Positions 1 to 64,000 of a stretch of DNA of 64,000 bases are shown here, piece by piece. The translations under genes and the position numbers were made by a program. Position 1 is the stretch's first letter; each line of letters begins with the position of its first letter. This stretch comes from Arthrobacter yangruifuii. GTDB lineage: Bacteria; Actinomycetota; Actinomycetes; Actinomycetales; Micrococcaceae. The stretch is taken from assembly GCF_009192775.1 (NCBI RefSeq), contig NZ_VTFX01000006.1, positions 186,001-250,000 of the forward strand, read 5' to 3'. The notes below the pieces were generated by a model. The model was not told the origin of the DNA. It ran no database searches and was given only the letters and a program-made list of their open reading frames with translations.

Positions 1-3000
1 GGCGGGCCGTGGATTTCCCCCGTGCCGGTGAAGGCTGGGACCGGGCCGTGGGAGAGAACTACTGGTTGACTCGTGAACCTGCCGCTTCGGACTGCTTCTC
101 GGAGCTGGCCACACTGCCGACGGACGGCACCGACGTGCTGGTGGTCCGGGATAACCAGGGTGCGTGGTGGGCCTACACTCCCGCCGGCGTCTGGCTGGGC
201 GCCGGTGCCGGACCCGGCCGCGCCATCTCGGTGCACCGGGAGAACCCGGAGGACCGGAACATCGCCGGTCAGGTAACCCGGCTCTCACACGCGCTCGGCC
301 GGTTCCTGGAGATTGACTACGTGTTCGGCCGCGCCGCCGTCGTCCGGGCCTCGGACGGGCGCCGGGCCGAGTACGGGTACGACGACGCCGGCCGGCTCGT
401 CAGCGTGACGACAGAGACCGGAACCCGCACGTACCGGTGGAACGACGCCGGGCTGATTGACGCCGTGTACTCCGCCGCCGGAGTGCTCGAGGCGGAAAAC
501 ACGTACGACGAGCAGGGCCGCGTCATCCTGCAGCTGACCCAGCACGGCCGACGCACCCGCTTCGCGTACCTGCCCGGACGGGTCACCGCGGTCTCGGATG
601 AGGACGGCACCCGTTCCAACTCCTGGATCGCGGATCCCAAAGGCCGGCTGGTCGGGGTGCTGGACTCCCATGATCAGCGCCAGTCCATGGCCTATGACCG
701 GCACGGCAATCTGGTCTCCCTGACCGAACGCGACGGATCCGTCACCGTCCACGCCTATGACCAGCGCGGCCGCCGCATCCGTACCGTGACGCCCGAGGGT
801 GCGGACCTGACCTACGGGTGGGACGAGCAGGACCGGATTACCACCCTGGTCACCGAAACCGGATCTGTCGTCACCTATGACTACGCGGATGATCTTTCCC
901 GCGATCCGGCGGCGATTAATGATCCCCTCGGAGGCCGCACGGAACTTCTCTGGCAGGACGGGCTCCTGGTACGGATCACGGATCCGGCCGGGGTAAGTGT
1001 CAGCGTCGAGTACAACGAGTACGGGGACCTCATTGCCACCCGCAATGCCCTAGGGGGCACCACCCGCATCCTCCGGGATTCCGCGGGCCGCCCCACCGCG
1101 GCCGTCACCCCGTCCGGCGCACGGACGCGCTTCACCTACAACGCGGCCGGGCTGCTGGAACGCCGCGTGGATCCTGACGGCGCAGTGTGGTCCTTTGCCT
1201 ATGACCCAGCCGGCCGGGTTGCCGCCGTCATCGCTCCGGACGGCGGCCGGACCGAATTGCAGTACGCCTCCAACGGCGAAATGGTCCGCTCCACGGATCC
1301 GCTGGGCCGCAGCACCGAGCGGGTGTTCGACGAGCTCGGCAACGTCGCCGAAGCGATCCTGCCGGACGGTGCCCGCTGGGGCTACACCCACGACACCCTC
1401 TCCCGCCTCACCCGGATCACGGATCCTGCCGGGAACGACTGGGCGCGGGAGTATGACAAGATCGGCAACCTGACTGCCGTCGTCGACCCGACCGGGGTGC
1501 GCGCGGAAGCTGCCATCGACCGGAAGTCCGGAACGGCCACCCTCGCCGACGCGTTCTCCTCCGCCACCTACAGTTTCGACGAATACGGGCGCCCGGTGCG
1601 TGCCGAAGCCGTGGACGGGTCCGCGGAGCTGACCACTTACGACGCCGCCGGGAATCCGGTGGAATTGATTGACGGCGAGGGCGGGCTGACTGTCCTGGGA
1701 CGTGACGTGGCGGGGAAAATCACCTCAGTTACGTCGCCGTCGGGTGCCGTTACCCGCTACGAGTACGACGCCTGTGGACGGCCTTGGAAGACCGTCGATC
1801 CCCTCGGCGCGGTCACTGAGCTGGCGTACGACGCCGACCAGCGGGTGGTTGCGCGCACCCTTCCCACCGGTGAGGTGGAGAGATTCGATTACGACGCCTG
1901 CGGCCGCCTGATCCTCAGTGTCACTCCCGGAAACGGGACGGCCCGGTACGGGTATGACAGGGTGGGCCGGCTCATCTTCTCGCAGGATCCCTGGTACGGG
2001 ACCCGGCGGTTCAAGTACAACACTGCAGGGGAACTGATCGAGACGACCAACGGCGTGGGCGGACGGACCCGGTTCGAGTACGACGTCCGCGGACGCCTGA
2101 CCCGCATCACCGATCCGCTGGGCGGGGTCATTACCCGCACGTATACGGAGATCGATAAGGTCAGTTCCGTGACCGACCCGCTTGGCCGGGTCACCACCGC
2201 TACCTACGATCCTGCGGGACGTCAGGTGTCCCAGACGGACCCCGACGGGAACACCACCACCTGGACCTACGACGCCGCCGGCCGGGAAACCACCACCTCC
2301 CACAACGGAACGCTGCTGGGCTCCATCAGCCGCGATGCCTTGAACCGCCGTGTGGTGATCAGTGACGGGACGGGGACGGACGGGCTGGCGGTAGAGCATG
2401 AGTTTGAATGGAACCGGCGCGGCCAGCTCATCTCCCGCACCCGTGGCGGGCAGGGGATGTCCTGGTCGTATGACGCCGACGGAAACCGTACCGGCTTCAC
2501 CGACACCACCGGGACCACCACCCGTTACACCCGTGACGCCGCAGGCCGGGTCACGGGCGTCAGCAATTCCCGGCTGGGTGACGCGTCATTCACCCATGAC
2601 CGGTCCGGCCGACTGACGGCAGCGACGGCCGGCGAGCTGGTGCAGGAGTGGGTCTACCGCAACGGCCACCTGTTTGAACACACCCGTGCCGACCGCACCG
2701 CGCCGGGAACGGCCGACACCACGCTGATCGGCCGGGATGACGACGGCCGGATCACCGGCCTGACCCGGGCGGGCGCTGTCACCCGGTACAGCTACGACGG
2801 GGCGGGACAGTTGATTGCTGCCGCCACGACAGACAGGTCCGGGACGTCCTCGGACTCGCAGTGGGAGTACGACGCCGGTGGCCGGCTGGTCCGCGAAAGC
2901 ACCTCAGCAGGGCTGCGGGTCTACGAATATGACGACGCCGGCCAGTTGACGGCGGTTGTCGAAGCGGACGGGGCCCGGACGGAATACGTCCATGACGGAC

Positions 3001-4421
3001 TCGGCCGCCGGGTCCGGAGCATCGGCCCTGACGGATCCTGGGTTGAATATGCCTGGGGTGCCACAGGATACCTGCAGGCCACCGCCGAACACGCGCCGGA
3101 CGGGACCGTGCGCTCGCAACACCGGATGTGGACGGACGTGTTGGGTGAACTGGCTTCCGTTGACGGGTGCCCGGTGTGGTGGGATACCGCCAAGCCGGTG
3201 CCCACCCTGGCGGGCCTCGGTACGGAGCAGGTCCTTTCACTGCCCGGCGGTGTGACTGGTTTCGGAGATGCCTGGATCAGCCCGAACTGGCGTGCCGCCC
3301 GGCCCACAGGTCAAACCGATCCCTGGGCGGTGCTGGGTGCATCGGCTATCCCCGAAGCAGGCTTCTCCATCGAGGGCAGCGCAGCAGCTGCGATGTCCGG
3401 TGGAGATAGGGCAACGGGGCTGACCGGCGTGCTGCCTGCGGGCATCAGCCTGACCGGAAACGGCGGGCTGGACATTGCGGGTCTGGAATGGCTGGGCAGG
3501 CGTGCCTTTGACCCTGCGACCCGTGGCTTCCTGTCCACCGACCCGTTGGCACCCGTACTGGGGGCGGGCTGGGACGGCAACCCCTACGCCTACGCCGGCA
3601 ACAACCCGCTGAATGCCACAGACCCGACGGGTCTGCAGCCGCTCACGGACGCGCAGCTGCAGGAATTCACCAACGCTCATCAAGGGGACTGGGAGACCAT
3701 TCTCGGAGTGGGCATGATCGTCGCCGGAACGATTCTTGCGTGTTCCGGCGTGGGCAGCGGTTTGGGAATGATACTGCTGGCCGGTGCCCTGTCGGGCGGG
3801 GGATGGTCCCTGGTGGGGCAGAAGTCCGCAGACCCGAACAAACCAATCGACTGGGGCAAATTCGCCGTGGACTCCACTATCGGGGCGGTCTCAGGTCTGG
3901 CGGGCTGGGGCGCCGGAAAAGCGCTGACTCAAGCTATACCTCGGGCGACTCAACTCGCTTCGAGCGCGGGGCAGGCAGGTTACAAGGCGACGGAGTCCGT
4001 CATTAAAGCCGCCGTTACCCCGGTGGGACAGGAAGCAATTAAATCCGGAGTGTCCGGGGCAACGAGCAACTTCTTCGACTATACGACTGACCAGGACAAC
4101 AAAGATAAATCGGTGACAGGCGCTTTCCACGCCGCTACCACAGGTTTTGCAACCAACGTCGGGTTCAGCGCGGTCAGCAGCAAGCTGACCGAGCACATTC
4201 CCTCGCTCATGCCAATGCCTTATGCGGGACAGCACGCTGCCCCCACCGTCCCGATCAGGGTTAGAGTGGCGGAGGAATTAGTCGACCGCACCGTGGGCGT
4301 CGGCGGAAGCCTCGCGAACGAGGCGCTTCGGCCCGAGGGGCAGTTCAGAAACGAAGACGACAAATTCGATTTGACGAATGTAGGGATGACAGGTCTTCAG
4401 GGATTGGCTAGCGGCACCTAG
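1..4421 (+). CDS. RHS/YD-repeat protein, 5' end outside the window
   Basis: This is a large RHS-family protein, of which about 1,470 residues are visible. Dozens of YD repeats of the form G-x-x-x-x-x-Y-D-x-x-G-R fill roughly residues 90-1080. They are followed by the family's closing core motif (GFLSTDPLAP, then NPYAYAGNNPLNATDPTG) near residue 1185. RHS repeats form a hollow shell around a variable C-terminal domain that is often a toxin. Here the tail after the core is about 265 residues. It starts with Gly/Ala-rich hydrophobic stretches (ILGVGMIVAGTILACSGVG) and ends in GLASGT, and I recognise no nuclease or deaminase motif in it. The frame is open to the first base and the visible N-terminus already looks like RHS interior, so the true start and any DUF6531 or secretion domain lie upstream. 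The last 500 bases look less GC-rich than the repeats. A small membrane-protein gene follows 69 bases later and could encode immunity. Confidence 0.9.
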   Translation, partial: RAVDFPRAGEGWDRAVGENYWLTREPAASDCFSELATLPTDGTDVLVVRDNQGAWWAYTPAGVWLGAGAGPGRAISVHRENPEDRNIAGQVTRLSHALGRFLEIDYVFGRAAVVRASDGRRAEYGYDDAGRLVSVTTETGTRTYRWNDAGLIDAVYSAAGVLEAENTYDEQGRVILQLTQHGRRTRFAYLPGRVTAVSDEDGTRSNSWIADPKGRLVGVLDSHDQRQSMAYDRHGNLVSLTERDGSVTVHAYDQRGRRIRTVTPEGADLTYGWDEQDRITTLVTETGSVVTYDYADDLSRDPAAINDPLGGRTELLWQDGLLVRITDPAGVSVSVEYNEYGDLIATRNALGGTTRILRDSAGRPTAAVTPSGARTRFTYNAAGLLERRVDPDGAVWSFAYDPAGRVAAVIAPDGGRTELQYASNGEMVRSTDPLGRSTERVFDELGNVAEAILPDGARWGYTHDTLSRLTRITDPAGNDWAREYDKIGNLTAVVDPTGVRAEAAIDRKSGTATLADAFSSATYSFDEYGRPVRAEAVDGSAELTTYDAAGNPVELIDGEGGLTVLGRDVAGKITSVTSPSGAVTRYEYDACGRPWKTVDPLGAVTELAYDADQRVVARTLPTGEVERFDYDACGRLILSVTPGNGTARYGYDRVGRLIFSQDPWYGTRRFKYNTAGELIETTNGVGGRTRFEYDVRGRLTRITDPLGGVITRTYTEIDKVSSVTDPLGRVTTATYDPAGRQVSQTDPDGNTTTWTYDAAGRETTTSHNGTLLGSISRDALNRRVVISDGTGTDGLAVEHEFEWNRRGQLISRTRGGQGMSWSYDADGNRTGFTDTTGTTTRYTRDAAGRVTGVSNSRLGDASFTHDRSGRLTAATAGELVQEWVYRNGHLFEHTRADRTAPGTADTTLIGRDDDGRITGLTRAGAVTRYSYDGAGQLIAAATTDRSGTSSDSQWEYDAGGRLVRESTSAGLRVYEYDDAGQLTAVVEADGARTEYVHDGLGRRVRSIGPDGSWVEYAWGATGYLQATAEHAPDGTVRSQHRMWTDVLGELASVDGCPVWWDTAKPVPTLAGLGTEQVLSLPGGVTGFGDAWISPNWRAARPTGQTDPWAVLGASAIPEAGFSIEGSAAAAMSGGDRATGLTGVLPAGISLTGNGGLDIAGLEWLGRRAFDPATRGFLSTDPLAPVLGAGWDGNPYAYAGNNPLNATDPTGLQPLTDAQLQEFTNAHQGDWETILGVGMIVAGTILACSGVGSGLGMILLAGALSGGGWSLVGQKSADPNKPIDWGKFAVDSTIGAVSGLAGWGAGKALTQAIPRATQLASSAGQAGYKATESVIKAAVTPVGQEAIKSGVSGATSNFFDYTTDQDNKDKSVTGAFHAATTGFATNVGFSAVSSKLTEHIPSLMPMPYAGQHAAPTVPIRVRVAEELVDRTVGVGGSLANEALRPEGQFRNEDDKFDLTNVGMTGLQGLASGT

Positions 4422-4490
4422 GGACCTGTTTGCGCCCCGAGCGGGCCATAAATCACAGGACTCCACCCCCTGAAGGAAACGAAGGAAGAC

Positions 4491-4970
4491 GTGCAGCCAG
4501 AAAATGAAATGAACGATTCACCGTCAGCCGGGCACGCGGGTCGGCATCGTCCAACGGGCAAGCCACCGGTGCTGGGACGGGGGAAGGTCTGGTTTCTCCG
4601 GACGGTGATCCTCGGTGTCGTTTTTCTGGGCCTGCTGCTCGTTGCAGGTCCCCTCACGATCACCGCCTGGGACAGCAATGACAGTCATCGGGCATCGATT
4701 GCATGCACGGTCACCGAGGCGAATGGAAGATATGAACATGGAAGTTCAAAGACCCCGTCGTATTGGGGGGTGAACATCAAAACTTCAGACTGTAGCCAGC
4801 TGCTGTTGATCAGAGGCATTGATGAATCCAACAACGAAGCCGTGGAATCAGAGCTGGCACCGGGATCACGGTTCAGCTTCGAAATCGGAGAGGGCGCCAA
4901 CAGCATGCGCTGGCTCACGGTTCGCCTCGGCATGACGACTGAAGTCTTCTCTTTCGAGAAAATAGGCTGA
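4491..4970 (+). CDS. Small membrane-anchored protein; candidate RHS immunity protein
   Basis: A 159-residue protein of unknown family. The first 33 residues are polar. One hydrophobic segment follows at about 35-57 (VILGVVFLGLLLVAGPLTI), then an outward-facing domain of about 100 residues with two cysteines (near residues 71 and 100) that could form a disulfide. The GTG start at 4491 is preceded by a purine-rich GAAGGAAG ribosome site; an in-frame ATG at 4509 is the alternative. It lies 69 bases behind the RHS gene on the same strand, and its base composition is less GC-rich than the surroundings, like the RHS tail. Small genes directly after RHS toxins commonly encode the cognate immunity protein, so that role is inferred from position only. 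No sequence motif confirms it. Confidence 0.65.
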   Translation: MQPENEMNDSPSAGHAGRHRPTGKPPVLGRGKVWFLRTVILGVVFLGLLLVAGPLTITAWDSNDSHRASIACTVTEANGRYEHGSSKTPSYWGVNIKTSDCSQLLLIRGIDESNNEAVESELAPGSRFSFEIGEGANSMRWLTVRLGMTTEVFSFEKIG

Positions 4971-5052
4971 CCGCGCTCCGTCCGGGAAACCACTACCGGC
5001 TGGTACGGCGGCGGCGGAGCGGACGGCACCCCTGGTTCCTCCGGACGAAGCA

Positions 5053-5095
5053 AAAGACCCCGGTTCCCTTGCAAAACAAGGGAACCGGGGTCTTT
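5053..5095 (-). terminator. Rho-independent terminator after tRNA-Ser(CGA)
   Basis: Perfect inverted repeat with 19-base arms (AAAGACCCCGGTTCCCTTG and its complement) around a five-base loop. Read leftward it ends in a T run, so it terminates the tRNA transcript. It also has T's on the other side and could serve rightward transcription from the small gene ending at 4970. Confidence 0.85.
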
Positions 5096-5101
5096 CTCAT
5101 C

Positions 5102-5191
5102 TGGCGGTGACGGTGGGATTTGAACCCACGTTGGCTTTTACACCAAACAACATTTCGAGTGTTGCACCTTCGGCCGCTCGGACACGTCACC
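5102..5191 (-). tRNA. tRNA-Ser (anticodon CGA)
   Basis: Ninety-base class II tRNA on the minus strand. It begins GGTGACGTGTCCGAGCGG, has anticodon stem CAACA/TGTTG around loop CTCGAAA (anticodon CGA, reading UCG), a long variable arm, the T-arm GGGTTCAAATCCC, and an encoded CCA. The long variable arm fits serine. Confidence 0.95.
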
Positions 5192-5255
5192 AACGCGTCA
5201 ACCTTACCGGGTCGAAGCCCCAACTCCCAAAAGCAGCGCAGCCAGCACCCTCGAA

Positions 5256-5741
5256 CTAGAGGTCGACGACGTCGTTCTTGCCGATGTCGGGGGTGCCTCC
5301 GGTGACGGCGGCCTTGCCGATCTTGAACAGGCTGGCGATCTTGGGTTCATCGGATGCCCAGTATTCGGCGGTGTCCGAGTCCACCTTGAGCAGAGCCACC
5401 GAGGGGTCTTCGCGGCCCTTCTCGAACCAACCCTCCACCGAGGTCTTCCACAAGGAGGAGATCTTCCCCTGGTCCTTGGTCAGCGTGGCCGTGCCGCTGA
5501 TGGACAGGAAGCCCTCCGAGTCATTGATGGCGACATTCACGTGCGGATTGGCACGGACCTCGTCGGCTTTGGGGGAGGGGTCCGGCGTGAAGAACCAGAG
5601 GTTGCCGTCCGCATCCGCCTCCTGCAGCTGCAGCGGCCGGCTGACCAGGTTTCCCTGCAGGTCCACGGTGGTGAGCGTGGCGATCTTGGCCTTCTCGAGA
5701 ATCTTGACGACAGTGTCGCGTCCATCCTGCTCTGATGCCAT
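5256..5741 (-). CDS. Pyridoxamine 5'-phosphate oxidase-family (general stress protein 26-like) protein
   Basis: A 161-residue protein of the FMN-binding split-barrel fold. Visible family signs are an N-terminal helix followed by KIATLTTVDLQGNLVSRPLQ (about residues 18-37), WFFTPDPSPKADEV (about 48-61), NPHVNVAINDSEGFLSISGTA (about 65-85), and a Trp-rich helix SLWKTSVEGWF near residue 100. The motif order matches the GSP26/Pyridox_ox_2 group that is common in actinobacteria. Members of this fold bind FMN, F420 or heme, and the cofactor here cannot be decided. An AAGGAG ribosome site stands eight bases before the ATG. It is a single gene 70 bases downstream of tadA on the same strand. A role in stress response is inferred from the family name only. 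Confidence 0.85.
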   Translation of the reverse strand: MASEQDGRDTVVKILEKAKIATLTTVDLQGNLVSRPLQLQEADADGNLWFFTPDPSPKADEVRANPHVNVAINDSEGFLSISGTATLTKDQGKISSLWKTSVEGWFEKGREDPSVALLKVDSDTAEYWASDEPKIASLFKIGKAAVTGGTPDIGKNDVVDL

Positions 5742-5811
5742 TGCGGAAACTCCTTGGGTTGTAGCGGTCCGGAATTCGTAAGCCTACGTATAAATACCGC
5801 CGCGGGGAACG

Positions 5812-6291
5812 TTAGGAGTTGCGCTTTGAGCCGAAGAAGTCCCGCAGCAGGCGTGCGGCTTCCTCTTCGCGTACGCCGGGGAACACCTCCACCCAGTGGT
5901 TCAGGCGCCGCTCACGCAGGATGTCGAACACGGAACCGGAGGCTCCTGCCTTCTCGTCCCACGCCCCGAACACCACCCGGGGCACCCGGGCAAGCACAAT
6001 GGCTCCGGCGCACATGGCGCACGGTTCCAAAGTGACCACCAGCGTGCAGCCGGCCAGGCGCCATTCACCCACCTTGGCGGCGGCGTCGCGGATGGCGAGC
6101 ACCTCCGCATGGGCGGTCGGGTCTCCGGTGGCCTCCCGCTCATTGCGCCCGGTGCCCAGCACCTCTCCGTCCGGTCCCAGGACGACGGCGCCGATGGGTA
6201 CGTCGCCGGTTTCCAGCGCCCGGCGGGCCTCGGCCAGGGCAAGGTCCATCCAGGCCTCGTGTGTTCGGGAAAGAGACTCCATGCCTGCCAT
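5812..6291 (-). CDS. tadA: tRNA-specific adenosine deaminase TadA
   Basis: This enzyme deaminates adenosine to inosine at the wobble position (A34) of tRNA-Arg(ACG), so one tRNA can read several CGN codons. The 159-residue protein has the zinc deaminase signature: HAEVLAI, with zinc ligand His61 and proton shuttle Glu63, and PCAMCAG, with zinc ligands Cys91 and Cys94. The usual length is 150-170 residues. I chose the ATG at 6291 because it follows a GGGGGA stretch and gives a normal N-terminus. A longer open frame to 6396 would overlap the divergent upp gene by 39 bases. A plausible substrate, tRNA-Arg(ACG), is encoded at 14463-14538 in this window. The gene is divergent from upp. Confidence 0.93.
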   Translation of the reverse strand: MAGMESLSRTHEAWMDLALAEARRALETGDVPIGAVVLGPDGEVLGTGRNEREATGDPTAHAEVLAIRDAAAKVGEWRLAGCTLVVTLEPCAMCAGAIVLARVPRVVFGAWDEKAGASGSVFDILRERRLNHWVEVFPGVREEEAARLLRDFFGSKRNS

Positions 6292-6345
6292 CGTCCCCCA
6301 TGTCCGCACACCCGGGCGAACGCAGAAAGGGGAGGGCTGCAATGG

Positions 6346-6351
6346 TAGTTT
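6346..6351 (+). promoter_or_regulatory. -10 element of a probable leaderless upp promoter
   Basis: TAGTTT fits the actinobacterial -10 form TANNNT and lies exactly six bases before the upp ATG at 6358, so transcription would begin at the start codon. There is no Shine-Dalgarno between them. Several other genes in the window show the same spacing. Confidence 0.5.
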
Positions 6352-6357
6352 TGAAGT

Positions 6358-6990
6358 ATGCGCGTACTTGTAGTGGATCACCCCCTCGTTGCCCACAAAC
6401 TCACCGTTCTCCGCGACAAGGACACCCCGTCACCGATCTTCCGGCAGTTGACGGAAGAATTGGTCACCCTGCTGGCCTATGAAGCCACCCGGACCGTCCG
6501 CGTGGAGCCGGTTCCGATCGAGACTCCCGTCACCTCCGCCGTCGGCACGGGCCTGGTCAAGCCGACCCCGCTGGTGGTTCCCATCCTGCGCGCCGGCCTT
6601 GGCATGCTCGAAGGCATGACCCGCCTGGTCCCCACGGCCGAGGTCGGGTTCCTGGGCATGGCCCGGAATGAAGAAACACTGGAAGCCATCACCTACGCCG
6701 AGCGGCTTCCGGATGACCTCACCGGCCGCCAGGTCTTCGTCCTGGATCCAATGCTGGCCACCGGCGGTACCCTGCGCGAAGCCATCAAGTTCATGTTCAA
6801 GCGCGGCGCAGCCGAGGTCATCTGCATCTGCCTGCTTGCCGCTCCGGAAGGCCTCTCCGTGCTCCAGGAGGAGCTGCAGGACGCTAACGTCACCGTGGTC
6901 CTGGCCTCCATCGACGAACGCCTTGACGAGAACGCCTACATCGTTCCGGGTCTGGGCGACGCCGGAGACCGTCTGTACGGCATCGTCTAA
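6358..6990 (+). CDS. upp: Uracil phosphoribosyltransferase
   Basis: This salvage enzyme makes UMP from uracil and PRPP in the cytoplasm. The 210-residue length is standard. The PRPP-binding loop [11 protein letters not shown] is at about residues 128-138, [10 protein letters not shown] at about 74-83 is the conserved substrate loop, and the C-terminal [12 protein letters not shown] is the uracil-binding signature of the family. The gene stands alone between divergent tadA and a strong terminator at 7093. No ribosome site is visible. A TAGTTT box six bases before the ATG suggests a leaderless transcript. Confidence 0.97.
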
Positions 6991-7058
6991 CTCCGACGCC
7001 GGCCCGCCGCCGCACCTGTGGGCGGCGGCATGGCGCTTGCAGCGGCACATACCAGTAC

Positions 7059-7073
7059 GTCCACTATGTGGAC
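7059..7073. promoter_or_regulatory. Perfect 15-bp palindrome, possible operator
   Basis: GTCCAC-TAT-GTGGAC is a perfect inverted repeat between upp and its terminator. Its first 12 bases recur at 7265-7276 in the next intergenic region. The pair resembles a repressor site of the IclR/GntR style, but no regulator can be assigned. Confidence 0.35.
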
Positions 7074-7092
7074 AGCCAGTTGATGCTTGACG

Positions 7093-7135
7093 AGCATCCG
7101 CTCCGTAAATGCACTTACGGAGCGGATGCTTTTTT
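7093..7135 (+). terminator. Rho-independent terminator after upp
   Basis: Perfect 16-base stem AGCATCCGCTCCGTAA with its complement around a six-base loop, followed by six T's. Confidence 0.9.
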
Positions 7136-7545
7136 GTTGCTGCCACTCAATATTGCCCCGAGGCGGGCCCATGTTTGAGCGAAATTGATTTAGGACTTAT
7201 ACATATCCACGCATACCTATTCATGGCTACTTACTGTGAAGTGCGTCACAAAACGACACATATGGTCCACTATGTGAGACAAACGAACCATTATTACTTG
7301 CGCGACATCCTTTGTTACATGCAATAATCCGGAGTGTGAACACCAACACGGCAGCATCAGTCGCAGTCTTCGCCGGTGGCCTTCCAGCCGCGGAGGAGAC
7401 TAGCTGTTGTCGAATGCATACCTCTGGAACCACCCCCATCCATAGGTAAGACTCAGGCCCGCCACGGGCATAATAGGCGCCGTCTCGACCGGGCACACCC
7501 CCAGCAATCGAGCCGTGATGACGTCAATTCACGATGAGGTCCCAC
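7136..7545. promoter_or_regulatory. AT-rich 410-bp intergenic region before the winged-helix gene
   Basis: No gene is supported here. The stretch from about 7180 to 7330 is clearly AT-richer than the rest of the window. It holds a perfect CRP-type site (7235-7250), a copy of GTCCACTATGTG (7265-7276), and a possible promoter with TTGCGC at 7298-7303 and AATAAT at 7323-7328. The following 200 bases look like leader sequence for the gene starting at 7546. Confidence 0.5.
7235..7250. promoter_or_regulatory. CRP/GlxR-type binding site
   Basis: TGTGAAGTGCGTCACA is an exact match to TGTGA-N6-TCACA, the consensus bound by CRP and actinobacterial GlxR. It is about 310 bases upstream of the winged-helix gene. 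Confidence 0.6.
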
Positions 7546-8427
7546 ATGTCAGTAGCATCCGGTTACGTCCACATCTCCCTGCGCAATGCGCAGAACCGCG
7601 CCGGAGCAGGTTCCCCGCGCCAATCCGCCGGAGCGTTTTCCGGCGGCTATGGCGGAGCGCAGTTCGGGAACCAGTCCTACAACGTTCCCCCCACCAGCGG
7701 CACCGGCGCGCGCCGGCTTCGGGCCGTATCCGGCCAGGATGCGAACCCCGTCTCCGCCCCCATGACCGCCCCCATGCAGGTGGTCACACCTAACGGCATT
7801 CCGGGACCGCAGTCCGTCAGCAATGACACTGCTGCACGCGGATTTGTTATTTACGTTGGCCTTGACGAGGACAGTGCTGCAGCCAACGGGACGTCCCTGA
7901 GCAAGCTCGCCTCCGAAATCCGGGCGCACGTCCAGAGCCTGGTTCCCACTGCCCAGACCCATGCCGCCGTAGCGCTTGCCCCTGCCAATGCCACCGGCAG
8001 GGATATCGACGTCGTCCGTCAGGCTCTCGGAGATCCCACGGCCGCCCGGCGGCAGCCCGCTCCGCAGCATGCACCCGCACCCCAGCCTCCGGCCGCCCTC
8101 CGCCCCACAGGCGTCCTGATTGACCTGTCGCGCCGCGAGGTGCACCTTGACGGGGACACGCTGAACCTGACGTTCAAGGAGTTCGAACTGCTGAACTACC
8201 TCGTCGAAAACGGAAGCCGCACGGTCGGACGCGAAGAGCTGCTCGCCGGCTTGTGGCGCAACGCCGAGGAGGTGCCGAACGAACGCACCATTGACGTCCA
8301 CATCCGGCGCCTGCGCTCCAAACTGGGCCGTCTGGCCAACACTGTCCGCACGGTCCGCGGACAGGGGTACCGGTTCTACGAGCACCCCGAAGTGGTTGTC
8401 TGGGCCGCGCCCGAGTACAGCATCTAG
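7546..8427 (+). CDS. OmpR-type winged-helix DNA-binding protein without a receiver domain
   Basis: A 293-residue protein with a C-terminal winged-helix domain (about residues 185-283) of the OmpR/PhoB class. Visible signs are VLIDLSRREVHLDG, LTFKEFELLNYLVENG, VGREELLAGLW, RTIDVHIRRLRSKLG and TVRGQGYRF. There is no phospho-receiver domain. The first 85 residues are Gly/Ser/Pro-rich and probably disordered. Residues 90-165 (from GFVIYVGLDEDSA) could be a small alpha/beta domain of unknown role, followed by a Pro/Ala/Gln linker. It probably binds DNA as a transcription factor, but the signal it senses is unknown. The ATG at 7546 is preferred to one at 7534 because GAGG lies six bases before it. 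The upstream region has a consensus CRP-type site, so carbon-status control is plausible. Confidence 0.85.
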   Translation: MSVASGYVHISLRNAQNRAGAGSPRQSAGAFSGGYGGAQFGNQSYNVPPTSGTGARRLRAVSGQDANPVSAPMTAPMQVVTPNGIPGPQSVSNDTAARGFVIYVGLDEDSAAANGTSLSKLASEIRAHVQSLVPTAQTHAAVALAPANATGRDIDVVRQALGDPTAARRQPAPQHAPAPQPPAALRPTGVLIDLSRREVHLDGDTLNLTFKEFELLNYLVENGSRTVGREELLAGLWRNAEEVPNERTIDVHIRRLRSKLGRLANTVRTVRGQGYRFYEHPEVVVWAAPEYSI

Positions 8428-8432
8428 CCTCT

Positions 8433-8465
8433 AGCATCGTCAGCATCGTCAGCATCGTCAGCATT
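8433..8465. repeat. Tandem 9-bp repeat
   Basis: The unit AGCATCGTC occurs three times in a row, followed by a fourth partial unit (AGCATT). It lies just behind the stop codon of the winged-helix gene and before the SixA-like gene. Confidence 0.85.
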
Positions 8466-8525
8466 GACGCACCGCGGCCGGTCCGCGGACGGAGTGGGGG
8501 CTCCGTCCGCGGCTAGACTTGGCGA

Positions 8526-9050
8526 ATGACCGGCCACCACCTCAGAAAACTCCAGCTCCTGCGCCACGCCAAGGCGGACTGGCCGCGCGACGTGCCGGAT
8601 CATGAGCGCCCCCTCTCCGGGCGGGGACACAGGGACGCCCCGCTGGCGGGTGAATGGATGCGTGAGCATGGGAGCATCCCGGACTTCATCCTGTGCTCCT
8701 CGGCGCTGCGGGCCCGGCAGACCTGCACCTGGGTCTGCAAGGAACTCGGGGACAAGGCGCCCACCGCAAAGCTCGAGGACGGTCTCTATGCTGCGACACC
8801 CGAGCGGATCCTCAGCCTGATCAACCACGTACCGGACACGGTCACCAGCCTGCTCGTCATTGCACATCTTCCCGGGGTCCAGGACCTGGCCATGCGCCTG
8901 GCGTCCGCGGACTCGGACGAGGACGCCGTCATGGACATGGCCACGCGGTATCCGACGTCGGGCCTCACCGTCATGGAGCACGCGCTGCCGTGGGCCGAAC
9001 TTGACGGCCGCGACGCCCGGGTGACCGACTTCGTGGTGCGCCGGGCCTGA
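8526..9050 (+). CDS. SixA-like histidine phosphatase
   Basis: A 174-residue protein of the histidine phosphatase (phosphoglycerate mutase-like) superfamily. It has the catalytic LLRHAKADW motif with Arg13 and His14 near the N-terminus, the supporting SSALRARQT segment (about residues 58-66), and the second catalytic His114 in LLVIAHLPG. Length and motif order match the short SixA branch, which dephosphorylates histidine-phosphotransfer proteins in some bacteria. The substrate here is unknown. A TAGACT -10 box lies exactly six bases before the ATG, suggesting a leaderless transcript. It converges on the YhgE/Pip gene with only seven bases between the stop codons. Confidence 0.9.
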   Translation: MTGHHLRKLQLLRHAKADWPRDVPDHERPLSGRGHRDAPLAGEWMREHGSIPDFILCSSALRARQTCTWVCKELGDKAPTAKLEDGLYAATPERILSLINHVPDTVTSLLVIAHLPGVQDLAMRLASADSDEDAVMDMATRYPTSGLTVMEHALPWAELDGRDARVTDFVVRRA

Positions 9051-9057
9051 TACCGGC

Positions 9058-11133
9058 CTAGATATCGATCTCCGGCTGCAGTGTCTTCAGGGTCCACAGC
9101 CGGTGCCGGCGTGCCGCCAGCAGGGAGAGCAGGAGCCCGGCAGCGGTGTAGGCCAGTAGTCCGACGGCGACGCCGGCAACCTGCGAAAGCTGGCCGCCGT
9201 GCAGCAGCTGCCGCAGTCCGGTCACCATGTACCCCATCGGCAGGACATCATGGGCCAGGTGCAGCGGTGCAGGGATGGTCTGCCACGGGAAGGTGCCTCC
9301 GGAGGAGACCAGCTGAAGCACCAGCAGCACCAGAACCACGAACTTGCCCACGGAACCCAGTAGCGCGACGATGCCCTGGATCAGGGCCGAGAAGGCCATG
9401 GATGCCATCAGCAGCAGCCCCCACGCCAAGACCGGATGGGCAGGATCCAACCCCAGCCAGAGGTTCACTACGGCATAGAGCAGGGTGGCCTGGACCAGCG
9501 AGACGGTGAGGAACGGCAGCCAGCCGCCCAGAGCAATCTTCCAGGCCGGAGCGTTGGAGGCCAGCGCCCGCAGGCTGATGGGCCGCATTGCCTGAGCGAG
9601 CATAAAGATACCCACCCACATGGCCAGGGTCAGGAAATAAGGGGCAAGGCCCGCGCCGTAACTGCCTGCTTCCGCCTGGTTCACCGTGCTGACGGTCAGG
9701 GGATCGGCAATGACCGTGGAGGCCGTGGTTCGCTCCTTGTCATTCGGGTGCGGGACGCCGCCCGCACCGTCTGTCAGCTTTTGGGACAGCTCGGAGGCCC
9801 CGTCCCGAAGCTGGCCCAGCCCGTCCTGGAGGGTACCGGCGCCTGCGGCGGCGGTTTCAGCGCCGGCTGCCAGTTCCCGGGAGCCGTCCAGTGCCTGCTG
9901 TTCCCCGACCGCCAGATCAGCGGCTCCGGAGGAGAGCTCCGCAGCCCCCGCTGCCAGGTCGGCGGCGCCGCCGGAGAGCCGGCCAGCCCCGTCATTCGCG
10001 GCAGCGATTCCCGAGGTGAGCTGCGGGGAGCTGGCGGCAAGCTGGTCCGCGCCGGATGAAACGGCTGCAGCCCCGTCCGCCAGTGCCTGCAGCTGCTCCA
10101 GTCCCGAGGTGCCCGCGGCGCCCGACGGAGCTGCGGAGAGTTCCTGCTGGAGTGCGCCGGCCTGCTCGGGAGTCAGGACACCCTGCTGGACCAGCCGTGC
10201 CACCGCGTCGGTGACGCCCTGGCGTGCGGCGTCGGCGGAGGCAGTCACGGTGGATTCCAAGGTGGCGGTTCCGGCCGCCACCTGCCGGGCGCCGTCGGCC
10301 AGCTGCTGGGTCTGCTGGGGAAGCAGGGCCGTGGCAGATGACAGCTGACCCAGGCCGGAGGACAACTCCGAAGCTCCGGAGGACAGCTGGTTGGCACCCG
10401 CGGAAAGACCACCGGCTCCGGTGGACAGCTGGTTGGCTCCCGCCACCAGTTGGTCCTGGCCGGTTACCAGCGCGCTTGCTCCGGTGGACAGGGAACCCAG
10501 GCCGGTGGAGAGCTCGGCCGCCCCGGAATCGGCCGAAGCCGCACCGTCAGCCAGCTGGCCCGCACCGTCCGCAGCCTGTTCCAGCTGGCTGTGCACGGTG
10601 CTGAAACCGGTCAGCAGCCGGTTGGCCGTTTCCTCGCCGACGTCGGTGGCCACGCTGTCGTGAACGGAGGCACTGAGCTTGTCCACAATGCTGCTGAGCA
10701 GATAGTTGTTCGCGTCATTGGTGGTGACGTGCAGGTTCGCCTGGCGGGCGGCACCGAAGTCCGACGTCGAAGCCAGGCTGGCGGAAAAGTCTTCCGGGAC
10801 GGTGAGGGCAAATTGATAGGTGCCGTCCTTCACGCCCCGCTCCGCGGCAGCCGTACTGTCCACCGTTTCCCAGTCGAAGGTGGCGTCCTCCCGCAGGCTG
10901 TCCCGGACCGTCTCGCCGACGTCGAGCCGGCCGTCAGCCGTGTCCGCGCCTTCGTCCTCGATGACCAGTGCGGCCTTGACGCCGTCGAGGTTTCCGTAGG
11001 GATCCCAGTTGGCATAGAGATAGACGGCACCGTACAGCAGGGGTACCAGGGACAGGGCGAGGATGGCCAGTTTCGGCAGGGTCCCGGCGGTCATGCGCCG
11101 CAGCTCGCCAAGGGCCAAGCGGAGGGCGGTCAT
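9058..11133 (-). CDS. YhgE/Pip-family membrane protein
   Basis: A 691-residue protein of the YhgE/Pip family, which is related to ABC-2 permeases and to the phage infection protein of Gram-positive bacteria. There is one membrane segment at about residues 20-42, then a large external region. The external part (about 195-460) is a long series of seven-residue Ala/Gly/Ser-rich repeats such as LSTGAGG LSAGANQ LSSGASE, which form a helical stalk. About five membrane segments fill residues 500-680 (for example YFLTLAMWVGIFMLAQAM and FVVLVLLVLQLVSSGGTF). Relatives act in cell-envelope export or as phage and secretion components; the substrate here is unknown. Its ATG overlaps the stop of the ATPase-like gene upstream (ATGA), so the two are translationally coupled. 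Confidence 0.9.
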   Translation of the reverse strand: MTALRLALGELRRMTAGTLPKLAILALSLVPLLYGAVYLYANWDPYGNLDGVKAALVIEDEGADTADGRLDVGETVRDSLREDATFDWETVDSTAAAERGVKDGTYQFALTVPEDFSASLASTSDFGAARQANLHVTTNDANNYLLSSIVDKLSASVHDSVATDVGEETANRLLTGFSTVHSQLEQAADGAGQLADGAASADSGAAELSTGLGSLSTGASALVTGQDQLVAGANQLSTGAGGLSAGANQLSSGASELSSGLGQLSSATALLPQQTQQLADGARQVAAGTATLESTVTASADAARQGVTDAVARLVQQGVLTPEQAGALQQELSAAPSGAAGTSGLEQLQALADGAAAVSSGADQLAASSPQLTSGIAAANDGAGRLSGGAADLAAGAAELSSGAADLAVGEQQALDGSRELAAGAETAAAGAGTLQDGLGQLRDGASELSQKLTDGAGGVPHPNDKERTTASTVIADPLTVSTVNQAEAGSYGAGLAPYFLTLAMWVGIFMLAQAMRPISLRALASNAPAWKIALGGWLPFLTVSLVQATLLYAVVNLWLGLDPAHPVLAWGLLLMASMAFSALIQGIVALLGSVGKFVVLVLLVLQLVSSGGTFPWQTIPAPLHLAHDVLPMGYMVTGLRQLLHGGQLSQVAGVAVGLLAYTAAGLLLSLLAARRHRLWTLKTLQPEIDI

Positions 11134-11945
11134 GCGGAAACCCCGTTTCCGGCGGCGGCGCTGACGGCAGCGTCGGCGGGCTCGTGGGCGGTGGCGGGGG
11201 TATCTGCGGGGGCAGCGGTATCTGCGGTGGCAGGGGTGGTTTCAGCGTCCGCGGGGAGTTCGGGTTCTTCGTTGGTGCCGGGTTCCCCGGCGGGGTTGCC
11301 GCCTGCCGCGAGTACGGCTTCGGCCATGTCAGCGCCCACGTACGCGGCGGGCCCGGTCCAATCGGGCGGGATCTGCGCCACCACCGCCACGGCGGTCACC
11401 GGCCGGGAAGACGCAGACACGCTGTCGGCCAGCACGGGCAGCCAGGAGCCGGCGTCGGCATCGTGGCGGTCAGGGGAATCGAAAACCAGCAGCTCCACCG
11501 CAGAATCTGCCAGCGCCAGACGGGCCAGCAGGTCCAGCCGTACAGCGGAGGAGAGTTCCTCCATCCACTGCGGTGCCAGCTCTGCCAGACCGGCGTCGGA
11601 TAGCCAGCCGGCGGCATTTCTGCCCGGACGGTTCCGGCGCGGGATCAGCGAAAGGTCCTCCGCCACGAGGTCCCGGACACGGAAATGCCGCTCCGGTTCG
11701 TTGACCTGCGGTGAATCGATGAGAGCGGAGTGCCGGCGCAGATGCTTGAGCCGGGCAGTGCGTCGCCACTGGACGGCGCCGGAGGTGGGGCGCATCCGGC
11801 CCGAGAGCACCAGTGCCAGGGCTGTCCGGGTGGACTGGTCCTCACCGGAGACCAGGAGCAGCTGGCCGGTATCGACCATAAGCGAGGTCGAGGAAAGGAG
11901 CGCGCTGTGGCGCCCCTTCACATAAAGGGTTTCCGCACTGAGCAT
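11130..11945 (-). CDS. Degenerate ABC-type ATPase-like protein partnered with YhgE/Pip
   Basis: A 271-residue protein with the outline of an ABC nucleotide-binding domain. It has a beta-strand start (TLYVKGRHSALLSSTSLMV), a segment where Walker A should be (VSGEDQSTRTALALVLSGRMRPTSGAV), a signature-like LSSAVRLDLLARLAL, and a Walker B-like VELLVFDSPD. The Walker A glycines and lysine (GxxGxGKS/T) are absent, and the signature LSGGQ is reduced to LSSAV, so ATP hydrolysis is doubtful. The last 65 residues are a Glu/Ala/Pro/Thr-rich tail without clear structure. The stop codon overlaps the start of the YhgE/Pip gene, so it is probably a dedicated partner. A perfect palindrome in the promoter suggests repression by a TetR-type regulator not present here. 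Confidence 0.75.
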   Translation of the reverse strand: MLSAETLYVKGRHSALLSSTSLMVDTGQLLLVSGEDQSTRTALALVLSGRMRPTSGAVQWRRTARLKHLRRHSALIDSPQVNEPERHFRVRDLVAEDLSLIPRRNRPGRNAAGWLSDAGLAELAPQWMEELSSAVRLDLLARLALADSAVELLVFDSPDRHDADAGSWLPVLADSVSASSRPVTAVAVVAQIPPDWTGPAAYVGADMAEAVLAAGGNPAGEPGTNEEPELPADAETTPATADTAAPADTPATAHEPADAAVSAAAGNGVSA

Positions 11946-12018
11946 GGTCTTCGCCTCGGGTCCTAGGGATTGCTGTGCGCCTGCACGCGTCAGAGGCGCA
12001 TCTGCAAACCTACGGGAA

Positions 12019-12032
12019 ACTGACTAGTCAGT
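12019..12032. promoter_or_regulatory. Palindromic operator in the ABC-like/YhgE operon promoter
   Basis: ACTGACTAGTCAGT is a perfect 14-bp palindrome. Read leftward it lies between a -35-like TTGTAC and a -10-like TAGGTT, so a bound repressor would block the promoter. The form is typical of TetR-family sites. Confidence 0.55.
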
Positions 12033-12084
12033 ACAAATATGTCCTCGGAGACCTTAACCACATGCTTCCCGAGTGCCGCGGAAC

Positions 12085-13524
12085 CTACAGCCCGTATTTC
12101 TCCAGGAGTCGGAGCCACACCTCGCTGATGGTGGGATAGGCGGGCACGGCGTGCCAGAGGCGGTCCAGCGGAACCTCCCCGGCTATGGCGATGGTGGCCG
12201 AATGGAGCAGTTCGGAGACGCCGGGGCCGGCGAACGTGACGCCAACCAGCACCCGCCGATCCTCGTCCACGACCATCTGCGCCCAGCCGCGGTACTCATC
12301 GGCGTACAGCGCAGAACCCGCGACGGCGATGTCCAGGGATGTCTCGGAGGCGTTGATCCCGTCTTCGCGGGCCTGCTCGACGGTCCGGCCGACCATTGCG
12401 GCTTCCGGATCGGTAAACACGACCTGCGGCACAGCGAAACGGTCCGCGGTTGCCGTGAACCGGCTCCAGGCATCCGGTTCCGCGCTGCCGGGTTCCTGCT
12501 TGGCGCGTGCCGCAATGGCATCACCGGCGGCGCGTGCCTCGTATTTGCCCTGGTGGGTGAGCAGGACCTTTCCCGCGGCGTCGCCCACGGCGTACAGCCA
12601 TCCTCCGTCAATGCCTGCGACCCGGCCGGACCCGTCGGTGTCCAGCATCTCCGTTCCCAGGCCCACGGTTTCCAGTCCCAGCCCGGCCAGTGCGGGGCGG
12701 CGCCCCGTGGCCACCAGCAGCCGATCCCCGGTCACGGTTCCGCCGTCTTCGAGGGTGACTTCCACGCCGCCGTCGTCGGTCCTGCGAACGGAGGCGGGGG
12801 ACGCCGAGGCGCGCACCTCAACGCCGTCTGCCCCGAGTCCTTCCGCTACCAGCATGCGGGCCGGTTCCGGGAAGCTCCCCAGAATACCGTGCCGGGCCAG
12901 CAGCACCACCTTTGCGCCCAGCCGGGCGTAGGCCTGTGCCAGTTCGACGCCGGCCACCCCGCCGCCGATAACCACCAGGCGGGCGGGGATCTCCGCCGCC
13001 GAAGTTGCCTCGCGGGTGCCCCAGAAATCGACGGTGTCCAGACCCTCAATAGGAGGAACGGCCGGGGCGGACCCGGTGGCGAGGACGACGGCGTGCCGTG
13101 CGGAAATGCGCAGTGTCCGGCCGTCAGTGGCTGCAACTTCCACCTCGCGTTCTCCGGCGAGCCGTGCCCGGCCCCGGATCAGGTCGATGCCGGCGCCGGC
13201 CACCCACTCGGCCTGCCCCGCATCATCCCAGTTGGAGGTGAAGGAGTTCCGGCGTTCCAGGACGGCGGCGGCATCCAGTGTCCCGGTCACGGCCTCGCGG
13301 GATCCGGCCAGCGAGCGGGCTTCCCGGAGGGCGGTGCCGGGCCGCAGCAGCGCCTTGGACGGCATGCACGCCCAGTAGGAGCATTCCCCGCCAACCAGGT
13401 CCGCTTCCACCAGGACGGCGGACAGTCCGCCGCGCACAATGCGGTCCGCGGCATTTTCACCCACGGCGCCGGCTCCAATAACAACAACGTCAGTCTGCAC
13501 GGTCTCGGGCATAGTCTCGGTCAT
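12085..13524 (-). CDS. NAD(P)/FAD-dependent disulfide oxidoreductase (mercuric reductase/lipoamide dehydrogenase-like)
   Basis: A 479-residue class I pyridine nucleotide-disulfide oxidoreductase. The FAD-binding motif VVVIGAGAVGENAA is at about residues 13-26. The redox-active pair is in GGECSYWACMPSKALL (Cys48 and Cys53). The NAD(P)-binding motif LVVIGGGVAGVELAQAYARLG is near residue 180, the second FAD motif (GWLYAVGDAAG) is near residue 310, and the C-terminal dimerisation domain (VPQVVFTDPEAAMVG) follows. The C-terminal end lacks the usual catalytic His-Pro-Thr block in clean form (it reads LWHAVPAYPTISEVW), so the natural substrate is uncertain. The ATG at 13524 is chosen because residues before it look like translated non-coding DNA. 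It sits between the YhgE operon and the GAF-ANTAR gene on the same strand. Confidence 0.88.
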   Translation of the reverse strand: MTETMPETVQTDVVVIGAGAVGENAADRIVRGGLSAVLVEADLVGGECSYWACMPSKALLRPGTALREARSLAGSREAVTGTLDAAAVLERRNSFTSNWDDAGQAEWVAGAGIDLIRGRARLAGEREVEVAATDGRTLRISARHAVVLATGSAPAVPPIEGLDTVDFWGTREATSAAEIPARLVVIGGGVAGVELAQAYARLGAKVVLLARHGILGSFPEPARMLVAEGLGADGVEVRASASPASVRRTDDGGVEVTLEDGGTVTGDRLLVATGRRPALAGLGLETVGLGTEMLDTDGSGRVAGIDGGWLYAVGDAAGKVLLTHQGKYEARAAGDAIAARAKQEPGSAEPDAWSRFTATADRFAVPQVVFTDPEAAMVGRTVEQAREDGINASETSLDIAVAGSALYADEYRGWAQMVVDEDRRVLVGVTFAGPGVSELLHSATIAIAGEVPLDRLWHAVPAYPTISEVWLRLLEKYGL

Positions 13525-13574
13525 GGGCCCGAGCCTTGCACTACCCCCGCTGCGGGGCAACCGCTCCGCCCGGC

Positions 13575-14306
13575 TTACCCGTCGAAATGCGTTTCCGCGG
13601 GACGCCCGTTCACCGACGCCACAACCGATTCGGCAACCTCGCGCAGTTTCACGTTCCGGTGGCTGGACGCCGCCCGCAGCACCTCGAAAGCCTGCTGCTG
13701 GGAGCACCGGCTCTCGCCCATGATGATGCCGATGGCAATGTCTATGGTGGTGCGGGAGCGCATGGCTGCGATCAGGTCCTCTGCCCTCGAGGCTGTGTCT
13801 GTAATGCGGATGGCCAGCCGCACAGCCGCCGCGGAATGCCGGGCAAAACTCTCAGCCGCCTGCACCGTTGCTTCGGGGAAGGCGTCTTCGCGGTCTGCGT
13901 ACAGGTTCAAGGCGCTGAGGTAGTCGCCGGACAGGGCAATGGGTACGGCAAGGAGGGAGCGGAGGCCGTGACGGGAAACCTCGCTAGTGTAGTCGGGCCA
14001 GCGCTGTTCCGCGGCCAGGTCCTCCACAAGGACCGTCTTACCGCTGTGTGCTGCGGTAAGGCAGGGGCCGTCGCCATAGGAGTACTGGATTTCATCCATG
14101 AGCGTGGCCTCATCGCTGCTGCTGGCTACGACACGGGGCCGGGATTTATACAGGAGCGTTACGGCGCAGGAGACGGGACTGTCGGGCCCGGAGAGTTCCC
14201 GGGCGGCCAGGACCGCTGACCTGTTGAGGAAATCCTGGACGTCCGGGCTCTCCAACACGAGATCTATGAGTACCGACGGTAACTCCGTGGAATTCGGACT
14301 GGTCAT
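13575..14306 (-). CDS. GAF and ANTAR domain protein
   Basis: A 243-residue protein with an N-terminal GAF sensor domain (about residues 15-165, including DEIQYSYGDGPCLTAAHSGK and LRSLLAVPIAL) and a C-terminal ANTAR domain (about 172-232, including LIAAMRSRTTIDIAIGIIMG and QAFEVLRAASS). ANTAR domains bind paired RNA hairpins and promote antitermination. GAF-ANTAR proteins are abundant in actinobacteria, where most RNA targets are unknown. The ribosome site AAGGGA is six bases before the ATG. No dual-hairpin ANTAR target was recognised beside the gene. Confidence 0.92.
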   Translation of the reverse strand: MTSPNSTELPSVLIDLVLESPDVQDFLNRSAVLAARELSGPDSPVSCAVTLLYKSRPRVVASSSDEATLMDEIQYSYGDGPCLTAAHSGKTVLVEDLAAEQRWPDYTSEVSRHGLRSLLAVPIALSGDYLSALNLYADREDAFPEATVQAAESFARHSAAAVRLAIRITDTASRAEDLIAAMRSRTTIDIAIGIIMGESRCSQQQAFEVLRAASSHRNVKLREVAESVVASVNGRPAETHFDG

Positions 14307-14418
14307 GCCGCGTCCCTTATGGTCCGGCCGCTGAGGGAAAGGACTTCCGGCGCAGAGTGCCGGCCCGGTTGCTTACCGACCACACTACGCAGAGCTGGAG
14401 TGGGTATCCAGAGACAAC

Positions 14419-14457
14419 AAAAAACCCGGTCCGATCAGTTACCTGATCGGACCGGGT
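14419..14457 (-). terminator. Rho-independent terminator after tRNA-Arg
   Basis: Perfect 15-base stem ACCCGGTCCGATCAG with its complement and a TTAC loop, followed leftward by six T's. It lies five bases behind the tRNA gene. Confidence 0.9.
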
Positions 14458-14462
14458 CCGAG

Positions 14463-14538
14463 TGGTGCGCGCGAAGGGATTCGAACCCCCAACCTTCTGA
14501 TCCGTAGTCAGATGCTCTATCCGTTGAGCTACGCACGC
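14463..14538 (-). tRNA. tRNA-Arg (anticodon ACG)
   Basis: Seventy-six bases on the minus strand, with acceptor GCGTGCG/CGCGCGC (one G-U pair), anticodon stem TCTGA/TCAGA around loop CTACGGA (anticodon ACG), T-arm GGTTCGAATCC, and an encoded CCA. The A of the anticodon is the expected target of TadA. Confidence 0.96.
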
Positions 14539-14684
14539 ATAAGAACTATTCTATCAAACTTCAGCGAACCGATTTTCACCCGTTCAGCCGGAGCGTTTCA
14601 AGTTGTTCCGTGGCTGTTTGGCCGTAGATAACTATAGCGGGCTTTTGCGGGCAGCGCCAATCGGGGATGCTGGCCTCCAAAAAC

Positions 14685-14696
14685 TAGACCGGTCTA
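14685..14696. promoter_or_regulatory. 12-bp palindromic operator before pckG
   Basis: TAGACCGGTCTA is a perfect palindrome that directly abuts the CRP-type site. It resembles TetR-type operators; the regulator is unknown. Confidence 0.5.
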
Positions 14697-14712
14697 TGTG
14701 ACCTTCATCACA
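14697..14712. promoter_or_regulatory. CRP/GlxR-type binding site before pckG
   Basis: TGTGACCTTCATCACA matches TGTGA-N6-TCACA exactly, 147 bases before the pckG start. Control of a gluconeogenic gene by a cAMP-type regulator is biologically sensible. Confidence 0.65.
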
Positions 14713-14858
14713 TCAGTGCGGGAATGAGGCCCGATATCTCTTGGATTTGTGGGGCCGATCACCTTCCGGCGGAATAAGGTGCGATCTTTTCCGGCAAAGC
14801 GGCACGAAAGGCACAACTAGCATCAAAACACACCACTGACCCAACGAAGGGAAGAGTC

Positions 14859-16745
14859 ATGGGCGATGACGCGCGTCAGCTTGTTCTTGATGAGAACGGC
14901 GAAAATGCTGCGAACCAGCCGCTGGACAGCACTACCGGGGGAGCTGCTGCCCCCACCACCCACCGGGCCCTCCTTGAGTGGGTGGCGGAAGTCGCCGAGC
15001 TGACGCAGCCTGACCGCGTGTACTGGGTCAACGGTTCCGAAGAGGAAAACCGGTTCCTCACGGATGAACTGGTGGAAGCCGGCACCCTGGTGCGGCTGAA
15101 CCCCGAGACCTTCCCGAACTCGTTTGCCGCCTTCTCGGACCCCAAGGACGTGGCCCGGGTCGAAGAGCAGACATTCATTTGCTCGGAAAAGCGGGAAGAC
15201 GCGGGGTTCACCAATAACTGGATGGCCCCGGCTGAGATGCGCACTAAGCTCAACGGACTCTTCTCCGGCTCCATGCGCGGCCGCACCATGTACATCGTGC
15301 CGTTCGTCATGGGCCACCTCGATGCTGAGGACCCGAAGTTCGGCGTCGAAATCACGGACAGCGCCTATGTGGTGGCCTCCATGCGGATCATGGCCAACAT
15401 CGGCACCGACGTGCTGCGCAAAATGGAGGAACTGGACGCCTTCTTCGTTCCGGCGCTGCACTCCGTCGGCGCACCGCTGGCCGAGGGCCAGCAGGACGTC
15501 CCCTGGCCCTGCAGCGACGATAAGTGGATTGTGCACTTTCCCGAAGACCGCTCCATCTGGTCCTACGGGTCCGGCTACGGCGGCAACGCCCTGCTGGGCA
15601 AGAAGTGCTACGCCCTGCGCATCGCCTCCATCATGGCCCGGGACGAGGGCTGGCTGGCCGAGCACATGCTCATCCTGAAGCTCACCAGCCCGGAGAAAAA
15701 GGATTACTTCGTGGCGGCGGCCTTCCCCTCCGCCTGCGGCAAGACCAACCTCGCCCTGCTGGATCCGACCATCGAGGGCTGGAACGTCGAGACCCTCGGC
15801 GACGACATCACCTGGATGCGGTTCGGCCACGAAGGCGAGCTGCGCGCGGTCAACCCGGAGGCCGGCCTCTTCGGCGTCGCCCCCGGCACCGGCTGGAGCA
15901 CCAACCCCAATGCGATGCGCGCCATCGCCAAGGGCAACTCCATCTTCACCAACGTGGCACTCACCGACGACGGCGGTGTGTGGTGGGAAGGCATGACGGA
16001 CGACGCCCCGGCACACCTGACCGACTGGCTGGGCAATGACTGGACGCCGGAAGCAGGCCATCCCGCAGCGCATCCGAACTCGCGCTTCTGCACGCCGATC
16101 GACCAGATCGACATGCTGGCCGAGGAATACCACTCCCCGAACGGCGTACCGGTCTCGGCGATCCTCTTCGGCGGCCGCCGCAAAACCACCGTTCCCCTGG
16201 TGACGCAGTCCCGTGACTGGGCCAGCGGCATCTTCATGGGTTCCACCCTGTCCTCGGAAACCACCGCCGCCGCAGCGGGCCAGGTGGGTGTGGTCCGCCG
16301 GGATCCCATGGCCATGCTGCCGTTCATGGGTTACGACGCCGGTGACTACCTGCGGCACTGGATCGAGCTCAGCGGCAAGGCCAACCAGGAGAAGCTGCCC
16401 AGCATCTTCCTGGTGAACTGGTTCCGCCGCACCGCCGACGGCGGTTTCGCCTGGCCCGGGTTCGGAGACAACTCCCGGGTGCTGAAGTGGGTTATCGAAC
16501 GCCTTGAGGGCACGGCCGATGCCGTGGAAACCCCTATCGGCTTCGTCCCGACCGGTGACTCCCTCGACCTGACCGGCCTGGACATGACTCCGGAGGACGT
16601 GGAGCAGGCTGTCCGTGTGGATCCGCAGGAATGGGCCACCGAGCTGGACGCCATTGATGAGTGGTACAGCCGCTTCGGCCCCACCCTGCCGCAGGAGCTC
16701 CAGGATCGGCTGGCAGAACTGAAGGACCGGTTCTCCGCCGCCTAG
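14859..16745 (+). CDS. pckG: Phosphoenolpyruvate carboxykinase (GTP)
   Basis: This cytoplasmic enzyme converts oxaloacetate and GTP to phosphoenolpyruvate, GDP and CO2, the first committed step of gluconeogenesis from TCA intermediates. The 628-residue length is that of GTP-type enzymes. Clear signatures are [11 protein letters not shown] (kinase-1a P-loop, residues 289-299), the substrate-binding [15 protein letters not shown] (about 236-250), [10 protein letters not shown] (about 430-440) and NWFRR near residue 520. The ribosome site AAGGGAAGAG precedes the ATG. The gene is a single unit with a CRP-type site and a palindrome upstream and a bidirectional terminator downstream. Confidence 0.97.
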
Positions 16746-16781
16746 CCGCGCCGCGCACACCAAAACACTCCGAGCACGCAA

Positions 16782-16820
16782 AAAGGGAGCCCCGCCAAAA
16801 AAACCGGCAGGGCTCCCTTT
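16782..16820. terminator. Bidirectional terminator between pckG and the convergent operon
   Basis: Perfect 11-base stem AAAGGGAGCCC with its complement GGGCTCCCTTT around a 17-base A-rich loop, with A and T runs on the outer sides. It serves both converging genes. Confidence 0.8.
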
Positions 16821-16838
16821 GGGTCGTTCCGGAAGCTG

Positions 16839-17291
16839 TTACTCAGCGTCGGCCCAGACGATGGGCTCGCCGCCCTCCCAGATGGGTTCGTTGAACGTCC
16901 ACTCGCCGTCCTGCTCCGAGTAGGTCTGGATGGCGGAGATGCAAACACCGGTGGAGTGCTCGGTGACGATGTGGATGGCGTCGGTGTTTTCCTCCGGCAG
17001 GTGGATATCGGAGAACACGGCCACCGCGCGGTTCTCGCCCTTCTGCTCGGTCAGAACCGTGTACAGGTCCTCGATCATCGAATCCGCATCCAGGTCCTCA
17101 TCGCTGTCTTCGGGAGCGACGGCGATCATCCGCAGCTCGCCGTCGTTCTGCACGACGAGGGCGGCGGGCAGGAAGGCACCCTGCGCTTCAAGCTGCTCCT
17201 GGGTGACGCCCAGCGCGGTGCCGAGCAGTGAGTTCAGATCATCCTGCACCTCGGCGGAGGGTTCCGATCCGTTCAGTTCTACATCAGCCAT
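16839..17291 (-). CDS. Small acidic conserved hypothetical protein
   Basis: A 150-residue, strongly acidic protein of unknown function; I recognise no named family. It has a helical N-terminal third (EVQDDLNSLLGTALGVTQEQLEAQ), a sheet-like core (LVVQNDGELRMIAVAPEDSDEDLD, VAVFSDIHLPEE, AIHIVTEHSTGVCISAIQTY), and a Trp-containing end (GEWTFNEPIWEGGEPIVWADAE). It starts two bases after the stop of the phosphomannomutase gene, and its AAGGAA ribosome site lies inside that gene's end, so the two are co-translated. A role connected with that enzyme is possible but unproven. Confidence 0.75.
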   Translation of the reverse strand: MADVELNGSEPSAEVQDDLNSLLGTALGVTQEQLEAQGAFLPAALVVQNDGELRMIAVAPEDSDEDLDADSMIEDLYTVLTEQKGENRAVAVFSDIHLPEENTDAIHIVTEHSTGVCISAIQTYSEQDGEWTFNEPIWEGGEPIVWADAE

Positions 17292-17293
17292 TG

Positions 17294-18700
17294 CTATTTC
17301 CTTACTAGTGTCAGTACATGGTCGCGGACCCGCTCCATGGCGGGCAGGTCCTCTGCTTCAGCGTTCAGCCGCAGGAAGGGTTCGGTGTTGGAGGCGCGGA
17401 GGTTGAACCACCAGGCGCCGTCGTCGGACGTGAAAGTCACGCCGTCGAGAGTGTCCACCGTGACGCCGTCGCGCTCGAACTCGGCGCGGACGCGGGCGAC
17501 GGCGGCCGGGACGTCCTCGACCCGGGAGTTCACCTCGCCCGAGGAGAAGTACGGTTCGTATTCGCGGGCCAGGTCCGAGAGGCTGCGGGTCTGCTCACCC
17601 AGGGCGGCGAGCACGTGCATGGCGGCAAGCATGCCGGTGTCGGCGTTGTAGAAGTCGCGGAAGTAGTAATGGGCGGAGTGCTCGCCGCCGAAAACGGCCC
17701 CCTCGGAGGCCATCACGGCCTTGATGAAGGAGTGGCCCACGCGGGTGCGGACGGCGCGGCCGCCGTCGTGCGCGACCAGTTCCGGTACGGCGCGGGAGGT
17801 GATCAGGTTGTGGATGATCACCGGGGTTTCCTCGCCGGCAGCCCTGGCGCGGGCGATTTCGCGGCGGGCCACCAGGGCGGTGACGGCCGAGGGGCTGACC
17901 GGATTGCCCTTTTCGTCGATGACGAAGCAGCGGTCGGCGTCGCCGTCGAACGCCAGGCCGATGTCCGCGCCGTGCTCGACGACGGCGGCCTGCAGGTCCC
18001 GCAGGTTTTCCGGCTCCAGCGGGTTTGCCGGGTGGTTGGGGAAGGACCCGTCCAGTTCAAAGTAGAGCGGAATGATGTCCAGCGGCAGGCCGGGCAGGAT
18101 GGTGTCGCCCAGGACCGCCGGAGTGGTCATGCCCGCCATGCCGTTGCCCGCATCCACCACTACCTTCAGCGGGCGGATTGCGGACAGGTCCACGAGGTTG
18201 CGGAGGTACCCGGCGTAGTCGGCCAGGACGTCGCGGACCGAGATCTGCCCGGCCTTCGCTCCCGTGGGGATGCCGCCGTCGTTCAGGTACTGTTCGGCGA
18301 GCGCCTGGATTTCCTTCAGGCCTGTCTCCGAGGAGATGGGAACGGCTCCGGCCTTGGCCATCTTGATCCCGTTGTACTGGGCAGGGTTATGGCTGGCGGT
18401 GAACGTGACGCCGGCGGCGTTGAGCACACCGCAGGCGTAGTAGAGCTCATCTGTGGAGATAAGGTCCAGCAGGAGCACATCGGCGCCGCGGGCGGTGGCG
18501 CCGCGGGCGAAATCCCGGATGAACTCGGGGGAGGACGGGCGCATGTCACCGCCCACCAGGACCGTCTGGCCGGCCAGGCCCTGAGCGTCTACAAACGCGG
18601 CCCCTACGGCCTCGACGATCTGCGGGGTGATGGTCTCGCCTACGACGCCGCGGACGTCGTAGGCCTTAAAGGACGCGGAGAGGTCGAATGCATTGTTCAC
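17294..18700 (-). CDS. manB: Phosphomannomutase/phosphoglucomutase
   Basis: This alpha-D-phosphohexomutase interconverts hexose 6-phosphates and 1-phosphates and supplies GDP-mannose or glucose 1-phosphate for cell-wall sugars. The 468-residue protein has all four family loops: the phosphoserine loop TFTASHNP (Ser103), the metal loop FDGDADR (residues 251-257), the sugar loop GGEHSAHYYFRD (about 340-351), and the phosphate loop LRASNTEPFLRL near the C-terminus. I place the start at GTG 18700 because the frame further upstream overlaps the divergent recQ-like gene. A TAGACT -10 box seven bases before it suggests a leaderless transcript. The small acidic gene follows after two bases. Confidence 0.92.
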   Translation of the reverse strand: MNNAFDLSASFKAYDVRGVVGETITPQIVEAVGAAFVDAQGLAGQTVLVGGDMRPSSPEFIRDFARGATARGADVLLLDLISTDELYYACGVLNAAGVTFTASHNPAQYNGIKMAKAGAVPISSETGLKEIQALAEQYLNDGGIPTGAKAGQISVRDVLADYAGYLRNLVDLSAIRPLKVVVDAGNGMAGMTTPAVLGDTILPGLPLDIIPLYFELDGSFPNHPANPLEPENLRDLQAAVVEHGADIGLAFDGDADRCFVIDEKGNPVSPSAVTALVARREIARARAAGEETPVIIHNLITSRAVPELVAHDGGRAVRTRVGHSFIKAVMASEGAVFGGEHSAHYYFRDFYNADTGMLAAMHVLAALGEQTRSLSDLAREYEPYFSSGEVNSRVEDVPAAVARVRAEFERDGVTVDTLDGVTFTSDDGAWWFNLRASNTEPFLRLNAEAEDLPAMERVRDHVLTLVRK

Positions 18701-18800
18701 GAGGGTCAGTCTATAGGGGGCGCCCCTGCCAAGGTGTTCTGCGTCCACAGCCGGGATCCGGTGCGGGGAAGACTTCCGGAGGGCTGGGATAGTGGAAGGT

Positions 18801-20957
18801 ATGGAAAGCACTGAAATGCCAGGCACAGCTTCGACTACCGCATCTGACACCACCGCCGCGCTGCACGGCGAGGCCGTGGAGCTGCTGAGGGCGCTGGTGG
18901 GCAATGACTCTGCCGAGTTCCACCAGGACCAGTTCGAAGCCATTGAGGCGCTGGTGTCCGGCGGCCGGCGGGCGCTGGTGGTCCAGCGCACCGGCTGGGG
19001 CAAGTCAGCGGTGTACTTCGTTGCCAGCCTGCTGCTGCGTGCCCGAGGAGCCGGTCCCACTCTGATTGTCTCCCCGCTGCTGGCACTGATGCGGGACCAG
19101 GTCGCAGCCGCCGGCCGGGCAGGGGTCCGTGCCGAAGCCATCAACTCCGCCAACCAGCTGGAATGGCAGGACATTTCCGCCAAGCTGGAGGCCGACCAGG
19201 TGGATGTGCTGCTGGTGTCCCCGGAACGGCTGAACAACCCCGGGTTCCGGGAACAGCACCTGCCGGAACTGATCCGCCGCTCCGGGCTGCTGGTGATTGA
19301 CGAGGCACACTGCATCTCCGACTGGGGCCACGACTTCCGGCCGGATTACCGCCGGATCCGAAACCTGATTGAGCAGCTGCCTTCCACGGTGCCGGTGCTG
19401 GCGACCACCGCCACGGCCAACAGCCGTGTGGTCAAGGACATTGAGGAACAGCTCGCCGCCGGAGGAGAGGACGTTTTCACCATCCGCGGTCCGCTGGCCC
19501 GCAAGTCCCTGCGGCTCGGTGTTCTCCGCCTGCCCACCCCCAAGGCACGCCTGGCGTGGCTGCTGACGCACCTGGATGAGCTGCCTGGCAGCGGGATCAT
19601 CTACGCTCTGACGGTGTCCGGCGCCGAAGATACGGCCCGGCTGCTGCAGAAGGCAGGGCACCCGGTCCTCGCCTACACCGGGCGTACGGACCCTGCGGAC
19701 CGCGAAGAGGCCGAAGCTGCGCTGAAGGAGAACCGCGTCAAGGCACTGGTGGCCACCAGCGCACTGGGCATGGGCTTCGACAAACCCGATCTGGGGTTCG
19801 TGATCCATTTGGGGGCTCCTTCCTCACCTGTGGCCTATTACCAGCAGGTGGGCCGTGCCGGCCGCGGCACGCCCAATGCCGATGTGCTGCTGCTTCCGGG
19901 GGCGGAGGACCGCGACATCTGGCAGTACTTCGCCACGTCCTCCATGCCGGAGGAAGGTCCGGCCACCGCGGTGCTCTCCGAGCTTGCCTCCGGCGAGGTC
20001 CTGTCGGTCGGTGTGCTGGAGACCCGGGTCAACCTCAAGCGCTCGCCGCTGGAACTGCTCCTGAAGGTCCTTTCCGTGGACGGTGCCGTGGAGAAGGTGT
20101 CCGGCGGCTGGCGGGGCACCGGACAGCCGTGGCATTACGACAGGGAACGCTATGAACGGATTGCCGCTGCCCGGGTGAAGGAACAGCAGGCCATGCTCGA
20201 TTACGAGAGCACCTCCGGCTGCCGCATGCAGTTCCTGTCCCAGCAGCTCGATGATCCTGCGGCCGCCCCCTGCGGACGCTGCGATAACTGTGCCGGCCGC
20301 TGGTTTGGCGACGACGTCGCGTCCGAGGCTTCCGACAACGCGGCCCGGGCGCTGGACAAGGTGGGCGTGGAAGTGGATCCGCGCGGCATGTATCCCTCGG
20401 GCATGGACCGGCTGGGGGTTCCGGTCAAGGGCAAGATCAAGCCGGACCGTGCCGTCTCCGGCGGGCGTGCTCTGGCCCGGTTGACGGACCTGGGCTGGGG
20501 CGGCAGGCTGCGGGAAATTTTCGCGTCCGGCGCCGGAGACATGCCCGTGAATCCGGCACTGCTACAAGGCTGTGTGCAGGTTCTGGCGCAGTGGGGCTGG
20601 GCCGAACGTCCGGTGGCCATTGTGTCCGTCCCGTCCCGGTCCCGGCCGCAGCTGGTGGATTCCCTTGCCCGCGGGTTGTCCGACCTGGGCCGGATTCCCT
20701 ATCTGGGGGCGCTGCAGCTGCCGCACGGCGGACCCGTTGGCGGTCCCGGCGGCAACAGTGCCTTCCGGCTGGCGTCCGTCTGGGACCAGTTTGCCGTTCC
20801 GCCCGAAGGTGCTGCCTGGTTTGCTGCCAACCCCGGGCCGGTGCTGCTGGTGGATGACTTTGCGGACAGCCGGTGGACCCTCACGGAAGCAGGCCGGGTG
20901 CTGCGCGAGGCCGGGGCGGAAGCAGTGCTGCCGTTCGTCCTGGCGTTGAAGGCCTGA
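18801..20957 (+). CDS. recQ: RecQ-family DNA helicase with C-terminal phosphoribosyltransferase-like domain
   Basis: A superfamily II 3'-5' DNA helicase of 718 residues. Visible parts are motif 0 (FHQDQFEAI), Walker A TGWGKS (residues 64-69), Walker B box DEAHCISDWGHDFRPDYRR (167-185), motif III ATTATAN, motif VI QVGRAGRG, and the zinc-binding cysteines in the segment ending CGRCDNC. There is no HRDC domain. The last 160 residues form a phosphoribosyltransferase-like domain with the PRPP-loop relic VLLVDDFADSRWTLTEAG; the usual T-G-A/T pair is replaced, so catalysis is uncertain. This fusion occurs in actinobacterial RecQ proteins. Start choice is uncertain: ATG 18801 has a GATAGT box seven bases before it (leaderless), and GTG 18792 is an alternative. 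Confidence 0.92.
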   Translation: MESTEMPGTASTTASDTTAALHGEAVELLRALVGNDSAEFHQDQFEAIEALVSGGRRALVVQRTGWGKSAVYFVASLLLRARGAGPTLIVSPLLALMRDQVAAAGRAGVRAEAINSANQLEWQDISAKLEADQVDVLLVSPERLNNPGFREQHLPELIRRSGLLVIDEAHCISDWGHDFRPDYRRIRNLIEQLPSTVPVLATTATANSRVVKDIEEQLAAGGEDVFTIRGPLARKSLRLGVLRLPTPKARLAWLLTHLDELPGSGIIYALTVSGAEDTARLLQKAGHPVLAYTGRTDPADREEAEAALKENRVKALVATSALGMGFDKPDLGFVIHLGAPSSPVAYYQQVGRAGRGTPNADVLLLPGAEDRDIWQYFATSSMPEEGPATAVLSELASGEVLSVGVLETRVNLKRSPLELLLKVLSVDGAVEKVSGGWRGTGQPWHYDRERYERIAAARVKEQQAMLDYESTSGCRMQFLSQQLDDPAAAPCGRCDNCAGRWFGDDVASEASDNAARALDKVGVEVDPRGMYPSGMDRLGVPVKGKIKPDRAVSGGRALARLTDLGWGGRLREIFASGAGDMPVNPALLQGCVQVLAQWGWAERPVAIVSVPSRSRPQLVDSLARGLSDLGRIPYLGALQLPHGGPVGGPGGNSAFRLASVWDQFAVPPEGAAWFAANPGPVLLVDDFADSRWTLTEAGRVLREAGAEAVLPFVLALKA

Positions 20958-21048
20958 CGGGGGAGCTGGAAATTTAGAGTCCGGGCTGCGGGCGTCTGGT
21001 TAAGGGCGTCTGACTACTGATGCCCGAGGTGCCCCAGGTGCTTACGGT

Positions 21049-21093
21049 GCCTCCGGTGCCGCAGGTACCGCAGGAGCCTCCGGTGCCGCAGGT
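21049..21093. repeat. Direct repeat of 18 bp
   Basis: GCCTCCGGTGCCGCAGGT occurs at 21049-21066 and 21076-21093, 27 bases apart. The surrounding stretch 21020-21095 is built of related GGTGCC and CCGCAGG words. It is intergenic. Confidence 0.75.
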
Positions 21094-21103
21094 TGTGCAA
21101 GGA

Positions 21104-21133
21104 AAGCGGGACGGGCCTGTGCCCGTCCCGCTT
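21104..21133 (-). terminator. Strong hairpin, probable terminator of the alpha/beta hydrolase gene
   Basis: Perfect 13-base stem AAGCGGGACGGGC with its complement around loop CTGT. Read leftward it is followed by TTTCCTT, so it most likely ends the hydrolase transcript. Its right arm belongs to a tandem repeat (21118-21168). Confidence 0.65.
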
Positions 21134-21168
21134 CTGTGCCCGTCCCGCTTCTGTGCCCGTCCCGTTTC
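21118..21168. repeat. Tandem 17-bp repeat, three units
   Basis: TGTGCCCGTCCCGCTTC is present twice exactly and a third time with one change (GTTTC), followed by a partial unit. Each copy carries the complement of the hairpin's left arm (21104-21116). Confidence 0.85.
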
Positions 21169-21234
21169 TGTGCCTCCCGGCTGCGCGTTCCCGGACCCGG
21201 CTTGACCTGTTGCGGCTACCGGCCGTGTGAAGCG

Positions 21235-22460
<1,226 letters not shown>

Positions 22461-23021
22461 ATGTGGCAGGAAAGCAGGCATGCCGAAACGATGCGCGCTG
22501 ATGGCGGGCATTTCCTGGATGGGGTAGCGACACGGTGGCTTCTAGTTGCGACAGGCGTTGGCGGCTTGGTGGCCTGGTTTCTTGCGGATCCCGGGAGGCT
22601 GACCTTCCTTCCGGAGAACTGGGTTGGCTCCCAGTTGGTGAGCTTCGGTGCAGGAATAGTCGCGGCCCTGCTGCTTCTCGCTGCATGGTTTTTCACAGCT
22701 CGGACGGAAAAGCAGGTCGGTATTCGACAGCAACGCGGGGCTATGGCCGCCCTCGCCGGACTGGCTGTTTTCTGCATTCCTTTTCTTCCGGGTCTGGTCT
22801 TCAGCCCGGTCTTCGGTGCGGCTCTGATCCTGTTGGCTGTTCGGACCAGAGACGTTCGGACGGCTGCCATGGGTATCACCGCTCTGGCATGTGCGCTGGC
22901 TTTGGCATTTGTTCCGGTCTTTCCGGGAGCAATGCTGATCCCTGTTCTAGTCGCTGTGGGTGCACTGGCTGTGGCAGTGCAGCTCGGCAGCGGCCCGGCC
23001 AAGAGGCATCATCCGATGTGA
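22461..23021 (+). CDS. Hypothetical integral membrane protein
   Basis: A 186-residue protein with about five hydrophobic segments, for example WLLVATGVGGLVAWFL, LVSFGAGIVAALLLLAAWFF, GAMAALAGLAVFCIPFLPGL, VFGAALILLAVRT and MGITALACALALAFVPVF, ending in a short polar tail (GSGPAKRHHPM). I do not recognise the family. The ATG at 22461 is chosen because GGGGAG precedes it and the frame upstream looks non-coding. Its stop codon lies inside the first unit of a 7-bp tandem repeat. Confidence 0.7.
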   Translation: MWQESRHAETMRADGGHFLDGVATRWLLVATGVGGLVAWFLADPGRLTFLPENWVGSQLVSFGAGIVAALLLLAAWFFTARTEKQVGIRQQRGAMAALAGLAVFCIPFLPGLVFSPVFGAALILLAVRTRDVRTAAMGITALACALALAFVPVFPGAMLIPVLVAVGALAVAVQLGSGPAKRHHPM

Positions 23022-23087
23022 GCAGTGAGCAGTGAGCAGTGAGCAGTGGGCAGTGGGCGGTGGGCGATGAGCAGAAGGCAGAAGGCA
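23018..23087. repeat. Degenerate tandem 7-bp repeat, ten units
   Basis: Units read GTGAGCA four times, GTGGGCA once, GTGGGCG twice, ATGAGCA once and GAAGGCA twice, in perfect 7-base register. The array starts on the stop codon of the membrane-protein gene. Because 7 is not a multiple of 3, its TGA words close all three forward frames. Confidence 0.9.
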
Positions 23088-23139
23088 GAGGACGATGGCC
23101 TGTGCGCAGAGGGCGGTAATGGGCCTGCGGGAACGGCCC

Positions 23140-23175
23140 GGCATACCCGGCCCGACCGGCATACCCGGCCCGACC
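23140..23175. repeat. Tandem 18-bp repeat, two units
   Basis: GGCATACCCGGCCCGACC occurs twice in direct succession, with a decayed third copy (GGCATACCTCG) at about 23180. It is intergenic, before the end of the convergent HNH gene. Confidence 0.85.
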
Positions 23176-23229
23176 GGCCTGGCATACCTCGCCGCCGGTT
23201 GGGCCTGCACGGGCCGCCTGCGAGACCGG

Positions 23230-25065
23230 CTAGAACGGGGGTGCTTCTTCCTCCGGGGTCCCGTTCTTTGGGGTGTTGCCCAGTTCCAGGAACGGTTCGG
23301 TACGGTAGACCCGTCCCGTCGGGGACGTCCACTCCATCACTCCGGGTCTGGGTTGGGTGGCTTTCCAGAATCCCAGGGTCTTGAACCGGTGGTGCCGGCG
23401 GCAGAGGTGTTCCAGGTTGCCGTGTTCGGTGTCCCCGCCTTTCGCCCAGTCGGTGGTGTGGTCGATTTCCGTGACGGCGGTGTTGACCCTGCAGCCGGGG
23501 AACCGGCAGGTTCCGTCCCGGGCTCTGAGCCATCGGGCGAGTCCGGCGGGGACTTTCCGGCGGCGTCCGACCCCGAGGATCTCTCCGGTGGTTGGGTCTT
23601 GGGCGAGTCCGGTCCAGTGGGCGGCGTTGCGTGCGAGTCTGCGGGCGGCGTCGGCGCTGATCGGCCCGTAACCGTGCAGTTCGGCAGGCTGTTCGTCGGC
23701 ACCGAACAACGTTTCGGCGTTGATCAGCACCATGATCTCCGCCCGCGGCAGAACACCCATGGACCCGGACGGCTCATCCGGTTCCGTGTCACTGGCATCG
23801 GTGGGCCTGCCGGCGGAAGCGGTCCCGCCGTTGGAACCGCCGGCACGGGGTGAACCGAGGCCGCCCATGAGCAGTTGGGTCAGGATGTCTGCCCGCAGTT
23901 GGTCGGCTGTCCGCGGGTCCCCGTCAGCCTGCTCACCACGGGCTGAGGTGCACAGTGCCGTGTAGATCTGCTGGGCATGCTCGGCCCGCAGATGGGCGGA
24001 GAGCCAAGACATGCCGTCCTCGTCGCGTTCCAGGACCACCTTGCGTTTCTCGAACGCTGTCCGGTGCCGTTCGGGAATGGTCTCGGGATAGGTTTTCTCC
24101 CGCAGCCGGCGGGCTTTGGCGCAGAACTGTGCCCGGGTTATGCCTTCGGCTTTGGCGAGCAGTTCGGCCTCGAACCCGGGAAGTTCCGCGGAGGGTATGT
24201 TCTCGCACTGGTCCAGGACCACCTGCGCGTGCGCATAGGAGAAGCGTCCTTCTTCCAGTCCGGTGAGCGTGGCGGTGTGGGTGCTGCAGAGCCTGCCGGC
24301 TTCGACCATCATGCCTTGGGCGGTGGTCTGCGGAACGTTCAGGATCGCGGCGCATTCGGAGGCGGCCAGGCTGAACGCGAGCCCCGGACCTTCCTTCCCC
24401 CAGGTAGACGACAGATTGTTCCGGAAGAGTTCCTCCATATGGTTGATCGCCCGGGCCTGCTGGGCCTGCGTCCACCGCACCAAATGCGACAGGCGGGCCA
24501 ACACCTCGCCGGTGGCGTGTTCGTCGAAGGACTCCAGGTTCGCCATTGCCAGCACCCCGGTGAAACCGTCCGGAAAACCATCACCATCAGCACCGGTGGC
24601 ACTTGTGGAGGGTTCCGCAGGCTCAGCGGGTTCGGCAGGTTCAGCGACCGGCGAGCCCGTGGTGTCCTCTGGAACGCGTCCGGGTTCGGCGGCTGAAGCC
24701 GTTGGGCTAGGGCCGGCAGATGGGGTTCCTGCTTCCGGCCCCGGGATGGGATCTGAGGCGGGATCGGGACTCGGAATGGGTACATCAAAGAGGGTGGCTG
24801 GCGGCGTTGCGGCGGGATCGGTGGAGGCATCTCCGGTGCGGGTGTCGGTGTCCGTGGACGTGGCAGTACCGGCCTTGCTGTCGTCGGCGGAGTCCGTACC
24901 CTCGCCACCGTCGCCAGCGTCGCCACTGACATCCGGAACCGCCCGATACACCGCCAGCGTGCAGGGCGTGCGCGGAGCATCCGTTTCGCCAGCGGAGCCC
25001 GTGGGTTGCTGGTCGTCACGATCCTGTTCTTCGGTTGTCGGTTCGGTGTTCCCGAGCTGATCCAT
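23230..25065 (-). CDS. DUF222 and HNH endonuclease domain protein
   Basis: A 611-residue protein of the DUF222-HNH type, found in many copies in actinobacteria. Residues 1-165 are acidic, Pro/Thr/Ala-rich and probably disordered, with repeated AEP units. DUF222 covers about 170-440 (including LVRWTQAQQARAINHM, KARRLREKTYPE and HLRAEHAQQIYTAL). The HNH nuclease is at about 535-590: CRFPGC provides one metal-binding pair, EIDHTTDWAKGGDTEHGNL holds the catalytic His and Asn, and CRRHHRFKT holds the last ligands. The cellular role of these proteins is unclear; mobile-element or self-spreading roles have been suggested because of their copy number. The ATG at 25065 has GAGGG just before it. Confidence 0.92.
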   Translation of the reverse strand: MDQLGNTEPTTEEQDRDDQQPTGSAGETDAPRTPCTLAVYRAVPDVSGDAGDGGEGTDSADDSKAGTATSTDTDTRTGDASTDPAATPPATLFDVPIPSPDPASDPIPGPEAGTPSAGPSPTASAAEPGRVPEDTTGSPVAEPAEPAEPAEPSTSATGADGDGFPDGFTGVLAMANLESFDEHATGEVLARLSHLVRWTQAQQARAINHMEELFRNNLSSTWGKEGPGLAFSLAASECAAILNVPQTTAQGMMVEAGRLCSTHTATLTGLEEGRFSYAHAQVVLDQCENIPSAELPGFEAELLAKAEGITRAQFCAKARRLREKTYPETIPERHRTAFEKRKVVLERDEDGMSWLSAHLRAEHAQQIYTALCTSARGEQADGDPRTADQLRADILTQLLMGGLGSPRAGGSNGGTASAGRPTDASDTEPDEPSGSMGVLPRAEIMVLINAETLFGADEQPAELHGYGPISADAARRLARNAAHWTGLAQDPTTGEILGVGRRRKVPAGLARWLRARDGTCRFPGCRVNTAVTEIDHTTDWAKGGDTEHGNLEHLCRRHHRFKTLGFWKATQPRPGVMEWTSPTGRVYRTEPFLELGNTPKNGTPEEEAPPF

Positions 25066-25259
25066 ACCCTCAGGATTTCACCCGGCACTGACATTTCCGG
25101 CCCGAAAACAGACCAAAAACAGCCCTCCCGAAAAGCAAAAATACCCGTCTTTCTGGCACCGCTACTTGGTCCGGTCAGCTGGTGCCGGGAAGACATATCT
25201 TGCCGCAGACAGCGTCGGCAGTCCTGCGTCTCAAACGCTGCCAGACACGAAGAACCGGG

Positions 25260-26096
25260 CTATTCCCCGCGGTAGACCGGAGGGCGCCGCTCGGCAAACG
25301 CCGCCGTCGCCTCCCCGAAGTCGCGGCTGGCAAGGAACGCCGAGTTCCAGACCTGCACGTAATCCAGGCCGTCCTGGACCGAGTTCTGCGTCCGGCGGTT
25401 CATCACCTGCTTGACCCCCTGGACTACCAGCGGGGGATTGGCAGCCACGGAGGCAGCGAGTTCGCGGCCGCGTGCGACGACGTCGTCGGCCACCTCCGTG
25501 ACGAGCCCCAGGGAGAGGGCCCGGGCGGCGTCGAAGTCCTCGCCCGTGAGAGCCAGTTGCCGGGTGGCGCCCTCGCCGATGATGGACGGAAGGCGCTGCA
25601 GGGACCCCAGATCCGCCACGATGGCCACTTTGACCTCGCGGACGCTGAACCGTGCCTTCGGGGAGGAAATGCGGATATCGGCCGCTGCAATCACATCAAT
25701 GGCACCGCCGATGCACCATCCGTCGACTGCAGCAATCACCGGCTTGGCACACCTTGCCAGCGAGCTGACCGAATCCTGGAGTGCCTTGATCTGCCGGCGG
25801 AAACCCTCGCGCAGCTTTGCATCCATACCGCCTGCACCGAGAAGCGGTGCGAAAACCGGAGCCATGGCGGGTAGGTCCAGGCCGTAGCTGAAGTTTCCGC
25901 CCGAGCCGTAAATCAGGACGGACCGGACGGCGTCGTCGTCGCTAAGCGCCTCGAACACGCTGGGAAGCTCGGTCCAGAAATCCGGTCCCATTGCGTTGCC
26001 CTTGGACGGTCCCAGAAGCTGGACCTCCGCCACGCCGGCATGGATTTCGACACACAGGGAACGCAGCGAGGGCAGGGTGGTGGCGCTGGACGTCAT
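25260..26096 (-). CDS. Enoyl-CoA hydratase/isomerase family protein (dienoyl-CoA isomerase-like)
   Basis: A 278-residue crotonase-fold protein. GGNFSYGLDLPAM (about residues 66-78) and WCIGGAIDVIAAADIRISS (about 128-146) form the oxyanion hole. The region VKVAIVADLGSLQRLPSIIG (about 156-175) has an Asp where delta3,5-delta2,4-dienoyl-CoA isomerases have theirs, and lacks the second hydratase glutamate. It is therefore more likely an isomerase of unsaturated fatty acyl-CoAs than a simple hydratase. A GGAG ribosome site is seven bases before the ATG. It stands alone, divergent from the following gene. Confidence 0.87.
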   Translation of the reverse strand: MTSSATTLPSLRSLCVEIHAGVAEVQLLGPSKGNAMGPDFWTELPSVFEALSDDDAVRSVLIYGSGGNFSYGLDLPAMAPVFAPLLGAGGMDAKLREGFRRQIKALQDSVSSLARCAKPVIAAVDGWCIGGAIDVIAAADIRISSPKARFSVREVKVAIVADLGSLQRLPSIIGEGATRQLALTGEDFDAARALSLGLVTEVADDVVARGRELAASVAANPPLVVQGVKQVMNRRTQNSVQDGLDYVQVWNSAFLASRDFGEATAAFAERRPPVYRGE

Positions 26097-26172
26097 GGCA
26101 TCTCCGTTGATTGGGCGTCGTTGGGCTGAACGTCAATATACCGGCCGTTTTAGGCCGTGCCGAAAGCGAAGC

Positions 26173-26178
26173 TAGGAT
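26173..26178 (+). promoter_or_regulatory. -10 element of a probable leaderless promoter
   Basis: TAGGAT lies exactly six bases before the ATG at 26185, the spacing expected for a leaderless actinobacterial transcript. Confidence 0.5.
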
Positions 26179-26184
26179 CGAGGT

Positions 26185-26724
26185 ATGGAGCTCGCGGTTA
26201 TTATCCTCTTCGTCTTATCCATCGCTGTTGTGAGCGCGCTTTGGGGCAGGATCGAGAAGCGCCGCGCCGCCAGTCCGAAGCCCGACGCCGGCAGCAAGGC
26301 CGCCGCGGGTTCCGCTGGTTCCAGTGCCGGCACCAAGCCCGCCGCCAGCCGCCCGAGCCGCCCGGCACGGACCCGTCCCGCGTCCGTTGAAACCGGTACT
26401 TCGCCCCAGGCCGCCAGGGACGCCGCGTCCCTGCTCAGCGCCGACCAGCACCGGCAGATCTACGCGGCCCTCGGCCAGGGGCAGCCCGTGAAAGCGCTGA
26501 AGCTCTACGCCATGTTCACCGGCGCCGGAATCCGCGCCTCGGGTGCAGCAATCACCAACCTGGCGGCGCACCCGCAGCCCTACGTGCGCCCCGTTCCGGA
26601 TAACGATTCTCCGGCGGAGACCACCAAACCGGCACCCGAAAAGACCGAATCGGACGCGGTCCGGGAGGAAGAAATCAGTAAGTGGGCGCAGGAGCTGCGG
26701 CCCGAGGACTTTTACAAGCCCTAA
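26185..26724 (+). CDS. Hypothetical single-pass membrane protein
   Basis: A 179-residue protein. An N-terminal membrane segment (LAVIILFVLSIAVVSALWG, residues 3-21) is followed by a basic Ala/Pro/Ser-rich linker up to about residue 75, then a small helical region (SLLSADQHRQIYAALGQGQPVKALKLYAMFTG) that resembles the ribosomal-L7/L12-C-terminal-like or short SHOCT-like helices of actinobacterial membrane proteins, though I cannot assign a family. The acidic tail ends KWAQELRPEDFYKP. It is probably leaderless. A bidirectional terminator separates it from the convergent aldo/keto reductase gene. Confidence 0.75.
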   Translation: MELAVIILFVLSIAVVSALWGRIEKRRAASPKPDAGSKAAAGSAGSSAGTKPAASRPSRPARTRPASVETGTSPQAARDAASLLSADQHRQIYAALGQGQPVKALKLYAMFTGAGIRASGAAITNLAAHPQPYVRPVPDNDSPAETTKPAPEKTESDAVREEEISKWAQELRPEDFYKP

Positions 26725-26747
26725 TCGACCTAAACCTCGTCGGATCA

Positions 26748-26779
26748 AAAAGGCCGGACCGGTATCGGTCCGGCCTTTT
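26748..26779. terminator. Bidirectional terminator
   Basis: Perfect 14-base stem AAAAGGCCGGACCG with its complement around loop GTAT. It serves the convergent genes ending at 26724 and 26791. Confidence 0.88.
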
Positions 26780-26790
26780 CGCGCCCGGAG

Positions 26791-27831
26791 CTACCGCCCC
26801 GTCCGGCCGCCCTCGAGCAGGCGCGCCCGCTGGTTCCGCCCGTCCGGCCCGTACGGATAGTTGCCGACCTGCGGGGCACTCAGCTCGGCCAGACGCTGCT
26901 TTTCCTCGTCGGTGAGCACCAGGGACGCGGCACCCAGGTTGTCCGCCAGCTGGTCCGTGGTCCGCGCCCCGAGGATCACCGAGGTCACCCCCGGACGGTC
27001 CGCGAGCCACGCCAGCGCCACCTGCGCAGGGGTGGCCGAGTGGGCAGAAGCCACAGTCCGCAGCTCGTCCAGGATGTGCCAGGTCCGCTCGTTGTGGCTG
27101 CGCAGGTCCCAGCCCTGGAACTGCCGTGTGGGGTTGTCGCCCACCCGGGTATTGCCCGCAGGCACGGTCTCACGGTCATATTTACCCGTCAGCCAGCCGC
27201 CCGCGAGCGGTGACCAGGGCAGGAGCCTCAGTCCGGCGTCGAGCGCTGCCGGAACAATCTCGGATTCAATTTCCCGCTCCAGCAGGTTGTACTGCGGCTG
27301 CAGGGTGACCGGCAGCGCCCAGCCATGCCCGCGCGCCACATACACGGCCTTGGTCAGCTGCCAGCCGGTGAAGTTGGACAGCCCGTAGTAGCTGATCTTC
27401 CCCGCCGTGACCGCGTCATTGAGGAACCCCAGGCTCTCCTCCAGGGGAGTGCACGGGTCCCAGGCATGCAGCTGGTACAGGTCCACGTGGTCCACGCCCA
27501 GCCGGGTCAGGGAATCGTCCAGGGCACGGCGCAAATGCCGCCGGGAGGTGCCGAGATCATTCGCTCCGGAGCCCATCGGGAAGCGTCCCTTGGTGGCAAG
27601 AACGACGTCGGCGGCCTCCGTGGGATGTGCGTGCAGCCAGCGTCCGATGATTTCCTCCGACGCACCGGAGGTGTAGACGTCCGCCGTGTCCACGAAATTT
27701 CCCCCGGCACGGACGTAGTCGTCCAGGAGCGCATGGGAGACGTGCTCATCGGATTCGTTGCCGAACGTCATGGTGCCCAGCGCATAGTTGCTGACCGAGG
27801 TTCCGCTGTTGCCGAGCAATCGCATTTCCAT
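26791..27831 (-). CDS. Aldo/keto reductase (potassium-channel beta-subunit/YghZ-like group)
   Basis: A 346-residue NADPH-dependent aldo/keto reductase. The catalytic tetrad can be read as Asp48 and Tyr53 (NFVDTADVYTSG), Lys81 (LATKGRF) and His122 (LYQLHAWDP). The cofactor-binding end SVILGARTTDQLADNLGA lies near residue 300. The substrate is unknown. The ATG at 27831 is preferred because AAGGA stands seven bases before it. It begins 11 bases after the end of the acetyltransferase gene, so the two form an operon. Confidence 0.9.
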   Translation of the reverse strand: MEMRLLGNSGTSVSNYALGTMTFGNESDEHVSHALLDDYVRAGGNFVDTADVYTSGASEEIIGRWLHAHPTEAADVVLATKGRFPMGSGANDLGTSRRHLRRALDDSLTRLGVDHVDLYQLHAWDPCTPLEESLGFLNDAVTAGKISYYGLSNFTGWQLTKAVYVARGHGWALPVTLQPQYNLLEREIESEIVPAALDAGLRLLPWSPLAGGWLTGKYDRETVPAGNTRVGDNPTRQFQGWDLRSHNERTWHILDELRTVASAHSATPAQVALAWLADRPGVTSVILGARTTDQLADNLGAASLVLTDEEKQRLAELSAPQVGNYPYGPDGRNQRARLLEGGRTGR

Positions 27832-27842
27832 GGATTTTTCCT

Positions 27843-28469
27843 TCACGGTAGGGAAGCTGGTGAGTCGGCTGCCAGCCTATCCGGCACCCGGTCCAAAAGC
27901 TCCCGGTGTGCCGGCAACCGGCCGGAAGAACTGCGGTCCGAACGTAGGGCGGAGAACAACAGGGAATCGCGCCGGTGGCCGTCCACCACCCGGTGTTCCC
28001 GCAGCCGGCCCTCGAAGACAAAGCCGTTCTTTTCCAGCACCCGGACCGAACCGGCATTCTCCGGATGGCAGGTGGCTTCCACGCGGGCCAGGCCCATCGG
28101 CCCGAAGGCCAGGTCCAGCAGGAGCGCTGCGGATTCGGTCGCCATTCCCTGGCCCCAGACGCCGCGGTCCAGGGTGTAACCCAGTTCTCCGTTGCGGTCG
28201 GCCGCACTGGTGGTCCACACCGCCGCGGAACCCACCACCCGGTCCCGGACCACCACGGCCAGCGTGAACCGCGTCCGGCCGGGCCTGCCGGGTTCGGCCG
28301 CGGCGTCGTCGATGAAGTCCTGTGTCTGGGCCAGGGTGTTGGGGCCCCACGTGGACCACTGGGTAACCAGCGGATCGGAGGCAAACGCATGCACGGCCCC
28401 GACGTCGTCGGGCGTGAAATCCCGCAGCTGCAGGCGGGGACCGGTGAGCAGGATGCGGTTGGAAGTCAC
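27843..28469 (-). CDS. GNAT-family N-acetyltransferase (RimJ/RimL-like)
   Basis: A 208-residue acetyltransferase. RLQLRDFTPDDVGAVHAFASDP is the usual start of the RimJ/RimL subgroup (Acetyltransf_3). GELGYTLDRGVWGQGMATESAALLLDLAFGPMGLARVEATCHPEN holds the acetyl-CoA pyrophosphate-binding loop (W-G-Q-G-M-A), and VLEKNGFVFEGRLREH is the conserved C-terminal block. The acceptor is not known; ribosomal protein N-termini and small amines are both possible. GTG start at 28469 with a TAGATT box seven bases upstream. First gene of a two-gene unit with the aldo/keto reductase. Confidence 0.88.
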   Translation of the reverse strand: MTSNRILLTGPRLQLRDFTPDDVGAVHAFASDPLVTQWSTWGPNTLAQTQDFIDDAAAEPGRPGRTRFTLAVVVRDRVVGSAAVWTTSAADRNGELGYTLDRGVWGQGMATESAALLLDLAFGPMGLARVEATCHPENAGSVRVLEKNGFVFEGRLREHRVVDGHRRDSLLFSALRSDRSSSGRLPAHRELLDRVPDRLAADSPASLP

Positions 28470-28550
28470 GAAGGCGAATCTACCGGACCGCGGAATCCCG
28501 TCCGTGCAGGCACCCGGGGGACAGAAACGGGCAGTTTGGGGTATAGACGC

Positions 28551-28578
28551 AAAAAGTCCCCCGGAAAACCGGGGGACT
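28551..28578 (-). terminator. Terminator after tRNA-Ser(GCT)
   Basis: Ten-base stem AGTCCCCCGG with its complement around an AAAA loop, followed leftward by five T's, two bases behind the tRNA. Confidence 0.85.
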
Positions 28579-28580
28579 AG

Positions 28581-28671
28581 TGGCGGAGACGGGGAGATTT
28601 GAACTCCCGGTGGGCTTTAGGCCCACACTTCATTAGCAGTGAAGCCCATTCGGCCGCTCTGGCACGTCTCC
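28581..28671 (-). tRNA. tRNA-Ser (anticodon GCT)
   Basis: Ninety-one bases on the minus strand, beginning GGAGACGTGCCAGAGCGG, with anticodon stem CTTCA/TGAAG around CTGCTAA (anticodon GCT, reading AGC/AGU), a long variable arm, T-arm GAGTTCAAATCTC, and an encoded CCA. Confidence 0.95.
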
Positions 28672-28766
28672 AACATACTTTTCAGCTCGCACTGTCAGCA
28701 TGGCTTGCAGCTTCCGCTGCCAGCCTGACAAGACTACCGGCAACCTGCCGGTTTCAGCAAAACGCC

Positions 28767-30896
28767 TCAGCCGAGCCCTCCGGTGAGCGCTTCCCACAGG
28801 AATTCGTAGGACATGGCGTGCATCCGGGCCGATTGCCGGTTGTCCGCCGCACCGGCGTGGCCGCCCTCCAGGGCCTCATGGAACCAGACCTTGTCCGCAC
28901 CCATGGCCTTCATCCGTGCAGCCATCTTGCGGGCCTGCACCGGGCCCACCCGGTCATCACTGGTGGCGGTCCAGATCAGCGTGGGCGGATAGGAAACATC
29001 TTCCTTAATCAGGTGATACGGCGAGAACGTCTGCACGAACTCCCACTGCTGCGGATCATCCGGATCGCCGTATTCGGCAATCCAGGAATACCCGGCGGAC
29101 AGCTTGGTGTAGCGGCGCATGTCCAGCAGCGGCACCCCGCAGGACACGGCGCCGAACAGGTGCGGATACGTGGTGAGCATGTTGCCCACCAGCAGGCCGC
29201 CGTTGCTGCGGCCGGTGCAGCCAAGATGTTCCCGGGACGTGACGCCGCGGGACACCAAATCCTCGGCCACGGCAGCGAAGTCCTCATATGCCCGGTGCCG
29301 GTTTTCCTGCAGGGCGGCGCGGTGCCATTCCGGTCCGTACTCGCCGCCGCCGCGGATGTTGGCCAGAACGTACACGCCACGCCGCTCGACGCCGTCGGCG
29401 TCCGTGGTGCGCCGCTCCAGCCAGCCGCGGCCCACCACGCCGCTGTAGGCAGGGGTCAGGGACGCCTCGAACCCGCCGTAGCCGTTGAGCAGGGTGGGGT
29501 TGCCGCCGTCGAGCACCAGATCCTGCGGCGCCACCTGGAAGTACGGGACCCTGGTGCCGTCCGCAGACACGGCGAAGTGCTGTTCCACGGTGAGTCCGCT
29601 GGTGTCGAAGAACGCCGGGGAGGTTTTTACTGCCACCCCGGGGGTGCCTTCGCCGCCCCCGGGGCCGGCCAGGGTGCCGCGGGACAGCGTGGAGGGAGTG
29701 AGGAAGCCGGTGCTGATCAGCCAGTAGTCGTTGCCCGCTTTTTCATCCTCGTCATCCACGGCATACGCGTCCACCGAGTGCAGCGGCGGGCAGGCATCCA
29801 GGACCTCGGAACGCCAGCCGTCCTCCGGAGTAAGCACCCGGATCTCGGAGCTGACATCGCGAAGCAGGTTCAGCAGCAGCCGGTCCCGCGTCCAGCTCCA
29901 GGACTGCAGCGACGTTGCCGCATCCGGGGTGAAGAGGCGGCGGACGGTACGGTTCCCGGACAGGAAGTCAGCCAGCGGCGCGGCCAGCAGCGAACCAGCC
30001 GGGTGGACGGCGCCGTCGAGCTCCCAGTCCGTGCGCGGACGCAGCAGCAGCCATTCCCGGTGCAGATCCACGTTCACATCCAGCGGAACGTCCAGCTGCA
30101 CCCAGTCGCCGCCTTCGCGCAGGAAGGTGCGGGTGTTGTAGAAATCGATGATGTCCACGGCCAGGTCCCGTTCGAAGCCCGGCGTCTGGTCCCGCTGCAC
30201 CACGGCCATCATGTGGTCTTCGGGCACCTCAAAATACGGTGCGGCGTCCGCCAGCTGCTGGCCGCGGCGCAGGATGCGGCTGGTGCGCGGGTAGGACGAA
30301 GTGGTCATGGACCCCGGACCGAAATCCGTGCCGACATACAGGCTGTCCTCACCGGCCCAGCTGATCCGGCTCTTGGCTGCGGGAATGTCGAACCCGCCGG
30401 GAACAAAAGCGCCGTCGACGACGTCGAACTCCCGGAAGCGGGCCGCGTCGCCGCCGTCGGGGGAGAGGGCCACCAGGGCCCGTCGGTAGGAGGCGCCGTC
30501 CGCGGGACGCAGGAACATGGACCCGCCCCAGACCCACTCGGTGCCCTCCGCGGCGCCGAATTCATCCAGATCGAGCAGGATCTCCCACTCGGTGTCCTCC
30601 GCCGTGTAGCTTTCCCAGCTGGTGCGGCGCCACAGGCCCTTGGGGTGTTCGGCGTCGCGCCAGAAATTGTAGTAATGCTCCCCGCGCTTGCCGACCATGG
30701 GGATCCGGTCCGTGGAATCCAGCACCTCCAGCAGCCGCTCCTCGGTCTGCTCAAAGCCGGTGCGCGAGAGCAGGTCCTCGGTCACCGCGTTCTCGGAGCG
30801 CACCCAATCCAGCTGCTTGTCTCCGTAAATGTCCTCCAGCCAGAGGAACTCGTCGGTAGGGACGGAATCGGCAGCGCCGAGGTTCGAGGATGTCAT
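28767..30896 (-). CDS. Prolyl oligopeptidase (S9A family serine peptidase)
   Basis: A 709-residue cytoplasmic-type peptidase that cleaves short peptides after proline. The N-terminal beta-propeller covers roughly residues 70-420 and the catalytic alpha/beta hydrolase domain follows. The triad is visible: Ser564 in GRSNGG, Asp647 or Asp648 in TSDDRVG, and His680 in EGGHAG. The family block GYGGFEASLTPAY and the N-terminal DEFLWLEDIYG are also typical. No signal peptide is seen. A TAGGAT box lies exactly six bases before the ATG, so the transcript is probably leaderless. It is divergent from the FAD-binding protein gene. Confidence 0.94.
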   Translation of the reverse strand: MTSSNLGAADSVPTDEFLWLEDIYGDKQLDWVRSENAVTEDLLSRTGFEQTEERLLEVLDSTDRIPMVGKRGEHYYNFWRDAEHPKGLWRRTSWESYTAEDTEWEILLDLDEFGAAEGTEWVWGGSMFLRPADGASYRRALVALSPDGGDAARFREFDVVDGAFVPGGFDIPAAKSRISWAGEDSLYVGTDFGPGSMTTSSYPRTSRILRRGQQLADAAPYFEVPEDHMMAVVQRDQTPGFERDLAVDIIDFYNTRTFLREGGDWVQLDVPLDVNVDLHREWLLLRPRTDWELDGAVHPAGSLLAAPLADFLSGNRTVRRLFTPDAATSLQSWSWTRDRLLLNLLRDVSSEIRVLTPEDGWRSEVLDACPPLHSVDAYAVDDEDEKAGNDYWLISTGFLTPSTLSRGTLAGPGGGEGTPGVAVKTSPAFFDTSGLTVEQHFAVSADGTRVPYFQVAPQDLVLDGGNPTLLNGYGGFEASLTPAYSGVVGRGWLERRTTDADGVERRGVYVLANIRGGGEYGPEWHRAALQENRHRAYEDFAAVAEDLVSRGVTSREHLGCTGRSNGGLLVGNMLTTYPHLFGAVSCGVPLLDMRRYTKLSAGYSWIAEYGDPDDPQQWEFVQTFSPYHLIKEDVSYPPTLIWTATSDDRVGPVQARKMAARMKAMGADKVWFHEALEGGHAGAADNRQSARMHAMSYEFLWEALTGGLG

Positions 30897-30902
30897 CCGC
30901 CC

Positions 30903-30908
30903 ATCCTA
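30903..30908 (-). promoter_or_regulatory. -10 element of a probable leaderless promoter (prolyl oligopeptidase)
   Basis: On the minus strand TAGGAT lies six bases before the ATG at 30896. The divergent gene at 30991 has the same arrangement with TATCCT at 30979-30984. Confidence 0.5.
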
Positions 30909-30978
30909 GCGACCGGCCGTGCCGCCCCCGTTTCTGCGCGGCCGGACAGCGCAGAACGTGTGGGGCCCGGCGCCCGGA

Positions 30979-30984
30979 TATCCT
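30979..30984 (+). promoter_or_regulatory. -10 element of a probable leaderless promoter (FAD-binding protein)
   Basis: TATCCT lies exactly six bases before the ATG at 30991, with no Shine-Dalgarno between. Confidence 0.5.
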
Positions 30985-30990
30985 AGACGC

Positions 30991-33018
30991 ATGGATCACA
31001 CGCAGAGTTTCCGGGTAGCCGTCATAGGCGCAGGACCCCGCGGCCTCTCCGTAGTGGACCGGTTGCTTACCAATCGGCGTGCTTCCGCGCAGCTCCTGCC
31101 GCTGCGCATTGAACTGATTGATCCGTTCACCCCGGGACCGGGACACGTCTGGCGGACCAATCAGTCCCGGCTGTTCCTGATGAACACTCCGGCCCTGTTT
31201 CCCACAGTGGTTCCGGCCGGGGACACCGTCCGGGATTTGCTGCCCTCGCCCGCAGGGCTCTCCTTCAACCAGTGGCGGGAACTGATGGTCGCCGGTACCC
31301 GTGCCGCGGAGGGCCTTTCCGACGGCGACCGCCGGGAGCTGGCATCCCTGGGTCCGGCGGATTTCCCCAGCCGTCCGCTGTACGGGCGGTATCTGGAATG
31401 GACCTACGAGCAGCTGCGGAAAACCGCTGCCGACGACGGCGTGGAGCTGGTGCACCGCCGCACCGAAGCACTGGGAATCTCCCGCGAAGCGGACGGCCGA
31501 CTGGTCATTGAACTCGAGGGTCAGCAGGTTCTGGCGGCGGAGGCGGCGGTGCTGGCCCTGGGACACCTGCCGGCCCTGCTTTCCCCGGAACAGGCGCGGC
31601 TGCAGGACGCTGCCGAACGCCACGGCCTGACCTACCTTCCGCCCGCCGTGCCGGCCGACGTCGACTTTTCCCGGCTGCCGGCCGGAGAGCCCGTGCTGGT
31701 GCGGGGGCTGGGCCTGAACTTTTTCGACGTGATGGCTGCGGCCACCGTCGGCCGCGGCGGACGATACGTGTCCACCGGACAGGCCGCCGGCCGTGCCCTG
31801 CGCTATGAACCGTCCGGCCGTGAACCGCAGCTGATTGCCGCTTCCCGCCGCGGTACCCCCTACCGGGCCAAGGCCAAGCTGGACTCCTACGTTCCCCGCG
31901 GCATCCATCTGCGCTGGTTGACCCGCGAGGCGGCGCTCGCCTTCCGTGCGGACGGCACGCAGCCCGGCTTCGACCACGACCTGTGGCCGCTGATGCACCG
32001 GGACGCCGTCTGGGCGTACTACAGCACGCTGGCACGGGTTGCCCCGGAGGAGCTGAACGGCTCCGCCGCGGAGTTCCTTGACCGGCTGGACGCTGCGCTG
32101 AATCTTCCCGGTCCGGAATGGGATGCGGCGAAGGAGGCGGTGCTGGACAGCTGTGTTCCGTCCCACCGCCGCACCAACCTTGAAGCCCTTGCCCAGCCGC
32201 TGGGCCGCCGTCCGTTCAAGGGAGCGAACGAGGCGGACAACGCCGTGCTGGCCTATCTGGAAGGGGACGCCGCCGGATCCGCAGCCGGGGAGGACGATCC
32301 CCTGAAGATGCTCATCGGCGCCCTGAACGCCGGGCGCAGCGTGCTGAAAGCAGTGGTGGCCGACGGCGGCCTGGTCGAGGCATCCTGGCTCACCGAGCTG
32401 CGGGGCTGGTTTGAGCCGTTGGTGGAAGGACTGGCCAGCGGTCCGCCGCCGGAGCGCATTGAGCAGCTCGCCGCGTTGGTCCGTGCCGGGCTGGTGCATT
32501 TTGTCGGCCCGGATCCCCGGTTTGACGTGGATGAGGCCCGCGGCGTGTTCACCGCGTCCTCCCCGTGGGTCGGAACTGAGTATGCGGCATCCACCCTGAT
32601 GGAGGCCATGATGCCGCCCAACCGGGTGGACCGTACGGTCTCCCCGCTGCTGGCCGGGCTCATCCGGGACGGGCTGGCCCGCCCGAAGGTCATGATGTCC
32701 GCAGACGGAACCCCGGTCCTGACGCCCGGCCTGGACGTCACGCTGCCGCCCTACCGGGCCGTGGGCGTCAGCGGCGAACCGGTGAAGAACCTGTTTGTCC
32801 TGGGGCTGCAGCTGTCCTCCGTCCAGTGGGGAACGGCCATTGCCGCCGAGGCCGGCGCTCCCGCCAGTGAGGGCTCACGAACCCTGCAGGACGCGGACGA
32901 TATTGCTGCCGCACTGCTGGCAGCGGCTGCATCCGCTGCTGAGTCCGGTCCCCGCCGGGGCCGGGCAGCAGGCACGGACGACGCCGGCCGTTCGGCTGTG
33001 CCGATGGTGAGCCCCTAG
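30991..33018 (+). CDS. FAD/NAD(P)-binding protein (FAD_NAD_binding_9 family)
   Basis: A 675-residue putative flavoprotein. The dinucleotide-binding motif RVAVIGAGPRGLSVVDRLL (residues 8-26) and the block IELIDPFTPGPGHVWRTNQS (about 45-64) identify the family. A second conserved block is VLVRGLGLNFFDVMAAATVGRGG (about 234-256), and the C-terminal FVLGLQLSSVQWGTAIAAEAG is also typical. Proteins of this family are common in actinobacteria; most have no known substrate, and some are annotated as putative N-hydroxylating or lysine-oxidising enzymes. The ATG at 30991 follows a TATCCT box by six bases (leaderless), which favours it over an upstream in-frame codon. Confidence 0.87.
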   Translation: MDHTQSFRVAVIGAGPRGLSVVDRLLTNRRASAQLLPLRIELIDPFTPGPGHVWRTNQSRLFLMNTPALFPTVVPAGDTVRDLLPSPAGLSFNQWRELMVAGTRAAEGLSDGDRRELASLGPADFPSRPLYGRYLEWTYEQLRKTAADDGVELVHRRTEALGISREADGRLVIELEGQQVLAAEAAVLALGHLPALLSPEQARLQDAAERHGLTYLPPAVPADVDFSRLPAGEPVLVRGLGLNFFDVMAAATVGRGGRYVSTGQAAGRALRYEPSGREPQLIAASRRGTPYRAKAKLDSYVPRGIHLRWLTREAALAFRADGTQPGFDHDLWPLMHRDAVWAYYSTLARVAPEELNGSAAEFLDRLDAALNLPGPEWDAAKEAVLDSCVPSHRRTNLEALAQPLGRRPFKGANEADNAVLAYLEGDAAGSAAGEDDPLKMLIGALNAGRSVLKAVVADGGLVEASWLTELRGWFEPLVEGLASGPPPERIEQLAALVRAGLVHFVGPDPRFDVDEARGVFTASSPWVGTEYAASTLMEAMMPPNRVDRTVSPLLAGLIRDGLARPKVMMSADGTPVLTPGLDVTLPPYRAVGVSGEPVKNLFVLGLQLSSVQWGTAIAAEAGAPASEGSRTLQDADDIAAALLAAAASAAESGPRRGRAAGTDDAGRSAVPMVSP

Positions 33019-33160
33019 CCGGAGAAGAAACCGGCCGGCAATAAGCTGAAAGCGGGTACGTTCGATTCGAGCGTGCTCCCGGAAGGGCATCCGCAGGGTT
33101 CAGTGCTTTGCGGTCGGTACAGCACCCGTGCAGAGTCCGCACAGAACAGGAAGGCATCCG

Positions 33161-34111
33161 ATGAAAGCCTGGCAGTATATGGGCAAGCAGCAGCCGATCC
33201 AGCTGAACGAGGTTGAGGAGCCGGTTCCCGGTCCCACCCAGGTTCTTATCGATGTGAAGGCTGCGGGCCTGTGCCACTCAGACGTGATGTACATGGAGGT
33301 GGGGGACTCAGCCATGCCGTTCCTGCCGATGACGCAGGGACATGAGAACGCCGGCGTCATCACGGCCCTGGGCCCGGACGTCACCGGCTTCAAGGTGGGT
33401 GACGTGGTGGGCGTGAATTCCGCCGGTGTCCAGCCTCCCCTCGGCATGTTCACCCCGGGCGGTTTCGCGGACAAGCTGGCTGCGGATTACCGCGACCTGG
33501 CACGCGTTCCGGACGGCCTGGACATCTCCCTGGCCGCCCTGGCCACGGATGCGGGCATGACTTCCTACCACGCCATGATTAAGGCCGGCGGAGCGAAGAA
33601 GGGTATGAAGGTCGGCGTCATCGGCTTCGGCGGCCTGGGGCAGATCGGCGCCCGCGCTGCGGTCCTGGCCGGTGCCGAGGTGCACGTGGCCGAGATGAAG
33701 GAAGAGGCCTGGCCGGCGGCACGGGAAGTTGGTGCGGTTTCCTGCGTCAAGGACGCTGCGGAATGGGTGACCGATCCGCGGAGGGGCGGCGACTTCGACC
33801 TGGTTGTCGACTACGCCGGTTTCGATACCACGCAGAAAGCCGTAAACGCGATCAAGCGCGGCGGCAAGGTAGTCCAGGTTGGGCTGGGCAAGCAGACGTT
33901 CACCATCGTGACTACCTCCATTCTGGGCAAGACCATTGAAGGGTCGCTGGGCGGTACCGTGGCCGATATTGAAGAGGTCTTTGACCTGATGCTCCGCGGC
34001 GAGATCACCCCCGGCTACGAGGAAATCACCTTCGACCAGATTGGCGAGGGCTTGGAGCGGCTGAAGAACAACCAGGTCCTGGGGCGCTTGGTGGCCCGCT
34101 TCGGCGAGTAG
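33161..34111 (+). CDS. Zinc-type alcohol dehydrogenase, short form
   Basis: A 316-residue medium-chain dehydrogenase. The catalytic zinc ligand Cys38 is in GLCHSDVMY, and His61-Glu62 are in GHENAG. The Rossmann motif VGVIGFGGLGQIGARAAVLAG is at about residues 146-166. Compared with usual alcohol dehydrogenases (340-350 residues), the lobe with four structural-zinc cysteines is missing; the sequence passes from VGDVVGVNS straight to LGMFTPGGFADK. The third catalytic ligand position reads LATDAGMTSYH, with Asp in place of Cys. The ATG at 33161 has AGGAAGG ahead of it. It converges on the aldehyde dehydrogenase gene, so alcohol-to-acid oxidation by the pair is possible. Confidence 0.88.
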   Translation: MKAWQYMGKQQPIQLNEVEEPVPGPTQVLIDVKAAGLCHSDVMYMEVGDSAMPFLPMTQGHENAGVITALGPDVTGFKVGDVVGVNSAGVQPPLGMFTPGGFADKLAADYRDLARVPDGLDISLAALATDAGMTSYHAMIKAGGAKKGMKVGVIGFGGLGQIGARAAVLAGAEVHVAEMKEEAWPAAREVGAVSCVKDAAEWVTDPRRGGDFDLVVDYAGFDTTQKAVNAIKRGGKVVQVGLGKQTFTIVTTSILGKTIEGSLGGTVADIEEVFDLMLRGEITPGYEEITFDQIGEGLERLKNNQVLGRLVARFGE

Positions 34112-34132
34112 CTTCTCCGGCCCCGGGCGTTA

Positions 34133-34178
34133 ACGACGGCGGCCCCGCACACAATGGTGCGGGGCCGCCGTCGTCGTT
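34133..34178. terminator. Strong terminator between alcohol and aldehyde dehydrogenase genes
   Basis: Perfect 18-base stem beginning ACGACGGCGGCCCC, a six-base loop and the complement, then TTT. Its outer arm ACGACGGCGGC is shared with terminators at 48813 and 51476. Confidence 0.88.
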
Positions 34179-34202
34179 TAGCCGCTGGTGTCCGTTACCG
34201 GA

Positions 34203-35696
34203 TTAGAACGGGTATTCACGCGGGGCGTGCTGGACGCTGATGGTGTGGTCCGTGGTGAATTCATCGATGGCCCACTCGCCGTTGAACCGGCCGAGGCCGG
34301 AGTTCTTCTCGCCGCCGAAGGCAATGTGCGCCTCGTCCTGGACCGGGAAGTCGTTGACGTGCGTCATGCCGGCCTTGATGCGGCGGGCGAACTTCACGCC
34401 CTCCTCCAGGTTGGAGGTGAACACGGCGCTGGAGAGGCCCAGATCGGTGTCATTGGCCAGGGCCAGCGCATCCTCGGCATCCGTGGCGCGCATGATCCCG
34501 GCGATCGGGCCGAAGATCTCCTCGCGGGCCAGTTCCATGTCCTTGGTGACGTCGGCGAAGACGGTGGGGGTCAGGACCTGACCGTTGATGGTTCCTTCGA
34601 GCAGCAGGCGGGCGCCTTCGGACTTCGCGGTCTCGATCTTGGTCTTCAGGCCTTCGAGCTGCTTGGCGTTGATGATCGGGCCCACCACGTTCTTCGGGTC
34701 GGTCGGATCGCCGGCGTTCAGCGTCTTGACGTGGGCGGTGAACTTCTCCACGAACTCGTCATAGACGGCGTCTTCGACGATGATCCGGTTTACAGCCATG
34801 CAGATCTGTCCCTGGTGCAGGAACTTGCCCATGGCGGCGGCGCGGACTGCCTGGTCGACGTCGGCGTCGGCAAGGACCACAAACGGGCTGTTGCCGCCGA
34901 GCTCAAGCGCCGTGTACTTCAGCGTGGCGCCGGTGGCAGCCAGGGCGCCGATGTTCTTGCCCACGGGGGTGGAGCCGGTGAAGGAGATCATCCGCGGGGT
35001 CGGGTGCTCCACGAAGGCATCCCCGATTTCGGAACCGGCGCCGACGACGGCGTTCAGCACGCCCGCGGGCAGGCCGGCCTCTTCGAAGATCTTGGCGATG
35101 ATGAGGGCACCCGTGACCGGGGTGTCGCTGGCGGGCTTCAGCACGACGGCGTTACCGAGCGCCAGTGCCGGAGCAACGGAGCGCTGGGAGAGGTGCAGCG
35201 GGAAGTTCCAGGGGCTGATGACGCCGACGACGCCCAGCGGTGCGCGGTAGACGCGCAGTTCCTTGTTCGGCGTGTCCGAGTCCATGATCTTGCCGTGCAC
35301 CCGGTGCGGGAAGGTGGCTGCCTCACGGGTGATGGACGCTGCGGAAGCCACCTCAATGTTGGCCTTCAGCATGGTGCTGCCGGATTCGGCGTTGAGCCAG
35401 GCAATGATCTCGTCGCGGCGTTCCTCGAAGATCTCTGCAGCACGGGCGATAACGGTCCGGCGCTCATTCGGGGTCCTGGCTGCCCAATCCTTCTGGGCTT
35501 CCTCGGCGGCGGCGTACGCGTCGTTGAGGTCCTCGCGGGAAGCCTGCTGCATGGTCATCAGCTGCGAACCGTCAAAGGGGTTGGTATCCGTGAGGGTCTT
35601 GTCCGAACGGCCGTCGCGCCACTGGCCGCCGATGAACTGCTTGGCCGGGATCCAGTCCGTGAGGGCCGGGGAAGTCGATTCGAGCTGGGTTGTCAT
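34203..35696 (-). CDS. NAD(P)-dependent aldehyde dehydrogenase
   Basis: A 498-residue ALDH-superfamily enzyme that oxidises an aldehyde to its acid. Seen are [15 protein letters not shown] (cofactor and substrate region, about residues 150-164), [24 protein letters not shown] (about 232-243), the catalytic Glu in [11 protein letters not shown] (about 265-275), and the catalytic Cys in [12 protein letters not shown] (about 300). [10 protein letters not shown] and the C-terminal [22 protein letters not shown] resemble the benzaldehyde/vanillin/salicylaldehyde dehydrogenase group. The ATG at 35696 is set by an AGGAG site; the longer open frame upstream is not supported. It converges on the alcohol dehydrogenase gene across one terminator. 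Confidence 0.93.
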
Positions 35697-35881
35697 GATT
35701 TCTCCTAGATGAATCTTGACGATGTATTGGTGGTTACAACCGATGTGGGGGCAGAACAATTCCCGAGGCCGGACTGTCAAGGGGAGTACATAGTAAGTGA
35801 CCTGTTTATTTACCCCTGTTCCGTCTAACGTGAAGCTAAGCCGGGACACTCCCGGCTGCTCCTACGGCAAAGGACGCGGTC

Positions 35882-36541
35882 ATGAGTACTAGCGCAAGCG
35901 CAGCAGGGGACCACGCAGGGGATCAGGGACGAAAGGCGGCCGACCAGGGCCGGCATCAGGGGGACCTGGATCCGGCACCGGATAACCGGCGCGGAGACCC
36001 CGTGGAAGATGACACCAGCCGCCGGCGCGTAGTCGAGCGGGAGAAAGCCTCCTTTGGCGGAGTCAAAATCGGCTCCGCGTTTTTCGGCTGGCTGACAGCC
36101 ATCGGCACCACCGTGCTGCTGAGCGCCCTGGCAACCGCCTTCGGCGCGGCGGTGCTGCTGAATGACGACAGTCCGGATGCCACAGCCATTACGGTCACCG
36201 GGACGATCATCCTGCTGGTGATCCTGTTCGTGGCCTATTACTGCGGCGGATACGTGGCGGGACGGATGGCCCGGTTCAACGGGATGAAGCAGGGAATTGC
36301 GGTCTGGGTCTGGGCGGTGGTGATTGCCATTGTGGCCGCCATCCTCGCGGCGATTGCAGGCGACCAGTTCGACATCCTGGTACAAGTCAACGGACTCCCG
36401 ATGTTCGGTGACAACGCAACGGCATCGACGATTATTGCGGCCGTTGTGGCTGCAGCCGTTGCACTGGTCGGTGCCATCCTGGGCGGACTGGGCGGCATGC
36501 GCTTCCACCGCCGCGTGGACAAGGCCGGGCTCGGGAACTGA
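35882..36541 (+). CDS. Hypothetical membrane protein with four predicted membrane segments
   Basis: A 219-residue protein. The first 60 residues are polar and charged (Gly/Asp/Arg-rich), then four hydrophobic segments follow: SAFFGWLTAIGTTVLLSALA, ITVTGTIILLVILFVAYYCGG, GIAVWVWAVVIAIVAAILAAIAG and TIIAAVVAAAVALVGAILGGLGG. The organisation resembles TIGR04086/YrzE-type small membrane proteins of unknown function. AAAGGA precedes the ATG. The PRC-barrel stress-protein gene follows after 87 bases on the same strand, and the two probably share a transcript and a role in envelope or osmotic stress; this is inferred from context. Confidence 0.78.
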   Translation: MSTSASAAGDHAGDQGRKAADQGRHQGDLDPAPDNRRGDPVEDDTSRRRVVEREKASFGGVKIGSAFFGWLTAIGTTVLLSALATAFGAAVLLNDDSPDATAITVTGTIILLVILFVAYYCGGYVAGRMARFNGMKQGIAVWVWAVVIAIVAAILAAIAGDQFDILVQVNGLPMFGDNATASTIIAAVVAAAVALVGAILGGLGGMRFHRRVDKAGLGN

Positions 36542-36628
36542 GAAAGCGGAAGTACCTGGGGGTAAGTGGGGGACGAAATATCCAACGCAGCACCATGCGC
36601 CCGATCGGCGCAGAAACAGGAGCAAAAC

Positions 36629-37576
36629 GTGATCACCAGTGAGCAGATCGACAGCATTATGAACCACGGCACTGTGGAAGGAACCCACGGAGAGAAGATC
36701 GGCTCGGCAGGAGACATCTATCTTGATGACGAGACGGGTCAGCCGGCATGGGTAACCACCAAGACCGGGCTCTTCGGGTCCAAGGAGACGTTTGTTCCGC
36801 TGGCAGAAGCCACAGTGGACGGATCCGTTGTGCGGGTGCCGTACTCCAAGGAGATGGTGAAAGACGCCCCCCGGGTGGAGAAGGACGGGCATCTCAGCGA
36901 CGAAGAGCAGGATGAGCTGTACAGCTACTACTCCATTGGCACCTCGAGCAGATCGGGAACCTCCGCCGGCTCCGGAACCGGTGTTTCCGGATCCGGCACC
37001 TCCGGATCGGGCAGTGGAGTATCCGGCTCCGGCAGCGGCTCCGGCAGCTCGGGCGGTTCAGGCTCCGGCTCCGGCAGCGGAAGGTCGAGTGGCTCGGGAA
37101 CCTCCGGGCTGACGGACAGCAGCAGCTCCGGAACCTCCCGGTCTTCGAGCGGTCAGGTGGGCCATGACACGTCCGGCCCCACCACGGACGACGCCATGAC
37201 CCGGTCCGAAGAGCAGCTCCATGTGGGCAAGCAGAGCCGGGAGTCCGGCCGGGCACGTCTGCGCAAATACGTCACCACGGAGAACGTGACCAAGACGGTG
37301 CCGGTCAGCCATGAAGAAGCCCGGCTTACGCGGGAACCCATTACGGACGCCAACCGCGGCTCGGCAATGGACGGGCCGGCCATCAGCGAGGAAGAGCACG
37401 AAGTGACCCTCCACGCCGAGGAGACGGTGGTGGAAAAGGAAACCGTGCCCGTGGAGCGCGTCCGGCTGGACACGGAAACCGTAACCGAAGAGGCTACGGT
37501 GACCGAGGACGTCAGGAAGGAACATATCGACATGGAGGGCGACGACGGCAGTGGCGGCAAACACAGCAGCCGCTGA
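36629..37576 (+). CDS. PRC-barrel and DUF2382 (YsnF/AvaK) domain protein
   Basis: A 315-residue protein in three parts. Residues 1-85 form a PRC-barrel domain (HGTVEGTHGEKIGSAGDIYLD, AWVTTKTGLFGSKETFVPLA, VRVPYSKEMVKDAP). Residues 105-180 are an extreme Gly/Ser/Thr-rich linker. Residues 205-305 are DUF2382, with the repeated pattern LRKYVTTENVTKTVPVSHEE and VTLHAEETVVEKETVPVERV. This arrangement is frequent in actinobacterial and deinococcal stress proteins; the function is not established. The GTG at 36629, behind CAGGAG, is the best start. A strong terminator follows at 37604. Confidence 0.9.
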   Translation: MITSEQIDSIMNHGTVEGTHGEKIGSAGDIYLDDETGQPAWVTTKTGLFGSKETFVPLAEATVDGSVVRVPYSKEMVKDAPRVEKDGHLSDEEQDELYSYYSIGTSSRSGTSAGSGTGVSGSGTSGSGSGVSGSGSGSGSSGGSGSGSGSGRSSGSGTSGLTDSSSSGTSRSSSGQVGHDTSGPTTDDAMTRSEEQLHVGKQSRESGRARLRKYVTTENVTKTVPVSHEEARLTREPITDANRGSAMDGPAISEEEHEVTLHAEETVVEKETVPVERVRLDTETVTEEATVTEDVRKEHIDMEGDDGSGGKHSSR

Positions 37577-37603
37577 TATGTTCTGAACCGATCGCTCTCA
37601 AGA

Positions 37604-37647
37604 GCACAGGCCGCCGGGATTTTCCGGCGGCCTGTGCTGCTTTGTTT
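37604..37647 (+). terminator. Terminator after the PRC-barrel/DUF2382 gene
   Basis: Perfect 14-base stem GCACAGGCCGCCGG with its complement around loop GATTTT, followed by TGCTTTGTTT. Confidence 0.82.
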
Positions 37648-37694
37648 CGCACCGTGCCGTCGACAGCCGACCCAGGGTCCGGGGTCGGGAACGG

Positions 37695-38651
37695 CTACAC
37701 AGAGCCGTCGGGATGGGCAGCAAACCACCGGAGCAGTAGTGCGGCAAAGTCCTCGCTGCGGCGCTCCGGCCACCAGTGACCTGCGTGTACCCGGGTAACC
37801 GTCACCCCGGGAAAGTGTTCCTGCAGCCCGGAAACCAGCTTCGGTGAAAGGAACGGATCCTTTAGCGGAACGATCACCTGCACCGGACCGGCCCAGCCGC
37901 CGTCCGGCAGGGACCCGACGGGCCGGAGCATGTTGGCCCGGTAGAGCTGCAGCCCCCGCACACCGTTGTCTCCGATTTTCCGGCCGGCGCGCTTCTCATA
38001 CCCGGCGGTCAGGAGGTACTTCCATGCAGCCTCGGGCAGTACCGGTAGCTGGAAGGCCGCCACGTACCAGCTGCGCGCCGCCTGCATCAGTGCCTGCGGC
38101 CAGAGCCGGGGGGAGCGAAGCCGCGTCCTGAACCACCGGCGGAAGTGTCCGAGGTCGGGCCCCGAAATGCTGCTGTAGCTGAGGATCCTGCCGGAGGCGC
38201 GGGGATCCTGGATCGCGGCCCAGCCCTGGATGGATCCCCAGTCGTGGCCCACCAGGTGCACGGATCCGGTGCCGGTGGCGTCGAGAACGGCATACAGATC
38301 CTCCACCAGGAGTTCCAGGCGGTAGGCGCTGAGCGGATGCCCGTCCGCAGTATCACCGGATAGCCGGGAGGCCCCGGCGTTCCGGGTGTCATACGTGATT
38401 ACGTGCCGGTCCGCGGCGAGGCGTTCCACCGCGCCGTCGAACACCCGGTGGTCATCGGGGTAGCCATGGACCAGCAGGATGCCGGGCAGCTCGGCATCAA
38501 GGACCCCGTATTCGTACACCGCCAATTCTGCACCGTGGCTCCGGACCGTGCTGCGCCGGACCATGCCGCGCCGGCCGTCCGGACCGGGAGCCTGGCTGCC
38601 CGCTGCACCCTGTTTCAGCGGATGCTCCGGGGTCTGCGGATCATGGTCCAT
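37695..38651 (-). CDS. Alpha/beta hydrolase, epoxide hydrolase/haloalkane dehalogenase type
   Basis: A 318-residue alpha/beta hydrolase. LLVHGYPDDHRVFDG (about residues 59-73) is the oxyanion-hole region. The nucleophile elbow is GHDWGS, with Asp rather than Ser, the hallmark of epoxide hydrolases and dehalogenases. The acid is probably Asp in LKDPFLS (about residue 264) and the catalytic His is in HAGHWWPERR (about 290). In epoxide hydrolases the cap-domain tyrosines complete the site; candidates lie in the SWYVAAFQLP segment. The substrate is unknown. GGAG lies eight bases before the ATG. It is downstream of the PRC-barrel unit, convergent with it. Confidence 0.88.
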   Translation of the reverse strand: MDHDPQTPEHPLKQGAAGSQAPGPDGRRGMVRRSTVRSHGAELAVYEYGVLDAELPGILLVHGYPDDHRVFDGAVERLAADRHVITYDTRNAGASRLSGDTADGHPLSAYRLELLVEDLYAVLDATGTGSVHLVGHDWGSIQGWAAIQDPRASGRILSYSSISGPDLGHFRRWFRTRLRSPRLWPQALMQAARSWYVAAFQLPVLPEAAWKYLLTAGYEKRAGRKIGDNGVRGLQLYRANMLRPVGSLPDGGWAGPVQVIVPLKDPFLSPKLVSGLQEHFPGVTVTRVHAGHWWPERRSEDFAALLLRWFAAHPDGSV

Positions 38652-38751
38652 GCGGAAGGCTCCTGTTCCACTGCCGGCCCGCGCTGTTGACTGCGCGGAC
38701 CACCACCATAACCGGACCGGGTGGCCGGCCGGGCAAAGCTGCGCGGGAACA

Positions 38752-38783
38752 GAAAACGCCGCCCCGGAAAATCCGGAGCGGCG
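38752..38783 (-). terminator. Terminator after the secreted nuclease gene
   Basis: Read leftward, an 11-base stem CGCCGCTCCGG with one mismatch to its partner and a short ATTTT loop is followed by TTTTCT. It lies 30 bases past the stop codon. Confidence 0.75.
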
Positions 38784-38813
38784 CTTTCTGTTCCTGCTGT
38801 TATCCGTGGACCG

Positions 38814-41800
38814 TTACTTCCGGCCCGCCAGGCACAGCACGTACTGCGTCAGTTCGTAGGCGTACCGGACCCAGCCGCGCACATCCCACCACTGCTTGGG
38901 CGGCACCGGCGCCTTGCAGACCGGCGCCGGCGTTGCGGCTGCCTTTTCGACGGTGACCGGGAGGGTCACCGTTGTGCCGGATTCGGCGGCCTTGAGCACG
39001 AGGGCTCCGGCCCCGGACGCCGACGCCGGAACGGTCACCGTCACGGTGGCGGAACCGGCGCTGACCGGTGCCGTTCCCAGGGACGTGGCAGTGCCGGCGG
39101 CATTCACGTAGCTGACGGCCAGCGAGGTGTTGGCCGGGCTGCCCAGCGAGGTCAGATTCAGCTGGGCGACGGTGAAGGTCGCCGCCGTTCCGGCCTTGAT
39201 GGCCTTAGGCGCGCCCTTGACGGCTACACCCTGGCGGGCGAAATCGGGGGAGAGCGGACTGTTGGCTGACAGGTAGCTGATCCAGGCGTCACGGTCCACC
39301 AGCCCGCTGTCCCGGGTGTCCTTGCCCTCGTTGAAGACGGTGAAGTTGTCTCCGCCCTGGGCGAGGAAGCTGAACGTACCCACCCGGTAATCGCGGGCCG
39401 GGTCCACGGCGGCACCGTTGACGGTGATGCTCTGGATCCGTGAGCCCCGGGGCTGGTCGGCATCAAAGGTGTAGGTGATGTTGTCGGAAAGGCCGAGGGC
39501 CAGGAAGGCACGTGAGCTGCCTTCCGGCTGCCACTGCTGTTCCAGCATCGTCTTCAGCTGGGCACCGGTCAGGGTGGTGGTCCAGAGGTTGTTGACGAAG
39601 GGCAGGACTGCGTTGGCCTCCGCGTAGGTGATCACACCGTCCTCGCCGTAGTACAGCTCGGCACGCAGGCCGCCCGGATTGGTGACACCGATTTCGGCGC
39701 CGCCGCGCTCGGGAGCGGAAAGGGTGGACAACAGTGAGCCGGCCACCAGGGCACCGAGAGTGGATTCGGAGCTGCGGTCATCGCGGGCGGTACCCACGAA
39801 GGCCGAGGTGATGTCAGCGGTGACGGAACCGATGGGCTGGTTGCCCACCTCGGCCGAGTACGCCACGGCGGCATCCACAATCCGCTGCACTTCGGCAACC
39901 GCCGGGTACGCAGCTACGAGTGCCGGAGCGGGCGTCGTGGTGCGGGCCACGTTGGCTGCGGTGTAGGACAGTACCTCGTCGGTTTCCTTGTTGTACTCGA
40001 GGCGGATCTGGCCGACGAATTCGCCGTAGGAACCGGTCTGCACCACCGGGCGGGTCTTGCCGTCGGTGCCGGGAACGGCTGCATCCCAGGCGTACTGCTT
40101 GTGGGTGTGGCCGGTGTAGATGGCATCCACCAGTTCGGTGGTGTCATTCACGATTTCCGCGAAGGCACCGCCGTCAGCGAGCTCCTGATCCAGGTTGGCG
40201 CCGTCGGGAGTGCCGCTGCCGGCACCCTCGTGGTATTCGGCAACGATGACGTCGGCGAGATCCTGCTCCACCAGCTGCTCGGCTACCCGGTTGACCGCTT
40301 CCACGGGATCACCGAAGTCCAGGTTGGCGATGCCGCCCGGGCTGACCAGGCTGGCCGTCTCCTGCGTGATGGCGCCGATGACGGCAACCTTCACGCCGTT
40401 GACGTCGAGGATCTCGTATTCCTGCAGCGCAGGAGTGGTGGTGCCCTTGGTGTAGACGTTTGCGCCCAGGTAAGGGAACTCCGCTGCCGGCGCCACGCGG
40501 TCGGTGAGGTCGGCGAAGCCGCCGTCGAACTCGTGGTTGCCGACCGCCGAGGCCCGCAGCCCAAGGGCATTCAGGACATCAATGGTGGGCTGGTCCTGCT
40601 GCACCGAGGAGGCGAACAGGGACGCTCCGATGTTGTCGCCGGCCGAGAGGAACAGCGAGCTGCCCTCCGGTGCGCCGGCCTTCAGTTCCTCAACGGTTCC
40701 GGCGAACGGCACCGTGTTGGCGTCGATCCGTCCGTGGAAGTCATTGATGTTCAGCAGGTTCACCGTGGCGGTGTCCGTACCCTCGGCGGTCAGGTCCATG
40801 CCGACGAGGATCGGGTCATGGTCCGAGGCCCGGTAGGGATTGGGGGCGTAGAAATCGGTTGCGTTGTAGTTGTAGCGGCTGTATTCGAAGGCCGCGGACT
40901 CTACGGAGTTGATGTTCCAGATGTCCGTGCCGGTGACGGCCTCATTGGCTGCCGGGGATGCCAGGATGTGGTCCAGGCTGCCGACGGTGCCGCTGTAGGC
41001 GTAGGAGTGCTTGCCGGTGGCGGCGCCCAGGTCAACGTAGCCGGCATCGACCAGCACCTTGATGGGGTCCTCTGCGTGGTAGGCATTGAAATCGCCGAGC
41101 AGGAACACCTTGTCCGTTCCGGCCTTCTCCGACACGGTTTTGGTGAAGTCCACCAGTGCCTGCGCCTGGCGGACGCGGTCAGCGTTCCAGCCGCCCTGGC
41201 CGGTGTCGGCATTCTCGCCGGAGGCCGGCGCTGATCCCTTGGACTTGAAGTGGTTGGTGACGGCGAGGATTTCCGTGCCGTCTTCACCGCCGGCGGGGCG
41301 GAACGCCTGGGCCAGCGGTTCGCGGGCGTTGGAGAAGACCGCTTCGTTGTTCAGGATGGTGGATTCGCCGACCGTCTCAGCCGTTGCAGTGCGGTAGATG
41401 AAGGCGGAGCGAATCACGTCTTCGTCAGCGGGCAGGGCTGCGGGGGAGCGGACGTAGTCCCAGGTTCCCGGTGCCTGCGCATTGAGGGCTGCTACCAGGC
41501 GGGACAGGGCGTCGTCGCGGTTCTTGCCGAACTTGGCCGAGTTCTCGACCTCCATCAGCGAAACGACGTCGGCACCCAGGGCGTTGATCGCGGCGACGAT
41601 CTTGGCCTGCTGGCGTTCCAGGTTCGCGGCGTTGGCGGCGCCGCGGGCGTCGCAGCCGCCGTTCACGGTGACGGGTTCGCCGCTGCGGTTCTTGTAGAAC
41701 GAGCAACCGGACAGGGTGTCACCGGTGGTGGTGAAGTAGTTGAGGACGTTGAAGGACGCCAGCTTCAGGTTGCCGCCCACGCTCTCGGGTGCGGTGGTGC

Positions 41801-43310
41801 GGGTGTTGGTGAACGACGCCGGCGTGACGGTGGCCGCGTTGGCCTGCGTCAGTTCGGTCAGCGGCTGGAATTTCCAGGCGCTGTTGCGGAAGTCCAGGAT
41901 GACGCCGGTGCTGAAGGTGGCGGCCGAGCCCACCCGGACCGGATTCTCCGGCGTCAGGTACGGCAGGGGTGTGCCCTGGTTCGCTGCGCTGAGGAAATTG
42001 GTGCTGGCGCCGTCGTCGAGCTTCACGGCGCGCGCAGCGTTGTCGGCGACGACGGCGGCGTGCTCCGGGGAACCGACGGGGGCTACCGCGGTGGGCTGGA
42101 CAAGGGGAGCGGTACCGGCGGCGAGGCCGATTTCCGCGTACTGGTTCAGGGAGAAGTTGTCGGTGACGGTGAAGTCCCCCTGGGGTGCCAGCAGCATGCC
42201 CTCGAAGGTTTCACGCTGTTCCTCCGTTGCCGGCCAGGTGGTGGCGGCGGGCTTGACCTCGGGTGCTGCTTCGCTGAGTTTGGTCATGGCGCCGCCGGCG
42301 ACGGTGAGCTGCGTGAGGTTGTAGTACTCGCCGACGGTGCCGGTGACCTCGACGTAATCGCCGGCGGCCACGGAACCCGCGGTTTCCGCCGAGAAGATGA
42401 AGATGCCGTCCGATGCGGTGTGCGTGGCGGGAGTGATGTCACCGCCGGTGCCCGGGGTCTGGATGTAGTAGCCGTTGAAACCGCCGGTGGGATAGACACC
42501 GGTGACCTTGCCGCGCGTGGTGACGGTCTGGCCGATCATCGGGCTGGCTGCGCCGGTGCCCTGGATCTCGGCGATCGGAACCACGTTCCCCGGCAGCGGC
42601 ACAGGCGCCGGCGTCGTGGGGGTGGGGGTAGGCGTGGGGACGGGCTCGGTGGGAGCCGTGCCGGCCGAGGAGGTGGGGGTGACCGAGGCGCTGAGGCTGA
42701 AGTCGGCGGCATTGTTGTTCGAATCGCGGAATCCGGTGCGGTTCAGCGACTTCGGATCAGAGTTGCCGGCGGGAGCTGCTGCGCCCGCGGTCTCGAAGGT
42801 GTTGGAGGTGCCGTAGCCGAGCAGGTCAACCACTCCCGGAGCGCCAACAACGGAGCCGGTCGGCAGGGGGTCAACGCGGGTGCCCTGGTTGGAGAGGATC
42901 AGGGTGCCGCCGCCGCCGGCAAAGCTGGCGCCGATGGTGGCGTCAGCGTTCGGCAGGGCGGCACCGGCGGTGCCGTTGCTGGCACCGGAGACCAGGTAGT
43001 AACCGCCCGGAGCAATGCTGCCGGAGAGGGAACCGATTCCGGTGGGAGCGGCGGTGGCGTTTGCGGCCCGGTACTGGAGGGACCAGCCGTCCAGGCTTAC
43101 CGTTTCGCTCGTGGGGTTGTAGAGCTCAACGAATTTGGTGGTGAACGGGGCATTGGCGCTGCCGCCGGACAAATATGCCTCGTTGATGATGATGCCGGGA
43201 ACGGCAGCGGCGCCGTCCTGGGCGTAGGCCGGGAACGCGGTCAGCGGCGCGGCAAGCAGGCCGACTGACAGGGCGGTTCCGAGCGCAGCCTTCCGGATTG
43301 AAGGTCTCAT
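38814..43310 (-). CDS. Secreted ExeM/NucH-type nuclease fused to a 5'-nucleotidase
   Basis: A 1498-residue exported multidomain protein that could degrade extracellular DNA and strip phosphate from the nucleotides. Residues 1-30 are a signal peptide ending AYA. A lamin-tail-like domain covers about 36-150, a Thr/Pro linker 222-240, and an OB-fold region 245-345. The endonuclease/exonuclease/phosphatase domain spans about 513-840 (KLASFNVLNYF, DVVSLMEVEN, LLGDFNAY, SDHDPILVG). A calcineurin-type 5'-nucleotidase starts at about 849 (LLNINDFHGRID, SAGDNIGAS, VGNHEFDGG), and its C-terminal substrate domain follows to about 1340. An Ig-like region closes the protein. There is no sortase motif or membrane anchor, so it is probably secreted; the tail has cysteines near PVCKAPV and YVLCLAG. 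AAGGAG precedes the ATG. Confidence 0.92.
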   Translation of the reverse strand: MRPSIRKAALGTALSVGLLAAPLTAFPAYAQDGAAAVPGIIINEAYLSGGSANAPFTTKFVELYNPTSETVSLDGWSLQYRAANATAAPTGIGSLSGSIAPGGYYLVSGASNGTAGAALPNADATIGASFAGGGGTLILSNQGTRVDPLPTGSVVGAPGVVDLLGYGTSNTFETAGAAAPAGNSDPKSLNRTGFRDSNNNAADFSLSASVTPTSSAGTAPTEPVPTPTPTPTTPAPVPLPGNVVPIAEIQGTGAASPMIGQTVTTRGKVTGVYPTGGFNGYYIQTPGTGGDITPATHTASDGIFIFSAETAGSVAAGDYVEVTGTVGEYYNLTQLTVAGGAMTKLSEAAPEVKPAATTWPATEEQRETFEGMLLAPQGDFTVTDNFSLNQYAEIGLAAGTAPLVQPTAVAPVGSPEHAAVVADNAARAVKLDDGASTNFLSAANQGTPLPYLTPENPVRVGSAATFSTGVILDFRNSAWKFQPLTELTQANAATVTPASFTNTRTTAPESVGGNLKLASFNVLNYFTTTGDTLSGCSFYKNRSGEPVTVNGGCDARGAANAANLERQQAKIVAAINALGADVVSLMEVENSAKFGKNRDDALSRLVAALNAQAPGTWDYVRSPAALPADEDVIRSAFIYRTATAETVGESTILNNEAVFSNAREPLAQAFRPAGGEDGTEILAVTNHFKSKGSAPASGENADTGQGGWNADRVRQAQALVDFTKTVSEKAGTDKVFLLGDFNAYHAEDPIKVLVDAGYVDLGAATGKHSYAYSGTVGSLDHILASPAANEAVTGTDIWNINSVESAAFEYSRYNYNATDFYAPNPYRASDHDPILVGMDLTAEGTDTATVNLLNINDFHGRIDANTVPFAGTVEELKAGAPEGSSLFLSAGDNIGASLFASSVQQDQPTIDVLNALGLRASAVGNHEFDGGFADLTDRVAPAAEFPYLGANVYTKGTTTPALQEYEILDVNGVKVAVIGAITQETASLVSPGGIANLDFGDPVEAVNRVAEQLVEQDLADVIVAEYHEGAGSGTPDGANLDQELADGGAFAEIVNDTTELVDAIYTGHTHKQYAWDAAVPGTDGKTRPVVQTGSYGEFVGQIRLEYNKETDEVLSYTAANVARTTTPAPALVAAYPAVAEVQRIVDAAVAYSAEVGNQPIGSVTADITSAFVGTARDDRSSESTLGALVAGSLLSTLSAPERGGAEIGVTNPGGLRAELYYGEDGVITYAEANAVLPFVNNLWTTTLTGAQLKTMLEQQWQPEGSSRAFLALGLSDNITYTFDADQPRGSRIQSITVNGAAVDPARDYRVGTFSFLAQGGDNFTVFNEGKDTRDSGLVDRDAWISYLSANSPLSPDFARQGVAVKGAPKAIKAGTAATFTVAQLNLTSLGSPANTSLAVSYVNAAGTATSLGTAPVSAGSATVTVTVPASASGAGALVLKAAESGTTVTLPVTVEKAAATPAPVCKAPVPPKQWWDVRGWVRYAYELTQYVLCLAGRK

Positions 43311-43674
43311 GCCTCATACTCCTTGGTCGGCCGCTGGGGCCGACGGGTAATGGCCGCGCATAATGGCGGCAGGGGATGCAGCGAGTGGTGACAATGGTGA
43401 TGCTAGGTGGGGCAGGTTACGAGCAGGTGTCCGTCCGGTGTCGTCCGTCAATGCACGAGCCGGGAAGGTTCCGCCGCGTCCCCCGAGGAGGCGGAAAAGT
43501 GATCGCCAGCACAGTCTACGGGCTGGCACTCCCACTTCCGGCCACGGTTACTACTCGGTAACGAAAGGGCGGCGCCCGACGCCGTTTGGCGCGCACCGGG
43601 GCGCGTGAACCTGATCGAACCAGCGCGTGCTGCAGGTAGTGGACGAGCTGCGGGCGGACAACGTCCGGCCGGGC
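43311..43674. other. 364-bp intergenic region between the nuclease gene and the marR-type gene
   Basis: It contains the nuclease ribosome site (AAGGAG at about 43319-43324, minus strand) and must hold its promoter. No RNA gene, clean palindrome or supported coding sequence is seen. Confidence 0.4.
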
Positions 43675-44148
43675 CTAGACGGCGCCCTCTGCCCGGTTGA
43701 CCTCGGTATGAACGGCGCGCATGCCCTGCTCGAGCGCCCGCAGGTCGTCCATTGACAACCGCGAGAGAATCTCCAGATTCAGCTCCGGGCGTCCGGCCAC
43801 GAGCCGGCGCACCACTGTCCGGCCCAGCGGCGTCGCCTTCACCCGCCGTACGCGCGCATCCCGGGTGTCCTCCGAGCGGACGGCGACGCCCTGGGCAACG
43901 AGCCGGTCGATCAGGCCGGACATGGAGGCCATCGAGACGCCGAAGGACTCCGAGAGGCCCCGGCCTGTGGCGCCCTCCTCCGTGGCCACCAGAACGGTCA
44001 GGACCTTTAACTGGCGCACCGTCAGGTCCGTGGCCAGCAGTGGATCGAGGAAAGCGGGCAGGGCCGTTGACTGCAGTGAGTCGGTGAGTTGTTCGAGACT
44101 GTGCAGCACCCGTTCGCGCTCGTGCTGCACATTACTTCCGTCGGTCAT
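43675..44148 (-). CDS. MarR-family transcriptional regulator
   Basis: A 157-residue MarR-type winged-helix regulator. Seen are the dimerisation helix at the start, LTVRQLKVLTVLVATEEGATGRGLSESFGVSMASMSGLIDRLVAQG (winged helix, about residues 42-87), and the wing VRSEDTRDARVRRVKATPLG with the family's D-x-R-D-x-R pattern (about 90-109). It is divergent from the Baeyer-Villiger monooxygenase gene. A perfect palindrome lies between the two, so it probably represses that gene until a ligand binds. A TACGGT box six bases before the ATG suggests a leaderless transcript. Confidence 0.92.
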   Translation of the reverse strand: MTDGSNVQHERERVLHSLEQLTDSLQSTALPAFLDPLLATDLTVRQLKVLTVLVATEEGATGRGLSESFGVSMASMSGLIDRLVAQGVAVRSEDTRDARVRRVKATPLGRTVVRRLVAGRPELNLEILSRLSMDDLRALEQGMRAVHTEVNRAEGAV

Positions 44149-44213
44149 GAGTTCACCGTAGTGGCCCCGGACGTGCCGGCAAACACGGTGTCAGCAAACA
44201 CCCCGCGAAATTA

Positions 44214-44230
44214 GTTAGTGTGGGACTAAC
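44214..44230. promoter_or_regulatory. Probable MarR operator
   Basis: GTTAGT-GTGGG-ACTAAC is a perfect six-base inverted repeat with five-base spacer, located between the divergent marR-type and monooxygenase genes, 66 bases upstream of the first and 134 upstream of the second. Confidence 0.65.
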
Positions 44231-44363
44231 CGTTTTTGGCGGTCTGAGATATACCGGCGTCCCCGGCGGCCGGCGTTCGGAGCGAGACGGACTCCGCGCA
44301 CCGGCGTCGTTGTCCTTCCCCCGGATCCTGCCCCGGGCATGCGCAAGCTAAGTAAGGACACAC

Positions 44364-46193
44364 ATGAGCAGCACGCAAACCCCCATAGCGTACGAGCACA
44401 CCGAAGAAGGACTGGATGTAGAGGGCCTTCGGGCAAAGTACAAGGCGGAACGGGACCGGCGGATCCGTCCGGACGGCGCCACCCAGTACCAGCCAGCCAA
44501 GGGAAAGTTCGGCTACTACGCCACCGATCCCTACACCCCGCGCACCGAACGGGACCCGCTGACCGACGCCGTGGAGGTGCTGGTGATCGGCGGCGGTTTC
44601 GGCGGCCTGACCACGGGCGCCCGGCTCCGGGAGGCCGGCGTCGAGAGCATTCGCATGATGGATGAGGCCGGGGATTTCGGCGGCACCTGGTACTGGAACC
44701 GCTACCCCGGAATCCGCTGTGACATTCAGTCCTACGTCTACATGCCGCTGCTCGAAGAAGTGGGTTACATGCCCACCGAGCGTTACGCGCGGGGCGAGGA
44801 AATCCGCCGGCACGCCGTGGCCATCGCCGAACGCTTCGACCTGTACCGCGACACCGTTTTCCACACCCGTGTCACCGGCCTGGCCTGGGACGACGAAGCG
44901 CTGGAATGGATCGTCACCACCGACCGCGGGGACTCAATGCGTGCCCGCTACGTGATCACCTCCTCGGGAACGCTCACCCAGCCGAAGCTGCCGGGCATCC
45001 CGGGCATCGACTCCTTCAAGGGGCACACCTTCCACACCAGCCGGTGGGACTACGGCTACACCGGGGGAGACCAGTCCGGTAACCTCACGGGACTCGCGGA
45101 CAAGAAGGTGGCCGTGGTCGGCACCGGCGCCACGGGTATCCAGGTGATTCCCATGGTGGCGCGCGACGCCGGGCAGCTCCTGGTCTTCCAGCGCACACCG
45201 TCGTCCGTGGACATCCGGAACAACCGCCCCACCGACCCGGCCTGGGCCGCCTCCCTGAAGCCGGGCTGGCAGAAGGAACGCATGGAGAACTTCCTTGCCG
45301 TGGTCTCCGGGGAACCGGTGGAACAGGACCTCACCCGGGACGGCTGGACCTCCGTCCCGCAGCTGCACCGCAAGATGATCAGCGGCGCCGTCGACAAATC
45401 CGTATCTGCAGAAGAACGCGAACGCCTCGACGAACTCGTCGACTTCCGGAAAATGAACTCCATCCGTGCCCGGGTGGACGAGGAAGTCTATGATCCGAAG
45501 ACGGCTGAGATGCTCAAGCCCTGGTACCGCTACATGTGCAAGCGCCCGACCTTCAGCGACTACTACCTGGAGACCTTCAACCTTCCCAACGTGACGCTGG
45601 TGGACACGGCGGACTTCGGCGGCATCACCCGCATCACCGAGAACACCATCGTTGTGGGCGACGAGGAATACGAGGTTGACTGCATCGTCTTCGCCACGGG
45701 CTTCGAGGTAGGCATCTCCGGTGTCACCTCCGGCGCCCTGCCGGTGACCGGACGCGGCGGATCCACCCTGCTGGAAACGTGGAGCCGCGGACCGCGCACC
45801 CTGCACGGCTTCTACACGCACGGTTTCCCAAACCTGTTCCACCTCGGCTCAATGCAGAACGCCAACTCGGTGAACTTCGCCCACATCCTGCTGGAACAGG
45901 CGAACCACATTGCCGCCGTCATCGGCGCCGGACGGGAGGCAGGAGCCCGCTACATCGAGCCGACGGCGGAAGCCGAGGCTGCCTGGTGCGAAACCATCCA
46001 GCGGACCTCCGCGGACAACCGCAAGTTCGCCGCCGAATGCACGCCGGGCTACTACAACCGAGAGGGCAACCCGCCGCCCGTCAGCTTCTCCTTCAGCCCC
46101 GGGCCGGTGGTGTTCCACCGGTTGCTGAAGCAGTGGCGGGAGGAGAGCATCGATGAGGTGCTGGTGACGGAGGCTGCCGGGGTGCCGGCGTAA
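44364..46193 (+). CDS. Flavin-binding Baeyer-Villiger monooxygenase
   Basis: A 609-residue type I Baeyer-Villiger monooxygenase that inserts oxygen next to a ketone carbonyl using FAD and NADPH. The FAD motif VLVIGGGFGGLTTG is at about residues 73-86, the BVMO fingerprint FKGHTFHTSRWDY at 218-230 (pattern F-x-G-x-x-x-H-x-x-x-W-D), and the NADPH motif VVGTGATGIQ at about 250. The N-terminal extension of about 65 residues before the first Rossmann fold matches the larger cyclopentadecanone/steroid-type enzymes, but the substrate cannot be told. A TAAGGA ribosome site precedes the ATG. The upstream region carries the probable MarR operator. Confidence 0.95.
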   Translation: MSSTQTPIAYEHTEEGLDVEGLRAKYKAERDRRIRPDGATQYQPAKGKFGYYATDPYTPRTERDPLTDAVEVLVIGGGFGGLTTGARLREAGVESIRMMDEAGDFGGTWYWNRYPGIRCDIQSYVYMPLLEEVGYMPTERYARGEEIRRHAVAIAERFDLYRDTVFHTRVTGLAWDDEALEWIVTTDRGDSMRARYVITSSGTLTQPKLPGIPGIDSFKGHTFHTSRWDYGYTGGDQSGNLTGLADKKVAVVGTGATGIQVIPMVARDAGQLLVFQRTPSSVDIRNNRPTDPAWAASLKPGWQKERMENFLAVVSGEPVEQDLTRDGWTSVPQLHRKMISGAVDKSVSAEERERLDELVDFRKMNSIRARVDEEVYDPKTAEMLKPWYRYMCKRPTFSDYYLETFNLPNVTLVDTADFGGITRITENTIVVGDEEYEVDCIVFATGFEVGISGVTSGALPVTGRGGSTLLETWSRGPRTLHGFYTHGFPNLFHLGSMQNANSVNFAHILLEQANHIAAVIGAGREAGARYIEPTAEAEAAWCETIQRTSADNRKFAAECTPGYYNREGNPPPVSFSFSPGPVVFHRLLKQWREESIDEVLVTEAAGVPA

Positions 46194-46446
46194 GGTTCGC
46201 CTGCTGCGCCGTCTGCTGGGCCAGGCCGCGCCGCGGCTCACCTGCTGAGCCCGGCGGCAGCCCCGCTCACCTGCGGGGCCTGGCTCCGGCGGCAACGAAA
46301 TTCCGGCGCTCGCAGAGCTCGCTTGGAATATTAAAGCCGCCTCCGCCAGGCCCCTGCGGGGGTACACACGCCTGGCACTCAGTGTGGGCATTCCTAGGAT
46401 CAACCGCCCGAAACTTATCCGTGCTGCTGTTGGTGGGGCGTATTGG

Positions 46447-47502
46447 TTAGCCGCCGTTTGATTGGCGGATGCCGTTGGACAGAGCGTCGAATTCGTAGAT
46501 GAAGCCGCCGGAAGGGCCGCTGACCGTCAGGTAGGCCTCGTTGGTGCCTGGCTTGATGGCGATATTGGTGGCCGAGGTGAGGCCGTCCTCGTCGTCGTCG
46601 GCCGGGACGGTGACGGTGGACAGCAGCTCACCCGTGGGGCTGTAGACGAAAATGCGCGGCTGCCCGTGGACGGCCTGGTACACGTTGCCGTCGGCATCCA
46701 CGGCGTTGGAATCCGTCTGGCTGGTGCCGCCGTCGAAGTGCATGCCGGGGTGGGAGGTGGTGACCTCGGTCTTGTCCTCGTTCAGCACCAGATAGTCGAT
46801 CCGGTTGTCCATGTACTGGCTGACCCACAGCGCCTTGAAGTCCTCGCTGAAGGAAATGCCGTTCGGGGCAGCCAGGTTCCCGGCCAGGACGGTGGCCTCC
46901 GCGGTGTCCTTGTCGATCCGTACCACCCGGCCCTGCGCCTCCCAGGCCGGATCGGCGTAGCCGGTGGAATCGCTGACGAAGAGGTTGCCCTCCTCGTCGA
47001 AGGCCAGATCGTCCGGGCGCATGGGGGAACCGTCGACGTCGCCGGTGAAGAAGGTCTGGTGGTCCTGCCCGTCGGCGGTAATGCTGTCGATTTTTCCGGC
47101 GGCAAAGTCCGTCAGATAGAGCCGGCCGTCCTTCGGGCTGAACTGCGCGGAGGTGTAGGCGCCGTTGCCCTCGGTGAAGACAGGGTCAACGGTCCCTTCC
47201 TCGACGTCCACCCGCATGACCTTCGCGTCGCCGGACGGTGCAGTGACATCGACAACGAACAGGCCGCCGTCGGGCCCGAACGTCGGGCCTTCGATGAGGG
47301 TCATGCCGGTTTCGGGATGGACGGAGCTGACCTGGAGGACACGCTCGGCGGTCTGTTCGGAGACCCCGTGCACGCCGGTGTTCGACGCCGGTTCTTCGTC
47401 GTCCCCGGCGCCGCATCCGGTAAGCGCAGCGGCAAGTGCGAGGGTGAGTGCGGTGATGCGGACCGGCGTCGGGAAAGGGTTGGGCTGAATGCGGGGGGAC
47501 AT
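46447..47502 (-). CDS. SMP-30/gluconolactonase-like beta-propeller lipoprotein
   Basis: A 351-residue exported lipoprotein. The N-terminus is a signal peptide with lipobox LTGC (lipidated Cys30). The rest is an NHL/SMP-30-type propeller with repeated blades (LIEGPTFGPDGGLFVVDV, RPDDLAFDEEGNLFVSDS, APNGISFSEDFKALWVSQ, DSNAVDADGNVYQAVHG). The EGP, N and D positions match the metal site of SMP-30/Drp35 lactonases, so hydrolysis of a lactone or ester at the cell surface is plausible. About 33 bases upstream of the start lies a 33-bp palindrome resembling a DtxR/IdeR iron box, so expression is probably raised under iron limitation; esterases acting on siderophores would fit that pattern. The enzyme activity itself is inferred. 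Confidence 0.88.
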   Translation of the reverse strand: MSPRIQPNPFPTPVRITALTLALAAALTGCGAGDDEEPASNTGVHGVSEQTAERVLQVSSVHPETGMTLIEGPTFGPDGGLFVVDVTAPSGDAKVMRVDVEEGTVDPVFTEGNGAYTSAQFSPKDGRLYLTDFAAGKIDSITADGQDHQTFFTGDVDGSPMRPDDLAFDEEGNLFVSDSTGYADPAWEAQGRVVRIDKDTAEATVLAGNLAAPNGISFSEDFKALWVSQYMDNRIDYLVLNEDKTEVTTSHPGMHFDGGTSQTDSNAVDADGNVYQAVHGQPRIFVYSPTGELLSTVTVPADDDEDGLTSATNIAIKPGTNEAYLTVSGPSGGFIYEFDALSNGIRQSNGG

Positions 47503-47534
47503 GCTGCGGCTCCGATGCGCTGGGGGACTGAGGA

Positions 47535-47567
47535 CGCAATTACTTAGGATAAGCCTAAGTTATTGCG
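47535..47567. promoter_or_regulatory. DtxR/IdeR-type iron box
   Basis: The core ACTTAGGATAAGCCTAAGT (47542-47560) has perfect seven-base arms. The symmetry extends outward to 14-base arms from CGCAAT to ATTGCG with a single mismatch. It resembles the TTAGGTTAGGCTAACCTAA consensus with differences in the centre and right half. It stands directly upstream of the lipoprotein gene. Confidence 0.65.
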
Positions 47568-47621
47568 AGGCGACGTCCTGCTGCGGCCGCTGCCCGAGAC
47601 CCGCTCCTCGCCGTTAAACAG

Positions 47622-47651
47622 AAAAGCGGCCCCACGAATGGGGCCGCTTTT
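47622..47651 (-). terminator. Terminator after tRNA-Ser(TGA)
   Basis: Perfect 13-base stem AAAAGCGGCCCCA with its complement around CGAA, followed leftward by T's. It lies 10 bases behind the tRNA and separates it from the iron box region. Confidence 0.88.
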
Positions 47652-47661
47652 CTTGTCGGCG

Positions 47662-47749
47662 CGGAAGGTAAGGGATTCGAACCCTTGGTACGGGGTTACC
47701 GCACACTGGTTTTCAAGACCAGCTCCATCGGCCGCTCGGACAACCTTCC
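47662..47749 (-). tRNA. tRNA-Ser (anticodon TGA)
   Basis: Eighty-eight bases on the minus strand, beginning GGAAGGTTGTCCGAGCGG, with anticodon stem CTGGT/ACCAG around CTTGAAA (anticodon TGA), a long variable arm and T-arm GGGTTCGAATCCC. The CCA end is not encoded (CGC follows the discriminator), unlike the other three tRNAs in the window. Confidence 0.94.
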
Positions 47750-47811
47750 TCACTATGTAGTCTGGCAGAAGGGATGAAATCACCAAAATTCCCTAAACCA
47801 GGAAGGACAGC

Positions 47812-48789
47812 ATGAAAGCCATTGTCATTGGAACGCCCGGGGGACCGGAAGCACTGGAACTGCAGGAGGTGCCCGCACCCGAGGCCGGACCGGGCGAGGT
47901 GCTGATCGACGTCGTTGCCGCCGGCATCAACCGCGCCGACGTGATGCAGCGGCAGGGCCACTACCCGGTCCCCGCCGGAGCGTCCGAATATCCCGGCCTG
48001 GAAGTCTCCGGCCGGATTGCCGCCCTGGGCGAGGGAGTTGAAGGCTTCGCCGTGGGCACCGAAGTGGTGGCCCTGCTGACCGGCGGCGGCTATGCCGAAC
48101 AGGTTGCCGTTCCCGCCGGACAGGTGCTGCCCCTGCCGGACGGCGTCGACGTTGTCACGGCCGCCTCCCTGCCGGAAACGGCTGCCACTGTGTTCTCCAA
48201 CCTCTTTATGGCCGCCGGGGTAAAGGAGGGGGACTACGTCCTCATCCACGGCGCCAGCGGCGGCATCGGCACCATGGCCATCCAGATGGTCACCGCCTTC
48301 GATGCCGTTCCGATGGTCACCGCCGGGTCCGCGGAAAAGCTCGAACTGGCAGAATCCCTCGGCGCAAAGGTGCTCATTAACTACAAGGAACAGGACTTCG
48401 TCGACGCGGTCCGGGACGCAACCAACGGGCACGGGGCGGACGTCATCCTCGACGTGGTCGGCGCCAAATACCTGCAGCGGAACCTGGACGCGCTCGCCGT
48501 CGCCGGCCGCCTGGTGGTCATTGGCCTGCAGGGCGGCATCAAGGCGGAGCTGAACCTCAACCAGCTCATGACCAAACGCGCCGCCGTTATCGGCACCACC
48601 CTCCGCGGCCGGCCCGTGGAGGAAAAGAGCGCCATCATGGCCGCCGTCGGCGAATACGTCTGGCCGCTGCTGGAGGCCGGACAAATCCGCCCCCTCGTGG
48701 ACCGCACCTTCCCGCTGGCCGAAGCTGCCGCCGCCCACGAGTATTTCGATTCCGGCCGGCACACAGGCAAAATCCTGCTCACGGTGTAG
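47812..48789 (+). CDS. NAD(P)H-quinone oxidoreductase (PIG3 family)
   Basis: A 325-residue zinc-free medium-chain oxidoreductase that reduces quinones with NAD(P)H. Family signs are AAGINRADVMQRQGHYPVP (about residues 36-54), GLEVSGRIAALGEGVEGF, the nucleotide-binding VLIHGASGGIGTMAIQ (about 142-157), and GADVILDVVGAKYLQRNLDAL (about 208-228). These match the PIG3/TP53I3 branch rather than QorA. The zinc-ligand cysteines of alcohol dehydrogenases are absent. AGGAAGG precedes the ATG. It is a single gene ended by a terminator at 48813. Confidence 0.92.
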   Translation: MKAIVIGTPGGPEALELQEVPAPEAGPGEVLIDVVAAGINRADVMQRQGHYPVPAGASEYPGLEVSGRIAALGEGVEGFAVGTEVVALLTGGGYAEQVAVPAGQVLPLPDGVDVVTAASLPETAATVFSNLFMAAGVKEGDYVLIHGASGGIGTMAIQMVTAFDAVPMVTAGSAEKLELAESLGAKVLINYKEQDFVDAVRDATNGHGADVILDVVGAKYLQRNLDALAVAGRLVVIGLQGGIKAELNLNQLMTKRAAVIGTTLRGRPVEEKSAIMAAVGEYVWPLLEAGQIRPLVDRTFPLAEAAAAHEYFDSGRHTGKILLTV

Positions 48790-48812
48790 GCAAACCCCCG
48801 GATCCCACGACG

Positions 48813-48842
48813 ACGGCGGCCGCGCAGCATTACGGCCGCCGT
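48813..48842 (+). terminator. Terminator after the quinone oxidoreductase gene
   Basis: Ten-base stem ACGGCGGCCG with its complement around a ten-base loop, followed by TTTCGT. The left arm continues the ACGACGGCGGC word shared with two other terminators. Confidence 0.7.
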
Positions 48843-48852
48843 TTCGTACGTC

Positions 48853-48868
48853 TGTGACGGCCGTCTCA
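48853..48868. promoter_or_regulatory. Imperfect CRP/GlxR-type site before cstA
   Basis: TGTGACGGCCGTCTCA differs from TGTGA-N6-TCACA at one position. It is 93 bases upstream of cstA, close to a GATAAC box at 48875-48880. Confidence 0.45.
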
Positions 48869-48960
48869 GCCGCTGATAACCTCTTGGATGCAGGGCCACT
48901 CCCTGCCCCATTCGGTACGTATGTCAACGCAGACACCCACCGCAGACCAAAGGGATCATC

Positions 48961-51252
48961 ATGAGCGAGAATCAACGGCGCCGGGCCGACAACCGGCAGC
49001 GACAGGACGGCGACGTCCTGGAACAGGACCCGGCACTGCCGCCGGTGGCCGTGGACCCGGAAACCCTCGACGCGGAGGACCGGCGCTGGACGCCCGCAAA
49101 GATCGCCCTCTGGGCGGGCATTGCACTGCTGGGCGGCCTCAGCTGGACCATGCTCGCCATAGTGCGCGGGGAAACCGTGAACGCCATCTGGTTCGTGTTC
49201 GCGGCCGTGTGCACCTACCTCATCGGTTACCGCTTCTACTCCAAGCTCATCGAAGCGAAGCTGCTCAAGCCCAATGACCGCCGCGCCACCCCGGCCGAGT
49301 ACAAGGCTGACGGCAAGGACTACGCCGCCACGGACCGCCGGGTCCTCTACGGCCACCACTTCGCTGCCATTGCCGGCGCCGGACCGCTGGTCGGCCCCGT
49401 CCTGGCCGCGCAGATGGGCTACCTCCCCGGCACCATCTGGATCATTGTGGGCGTGGTGCTCGCCGGCGCCGTCCAGGACTACCTGGTGATGTTCTTCTCC
49501 ATGCGCCGCGGCGGACGGTCCCTGGGACAGATGGCCCGGGATGAACTGGGACTCATCGGCGGCACCGCCGCCCTGATCGCCACCCTGGTCATCATGATCA
49601 TCATCGTGGCCATCCTCGCCCTCGTGGTGGTCAATGCCCTCGCTGAAAGCCCGTGGGGTGTCTTCTCCGTCAGCATGACCATCCCCATCGCCCTGTTTAT
49701 GGGCGTGTACCTGCGCTATCTGCGTCCCGGCAAGGTCACCGAGGTCTCCATCATCGGGTTCGTGCTCCTGCTCGCGGCCATCATTGCCGGCGGCTGGGTT
49801 GCCGACACCCCGCTGGGCGACGCCCTGACCCTGGAACCCACCACCATCGCGTGGGGCATCATCATCTACGGCTTTATTGCCGCCGTCCTGCCGGTCTGGC
49901 TGCTGCTGGCCCCGCGCGACTACCTCTCCACCTTCATGAAGGTGGGCACCATCGTGATGCTCGCCGTGGCCATCATCATCGTCCGCCCGGAGATCAGCGT
50001 TCCGGCGGTCAGCGAGTTCGCCAGCCGCGACGACGGCCCGGTGGTTGCCGGACCGCTTTTCCCGTTCCTCTTTGTCACGATCGCCTGCGGCGCGCTTTCC
50101 GGTTTCCACGCGCTGATTTCCTCCGGCACCACCCCGAAGATGTTGGAGAAGGAACGCCAGACCCGCTTCATCGGCTACGGCGGCATGCTGATGGAATCCT
50201 TCGTCGCCATCATGGCCCTGGTGGCCGCCCTCTCGATTGACCGCGGCATCTACTTCGCCATGAACTCCTCCGCCGGTGCCACCGGCGGCACCGTGGAGGG
50301 CGCCGTCGCCTTCGTCAACGGGCTGGGCCTGGCCGGAGTGAACCTCACCCCGGACATGCTCTCCTCGCTGGCCTCCAGCGTGGGCGAGGAATCCATCGTC
50401 TCGCGCACCGGCGGGGCGCCCACCCTCGCCGTCGGCCTGGCCACGATCATGCATTCGCTGATCGGCGGGCCTTCCATGATGGCCTTCTGGTACCACTTCG
50501 CGATCATGTTCGAGGCCCTGTTCATCCTCACCGCGGTGGACGCCGGAACCCGCGTAGCCCGGTTCATGCTGCAGGACACCATCGGCAACGTCGCCCCGAA
50601 GTTCAAGGACATGTCCTGGCGCCCCGGCGCCTGGATCTGTACGGCGATCATGGTTGCCGGCTGGGGGTCCATCCTGATCATGGGGGTCACCGATCCGCTG
50701 GGCGGCATCAATACGCTGTTCCCGCTGTTCGGCATTGCCAACCAGCTCCTGGCCGCCATTGCGCTGGCCATCTGCATGGCGATCATTGCCAAGAAGAACG
50801 CCTTCAAGTGGCTCTGGATCGTGGCCGTGCCGCTGGCCTTCGCCGCGGTGGTGACCATCACGGCGTCGTTCTACAAGATCTTCTCCCCGGTCCCGTCGGT
50901 CGGCTACTGGGCCAACCACGAGGCGTTCCAGCAGGCCCTGGCGGACGGAAAGACCAGCTTCGGCACCGCCAAGACCGTAGAGGCCATGGAAGCGGTGGTG
51001 CGCAACACGTTCATCCAGACCACGCTTTCGGTGGTGTTCGTGACCCTGGCGATCATTGTCATCATCACGGCGATCATGGCCACCATCCGGTCCTTCCGTT
51101 CCGGCGGCGCTCCGAGCGCTGAAGATCCCGCCGTGGCATCCCGGACGTTCGCGCCGGCCGGATTCCTGGCCACGCCGGCGGAAAAGGAAATCATGGCCCA
51201 GTGGCAGGCCCTGCCGGAGGCCGATCGGCCCGCCCAACGGGCGGCGCACTGA
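48961..51252 (+). CDS. cstA: Carbon starvation protein CstA (pyruvate/peptide transporter)
   Basis: A 763-residue membrane protein of the CstA family, which imports pyruvate (and was first linked to peptide uptake) during carbon limitation. An N-terminal soluble stretch of about 45 residues is followed by some 16 membrane segments. Conserved CstA blocks are YGHHFAAIAGAGPLVGPVLAAQMGYLPG near residue 130, HALISSGTTPKMLEKERQTRFIGYGGMLMESFVAIMAL near 385, and FEALFILTAVDAGTRVARFMLQD near 530. An AAAGGGA ribosome site precedes the ATG and a near-consensus CRP-type site lies 93 bases upstream. The stop overlaps the start of yjiX by one base. Confidence 0.95.
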   Translation: MSENQRRRADNRQRQDGDVLEQDPALPPVAVDPETLDAEDRRWTPAKIALWAGIALLGGLSWTMLAIVRGETVNAIWFVFAAVCTYLIGYRFYSKLIEAKLLKPNDRRATPAEYKADGKDYAATDRRVLYGHHFAAIAGAGPLVGPVLAAQMGYLPGTIWIIVGVVLAGAVQDYLVMFFSMRRGGRSLGQMARDELGLIGGTAALIATLVIMIIIVAILALVVVNALAESPWGVFSVSMTIPIALFMGVYLRYLRPGKVTEVSIIGFVLLLAAIIAGGWVADTPLGDALTLEPTTIAWGIIIYGFIAAVLPVWLLLAPRDYLSTFMKVGTIVMLAVAIIIVRPEISVPAVSEFASRDDGPVVAGPLFPFLFVTIACGALSGFHALISSGTTPKMLEKERQTRFIGYGGMLMESFVAIMALVAALSIDRGIYFAMNSSAGATGGTVEGAVAFVNGLGLAGVNLTPDMLSSLASSVGEESIVSRTGGAPTLAVGLATIMHSLIGGPSMMAFWYHFAIMFEALFILTAVDAGTRVARFMLQDTIGNVAPKFKDMSWRPGAWICTAIMVAGWGSILIMGVTDPLGGINTLFPLFGIANQLLAAIALAICMAIIAKKNAFKWLWIVAVPLAFAAVVTITASFYKIFSPVPSVGYWANHEAFQQALADGKTSFGTAKTVEAMEAVVRNTFIQTTLSVVFVTLAIIVIITAIMATIRSFRSGGAPSAEDPAVASRTFAPAGFLATPAEKEIMAQWQALPEADRPAQRAAH

Positions 51253-51452
51253 TGAGCGCCGCCGTCGCCGTCCGGCAGGGGGTAGCCGGGTTTGTCCGGT
51301 TCTTCCGTGACGTGATGGGAGAGGACGCCTACCGGAAATACACGGATTTCCACGCCCGGTCCGGCTGCAGCTCCCCGCTGATGAGCGAGCGTGACTTCTG
51401 GAGGGACAAGATGGACCGGCAGGATGCCAATCCGGAGGGCCGCTGCTGCTAG
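51252..51452 (+). CDS. yjiX: YbdD/YjiX family small protein
   Basis: A 66-residue DUF466 protein, almost always encoded beside cstA/btsT. Seen are VAGFVRFFRDVMGEDAYRKY (residues 10-29) and the conserved end SPLMSERDFWRDKMDRQDANPEGRCC. Its function is not known in detail; it appears needed for, or associated with, the transporter. The start codon overlaps the cstA stop (TGATG), so translation is coupled. A strong terminator follows. Confidence 0.93.
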   Translation: MSAAVAVRQGVAGFVRFFRDVMGEDAYRKYTDFHARSGCSSPLMSERDFWRDKMDRQDANPEGRCC

Positions 51453-51475
51453 CTTCGGCCAGCCTGTCCGGGAGT

Positions 51476-51524
51476 ACGACGGCGGCACCGCACCCGATTG
51501 CCTCGGGTGCGGTGCCGCCGTCGT
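51476..51524 (+). terminator. Terminator after cstA-yjiX
   Basis: Perfect 22-base stem starting ACGACGGCGGCACC with a short loop, followed by TGTG rather than a T run. The outer arm is the ACGACGGCGGC word also present at 34133 and 48810. Confidence 0.82.
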
Positions 51525-51668
51525 TGTGTCCTTGTGTGACCTCGCGCGGATGCCTGGATGCCGGGCGGGGTGGAGCCTGCACGGTGATTACGCGAAAAAC
51601 GGTGGAGAGACGCCTGGAAAGCTGATCCGCCGGGGGCAACCACTGCCAACCGTGAGAGCATTGATGCC

Positions 51669-52370
51669 ATGACTGAACAGAACGGATCCTCCGACCGCCG
51701 CGAGGCGGCCCCGGACGCTCCTGTTGGGCAGAAGTCAGCGCAGACACCGGACCGGGACGGAACGGGCCTTTTCCCTGCTGCGCCCTCCGCCGCGGCCGGC
51801 ACTGAGACCGGCGGGCAGGCGGACCCCGCCGCGGACACCAAGGACGCCTCCGGCCAGGCCAAGGGCAAAACCGGTCCGCCCAAACTCAACGAGCTGGTGG
51901 ACGAACCCGCGAAGGTCATGCGGATCGGCACCATGATCAAGCAGCTGCTGGACGAGGTACGCAACGCACCGCTGGACGATGCCGCCCGCAACCGGCTGGC
52001 CGAGATCCATGAGCGGTCGCTGAAGGAGCTCGAGGACGGGCTGGCGCCGGAGCTGGTCAGCGAGCTGCACCGGATCAATCTCCCGTTCGGCGATGATTCC
52101 ACCCCCACCGACGCGGAACTGCGGATTGCGCAGGCCCAGCTGGTGGGCTGGCTCGAAGGCCTGTTCCGCGGCATCCAGACGGCCATCGCCGCGCAGCAGA
52201 GCGCAACCCACGCCGCCGGGCGCCTGCAGCTGCGGCAGCTGCCGCCCGGAACCATGCTGGCGCCGGGTCTTGTGATCGGGGATGACGGGGAACCGCACCG
52301 CGCGCAGGGACCCCAGGGGGCCGGCAGCCCGCGGCAGGAACCACAAACGAGCCCCGGCCAGTACCTGTAG
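51669..52370 (+). CDS. bpa: Bacterial proteasome activator (Bpa/PafE)
   Basis: An ATP-independent ring activator that opens the 20S proteasome gate and feeds it unfolded proteins. The 233-residue protein carries a disordered N-terminal extension of about 75 residues, then the DUF2587 helical core (NELVDEPAKVMRIGTMIKQLLDEVRNAPLD, NRLAEIHERSLKELEDGLAPELVSEL, TDAELRIAQAQLVGWLEGLFRGIQTAI). It ends in the GQYL tail that docks into the proteasome alpha ring in mycobacteria. The proteasome itself is not encoded in this window. A second gene follows after seven bases and probably shares its transcript. The ribosome site is weak. Confidence 0.92.
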   Translation: MTEQNGSSDRREAAPDAPVGQKSAQTPDRDGTGLFPAAPSAAAGTETGGQADPAADTKDASGQAKGKTGPPKLNELVDEPAKVMRIGTMIKQLLDEVRNAPLDDAARNRLAEIHERSLKELEDGLAPELVSELHRINLPFGDDSTPTDAELRIAQAQLVGWLEGLFRGIQTAIAAQQSATHAAGRLQLRQLPPGTMLAPGLVIGDDGEPHRAQGPQGAGSPRQEPQTSPGQYL

Positions 52371-52377
52371 GACATAG

Positions 52378-52854
52378 ATGGCACTTTTTGCAGCCGCCCG
52401 GCAGGGGCGGAAAGATGATTCTGAGCTCGGCAAGGGCGTCTGGCGGCGTGCCCATGACCGGTTCACCCGCGGGCTGGACCGGTACTACCAGATGCTCGAA
52501 GGCGTGGAGGATGACGCCATCTACAACGAGCTGGTGACCGTGGCCAACGAGCTCGCCGGACTGCTGCCGCGCGTCCGCGACGTCTGCTCCTCCGCGCAGC
52601 GTGAACTGCCCAGCACCGGCCAGAACATCCCCGGGGCGCTGACGGCAGTCCACCGGGCACTGTCCCGCAGCGGCAATTCCCTGGCCGCCGCCGCCGAGGC
52701 GGCAGCCATGTCCCGGCTCGAAGGGGAACGCTGGGGGATCGCCTCGGCCGGCCTGGACAATGTGCGGCGCCGCGCGGAACTGGTGCAGGAGGACGTGGTG
52801 GAGGCGGAACGCGCCCTGACCAGCGCCCGCGAAGCGGGAATCACGAAGCGGTAA
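52378..52854 (+). CDS. Conserved helical protein encoded with bpa
   Basis: A 158-residue protein, predicted to be nearly all helical (HDRFTRGLDRYYQMLEGVEDDAIYNELVTVANELAGLLPRVRDVCSSAQREL, then AVHRALSRSGNSLAAAAEAAAMSRLEG). I do not recognise a named family. It has no signal peptide or membrane segment. It begins seven bases after bpa, so translation is probably coupled. A role with the proteasome activator, as partner or substrate adaptor, is possible but rests on position only. Confidence 0.8.
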   Translation: MALFAAARQGRKDDSELGKGVWRRAHDRFTRGLDRYYQMLEGVEDDAIYNELVTVANELAGLLPRVRDVCSSAQRELPSTGQNIPGALTAVHRALSRSGNSLAAAAEAAAMSRLEGERWGIASAGLDNVRRRAELVQEDVVEAERALTSAREAGITKR

Positions 52855-52994
52855 AAGCCCGGTCTCTGTACGGAAAAACGGTACCCGGCCCGAAATTCCG
52901 GAAAAATCTTTGCCAAACCGGGAATACGTCACAGCGGATTCCGCGGTGAGCTTATCCGTTTTGACCTGCCCGGCAACGGGACAAGGATGTGTCT

Positions 52995-53831
52995 ATGACT
53001 ACATCACCGGTTTTGACTTTTAATGACGGCAACACCATCCCCCAGCTCGGCTACGGCGTGTGGCAGGTTGAGGATGACGTTGCCGAGAAGGTAGTGGGGC
53101 AGGCCTTCGAGGTTGGTTACCGCCACATCGACACGGCCAAGATCTACGGCAACGAAGCCGGCGTCGGCCGCGCCATTGCCGCCACCTCCGTTCCCCGCGA
53201 GGACATGTTCATCACCACGAAGGTGTGGAACGCGGACCAGGGCTACGAAGAGACCCTGAAGGCCTTCGACGCCTCCATGGAGCGCCTCGGCCTGGAAACC
53301 CTGGACCTGTACCTGATCCACTGGCTGCAGCCGAAGCAGAACAAGTACGTGGACACCTGGAAGGCGCTCATTGAGCTGCAGAAGCAGGGCCGCGTCAAGT
53401 CCATCGGCGTCTGCAACTTCACCAAGGAAGCCCTGCAGGAAATCATCGACGCCACCGGCGTTGTCCCGGTCCTGAACCAGGTGGAAACCCACCCGTACCT
53501 CAACCAGGCTGATCTGCGTGCCTTCGAGGCCGAGCACAACATCCTGCACGAGTCCTGGTCCCCGCTGGGCTCCGGCAAGGGCCTGCTCGAGGATCCCAAG
53601 CTCGTGGAAATCGCCGCGAAGTACGACGGCGCCACCCCGGCACAGGTGGTCATCGCCTGGCACCTGGCCCTGGGCAACATCGTGATCCCCAAGTCCGTCA
53701 CGGAATCCCGCATCCGGGAAAACTGGGAGTCCCTGGACCTCACGCTCAGCGCTGAGGACATCGAGGCCCTCAACGCCCTCGACAACGGCACCCGCTACGG
53801 CGCGGATCCGGCCACGGCCGACTTCGCCTAA
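52995..53831 (+). CDS. Aldo/keto reductase (2,5-diketo-D-gluconate reductase type)
   Basis: A 278-residue AKR5-type NADPH-dependent reductase. The catalytic residues are visible: Asp46 and Tyr51 (HIDTAKIYGNE), Lys76 (FITTKVW), and His109 (YLIHWLQP). SIGVCNFTKEAL and HPYLNQADLRAFEAEHNI are typical family blocks, and the cofactor-binding IVIPKSVTESRIRENWE lies near residue 230. The sugar or carbonyl substrate is unknown. The ATG at 52995 is preferred because AAGGA lies eight bases before it. A terminator shared with the flagellar operon follows. Confidence 0.93.
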   Translation: MTTSPVLTFNDGNTIPQLGYGVWQVEDDVAEKVVGQAFEVGYRHIDTAKIYGNEAGVGRAIAATSVPREDMFITTKVWNADQGYEETLKAFDASMERLGLETLDLYLIHWLQPKQNKYVDTWKALIELQKQGRVKSIGVCNFTKEALQEIIDATGVVPVLNQVETHPYLNQADLRAFEAEHNILHESWSPLGSGKGLLEDPKLVEIAAKYDGATPAQVVIAWHLALGNIVIPKSVTESRIRENWESLDLTLSAEDIEALNALDNGTRYGADPATADFA

Positions 53832-53848
53832 ACCCCCGGGTAAGCAGC

Positions 53849-53880
53849 AAAGGCGCACGTTCCGCGGAACGTGCGCCTTT
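53849..53880. terminator. Bidirectional terminator between the aldo/keto reductase and fliW
   Basis: Perfect 15-base stem AAAGGCGCACGTTCC with its complement GGAACGTGCGCCTTT and a two-base GC centre, with T's on both outer sides. It ends the reductase transcript rightward and the flgN-flgK-flgL-fliW transcript leftward, leaving no room for a csrA gene after fliW. Confidence 0.88.
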
Positions 53881-53907
53881 GTGCGTTAAGGACCTGCTTC
53901 GTGGACC

Positions 53908-54300
53908 CTACGCCGCAACGGGCTCCAGGGGAGCACGGACCGGCCAGTCCTGGTTTTCCAGGATCACCTGGGCACAGCTGCCGGTGGAAGCGTTGACCAC
54001 AATCGGCGCCAGCAGGTTCACGGTGGTGCCGTCCAGGGTCGGATTCGCCACCACCAGTACGACGGCGTCCTCCGGGGCTTCCAGCCCCAGCTGGCGGCGC
54101 TGGAAGTCGGTGATTTCCGGGTGGTACTGCGGCAGGTAGACGGCCGCGTCCAGGACAAACAGCCGGTGGGCCGTACCCGCTGCGGTTGCCGCGGAGCTCA
54201 GCGCGTACAGACCGTTGGCACCGTCGATATCGTCCAGCAGGAAGTCCACGTCCGGAGCAAACCCGGGTGGCGGGGTCAGGAAGGTCAGGGCCGTGCTCAT
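53908..54300 (-). CDS. fliW: Flagellar assembly factor FliW
   Basis: A 130-residue FliW protein. In Bacillus, FliW binds flagellin and the regulator CsrA; when flagellin has been exported, free FliW removes CsrA from flagellin mRNA. Conserved parts are LTPPPGFAPDVDFLL, DAVVLVVANPTLDGTTVNLLAPIVVN, and the C-terminal CAQVILENQDWPVRAPL. Its ATG overlaps the flgL stop codon (ATGA), so it is made with the hook-filament proteins. No csrA gene follows, unlike the fliW-csrA pairs of many bacteria. Confidence 0.93.
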   Translation of the reverse strand: MSTALTFLTPPPGFAPDVDFLLDDIDGANGLYALSSAATAAGTAHRLFVLDAAVYLPQYHPEITDFQRRQLGLEAPEDAVVLVVANPTLDGTTVNLLAPIVVNASTGSCAQVILENQDWPVRAPLEPVAA

Positions 54301-55184
54301 CGCAGGAAGTCCATCAGAGTGGGCTGCAGCGCCCGGGCTGTCACGGAGAGTGCCGACTGATAGGCAACTTCCTGCAGCTTCATGTCCAGGATGACCTTGG
54401 CGGTATCCAGGTCTTCAATGCCGGACCGCCGTGCTTCCAGACTGACGGACTGGTCCATAAGGGTGTCCTTTGCTTTCAGCGTGGCGGCGTGCCGCACGCC
54501 CAGCGCCGAGTGTTCAATGTTCACGGTGGCGGCGGCTGCATCAATCTTCGACAGGTAACCGCCGACGTCCTTGTTCGCGTTCAGGTCGGCGACCAGGCTG
54601 TCGACCAGTTTAAAAACCGATCCGTCTCCACTGCCGAAGACGGCCGCACCGTCGGTATCAACGCGCATGAGCGTGCCGCTGTCCAACCGGCGTGAGGTGG
54701 GGGTGCCGCTTCCGCTGTAGGTGTAGGAACCGCTGTCCTCGGTGAAAGCCCTGCCGGCGTCGGAGGTGCCGGCAAACACGGTCCGGCCCAGATAGGTGGT
54801 GTTGGCTTCGCGCAGCAGGTCCGTCTTCAGCCCGGTGAGTTCGGTGGCGATGGCCTTGCGGTCGGCGGGAGATATGGTGCCGGTGGTGGCACTGAGCGTG
54901 AGGTCCTTGACCCGGCGGAGGATATCCGTGGTGTTCGTCAGCGCATTGTCCGTCACGCTGAGCCAGCCGTCGGCGTCGCTCACATTGGAGCTGTACTGCG
55001 CGACGGCGCGGATCTCGGTGCGGACCTTGAGGGCGTTGGCCGTGCCGGTCGGATCGTCCGATGGGCGGGCGATGGCGGCGGAGGAGCTGACCTGTTCCTG
55101 CAGCTTGGCCATGCGGGACATGCTGGCCTGCAGGTTCTGTTGCGCCGCGCGGGCGATGGTCTGGTTGGTGGTGCGGGTAATCAC
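54297..55184 (-). CDS. flgL: Flagellar hook-filament junction protein FlgL
   Basis: A 295-residue flagellin-like junction protein (HAP3) that joins the hook cap side to the filament. The N-terminal helix NQTIARAAQQNLQASMSRMAKLQEQVSSSAAIARPSDDP and the C-terminal SVSLEARRSGIEDLDTAKVILDMKLQEVAYQSALSVTARAL are typical of the D0/D1 domains of FlgL. It begins three bases after flgK and its end overlaps fliW, in the operon flgN-flgK-flgL-fliW. Confidence 0.94.
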   Translation of the reverse strand: MITRTTNQTIARAAQQNLQASMSRMAKLQEQVSSSAAIARPSDDPTGTANALKVRTEIRAVAQYSSNVSDADGWLSVTDNALTNTTDILRRVKDLTLSATTGTISPADRKAIATELTGLKTDLLREANTTYLGRTVFAGTSDAGRAFTEDSGSYTYSGSGTPTSRRLDSGTLMRVDTDGAAVFGSGDGSVFKLVDSLVADLNANKDVGGYLSKIDAAAATVNIEHSALGVRHAATLKAKDTLMDQSVSLEARRSGIEDLDTAKVILDMKLQEVAYQSALSVTARALQPTLMDFLR

Positions 55185-55187
55185 GGG

Positions 55188-56597
55188 TTACCTTCCGACA
55201 ATTCCGGTGCGGTTGATGAGGGTGTCCAGCATTTCGTCAATGGCCGTCATGACCCGGGCGGCTCCCTGATAGGCCTGCTGGTACATCAGCAGGTTCACGT
55301 TTTCCTCGTCCAGGTCCACGGAGGCATTGGAGAGCTGCAGGTCCACGGCCGAGGAGGCGGCGACGTCGGCCAGGGCGGCCTGCTGCAGTTCGGTGCGGCT
55401 CTGGGAGGCGGTGGCCGTCACGAAGGCGCTCCACACGGCGTCGGCCGAGCCGGGTTTGGAGCCCAGCTGGGAAATGGCGTCCGCCAGGCGGCCGTCCAGG
55501 CTGCCCTTGCCGTCAGCGCCGGGGTAGCCGGCGGCAATGCCGGAGGCATCGGCAGGGATGGCCTTCAACGTGGTGGCGGCGGGGCTGCCCACGGCGAAGA
55601 AATCCAGGTTGGCGGTCCCGGCGGTGGTGGCTCCCTGCCGGTGCAGCGCGTTGACGGATCCGGCCAGGGCGGCGGCGACGTCGTTGTAGGACTCGGCGGC
55701 TTTCGCCAGCGTTCCGCCCTTGCCGGCCGGTGCCAGCAGGGAGGCGGCGCCGGCAATCTCGCCCTTGGAAATGCCCGCCGAGCCGGGACGGTCCGCCCAG
55801 CCCACCACCGTCTCCGCCGGGTCCGTCATGGAGCTGCCGCCGGTGACGGTGAGTGAGCGTGCGGAGGTGCCGGACACCAGGGCGTTGCCGTCAATGAGGA
55901 CATCCACCATGCCGCCGGAGGATTCGCGGACGGTTGCTCCGGTCAGGGCCGAGAGGGTGGTGGCGAGGGTGTTGCGCTGGTCCACGAGTTCATTCGCGGA
56001 AGCTCCCGAGGCGAGCGTGGACCGGATGGCACTGTTGAGGTTGGCGAGCCGGGCTGCGCCGGCATTGACCTCGGTCACCATTTCATTCAGTGCGCTGCGG
56101 GTGCTGGTCCACTGCTCAGCCACCCCGTTGTAGCCGGCGGCAATCTGGGCGGCGACGCCGGTGGCCGCGGACAGCAGCACCGCGGCGGCGGCGTTGTCGC
56201 CGGGTTTGTTGGACATTCCCTGCCAGGCCGCCGAGAGGGACTGCAGCGAGGCGGAGAGGCCCTCGGAGCCGGGCTCGCGGAAGCCGTCCTCCAGTTCCAG
56301 GAGGGCGTTGGCGCGGACCGCGGAGTAGCCCGCTGCTCCCGCGGTGCTGCGGACGCGGGTGTCCAGCTGCTGGCTGCCCAGGCGGGCGATGGAATCCACC
56401 GAGACGCCCTGGCCCACGCCGGTGCCGGCCGCCAACGGGCCGGTGGGGGCGAGTGCGGGTGCGGCGGACGTGTTCAGCCGCTGCCGGGTGTAGCCGGCAA
56501 CGTTGGCATTCGCCACGTTCTGGCCGACGACGTCCAGGCCCTTTCGCGCGGCGGACAGGCCGGTGTAGGCCGTGTTAAGGCCGCTGAAGGTGCTCAT
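55188..56597 (-). CDS. flgK: Flagellar hook-associated protein FlgK
   Basis: A 469-residue HAP1 that forms the first junction ring on the hook. The N-terminal rod/hook motif LNTAYTGLSAARKGLDVVGQNVANANVAGYTRQR (about residues 7-40) and the C-terminal ASVDLDEENVNLLMYQQAYQGAARVMTAIDEMLDTLINRTG are diagnostic. It lies between flgN (19-base gap) and flgL (3-base gap) on the minus strand. The preceding chaperone gene product is expected to escort it to the export apparatus. Confidence 0.96.
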   Translation of the reverse strand: MSTFSGLNTAYTGLSAARKGLDVVGQNVANANVAGYTRQRLNTSAAPALAPTGPLAAGTGVGQGVSVDSIARLGSQQLDTRVRSTAGAAGYSAVRANALLELEDGFREPGSEGLSASLQSLSAAWQGMSNKPGDNAAAAVLLSAATGVAAQIAAGYNGVAEQWTSTRSALNEMVTEVNAGAARLANLNSAIRSTLASGASANELVDQRNTLATTLSALTGATVRESSGGMVDVLIDGNALVSGTSARSLTVTGGSSMTDPAETVVGWADRPGSAGISKGEIAGAASLLAPAGKGGTLAKAAESYNDVAAALAGSVNALHRQGATTAGTANLDFFAVGSPAATTLKAIPADASGIAAGYPGADGKGSLDGRLADAISQLGSKPGSADAVWSAFVTATASQSRTELQQAALADVAASSAVDLQLSNASVDLDEENVNLLMYQQAYQGAARVMTAIDEMLDTLINRTGIVGR

Positions 56598-56616
56598 TGT
56601 CTAGGAGTCCCTAATA

Positions 56617-57102
56617 TCAAATGCTCTGGTCCACCAGCCGGGCGGCTGACGTGCGGGCGGCCGAGGTGCCGGCTGCCGTGTAGGTGTTTGCCTGGGGGTT
56701 CAGCCCTGCCAGGGTTTCCTGCGCGGACCGTGCTGCCGCGCGCAGGAACTGCTCGTTGATGTCGCGCAGTTCGCGGATCTTCACGGTCAGTTCCGTCATG
56801 GCCTGCAGGTGGGCGTTGAAGATTTCCGTCCAGGGGCCGGGAGGGGCGGCGGCCACCAGTTCCCGCAGGGTGGCGTCTTCCGACGTGCCCCACTCGATAG
56901 CCAGTCCGGCAACCGCCACGGCCCGGCCCAGATCGGCGGCACGGAGCCGCTCGAGAACCTGTTCAACCTCGCGCGTGGCGTGCGTCAGCCATTTCGTTTT
57001 CCCCGAGGTGAGCAGCAGTTGTTCTTCTTCGAGCTTGAACACAAGAAGTTCCAACAATTCACGCTCCTCCCAAAGAAGGGCGGAGAGTTTCTGGGTACCC
57101 AT
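56617..57102 (-). CDS. flgN: Flagellar export chaperone FlgN
   Basis: A 161-residue helical protein matching FlgN, the chaperone for FlgK and FlgL. Typical signs are the N-terminal LLWEERELLELLVFKLEEEQLLLTSGKTKWL, the LER repeats of the central helix, and the C-terminal DINEQFLRAAARSAQETL. The ATG at 57102 is chosen because GGAGGT lies nine bases before it. It is the first gene of the leftward operon, with a sigma-28-type promoter about 130 bases upstream at 57233-57260. Confidence 0.88.
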   Translation of the reverse strand: MGTQKLSALLWEERELLELLVFKLEEEQLLLTSGKTKWLTHATREVEQVLERLRAADLGRAVAVAGLAIEWGTSEDATLRELVAAAPPGPWTEIFNAHLQAMTELTVKIRELRDINEQFLRAAARSAQETLAGLNPQANTYTAAGTSAARTSAARLVDQSI

Positions 57103-57377
57103 GCCTGGCTCACCTCCATCGGTTGTGCACTGAATGTCTCTGAATGGGAATAAGACGTCTGATTTCAGGCCCCAACCTGCGGCAAAAGTCTTTGAATTGG
57201 CGGTCATATTCCAATATGTCCGCCACAAAACACTATCGGCCGGTTCGTCTCGAATGTTAGTGGTATGTTTCAGCTAAAGCGCTCAAGCGTGGATTAACCA
57301 GCGGACTCAGCCACTGACCACGAAGCCGGCGCGCAAATGGTCACATTGGGGACCGTTGCGGACTTGGGGGTCCAAAT
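57103..57377. promoter_or_regulatory. Divergent promoter region between flgN and fliA
   Basis: It holds the sigma-28-type promoter of the flgN operon (57233-57260) and a leader of about 125 bases for flgN. The rightward side must contain the fliA promoter, for which no sigma-28-type sequence was seen, so fliA itself is probably read by another sigma factor. Confidence 0.55.
57233..57260 (-). promoter_or_regulatory. Sigma-28 (FliA)-type promoter of the flgN operon
   Basis: Read on the minus strand: CTAAC, 15 bases, GCCGATAG. It matches the sigma-28 form TAAA-N15-GCCGATAA except for the last -35 base and final -10 base, and is the same form as the sites before flagellin and flgB. Confidence 0.75.
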
Positions 57378-58241
57378 ATGAATCGTGCTGCTCGTAATGC
57401 CATGGTGGTGGAAAATCTGCCGTTGGTTGGTTATCTTGTCTCCGAAATCTGTGCCAAGGCCACGCATCTTTCGCGTGATGACCTGGCCTCCGTCGGCTCC
57501 ATCGCCCTGATCACCTCGGCCGATGCCTTCGATCCGGATCTGGGCGTGCCCTTCGGGGCCTATGCCCGCCGCCGCATCATCGGAGCGTTTGCGGACGAAA
57601 TGCGGTCCAGCGACTGGGCCACCCGTTCCGCCCGCCGCCGGATCAAGGAAACCCTTGCGGTGAAGGAAACCCTGACGGCAGCCCTGGGCCGCACCCCGAA
57701 CGTGGATGAAATCGCCTCCGCTCTGGGTGTTGACCGGACGGTAGCCGAGGACGCACTGTCCGATGCCTCCCGCACCGTATCCAGCCTGGATGAATCCGTC
57801 ACGGATTTCCTGGTGGCGGACATGCCGTCGCCGGAGGGGTCCCTCCTGGCCTCGGAACGCGTGAAGTACCTGCAGGCCGCCGTTGCCGCCCTCCCGGAAA
57901 AGATGCGGTATGTCGTGGAGGAGATCTACTTCCATGACCGCTCGGTCAAGGAGCTTGCCGAAGAACTGGGCAGCACCCACTCCGCCGTGTCCCAGCAGCG
58001 CGCCGAGGCGGTGCGCCTGCTCCGCGACGGACTGGGCACGCATTACTCGGATACCAATGCCGCACCGGAGCTGCAGTCCCGAATCGCTCCGGCCCGCCGC
58101 AACGCGTACCTCACCTCGGTGGGGGACCGCACTGCCGGCGGCATCACCCGGCACCATCTGGCACCGGCCTACCTCGGAGCGCAAGGCCTGCCTTCGGGGC
58201 TGCCCGCCCGTGCTGCGGCGTTCAAGCCGGCCGCTTCCTAG
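57378..58241 (+). CDS. fliA: RNA polymerase sigma factor FliA/WhiG type (sigma-28)
   Basis: A 287-residue sigma-70-family protein. Region 2 is at about residues 10-75 (VENLPLVGYLVSEICAKATHLSRDDLASVGSIALITSADAFDPDLGVPFGAYARRRIIGAFADEMR), region 3 at about 80-140 (the arm ATRSARRRIKETLAVKETLTAALGR), and region 4 at about 160-215 (VEEIYFHDRSVKELAEELGSTHSAVSQQRAEAVRLLRDGL). This is the flagellar FliA layout. It is expected to read the three CTWAC-N15-GCCGATAR promoters in this window. An additional C-terminal tail of about 65 residues follows region 4, which is longer than usual. No anti-sigma factor FlgM gene was seen in the window. Confidence 0.9.
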   Translation: MNRAARNAMVVENLPLVGYLVSEICAKATHLSRDDLASVGSIALITSADAFDPDLGVPFGAYARRRIIGAFADEMRSSDWATRSARRRIKETLAVKETLTAALGRTPNVDEIASALGVDRTVAEDALSDASRTVSSLDESVTDFLVADMPSPEGSLLASERVKYLQAAVAALPEKMRYVVEEIYFHDRSVKELAEELGSTHSAVSQQRAEAVRLLRDGLGTHYSDTNAAPELQSRIAPARRNAYLTSVGDRTAGGITRHHLAPAYLGAQGLPSGLPARAAAFKPAAS

Positions 58242-58290
58242 GCTCTTATCCCGGAGAGCAATCGCCGGGAAAAATCTTTTGGCAAACTCC

Positions 58291-58317
58291 TAACACCGAA
58301 TGATGCTCCGCCGATAA
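58291..58317 (+). promoter_or_regulatory. Sigma-28 (FliA)-type promoter of flagellin
   Basis: CTAAC, 15 bases, GCCGATAA, 61 bases before the flagellin ATG. Transcription should begin near 58324. Confidence 0.8.
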
Positions 58318-58327
58318 CTAGTGGTGT

Positions 58328-58345
58328 AGGCCCATGGATGGGCCT
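58328..58345 (+). promoter_or_regulatory. Leader hairpin of flagellin mRNA with GGA in the loop
   Basis: AGGCCC-ATGGAT-GGGCCT forms a perfect six-base-pair hairpin (extendable to eight) close to the expected 5' end of the mRNA. The loop holds GGA, the core of CsrA sites. A second GGAGGA is the ribosome site at 58365-58370. Confidence 0.6.
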
Positions 58346-58377
58346 GCGAACACAGCCCACTCACGGAGGAATACATC

Positions 58378-59298
58378 ATGGGTTTCACAATCAACACCAA
58401 CACCGCGGCAACGAACGCCTACCGCAACCTGAACATGAACCAGAATGCACAGGCCAAGTCCCTGGAGAAGCTTTCCAGCGGCCTGCGCATCAACCGTGCT
58501 GCCGATGACGCAGCCGGCCTGGCCATCTCGGAAGGCCTGAAGAACCAGGTCAGCGGCATGACCCAGGCAGCCCGCAACGCCCAGGACGGCATCAGCGTCA
58601 TCCAGACCGCTGAAGGCGCCCTGACCGAGGTCCACTCCATCCTGAACCGCATGCGCGACCTCGCGGTCCAGGGCGGCAACGACTCGAACAATGAAGAGTC
58701 GCGGACTGCGATTCAAACGGAAGCGAATGAGCTCGGCAAGGAACTCAACCGCATCGTTTCGGGCACCAACTTCAACGGCATCAACCTGCTCAACGGCAGC
58801 GCCGGCACGGCAGCAGTGGCCGACTCGGAAGGTGGGGGCGGCACGATCAACATCCAGGTGGGTGCGGGCGGGAGCGCCGCTGACACCATCGCGGTGAACC
58901 TCGGCAACGTCACCACCAGCTTGACGGCCAAGACCACCACCACAATTGATGGCGAAGAAATAAAGGACTCCTTCGGTGCCGCCACCGGCGCGACGGCCTT
59001 CAAGGTAGGGACCACTGCGGAGGCAGGGGTGACGATCGAGAGCCTCGATGCGGCCATCAAGGCCATCTCCGGCCAGCGCTCCGAACTTGGTGCGTCCCAG
59101 AACCGGCTCGAATCGGTGACCAAGTCGCTGAACGTTTCCGTCGAGAACCTCTCCGCCGCCAAGTCCCGCATCACCGATACGGACATGGCCCAGGAAATGG
59201 CAAGCTTCACCCGTTCGCAGATCCTGTCCCAGGCCGGCACCGCAATGCTGGCCCAGGCCAACCAGATGAACTCCGGCGTGATGCAGCTCCTGCAGTAG
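58378..59298 (+). CDS. hag: Flagellin
   Basis: A 306-residue flagellin, the filament subunit. The conserved N-terminal D0/D1 region (LSSGLRINRAADDAAGLAISEGLKNQVSGM) and C-terminal region (LGASQNRLESVTKSLNVSVENLSAAKSRITDTDMAQEMASFTRSQILSQAGTAMLAQANQMNSGVMQLLQ) are intact. The central variable part is short (about residues 140-215), so the filament surface is minimal. It is preceded by a sigma-28-type promoter and a 55-base leader with a hairpin. GGAGGA lies seven bases before the ATG. A large nested hairpin separates it from fliD. Confidence 0.97.
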   Translation: MGFTINTNTAATNAYRNLNMNQNAQAKSLEKLSSGLRINRAADDAAGLAISEGLKNQVSGMTQAARNAQDGISVIQTAEGALTEVHSILNRMRDLAVQGGNDSNNEESRTAIQTEANELGKELNRIVSGTNFNGINLLNGSAGTAAVADSEGGGGTINIQVGAGGSAADTIAVNLGNVTTSLTAKTTTTIDGEEIKDSFGAATGATAFKVGTTAEAGVTIESLDAAIKAISGQRSELGASQNRLESVTKSLNVSVENLSAAKSRITDTDMAQEMASFTRSQILSQAGTAMLAQANQMNSGVMQLLQ

Positions 59299-59320
59299 TA
59301 ACTAGCACCACCAGTAACAC

Positions 59321-59397
59321 CGGCAGGTAAATGGCCGCTGGCGGCGGAGGCAATGACTTGGACCTCACAGCCTCCGCCGTCAGCCCGGTACCTGCCG
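59321..59397. terminator. Nested hairpin between flagellin and fliD
   Basis: An outer stem CGGCAGGTA (59321-59329) pairs with TACCTGCCG (59389-59397). An inner 12-base stem TGGCGGCGGAGG (59339-59350) pairs with 59371-59382 apart from one mismatch. There is no T run (TTCCTCTAT follows), so it may act as a partial terminator, limiting fliD relative to flagellin, or as an mRNA 3'-end stabiliser. Confidence 0.55.
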
Positions 59398-59461
59398 TTC
59401 CTCTATCCGGGCACTGAGACGGATTCGGCCGGATAGCGCAGCAGAAGCACAAGGAGCAGGC

Positions 59462-60793
59462 ATGGCCGGCATAGACGGCATCACCACGGGTACAGACACC
59501 ACCGCCATGATCGCCCAGCTCATGCAGGTGGAAGCCCGCCCCCAGGCGATGCTGAAACAGAAGGTCAGCTCCAGCCAGACCTTTGTCAGCGCCCTGCAGA
59601 ACCTCAACACGAAGATCGCCTCGCTGGCCGAGTCCGCGGGCAAGGTGGCCAAACCCGCCGAAACGGACCTTTACACCGCTGTTAGTTCCTCCGACAAGGT
59701 CACGGTGGCGACCAAAGCGGGTGCCGCCGCAGGTGCCCTGGATATCCGCGTGGACCGGCTCGCCACCGCCCAGGTATCCCTCTCCGGAGCCCTGGCGGCC
59801 TGGCCTAACGGAGACGCCCTGTCCATCACGAAGGACGGCACCGTCACCGAACTCGACACTGCCGGCAAGAGCCTGGACGAGGTCATCAGCACGGTCAATA
59901 AGGCCAACCTTGGTGTCACGGCCGTGAAAATCGCCGCCGGCAGCGTGGACGGCGTCGCGCAGTACCGCCTGCAGTTCAGCGCCGCTGCCACCGGCAGCGA
60001 GGGCGCATTCAGCATTTCACACAACGGCACGGACCTGGGCAGTATCCGGCCGGCGCAGGACGCGCAGGTCACGCTGTGGGTCGGTGTTCCCGGCGCGGAA
60101 ACAAGCATTACCTCCGCCACGAACACCTTCGGGTCCTTGCTCCCCGGCGTGGACGTCACGGTCAAAGAGGCCTCCCCCGCGCCGGTCACGGTGAGTGTCA
60201 GCCGAGACGAAAAGGCCGTCGCCGACGTCGCCGCGAAATTCGTGGCCGGGTTGGCGGACGTCTTCAGCTATATGAACCGGAACTCGGCCGTGAGCGTGTC
60301 CACCGCCGACGGCACCACCAAGGCCTCCGGCGGCCAGTTCACCGGAGACTCGGGGGTACGGGCACTCAAGGATTCCATCATGCGCGCTGCCACGTCCCCC
60401 GTGGACGGACGGTCCCCGTCGGAGATCGGCATCGTCCTCACCAAGGACGGCACCGTGGAGTTCAACGCCGAAAAGTTCGCCGCCGCCCTGAAAGCCGACC
60501 CGGAAAAAACCCAGGCCGCACTGCAGACCATCGCCTCCCGGGTGGAAGCTGCCGGAAAGCAGGCCTCGGACAAATACGACGGCACCATCACCCTGCGGAT
60601 CAAGGGCCAGGAGAGCGAAGTCCGGTCACTGAACACCCAGATTGCGGACTGGGACCGCCGGCTGGCGTCCCGCGAGGCCACGCTGTCCCGGACCTGGAGC
60701 ACCCTTGAAGTCACGCTCGGCAAGCTCAACAACCAAATGAGCTGGCTCACCTCCCAGCTGGATTCCCTGTCCGCCAACTCGAGTAAGAAGTGA
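59462..60793 (+). CDS. fliD: Flagellar filament cap protein FliD
   Basis: A 443-residue HAP2 that caps the filament and helps flagellin polymerise. The N-terminal MAGIDGITTGTDTTAMIAQLMQVEARPQAMLKQKVSSSQTFVSALQNLNTKIASLAESAGKV is typical of FliD_N, and the C-terminal coiled segment SQLDSLSANSSKK follows the FliD_C helices (RIKGQESEVRSLNTQIADWDRRLASREATLSRTWSTLEVTLGKLNNQMSWL). AAGGAG precedes the ATG. Its stop overlaps the start of fliS. Confidence 0.95.
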   Translation: MAGIDGITTGTDTTAMIAQLMQVEARPQAMLKQKVSSSQTFVSALQNLNTKIASLAESAGKVAKPAETDLYTAVSSSDKVTVATKAGAAAGALDIRVDRLATAQVSLSGALAAWPNGDALSITKDGTVTELDTAGKSLDEVISTVNKANLGVTAVKIAAGSVDGVAQYRLQFSAAATGSEGAFSISHNGTDLGSIRPAQDAQVTLWVGVPGAETSITSATNTFGSLLPGVDVTVKEASPAPVTVSVSRDEKAVADVAAKFVAGLADVFSYMNRNSAVSVSTADGTTKASGGQFTGDSGVRALKDSIMRAATSPVDGRSPSEIGIVLTKDGTVEFNAEKFAAALKADPEKTQAALQTIASRVEAAGKQASDKYDGTITLRIKGQESEVRSLNTQIADWDRRLASREATLSRTWSTLEVTLGKLNNQMSWLTSQLDSLSANSSKK

Positions 60794-61251
60794 ATGTGAA
60801 CTACGGACTTGCTGCCAAACGCGCCGAATACGCACGCAATGCCGTGCTCTCCGCCTCACCCGCCCGCCTGCTGACCATGCTCTACGACCGGCTTCTGCTG
60901 GATCTGGTACGTGCCGAAGAAGCCCAGCAGAACGCCAACTGGCCGGTGGCCTCCGAGAACCTAATCCACGCCCAGGCCATCATCACCGAGCTGCTGGGCA
61001 CACTGAAAACCGACGTGTGGGACGGCGCGGAGAACCTGCAGGCCATCTACACCTACTCGCTGTCCGCCCTTGTGAACGCGAATGTAGGCCGGAACGCGAA
61101 GCTGACCCGCGAATGCATCGACCTGCTGGAGCCGCTCCGGCTGGCCTGGCATGAAGCCGCAGCCCAGATCCCCGCCGCCGCCAGTGCGCCCTTCGCAGGT
61201 GCCGTACCCTCCGCGGCAGGCGTTCCGGGAGGGGTCCTCGGTGTCGGCTGA
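60790..61251 (+). CDS. fliS: Flagellin export chaperone FliS
   Basis: A 153-residue FliS. It binds the C-terminus of flagellin and keeps it unfolded before export. Typical segments are VLSASPARLLTMLYDRLLLDLVRAEEAQQNANW and AQAIITELLGTLKTDVWDGAENLQAIYTYSLSALVNANVGRNAKLTRECIDLLEPLRLAWHEA. The GTG at 60790 overlaps the fliD stop codon; a second GTG at 60796 is possible. The end overlaps the next small gene by 11 bases. Confidence 0.93.
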   Translation: MNVNYGLAAKRAEYARNAVLSASPARLLTMLYDRLLLDLVRAEEAQQNANWPVASENLIHAQAIITELLGTLKTDVWDGAENLQAIYTYSLSALVNANVGRNAKLTRECIDLLEPLRLAWHEAAAQIPAAASAPFAGAVPSAAGVPGGVLGVG

Positions 61252-61582
61252 ACCGGAAGAGCCGTTCGGCACCCCCGAGGAGCTGGCCAACCTCGCGCTC
61301 TGGGGCGCCGTCCTCACTCAGCTCGAAGACAACCTGGAAACCTTCCTTGAAGGCACCGTTGCAGAACAGGCCCGCGGCGCGGTCGCTGACTGGGATCCTC
61401 CGGCCGAGCTCGGGGCCCTTCCGGAGTCACTGCTGGTCCGCGCCCGGCTGCTGTCCAAGGCACAGAACCGGGCCTACGCGCAGTTGCGGAATGAATCGCG
61501 GAGCAACCGCAAACAATCAAAGCTGATCAACAGCCTGTCCGGCCCGGTGCCGCCGGCCGTTTATTTGGAAGTGGACGGCTAG
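61241..61582 (+). CDS. Unassigned small protein in the flagellar operon
   Basis: A 113-residue protein, mostly helical (EELANLALWGAVLTQLEDNLETFLEGTVAEQARGAVADW, LPESLLVRARLLSKAQNRAYAQLRNESRSNRKQSKLINSL). I do not recognise the family. The GTG at 61241 is preferred because GGAGGGG lies ahead of it and the frame upstream is non-coding. Its position directly after fliS, where many bacteria encode FliT, suggests a second export chaperone or regulator, but the sequence itself does not confirm this. Confidence 0.72.
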   Translation: MSAEPEEPFGTPEELANLALWGAVLTQLEDNLETFLEGTVAEQARGAVADWDPPAELGALPESLLVRARLLSKAQNRAYAQLRNESRSNRKQSKLINSLSGPVPPAVYLEVDG

Positions 61583-61636
61583 AAAGCCGTAAATGCAAAG
61601 GGTGCTTACGTTTTCTTATACCGTATACCCGGTTAA

Positions 61637-61656
61637 AACCAAATAATTACTTGGTT
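61637..61656. promoter_or_regulatory. Inverted repeat before the flgB promoter
   Basis: AACCAA, eight AT-rich bases, TTGGTT. It ends five bases before the -35 element, so it could be an activator site for the basal-body operon. Confidence 0.4.
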
Positions 61657-61660
61657 ATGA

Positions 61661-61688
61661 CTTACGAACCGGAAAACGGTGCCGATAA
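61661..61688 (+). promoter_or_regulatory. Sigma-28 (FliA)-type promoter of the flgB operon
   Basis: CTTAC, 15 bases, GCCGATAA. The -10 element and the following CT are identical to the flagellin promoter; the -35 is weaker. Confidence 0.7.
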
Positions 61689-61770
61689 CTCTTTGTAGTG
61701 GGCACGGATGGCTCACTTCATAGGCCACGGATCGGCCGCACTGCACCTTTAGCGAGAACTGGGTTCAACC

Positions 61771-62112
61771 GTGTTCGATTCCGTCTCCTCAATTGCGCTG
61801 CAAAGCGCCCTGGACGGCCTTGCCCTCCGCCAGCGGACCATCGCGAACAATATTGCGAATGTGAACACTCCCGGCTATCACGCCCAGCGCGTCACTTTCG
61901 AGGACGCCCTCGCCAAATCGGTAAAAGCCGGCAGCGGAGCAGTAGCCGCCACCACCGTGCGTTCCCAGGAACCCACCCGCCTGGACGGCAGCAACGTCAA
62001 CCTGGACACCGAAACACTGTCCAACATCGACACCGTGCTGCGCTACCAATTCGCCACCCAGGCCGTCGGCGGGGAAGCCAACTCCCTCCGCACCGCAATG
62101 AGGACCAACTAA
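61771..62112 (+). CDS. flgB: Flagellar basal-body rod protein FlgB
   Basis: A 113-residue proximal rod protein. The rod-protein N-terminal motif LQSALDGLALRQRTIANNIANVNTPGYHAQRVTFEDAL (about residues 10-47) is clear. GTG start. The stop overlaps the flgC start (TAATG), the usual coupling of flgB-flgC-fliE-fliF in many flagellated bacteria. Confidence 0.95.
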   Translation: MFDSVSSIALQSALDGLALRQRTIANNIANVNTPGYHAQRVTFEDALAKSVKAGSGAVAATTVRSQEPTRLDGSNVNLDTETLSNIDTVLRYQFATQAVGGEANSLRTAMRTN

Positions 62113-62504
62113 TGACTTTTGATGCCATCGGCATCGCCGGCACCGGACTCACCGCCCACCGCAAGTGGCTTGATGCAGTCTCCGACAACCTGGCCAACGC
62201 CAACAACGTCTCCAGCACTGACGGTGCCGCCTTCCAGGCCCGCTACATCGTGGCACAGGAGGGCGCCGAAGGCACCGGGGTACAGGTTGCCGGCGTGCAG
62301 TACGGCGACGCCGAAGGCCGGGTGGTGTACCAGCCCGACCATGCCCTGGCCGATGCCGAGGGATACGTCCGTTACCCGGACATTGACCTGTCAGAGCAGA
62401 TGGGCCACCTAATCCTTGCCCAGCGCGGCTATGAAGCCAACGCCGCCGTGGTTGACCGTGCCAAGAGCACCTACGAAGCAGCACTCCAGATTGGACGCTC
62501 CTAA
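62112..62504 (+). CDS. flgC: Flagellar basal-body rod protein FlgC
   Basis: A 130-residue proximal rod protein. N-terminal FDAIGIAGTGLTAHRKWLDAVSDNLANANN and C-terminal GHLILAQRGYEANAAVVDRAKSTYEAALQIG are typical of FlgC. It overlaps flgB and fliE by one base at each end. Confidence 0.95.
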   Translation: MTFDAIGIAGTGLTAHRKWLDAVSDNLANANNVSSTDGAAFQARYIVAQEGAEGTGVQVAGVQYGDAEGRVVYQPDHALADAEGYVRYPDIDLSEQMGHLILAQRGYEANAAVVDRAKSTYEAALQIGRS

Positions 62505-62809
62505 TGCCCGTTCCCGCCATCGCCGCAGTCAGCGCCACCCTTCCGACGGGTTACGTGGACGCCGCCCGGCCCGCCGCCTCCACGGACGGCTCCTCCTTCG
62601 CAACGCAGCTCTCCGGAGCCGTGGACAACGTCACCGAACTGCAGTCCGCCTCCAAAACCCTGGCCGTGCAGGCGGTGACCGGGGACCTGGATGACATCCA
62701 TGCCGCCACCATCGCCTCCACCCGTGCCTCCGTCACCCTGGAACTGGTTGCCGCCGTCCGGAACAAGGGCGTTGACGCGTTCAACGAGATCATGCGGATG
62801 CAGGCCTGA
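62504..62809 (+). CDS. fliE: Flagellar hook-basal body protein FliE
   Basis: A 101-residue FliE, which connects the MS ring to the rod. The C-terminal half (DLDDIHAATIASTRASVTLELVAAVRNKGVDAFNEIMRMQ) carries the family pattern. It overlaps flgC and fliF by one base at each end. Confidence 0.93.
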   Translation: MPVPAIAAVSATLPTGYVDAARPAASTDGSSFATQLSGAVDNVTELQSASKTLAVQAVTGDLDDIHAATIASTRASVTLELVAAVRNKGVDAFNEIMRMQA

Positions 62810-64000
62810 TGCCCGGACCCCTGAGCGCAATGACCGGCCGGCTGGGTAAGACGGCAGGCCAGTTCACCCTGGCGCAGAAAACCATCGCCATTATCGGCAT
62901 CGCCGTGGTGGCACTGGGCATCGCGCTGCTCACCTCCTGGCTGACCAAGCCGGCCTACACCCCGCTGTTTTCCGGCCTGGAGGCCACCGATGCCAACAGC
63001 ATTGTGGAACAGCTCAAGACCGACGGCGTTCCCTACGAGGTGGCCGACGGCGGCGGAACCATCATGGTTCCGGAGGAATCCGTGTACGACCAGCGGCTCA
63101 AGGCCGCCGGCGCCGGCCTGCCCTCCGAATCCAGCGGCGGCTATTCGCTGCTGGACGAAATGGGAGTCACCTCCTCCGAATTCCAGCAATCGGTGACCTA
63201 CAAGCGGGCCCTCGAAGGCGAAATCGCCAAAACCGTCGGAGCCATCGACGGCGTGAAGAACGCCTCGGTGCAGCTGGCCATTCCGGAAGACACCGTGTTT
63301 GTCTCCGAAAAGGCCGATCCCACCGCCTCGGTGTTCGTGGAAACGCAGAACGGCACCACGCTCAGCTCCGACCAGGTGCAGGCCATTGTGCACCTGACCT
63401 CGGCCTCCGTTGACGGCATGCAGTCCACCGACGTAGCCGTGATCGATGCCAGCGGCACCGTGCTCTCCGCCGTCGGCGTCGGCGCCACCGGATCCGCGGA
63501 CAAACAGGCCACCGACTATGAACAGCGGATCACCGCCTCGGTGCAGACCATGCTGGACCGGGTGGTCGGCCCCGGCAACGCCACCGTCGCCGTCGCCGCG
63601 GACATGAACTACGAATCCGCCAACCGGGTGGAGGAATCCTTCACCGCACCGCAGGACACCCCCGCACTCAACGAATCCAGCAGCACCGAGGAATACACCG
63701 GCGGTGCCGGCGGAGCCGCAGGCATCCTGGGATCGGACAACATTGCCGCGCCCGCCGGAACCAGCGAGGACGGCACCTTCCGGTCCGAGAACAGCACCAA
63801 GAACAACGCGGTGAACAAGGTGACGGAAACCCGGGAGATCCCGGCCGGTTCCCTCAACCGCCAGACCGTCTCCGTGGCACTGAACACCAATGCCGCCGCC
63901 GGTCTGAACGTCGCGGACCTGGAGGCCCTCGTGGCCAGCGCCGCCGGCATCAACGCCGCACGCGGCGATGAAATCACCGTGGAAATGGTCTCCTTCAACG
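62809..64000 (+). CDS. fliF: Flagellar MS-ring protein FliF, 3' end outside the window
   Basis: The first 397 residues of the membrane-anchored ring protein. A membrane segment is at about residues 25-46 (IAIIGIAVVALGIALLTSWL). The ring-building motifs follow: YTPLFSGLEATDANSIVEQLKTDGVPYEV (about 50-78), GYSLLDEMGVTSSEFQQSVTYKRALEGEIAKTV (about 105-137), and the YscJ/FliF C-terminal domain region (NATVAVAADMNYESANRVEESF). The frame is open to the last base, so the second membrane segment and the FliG-binding tail lie beyond it. The ATG overlaps the fliE stop. Confidence 0.95.
   Translation, partial: MPGPLSAMTGRLGKTAGQFTLAQKTIAIIGIAVVALGIALLTSWLTKPAYTPLFSGLEATDANSIVEQLKTDGVPYEVADGGGTIMVPEESVYDQRLKAAGAGLPSESSGGYSLLDEMGVTSSEFQQSVTYKRALEGEIAKTVGAIDGVKNASVQLAIPEDTVFVSEKADPTASVFVETQNGTTLSSDQVQAIVHLTSASVDGMQSTDVAVIDASGTVLSAVGVGATGSADKQATDYEQRITASVQTMLDRVVGPGNATVAVAADMNYESANRVEESFTAPQDTPALNESSSTEEYTGGAGGAAGILGSDNIAAPAGTSEDGTFRSENSTKNNAVNKVTETREIPAGSLNRQTVSVALNTNAAAGLNVADLEALVASAAGINAARGDEITVEMVSFN

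Follow-up and report, generated by a model that had tools for sequence, protein, structure and literature searches.

A flagellin leader of Arthrobacter yangruifuii with two CsrA-type sites, and a csrA gene set apart from fliW behind an apparently leaderless promoter

The window analyzed here is a 64-kb stretch of contig 6 (NZ_VTFX01000006.1) of Arthrobacter yangruifuii, which carries a flagellin gene with its leader, a sigma factor gene and a run of genes ending with fliW; csrA lies further along the same contig. The features referred to below are listed in window coordinates unless the contig is named.

53908-54300, minus strand: fliW, the putative antagonist, last gene of the flgN-flgK-flgL-fliW run (PF02623, E 1.4e-19; related to 5dmb_A)
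57234-57259, minus strand: sigma28-type promoter TAAC-N15-GCCGATA before flgN...fliW (strict pattern match)
57378-58241, plus strand: FliA/WhiG-type sigma factor gene, between both sigma28-type promoters (TIGR02479; sigma-70 regions 2 and 4)
58291-58317, plus strand: sigma28-type promoter of flagellin, TAAC-N15-GCCGATAA (sequence read; strict pattern match)
58326-58347, plus strand: upstream CsrA-type site, a hairpin with hexaloop AUGGAU (sequence, fold, covariation, conservation)
58362-58370, plus strand: second CsrA-type site CACGGAGGA, overlapping the Shine-Dalgarno (SD) sequence (sequence, leader alignment)
58378-59298, plus strand: flagellin gene, the putative target, ATG at 58378 (flagellin match)
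Contig 6, 266771-267787 (L034:2772-3788): reading frame of 338 residues, lying between flhA and csrA
Contig 6, 267862-267874: upstream of the own csrA (L001), TAGAGT-N6-ATG, a leaderless-promoter signature with no SD by the rule used
Contig 6, 267874-268152, strand opposite to fliW: csrA, 17.9 kb beyond the window end and about 23 kb from flagellin

The strict pattern TAA[AC]-N15-GCCGATA gave two matches in the 64-kb window, one before flagellin (58291) and one on the minus strand (57259) before flgN-flgK-flgL-fliW. The sigma factor encoded between them matched TIGR02479 with an E value of 4.2e-36 and 124.8 bits, under the model cut-off of 189.6. Judging from the sigma28-type promoter, the flagellin transcript would start near 58323-58325 with a leader of about 55 nt, which would place the upstream GGA site inside the transcript. 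The hairpin begins 8 nt past this promoter; its stem pairs A58328-C58333 with G58340-U58345 and is extended by U58327.G58346 and G58326-C58347, and the loop AUGGAU occupies 58334-58339, with its GGA at 58336-58338. A preliminary description of this DNA had noted a hairpin with GGA in its loop (58328-58345) near the expected 5' end and a second GGA pair in the ribosome site (58365-58370). Both were recovered from the sequence, the stem extending even to 58326-58347 and the second site reading as listed above.

As also described, fliW closes the flgN-flgK-flgL-fliW run, its ATG overlapping the flgL stop codon. A terminator had been placed directly after it: a strong palindrome is indeed found there, whereas the T-run rule of the terminator scan found none, and a terminator at this position is likely. 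The FliW protein scored 71.6 bits with Pfam (cut-off 25), fell under the cut-offs of all 8 NCBIfam FliW models and had 5dmb_A, a FliW chain, as best solved relative (E 1.3e-7). The statement that no csrA adjoins fliW holds, and this absence is common to 45 of the 48 genomes of the order. The search of the whole genome for a CsrA homologue that the preliminary description had proposed returned a single csrA, at G000:C6:267874 (profile search, E 8.8e-24; 85.6 bits, cut-off 27). Of the two explanations given there, csrA located elsewhere is thus the one borne out, on contig 6 outside the window, and control by another RNA-binding protein or by FliW alone is not needed.

The distance from fliW to csrA is 27,588 bp, on opposite strands, with neither adjacency nor coupling. 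The csrA gene sits after flhA and the 338-residue reading frame. The latter had no Pfam or NCBIfam match; a similar stretch was observed in 25 of 30 csrA loci, covering just 51-69 residues in three, and its start presumably resembles that of FlhF. The RNA-binding residues L4 and R44 are present in the CsrA of A. yangruifuii and, like N55, which we take to be the position contacting FliW, they are kept in all 30 csrA loci read (own included). Among solved structures, CsrA is best matched by the CsrA chain 5dmb_D, whose entry also contains FliW.

The distribution of csrA was compared with that of flagellin in 99 genomes (the own genome and 98 relatives). It was found above the cut-off in 47 of 49 genomes with a flagellin match and in 1 of 50 without, this exception being an incomplete assembly (G071); the two flagellin genomes devoid of csrA, G057 (82% complete, 350 contigs) and G090 (1,060 contigs), are both fragmented assemblies. 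Within the genus, the same 24 of 29 genomes have csrA and flagellin. FliW was present in 50/50 genomes of the order with flagellin that were searched and in 0/7 searched without it. In a sample of the phylum (n = 396) csrA was detected in 58 of 61 genomes with a flagellin match, and in 37 of 41 further genomes of the class, nearly all with a flagellin match, the best five candidates at most being scored per genome in the flagellin searches of both sets. Outside the order, FliW was found in 53 of 57 flagellin genomes of the phylum sample.

Several apparent cases of flagellin without csrA were discarded. G291, with fliW and flagellin but no csrA match, was considered as a natural knockout and set aside because its contig C51 (4,120 bases) leaves 536 bases beyond fliW, and csrA is 699 bp from fliW in its congener G384. 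The flagellin matches of G127 and G368 are weak, the genomes of G507 and G811 are incomplete (80 and 63%), and G714 and G819 (family f21) have distant flagellin-like genes only. Conversely, csrA passed the cut-off in 14 genomes of the phylum sample that gave no flagellin match, and FliW too was absent from 13 of them (f50, f58, f37 and others); CsrA may serve a purpose other than flagella in these genomes, or their flagellins may have been missed. A csrA-like stretch with an internal stop, below the cut-off, was observed at G050:C2:46405-46554 in a genome with no flagellin or FliW match, and is perhaps a relic of lost motility.

The hairpin was then looked for in flagellin leaders by a rule demanding an ANGGAN loop, a GC-bearing stem and a position 25-66 nt before the start codon; leader starts were picked by script, 16 loci of the order and 8 of other orders were assigned to their group from their names, and the leaders of G101 and G203 were left out. 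Of 68 distinct leaders of the order, 67 had an A-N-GGA-N hexaloop hairpin; so did all 24 leaders belonging to other orders of the class, and 28 of the 60 taken from other classes. Shuffled leaders (50 sets) gave means of 0.60, 0.24 and 0.54, with maxima of 3 each. By the same rule it is absent in 32 of the 60 leaders of other classes, and it is thus not universal. Among leaders of Bacillota and other groups inspected by eye, several have the hairpin, such as those of Sporosarcina, Paenibacillus and Clostridium; several others, such as those of Exiguobacterium and Alkalibacterium, do not. ANGGA within the last 22 nt was likewise found in 67 of 68 distinct leaders of the order. The sole exception at the level of the order is Mobiluncus, whose leader had neither the ANGGAN hairpin nor the ANGGA ribosome site by these rules, and which we take to belong to the window's order under the GTDB scheme (Actinomycetales in NCBI). 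In the leader of Mobiluncus porci (L182), a GGCAAC/GTTGCC stem closes a larger loop that contains GGA.

When the GGA hexaloop with the best stem was chosen irrespective of loop pattern, A[CT]GGAN was obtained in 54 of 55 leaders of the order, and the remaining one has A[CT]GGAN with an interrupted stem. In an alignment of 57 distinct hairpins, 88.7% of the pair cells can pair. Cells changed on both sides numbered 81, against a shuffled mean of 26.2 (0/500 shuffles as high), a count inflated by the relatedness of the sequences, and the covariation score was 0.492 against at most 0.127 for slid registers (0/500 shuffles as high). The bare number of pairs with a change on both sides, 5 of 7, was reached by 235 of 500 shuffles. 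Leaders entered this alignment by the pattern C/T-A-C/T-GGA-N-G, so the selection itself constrains the loop columns and the innermost pair. The stem varies with compensation around a fixed A-N-GGA loop, and at the second site CA-N-GGA is invariant in 46 of 46 aligned leaders. Compensatory changes with the loop GGA retained are what the preliminary description had proposed to look for in related motile species; relatives with fliW and flagellin that lack the hairpin or its GGA, which it had named as evidence to the contrary, were not encountered inside the class beyond the one leader of the order, FliW having been searched for this comparison in 57 genomes, those of the order only.

Folding energy supports the hairpin and does not settle it; conservation does. 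The isolated 22-nt hairpin has a predicted energy of -15.5 kcal/mol (z -4.14, 0/200 shuffles as good). The 57-nt leader, of which the hairpin is the predicted fold, is not unusually stable (z -1.19, 28/200 shuffles as good), and a fold other than the hairpin is preferred once the first codons or more upstream sequence are added. With the first codons, the predicted fold pairs the 5' arm of the hairpin with the start codon. In the own genus, the 5' arm is able to pair with the start-codon region in place of the 3' arm (window 58324-58400).

A covariance model spanning both sites (R1) was built from 46 leaders of the order and scanned against 394 genomes of the class. It gave 61 matches (E 0.001 or better) spread over 45 genomes. 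Of these matches, 41 run up to a listed flagellin start, and 34 of the 41 come from 24 genomes whose leaders were outside the model. At E 1e-8 or better, 23 of 27 matches end at a listed flagellin start, the other four being in G511, G533 (near a contig edge), G644 and G780. Twenty of the 61 matches lie away from a listed start. Among the 60 flagellin rows kept, which were those beginning near residue 1, with later fragments and FlgL-like rows excluded, 19 starts went unmatched. The unmatched leaders that were read (G831, G786, G747, G814, G740, G778 and G716) still have a hairpin. In the own genome, the flagellin leader scored 71 bits and the next place 20.8, so that no further CsrA target came near it among the 150 of 2,909 first-look candidates scored; single-site targets escape R1, since it models both sites. 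Rfam returned three tRNAs only in the whole window and, for the leader at E values up to 10, one match of 10.6 bits, far under its cut-off, and no described family.

The gene order of fliW and csrA separates the order from other classes. In other classes the two genes are within 700 bp of each other in 49 of 53 genomes, 40 having no more than 130 bp between the matches and 47 having both on one strand, compared with 3 of 48 adjacent pairs in the order. There, 38 pairs are apart on one contig, at 27-52 kb and on opposite strands in 37 genomes and at 3 kb in one, and in 7 further genomes the two genes fall on separate contigs; in the three genomes where csrA adjoins fliW, an SD precedes csrA.

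Promoter signatures differ between the two parts of the system. A loose sigma28 pattern matched 42 of the 67 flagellin leaders from the order (25 gave no match) and 0 of 46 csrA upstreams; in 39 of the 42 leaders with the pattern, the beginning of the loop falls 17-18 nt past the -10 core. In Actinobacteria, leaderless transcripts carry TANNNT about 12 bp upstream of the start codon, according to the accessible part of PMC3160421. The 46 csrA genes from the order for which no neighbouring fliW was seen, including 7 on other contigs than fliW and G071 (no fliW match), gave 45 distinct upstreams. In 42 of them a spacer of exactly 6 nt separates TANNNT from the start codon, whereas any other spacing averages 0.086 in the same 45; SD-like runs of four or more occur in 6 of the 46. 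Overall, the exact spacing is found in 45 of 50 such genes, G077 being counted after its start was moved by one codon. The exceptions are G043, G408, G823 and G662, which have an SD, and G061, with 7 nt. Six further genomes of the order contributed to this: G644, G780 and G830 fit, G823 and G662 have an SD, these five being judged seemingly relocated from the 21-27 kb that separate csrA from flagellin, and in G757 a FliW-like motif stands just upstream of a csrA with an SD.

In family f24, which belongs to another order, csrA looks leaderless in 13 of 14 cases with a FliW-like motif mostly still just upstream, FliW beside csrA in f24 and in the further genomes of the order being judged by a short custom motif. 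Leaderless start and relocation thus overlap and yet are separable. The 17 remaining csrA upstreams from other orders have no leaderless signature and 16 have an SD; the same is true of 20 upstreams of other classes (17 with an SD), which were picked by hand from the 53 genomes of the adjacency comparison, all with an adjacent fliW. The own csrA is apparently behind its own leaderless promoter, and in the order the supply of csrA and that of FliW look uncoupled. A leaderless csrA message would not be coupled to fliW and would offer no SD for CsrA to occupy.

The hag leader of Bacillus subtilis has two CsrA sites, of which the one overlapping the SD blocks ribosomes (Yakhnin 2007 and Mukherjee 2011, as cited in a review, PMC7652899). 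The window and the csrA locus very probably make up a CsrA-FliW-flagellin circuit: the same partner switch is suggested by the ANGGAN loop, the site over the SD, L4 and R44 of CsrA, and 5dmb_D and 5dmb_A as nearest solved relatives. These parts are present and the leader is conserved; binding, blocking and relief would proceed as in B. subtilis. We therefore hold with high confidence that a B. subtilis-type CsrA/FliW switch operates on this leader, with csrA supplied separately from an apparently leaderless promoter. A CsrA dimer would bind the 5'-terminal hairpin loop AUGGAU and the SD element CACGGAG together and block ribosome entry on the flagellin mRNA. Unexported flagellin would hold FliW, leaving CsrA free to shut flagellin translation, and export would free FliW to remove CsrA. 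CsrA itself would be made independently of FliW, with no translational coupling, and is probably present before sigma28 turns flagellin on. The circuit in the order may accordingly be arranged with the repressor first, csrA having left the fliW operon for a housekeeping-type leaderless promoter, beyond autorepression at an SD and beyond coupling, and fliW and flagellin having stayed under sigma28; for this proposal the chances seem to us slightly short of even.

The hexaloop fits the preference of RsmE/CsrA for ANGGAN (Schubert 2007, as cited in PMC7652899), both as AUGGAU here and as A[CT]GGAN in relatives. One feature speaks against CsrA: the stem of 8-9 bp is longer than that of most SELEX ligands, which mostly have four or fewer contiguous pairs according to the accessible part of the same review. 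The hairpin might instead be a 5' stabilizer or a folding artefact of sigma28 leaders with no role for CsrA. Its near-constant distance from the promoter in the 42 leaders with the pattern and its stable stem would agree with this, but a stem compensated around a fixed A-N-GGA, a second site that keeps CA-N-GGA and a csrA that follows flagellin make it very improbable. Even less credit can be given to control of the leader by FliW alone or by another RNA-binding protein. FliW alone does shift the 5' UTR of B. subtilis hag, an interaction 500-fold weaker than its binding of CsrA (PMC6529632, accessible part); against such control, csrA is present and tracks flagellin, and the loop obeys the CsrA/RsmE rule.

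A switch between two folds, in which the 5' arm pairs with either the 3' arm or the start-codon region and CsrA binding or the kinetics of transcription select one, is what the predicted fold of the own leader with its first codons would suggest, and the own genus allows 6-9 consecutive pairs for it. Across the order, however, this run falls to 3 in 14 of 60 distinct leaders, and it is the stem of the local hairpin that covaries; the switch was rejected as a conserved element, the pairing not being kept across the order, and we regard it as improbable. CsrA could finally act through both sites with FliW no longer its main antagonist, relief coming from a small RNA or from dosage alone and FliW serving as a flagellin chaperone. 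The non-adjacency of fliW and csrA in 45 of 48 genomes of the order and the weak family membership of the own FliW (Pfam 71.6 bits, NCBIfam models below their cut-offs) would be in keeping with this. It is nevertheless unlikely, in view of FliW in all 50 flagellates of the order searched and of N55, presumably its contact on CsrA, kept in 30 of 30 loci.

The preferred reading, a B. subtilis-type switch with a separate csrA supply, amounts to a known circuit in a new genetic layout, and as such is well supported. In Campylobacter jejuni, which belongs to an unrelated lineage, CsrA reportedly acts on a flagellin mRNA and is antagonized by FliW (CsrA-FliW network on flagellin mRNA, PMC4894983). 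With the CsrA-FliW-Hag switch of B. subtilis, as far as it is described in the accessible parts of PMC7652899 and of Oshiro 2019 (PMC6529632), the locus shares the three proteins and two leader sites, one of them over the SD. It differs in that csrA is away from fliW and looks leaderless, whereas in B. subtilis the two genes are adjacent and translationally coupled. For Kineococcus radiotolerans, an actinobacterium in which csrA is also listed after flhA, a flagellin leader matching the B. subtilis BS2 site at 9/12 positions was described in 2008 and CsrA control suggested (PMC2587704); in its accessible part, that account mentions neither an upstream hairpin nor FliW, and has nothing on conservation, a leaderless csrA or lost adjacency. 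FliW control of CsrA was suggested for Actinobacteria among other phyla in 2015 (PMC4682653, accessible part), and a 2023 survey of actinobacterial flagella had CsrA and FliW among the proteins searched (PMC10746217, accessible part). Among the literature matches listed, none was found on conservation of the hairpin, loss of adjacency or a leaderless csrA.

The CsrA flagellin switch would thereby be extended, with covariation evidence, to the flagellated Actinomycetes sampled, for which brief suggestions only were found in print. Work on B. subtilis ties the FliW:CsrA stoichiometry partly to gene order and translational coupling, and the order offers a natural experiment, most of it having lost the fliW-csrA adjacency yet kept the leader sites. 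What the FliW:CsrA ratio needs could be learned by comparing relatives whose csrA is leaderless, SD-led, adjacent or relocated. If the repressor does come first, flagellin homeostasis would work without the coupled FliW:CsrA supply held important in B. subtilis. An RNA family marking CsrA-controlled flagellins could also be built on the leader hairpin.

Some leaders depart from the common layout. In G061 (L069), two tandem ANGGAN hairpins, with GGA at -87 and -54, precede one flagellin, possibly giving three CsrA sites. G174 and G291 (f37; L147, L156) have a second flagellin-type gene before fliW that lacks the hairpin; the main flagellin of G174 has it, and in G291 the ribosome site of the second gene also lacks GGA. 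Leaders of f38 carry pentaloops of the form GGC-AGGA[AG]-GCC, or GGC-AUGAG-GCC with no GGA. In f32, A[CT]GGAGG is kept at the SD, and none of the five leaders inspected has an ANGGAN hairpin. In both families the upstream site has apparently been lost or has drifted.
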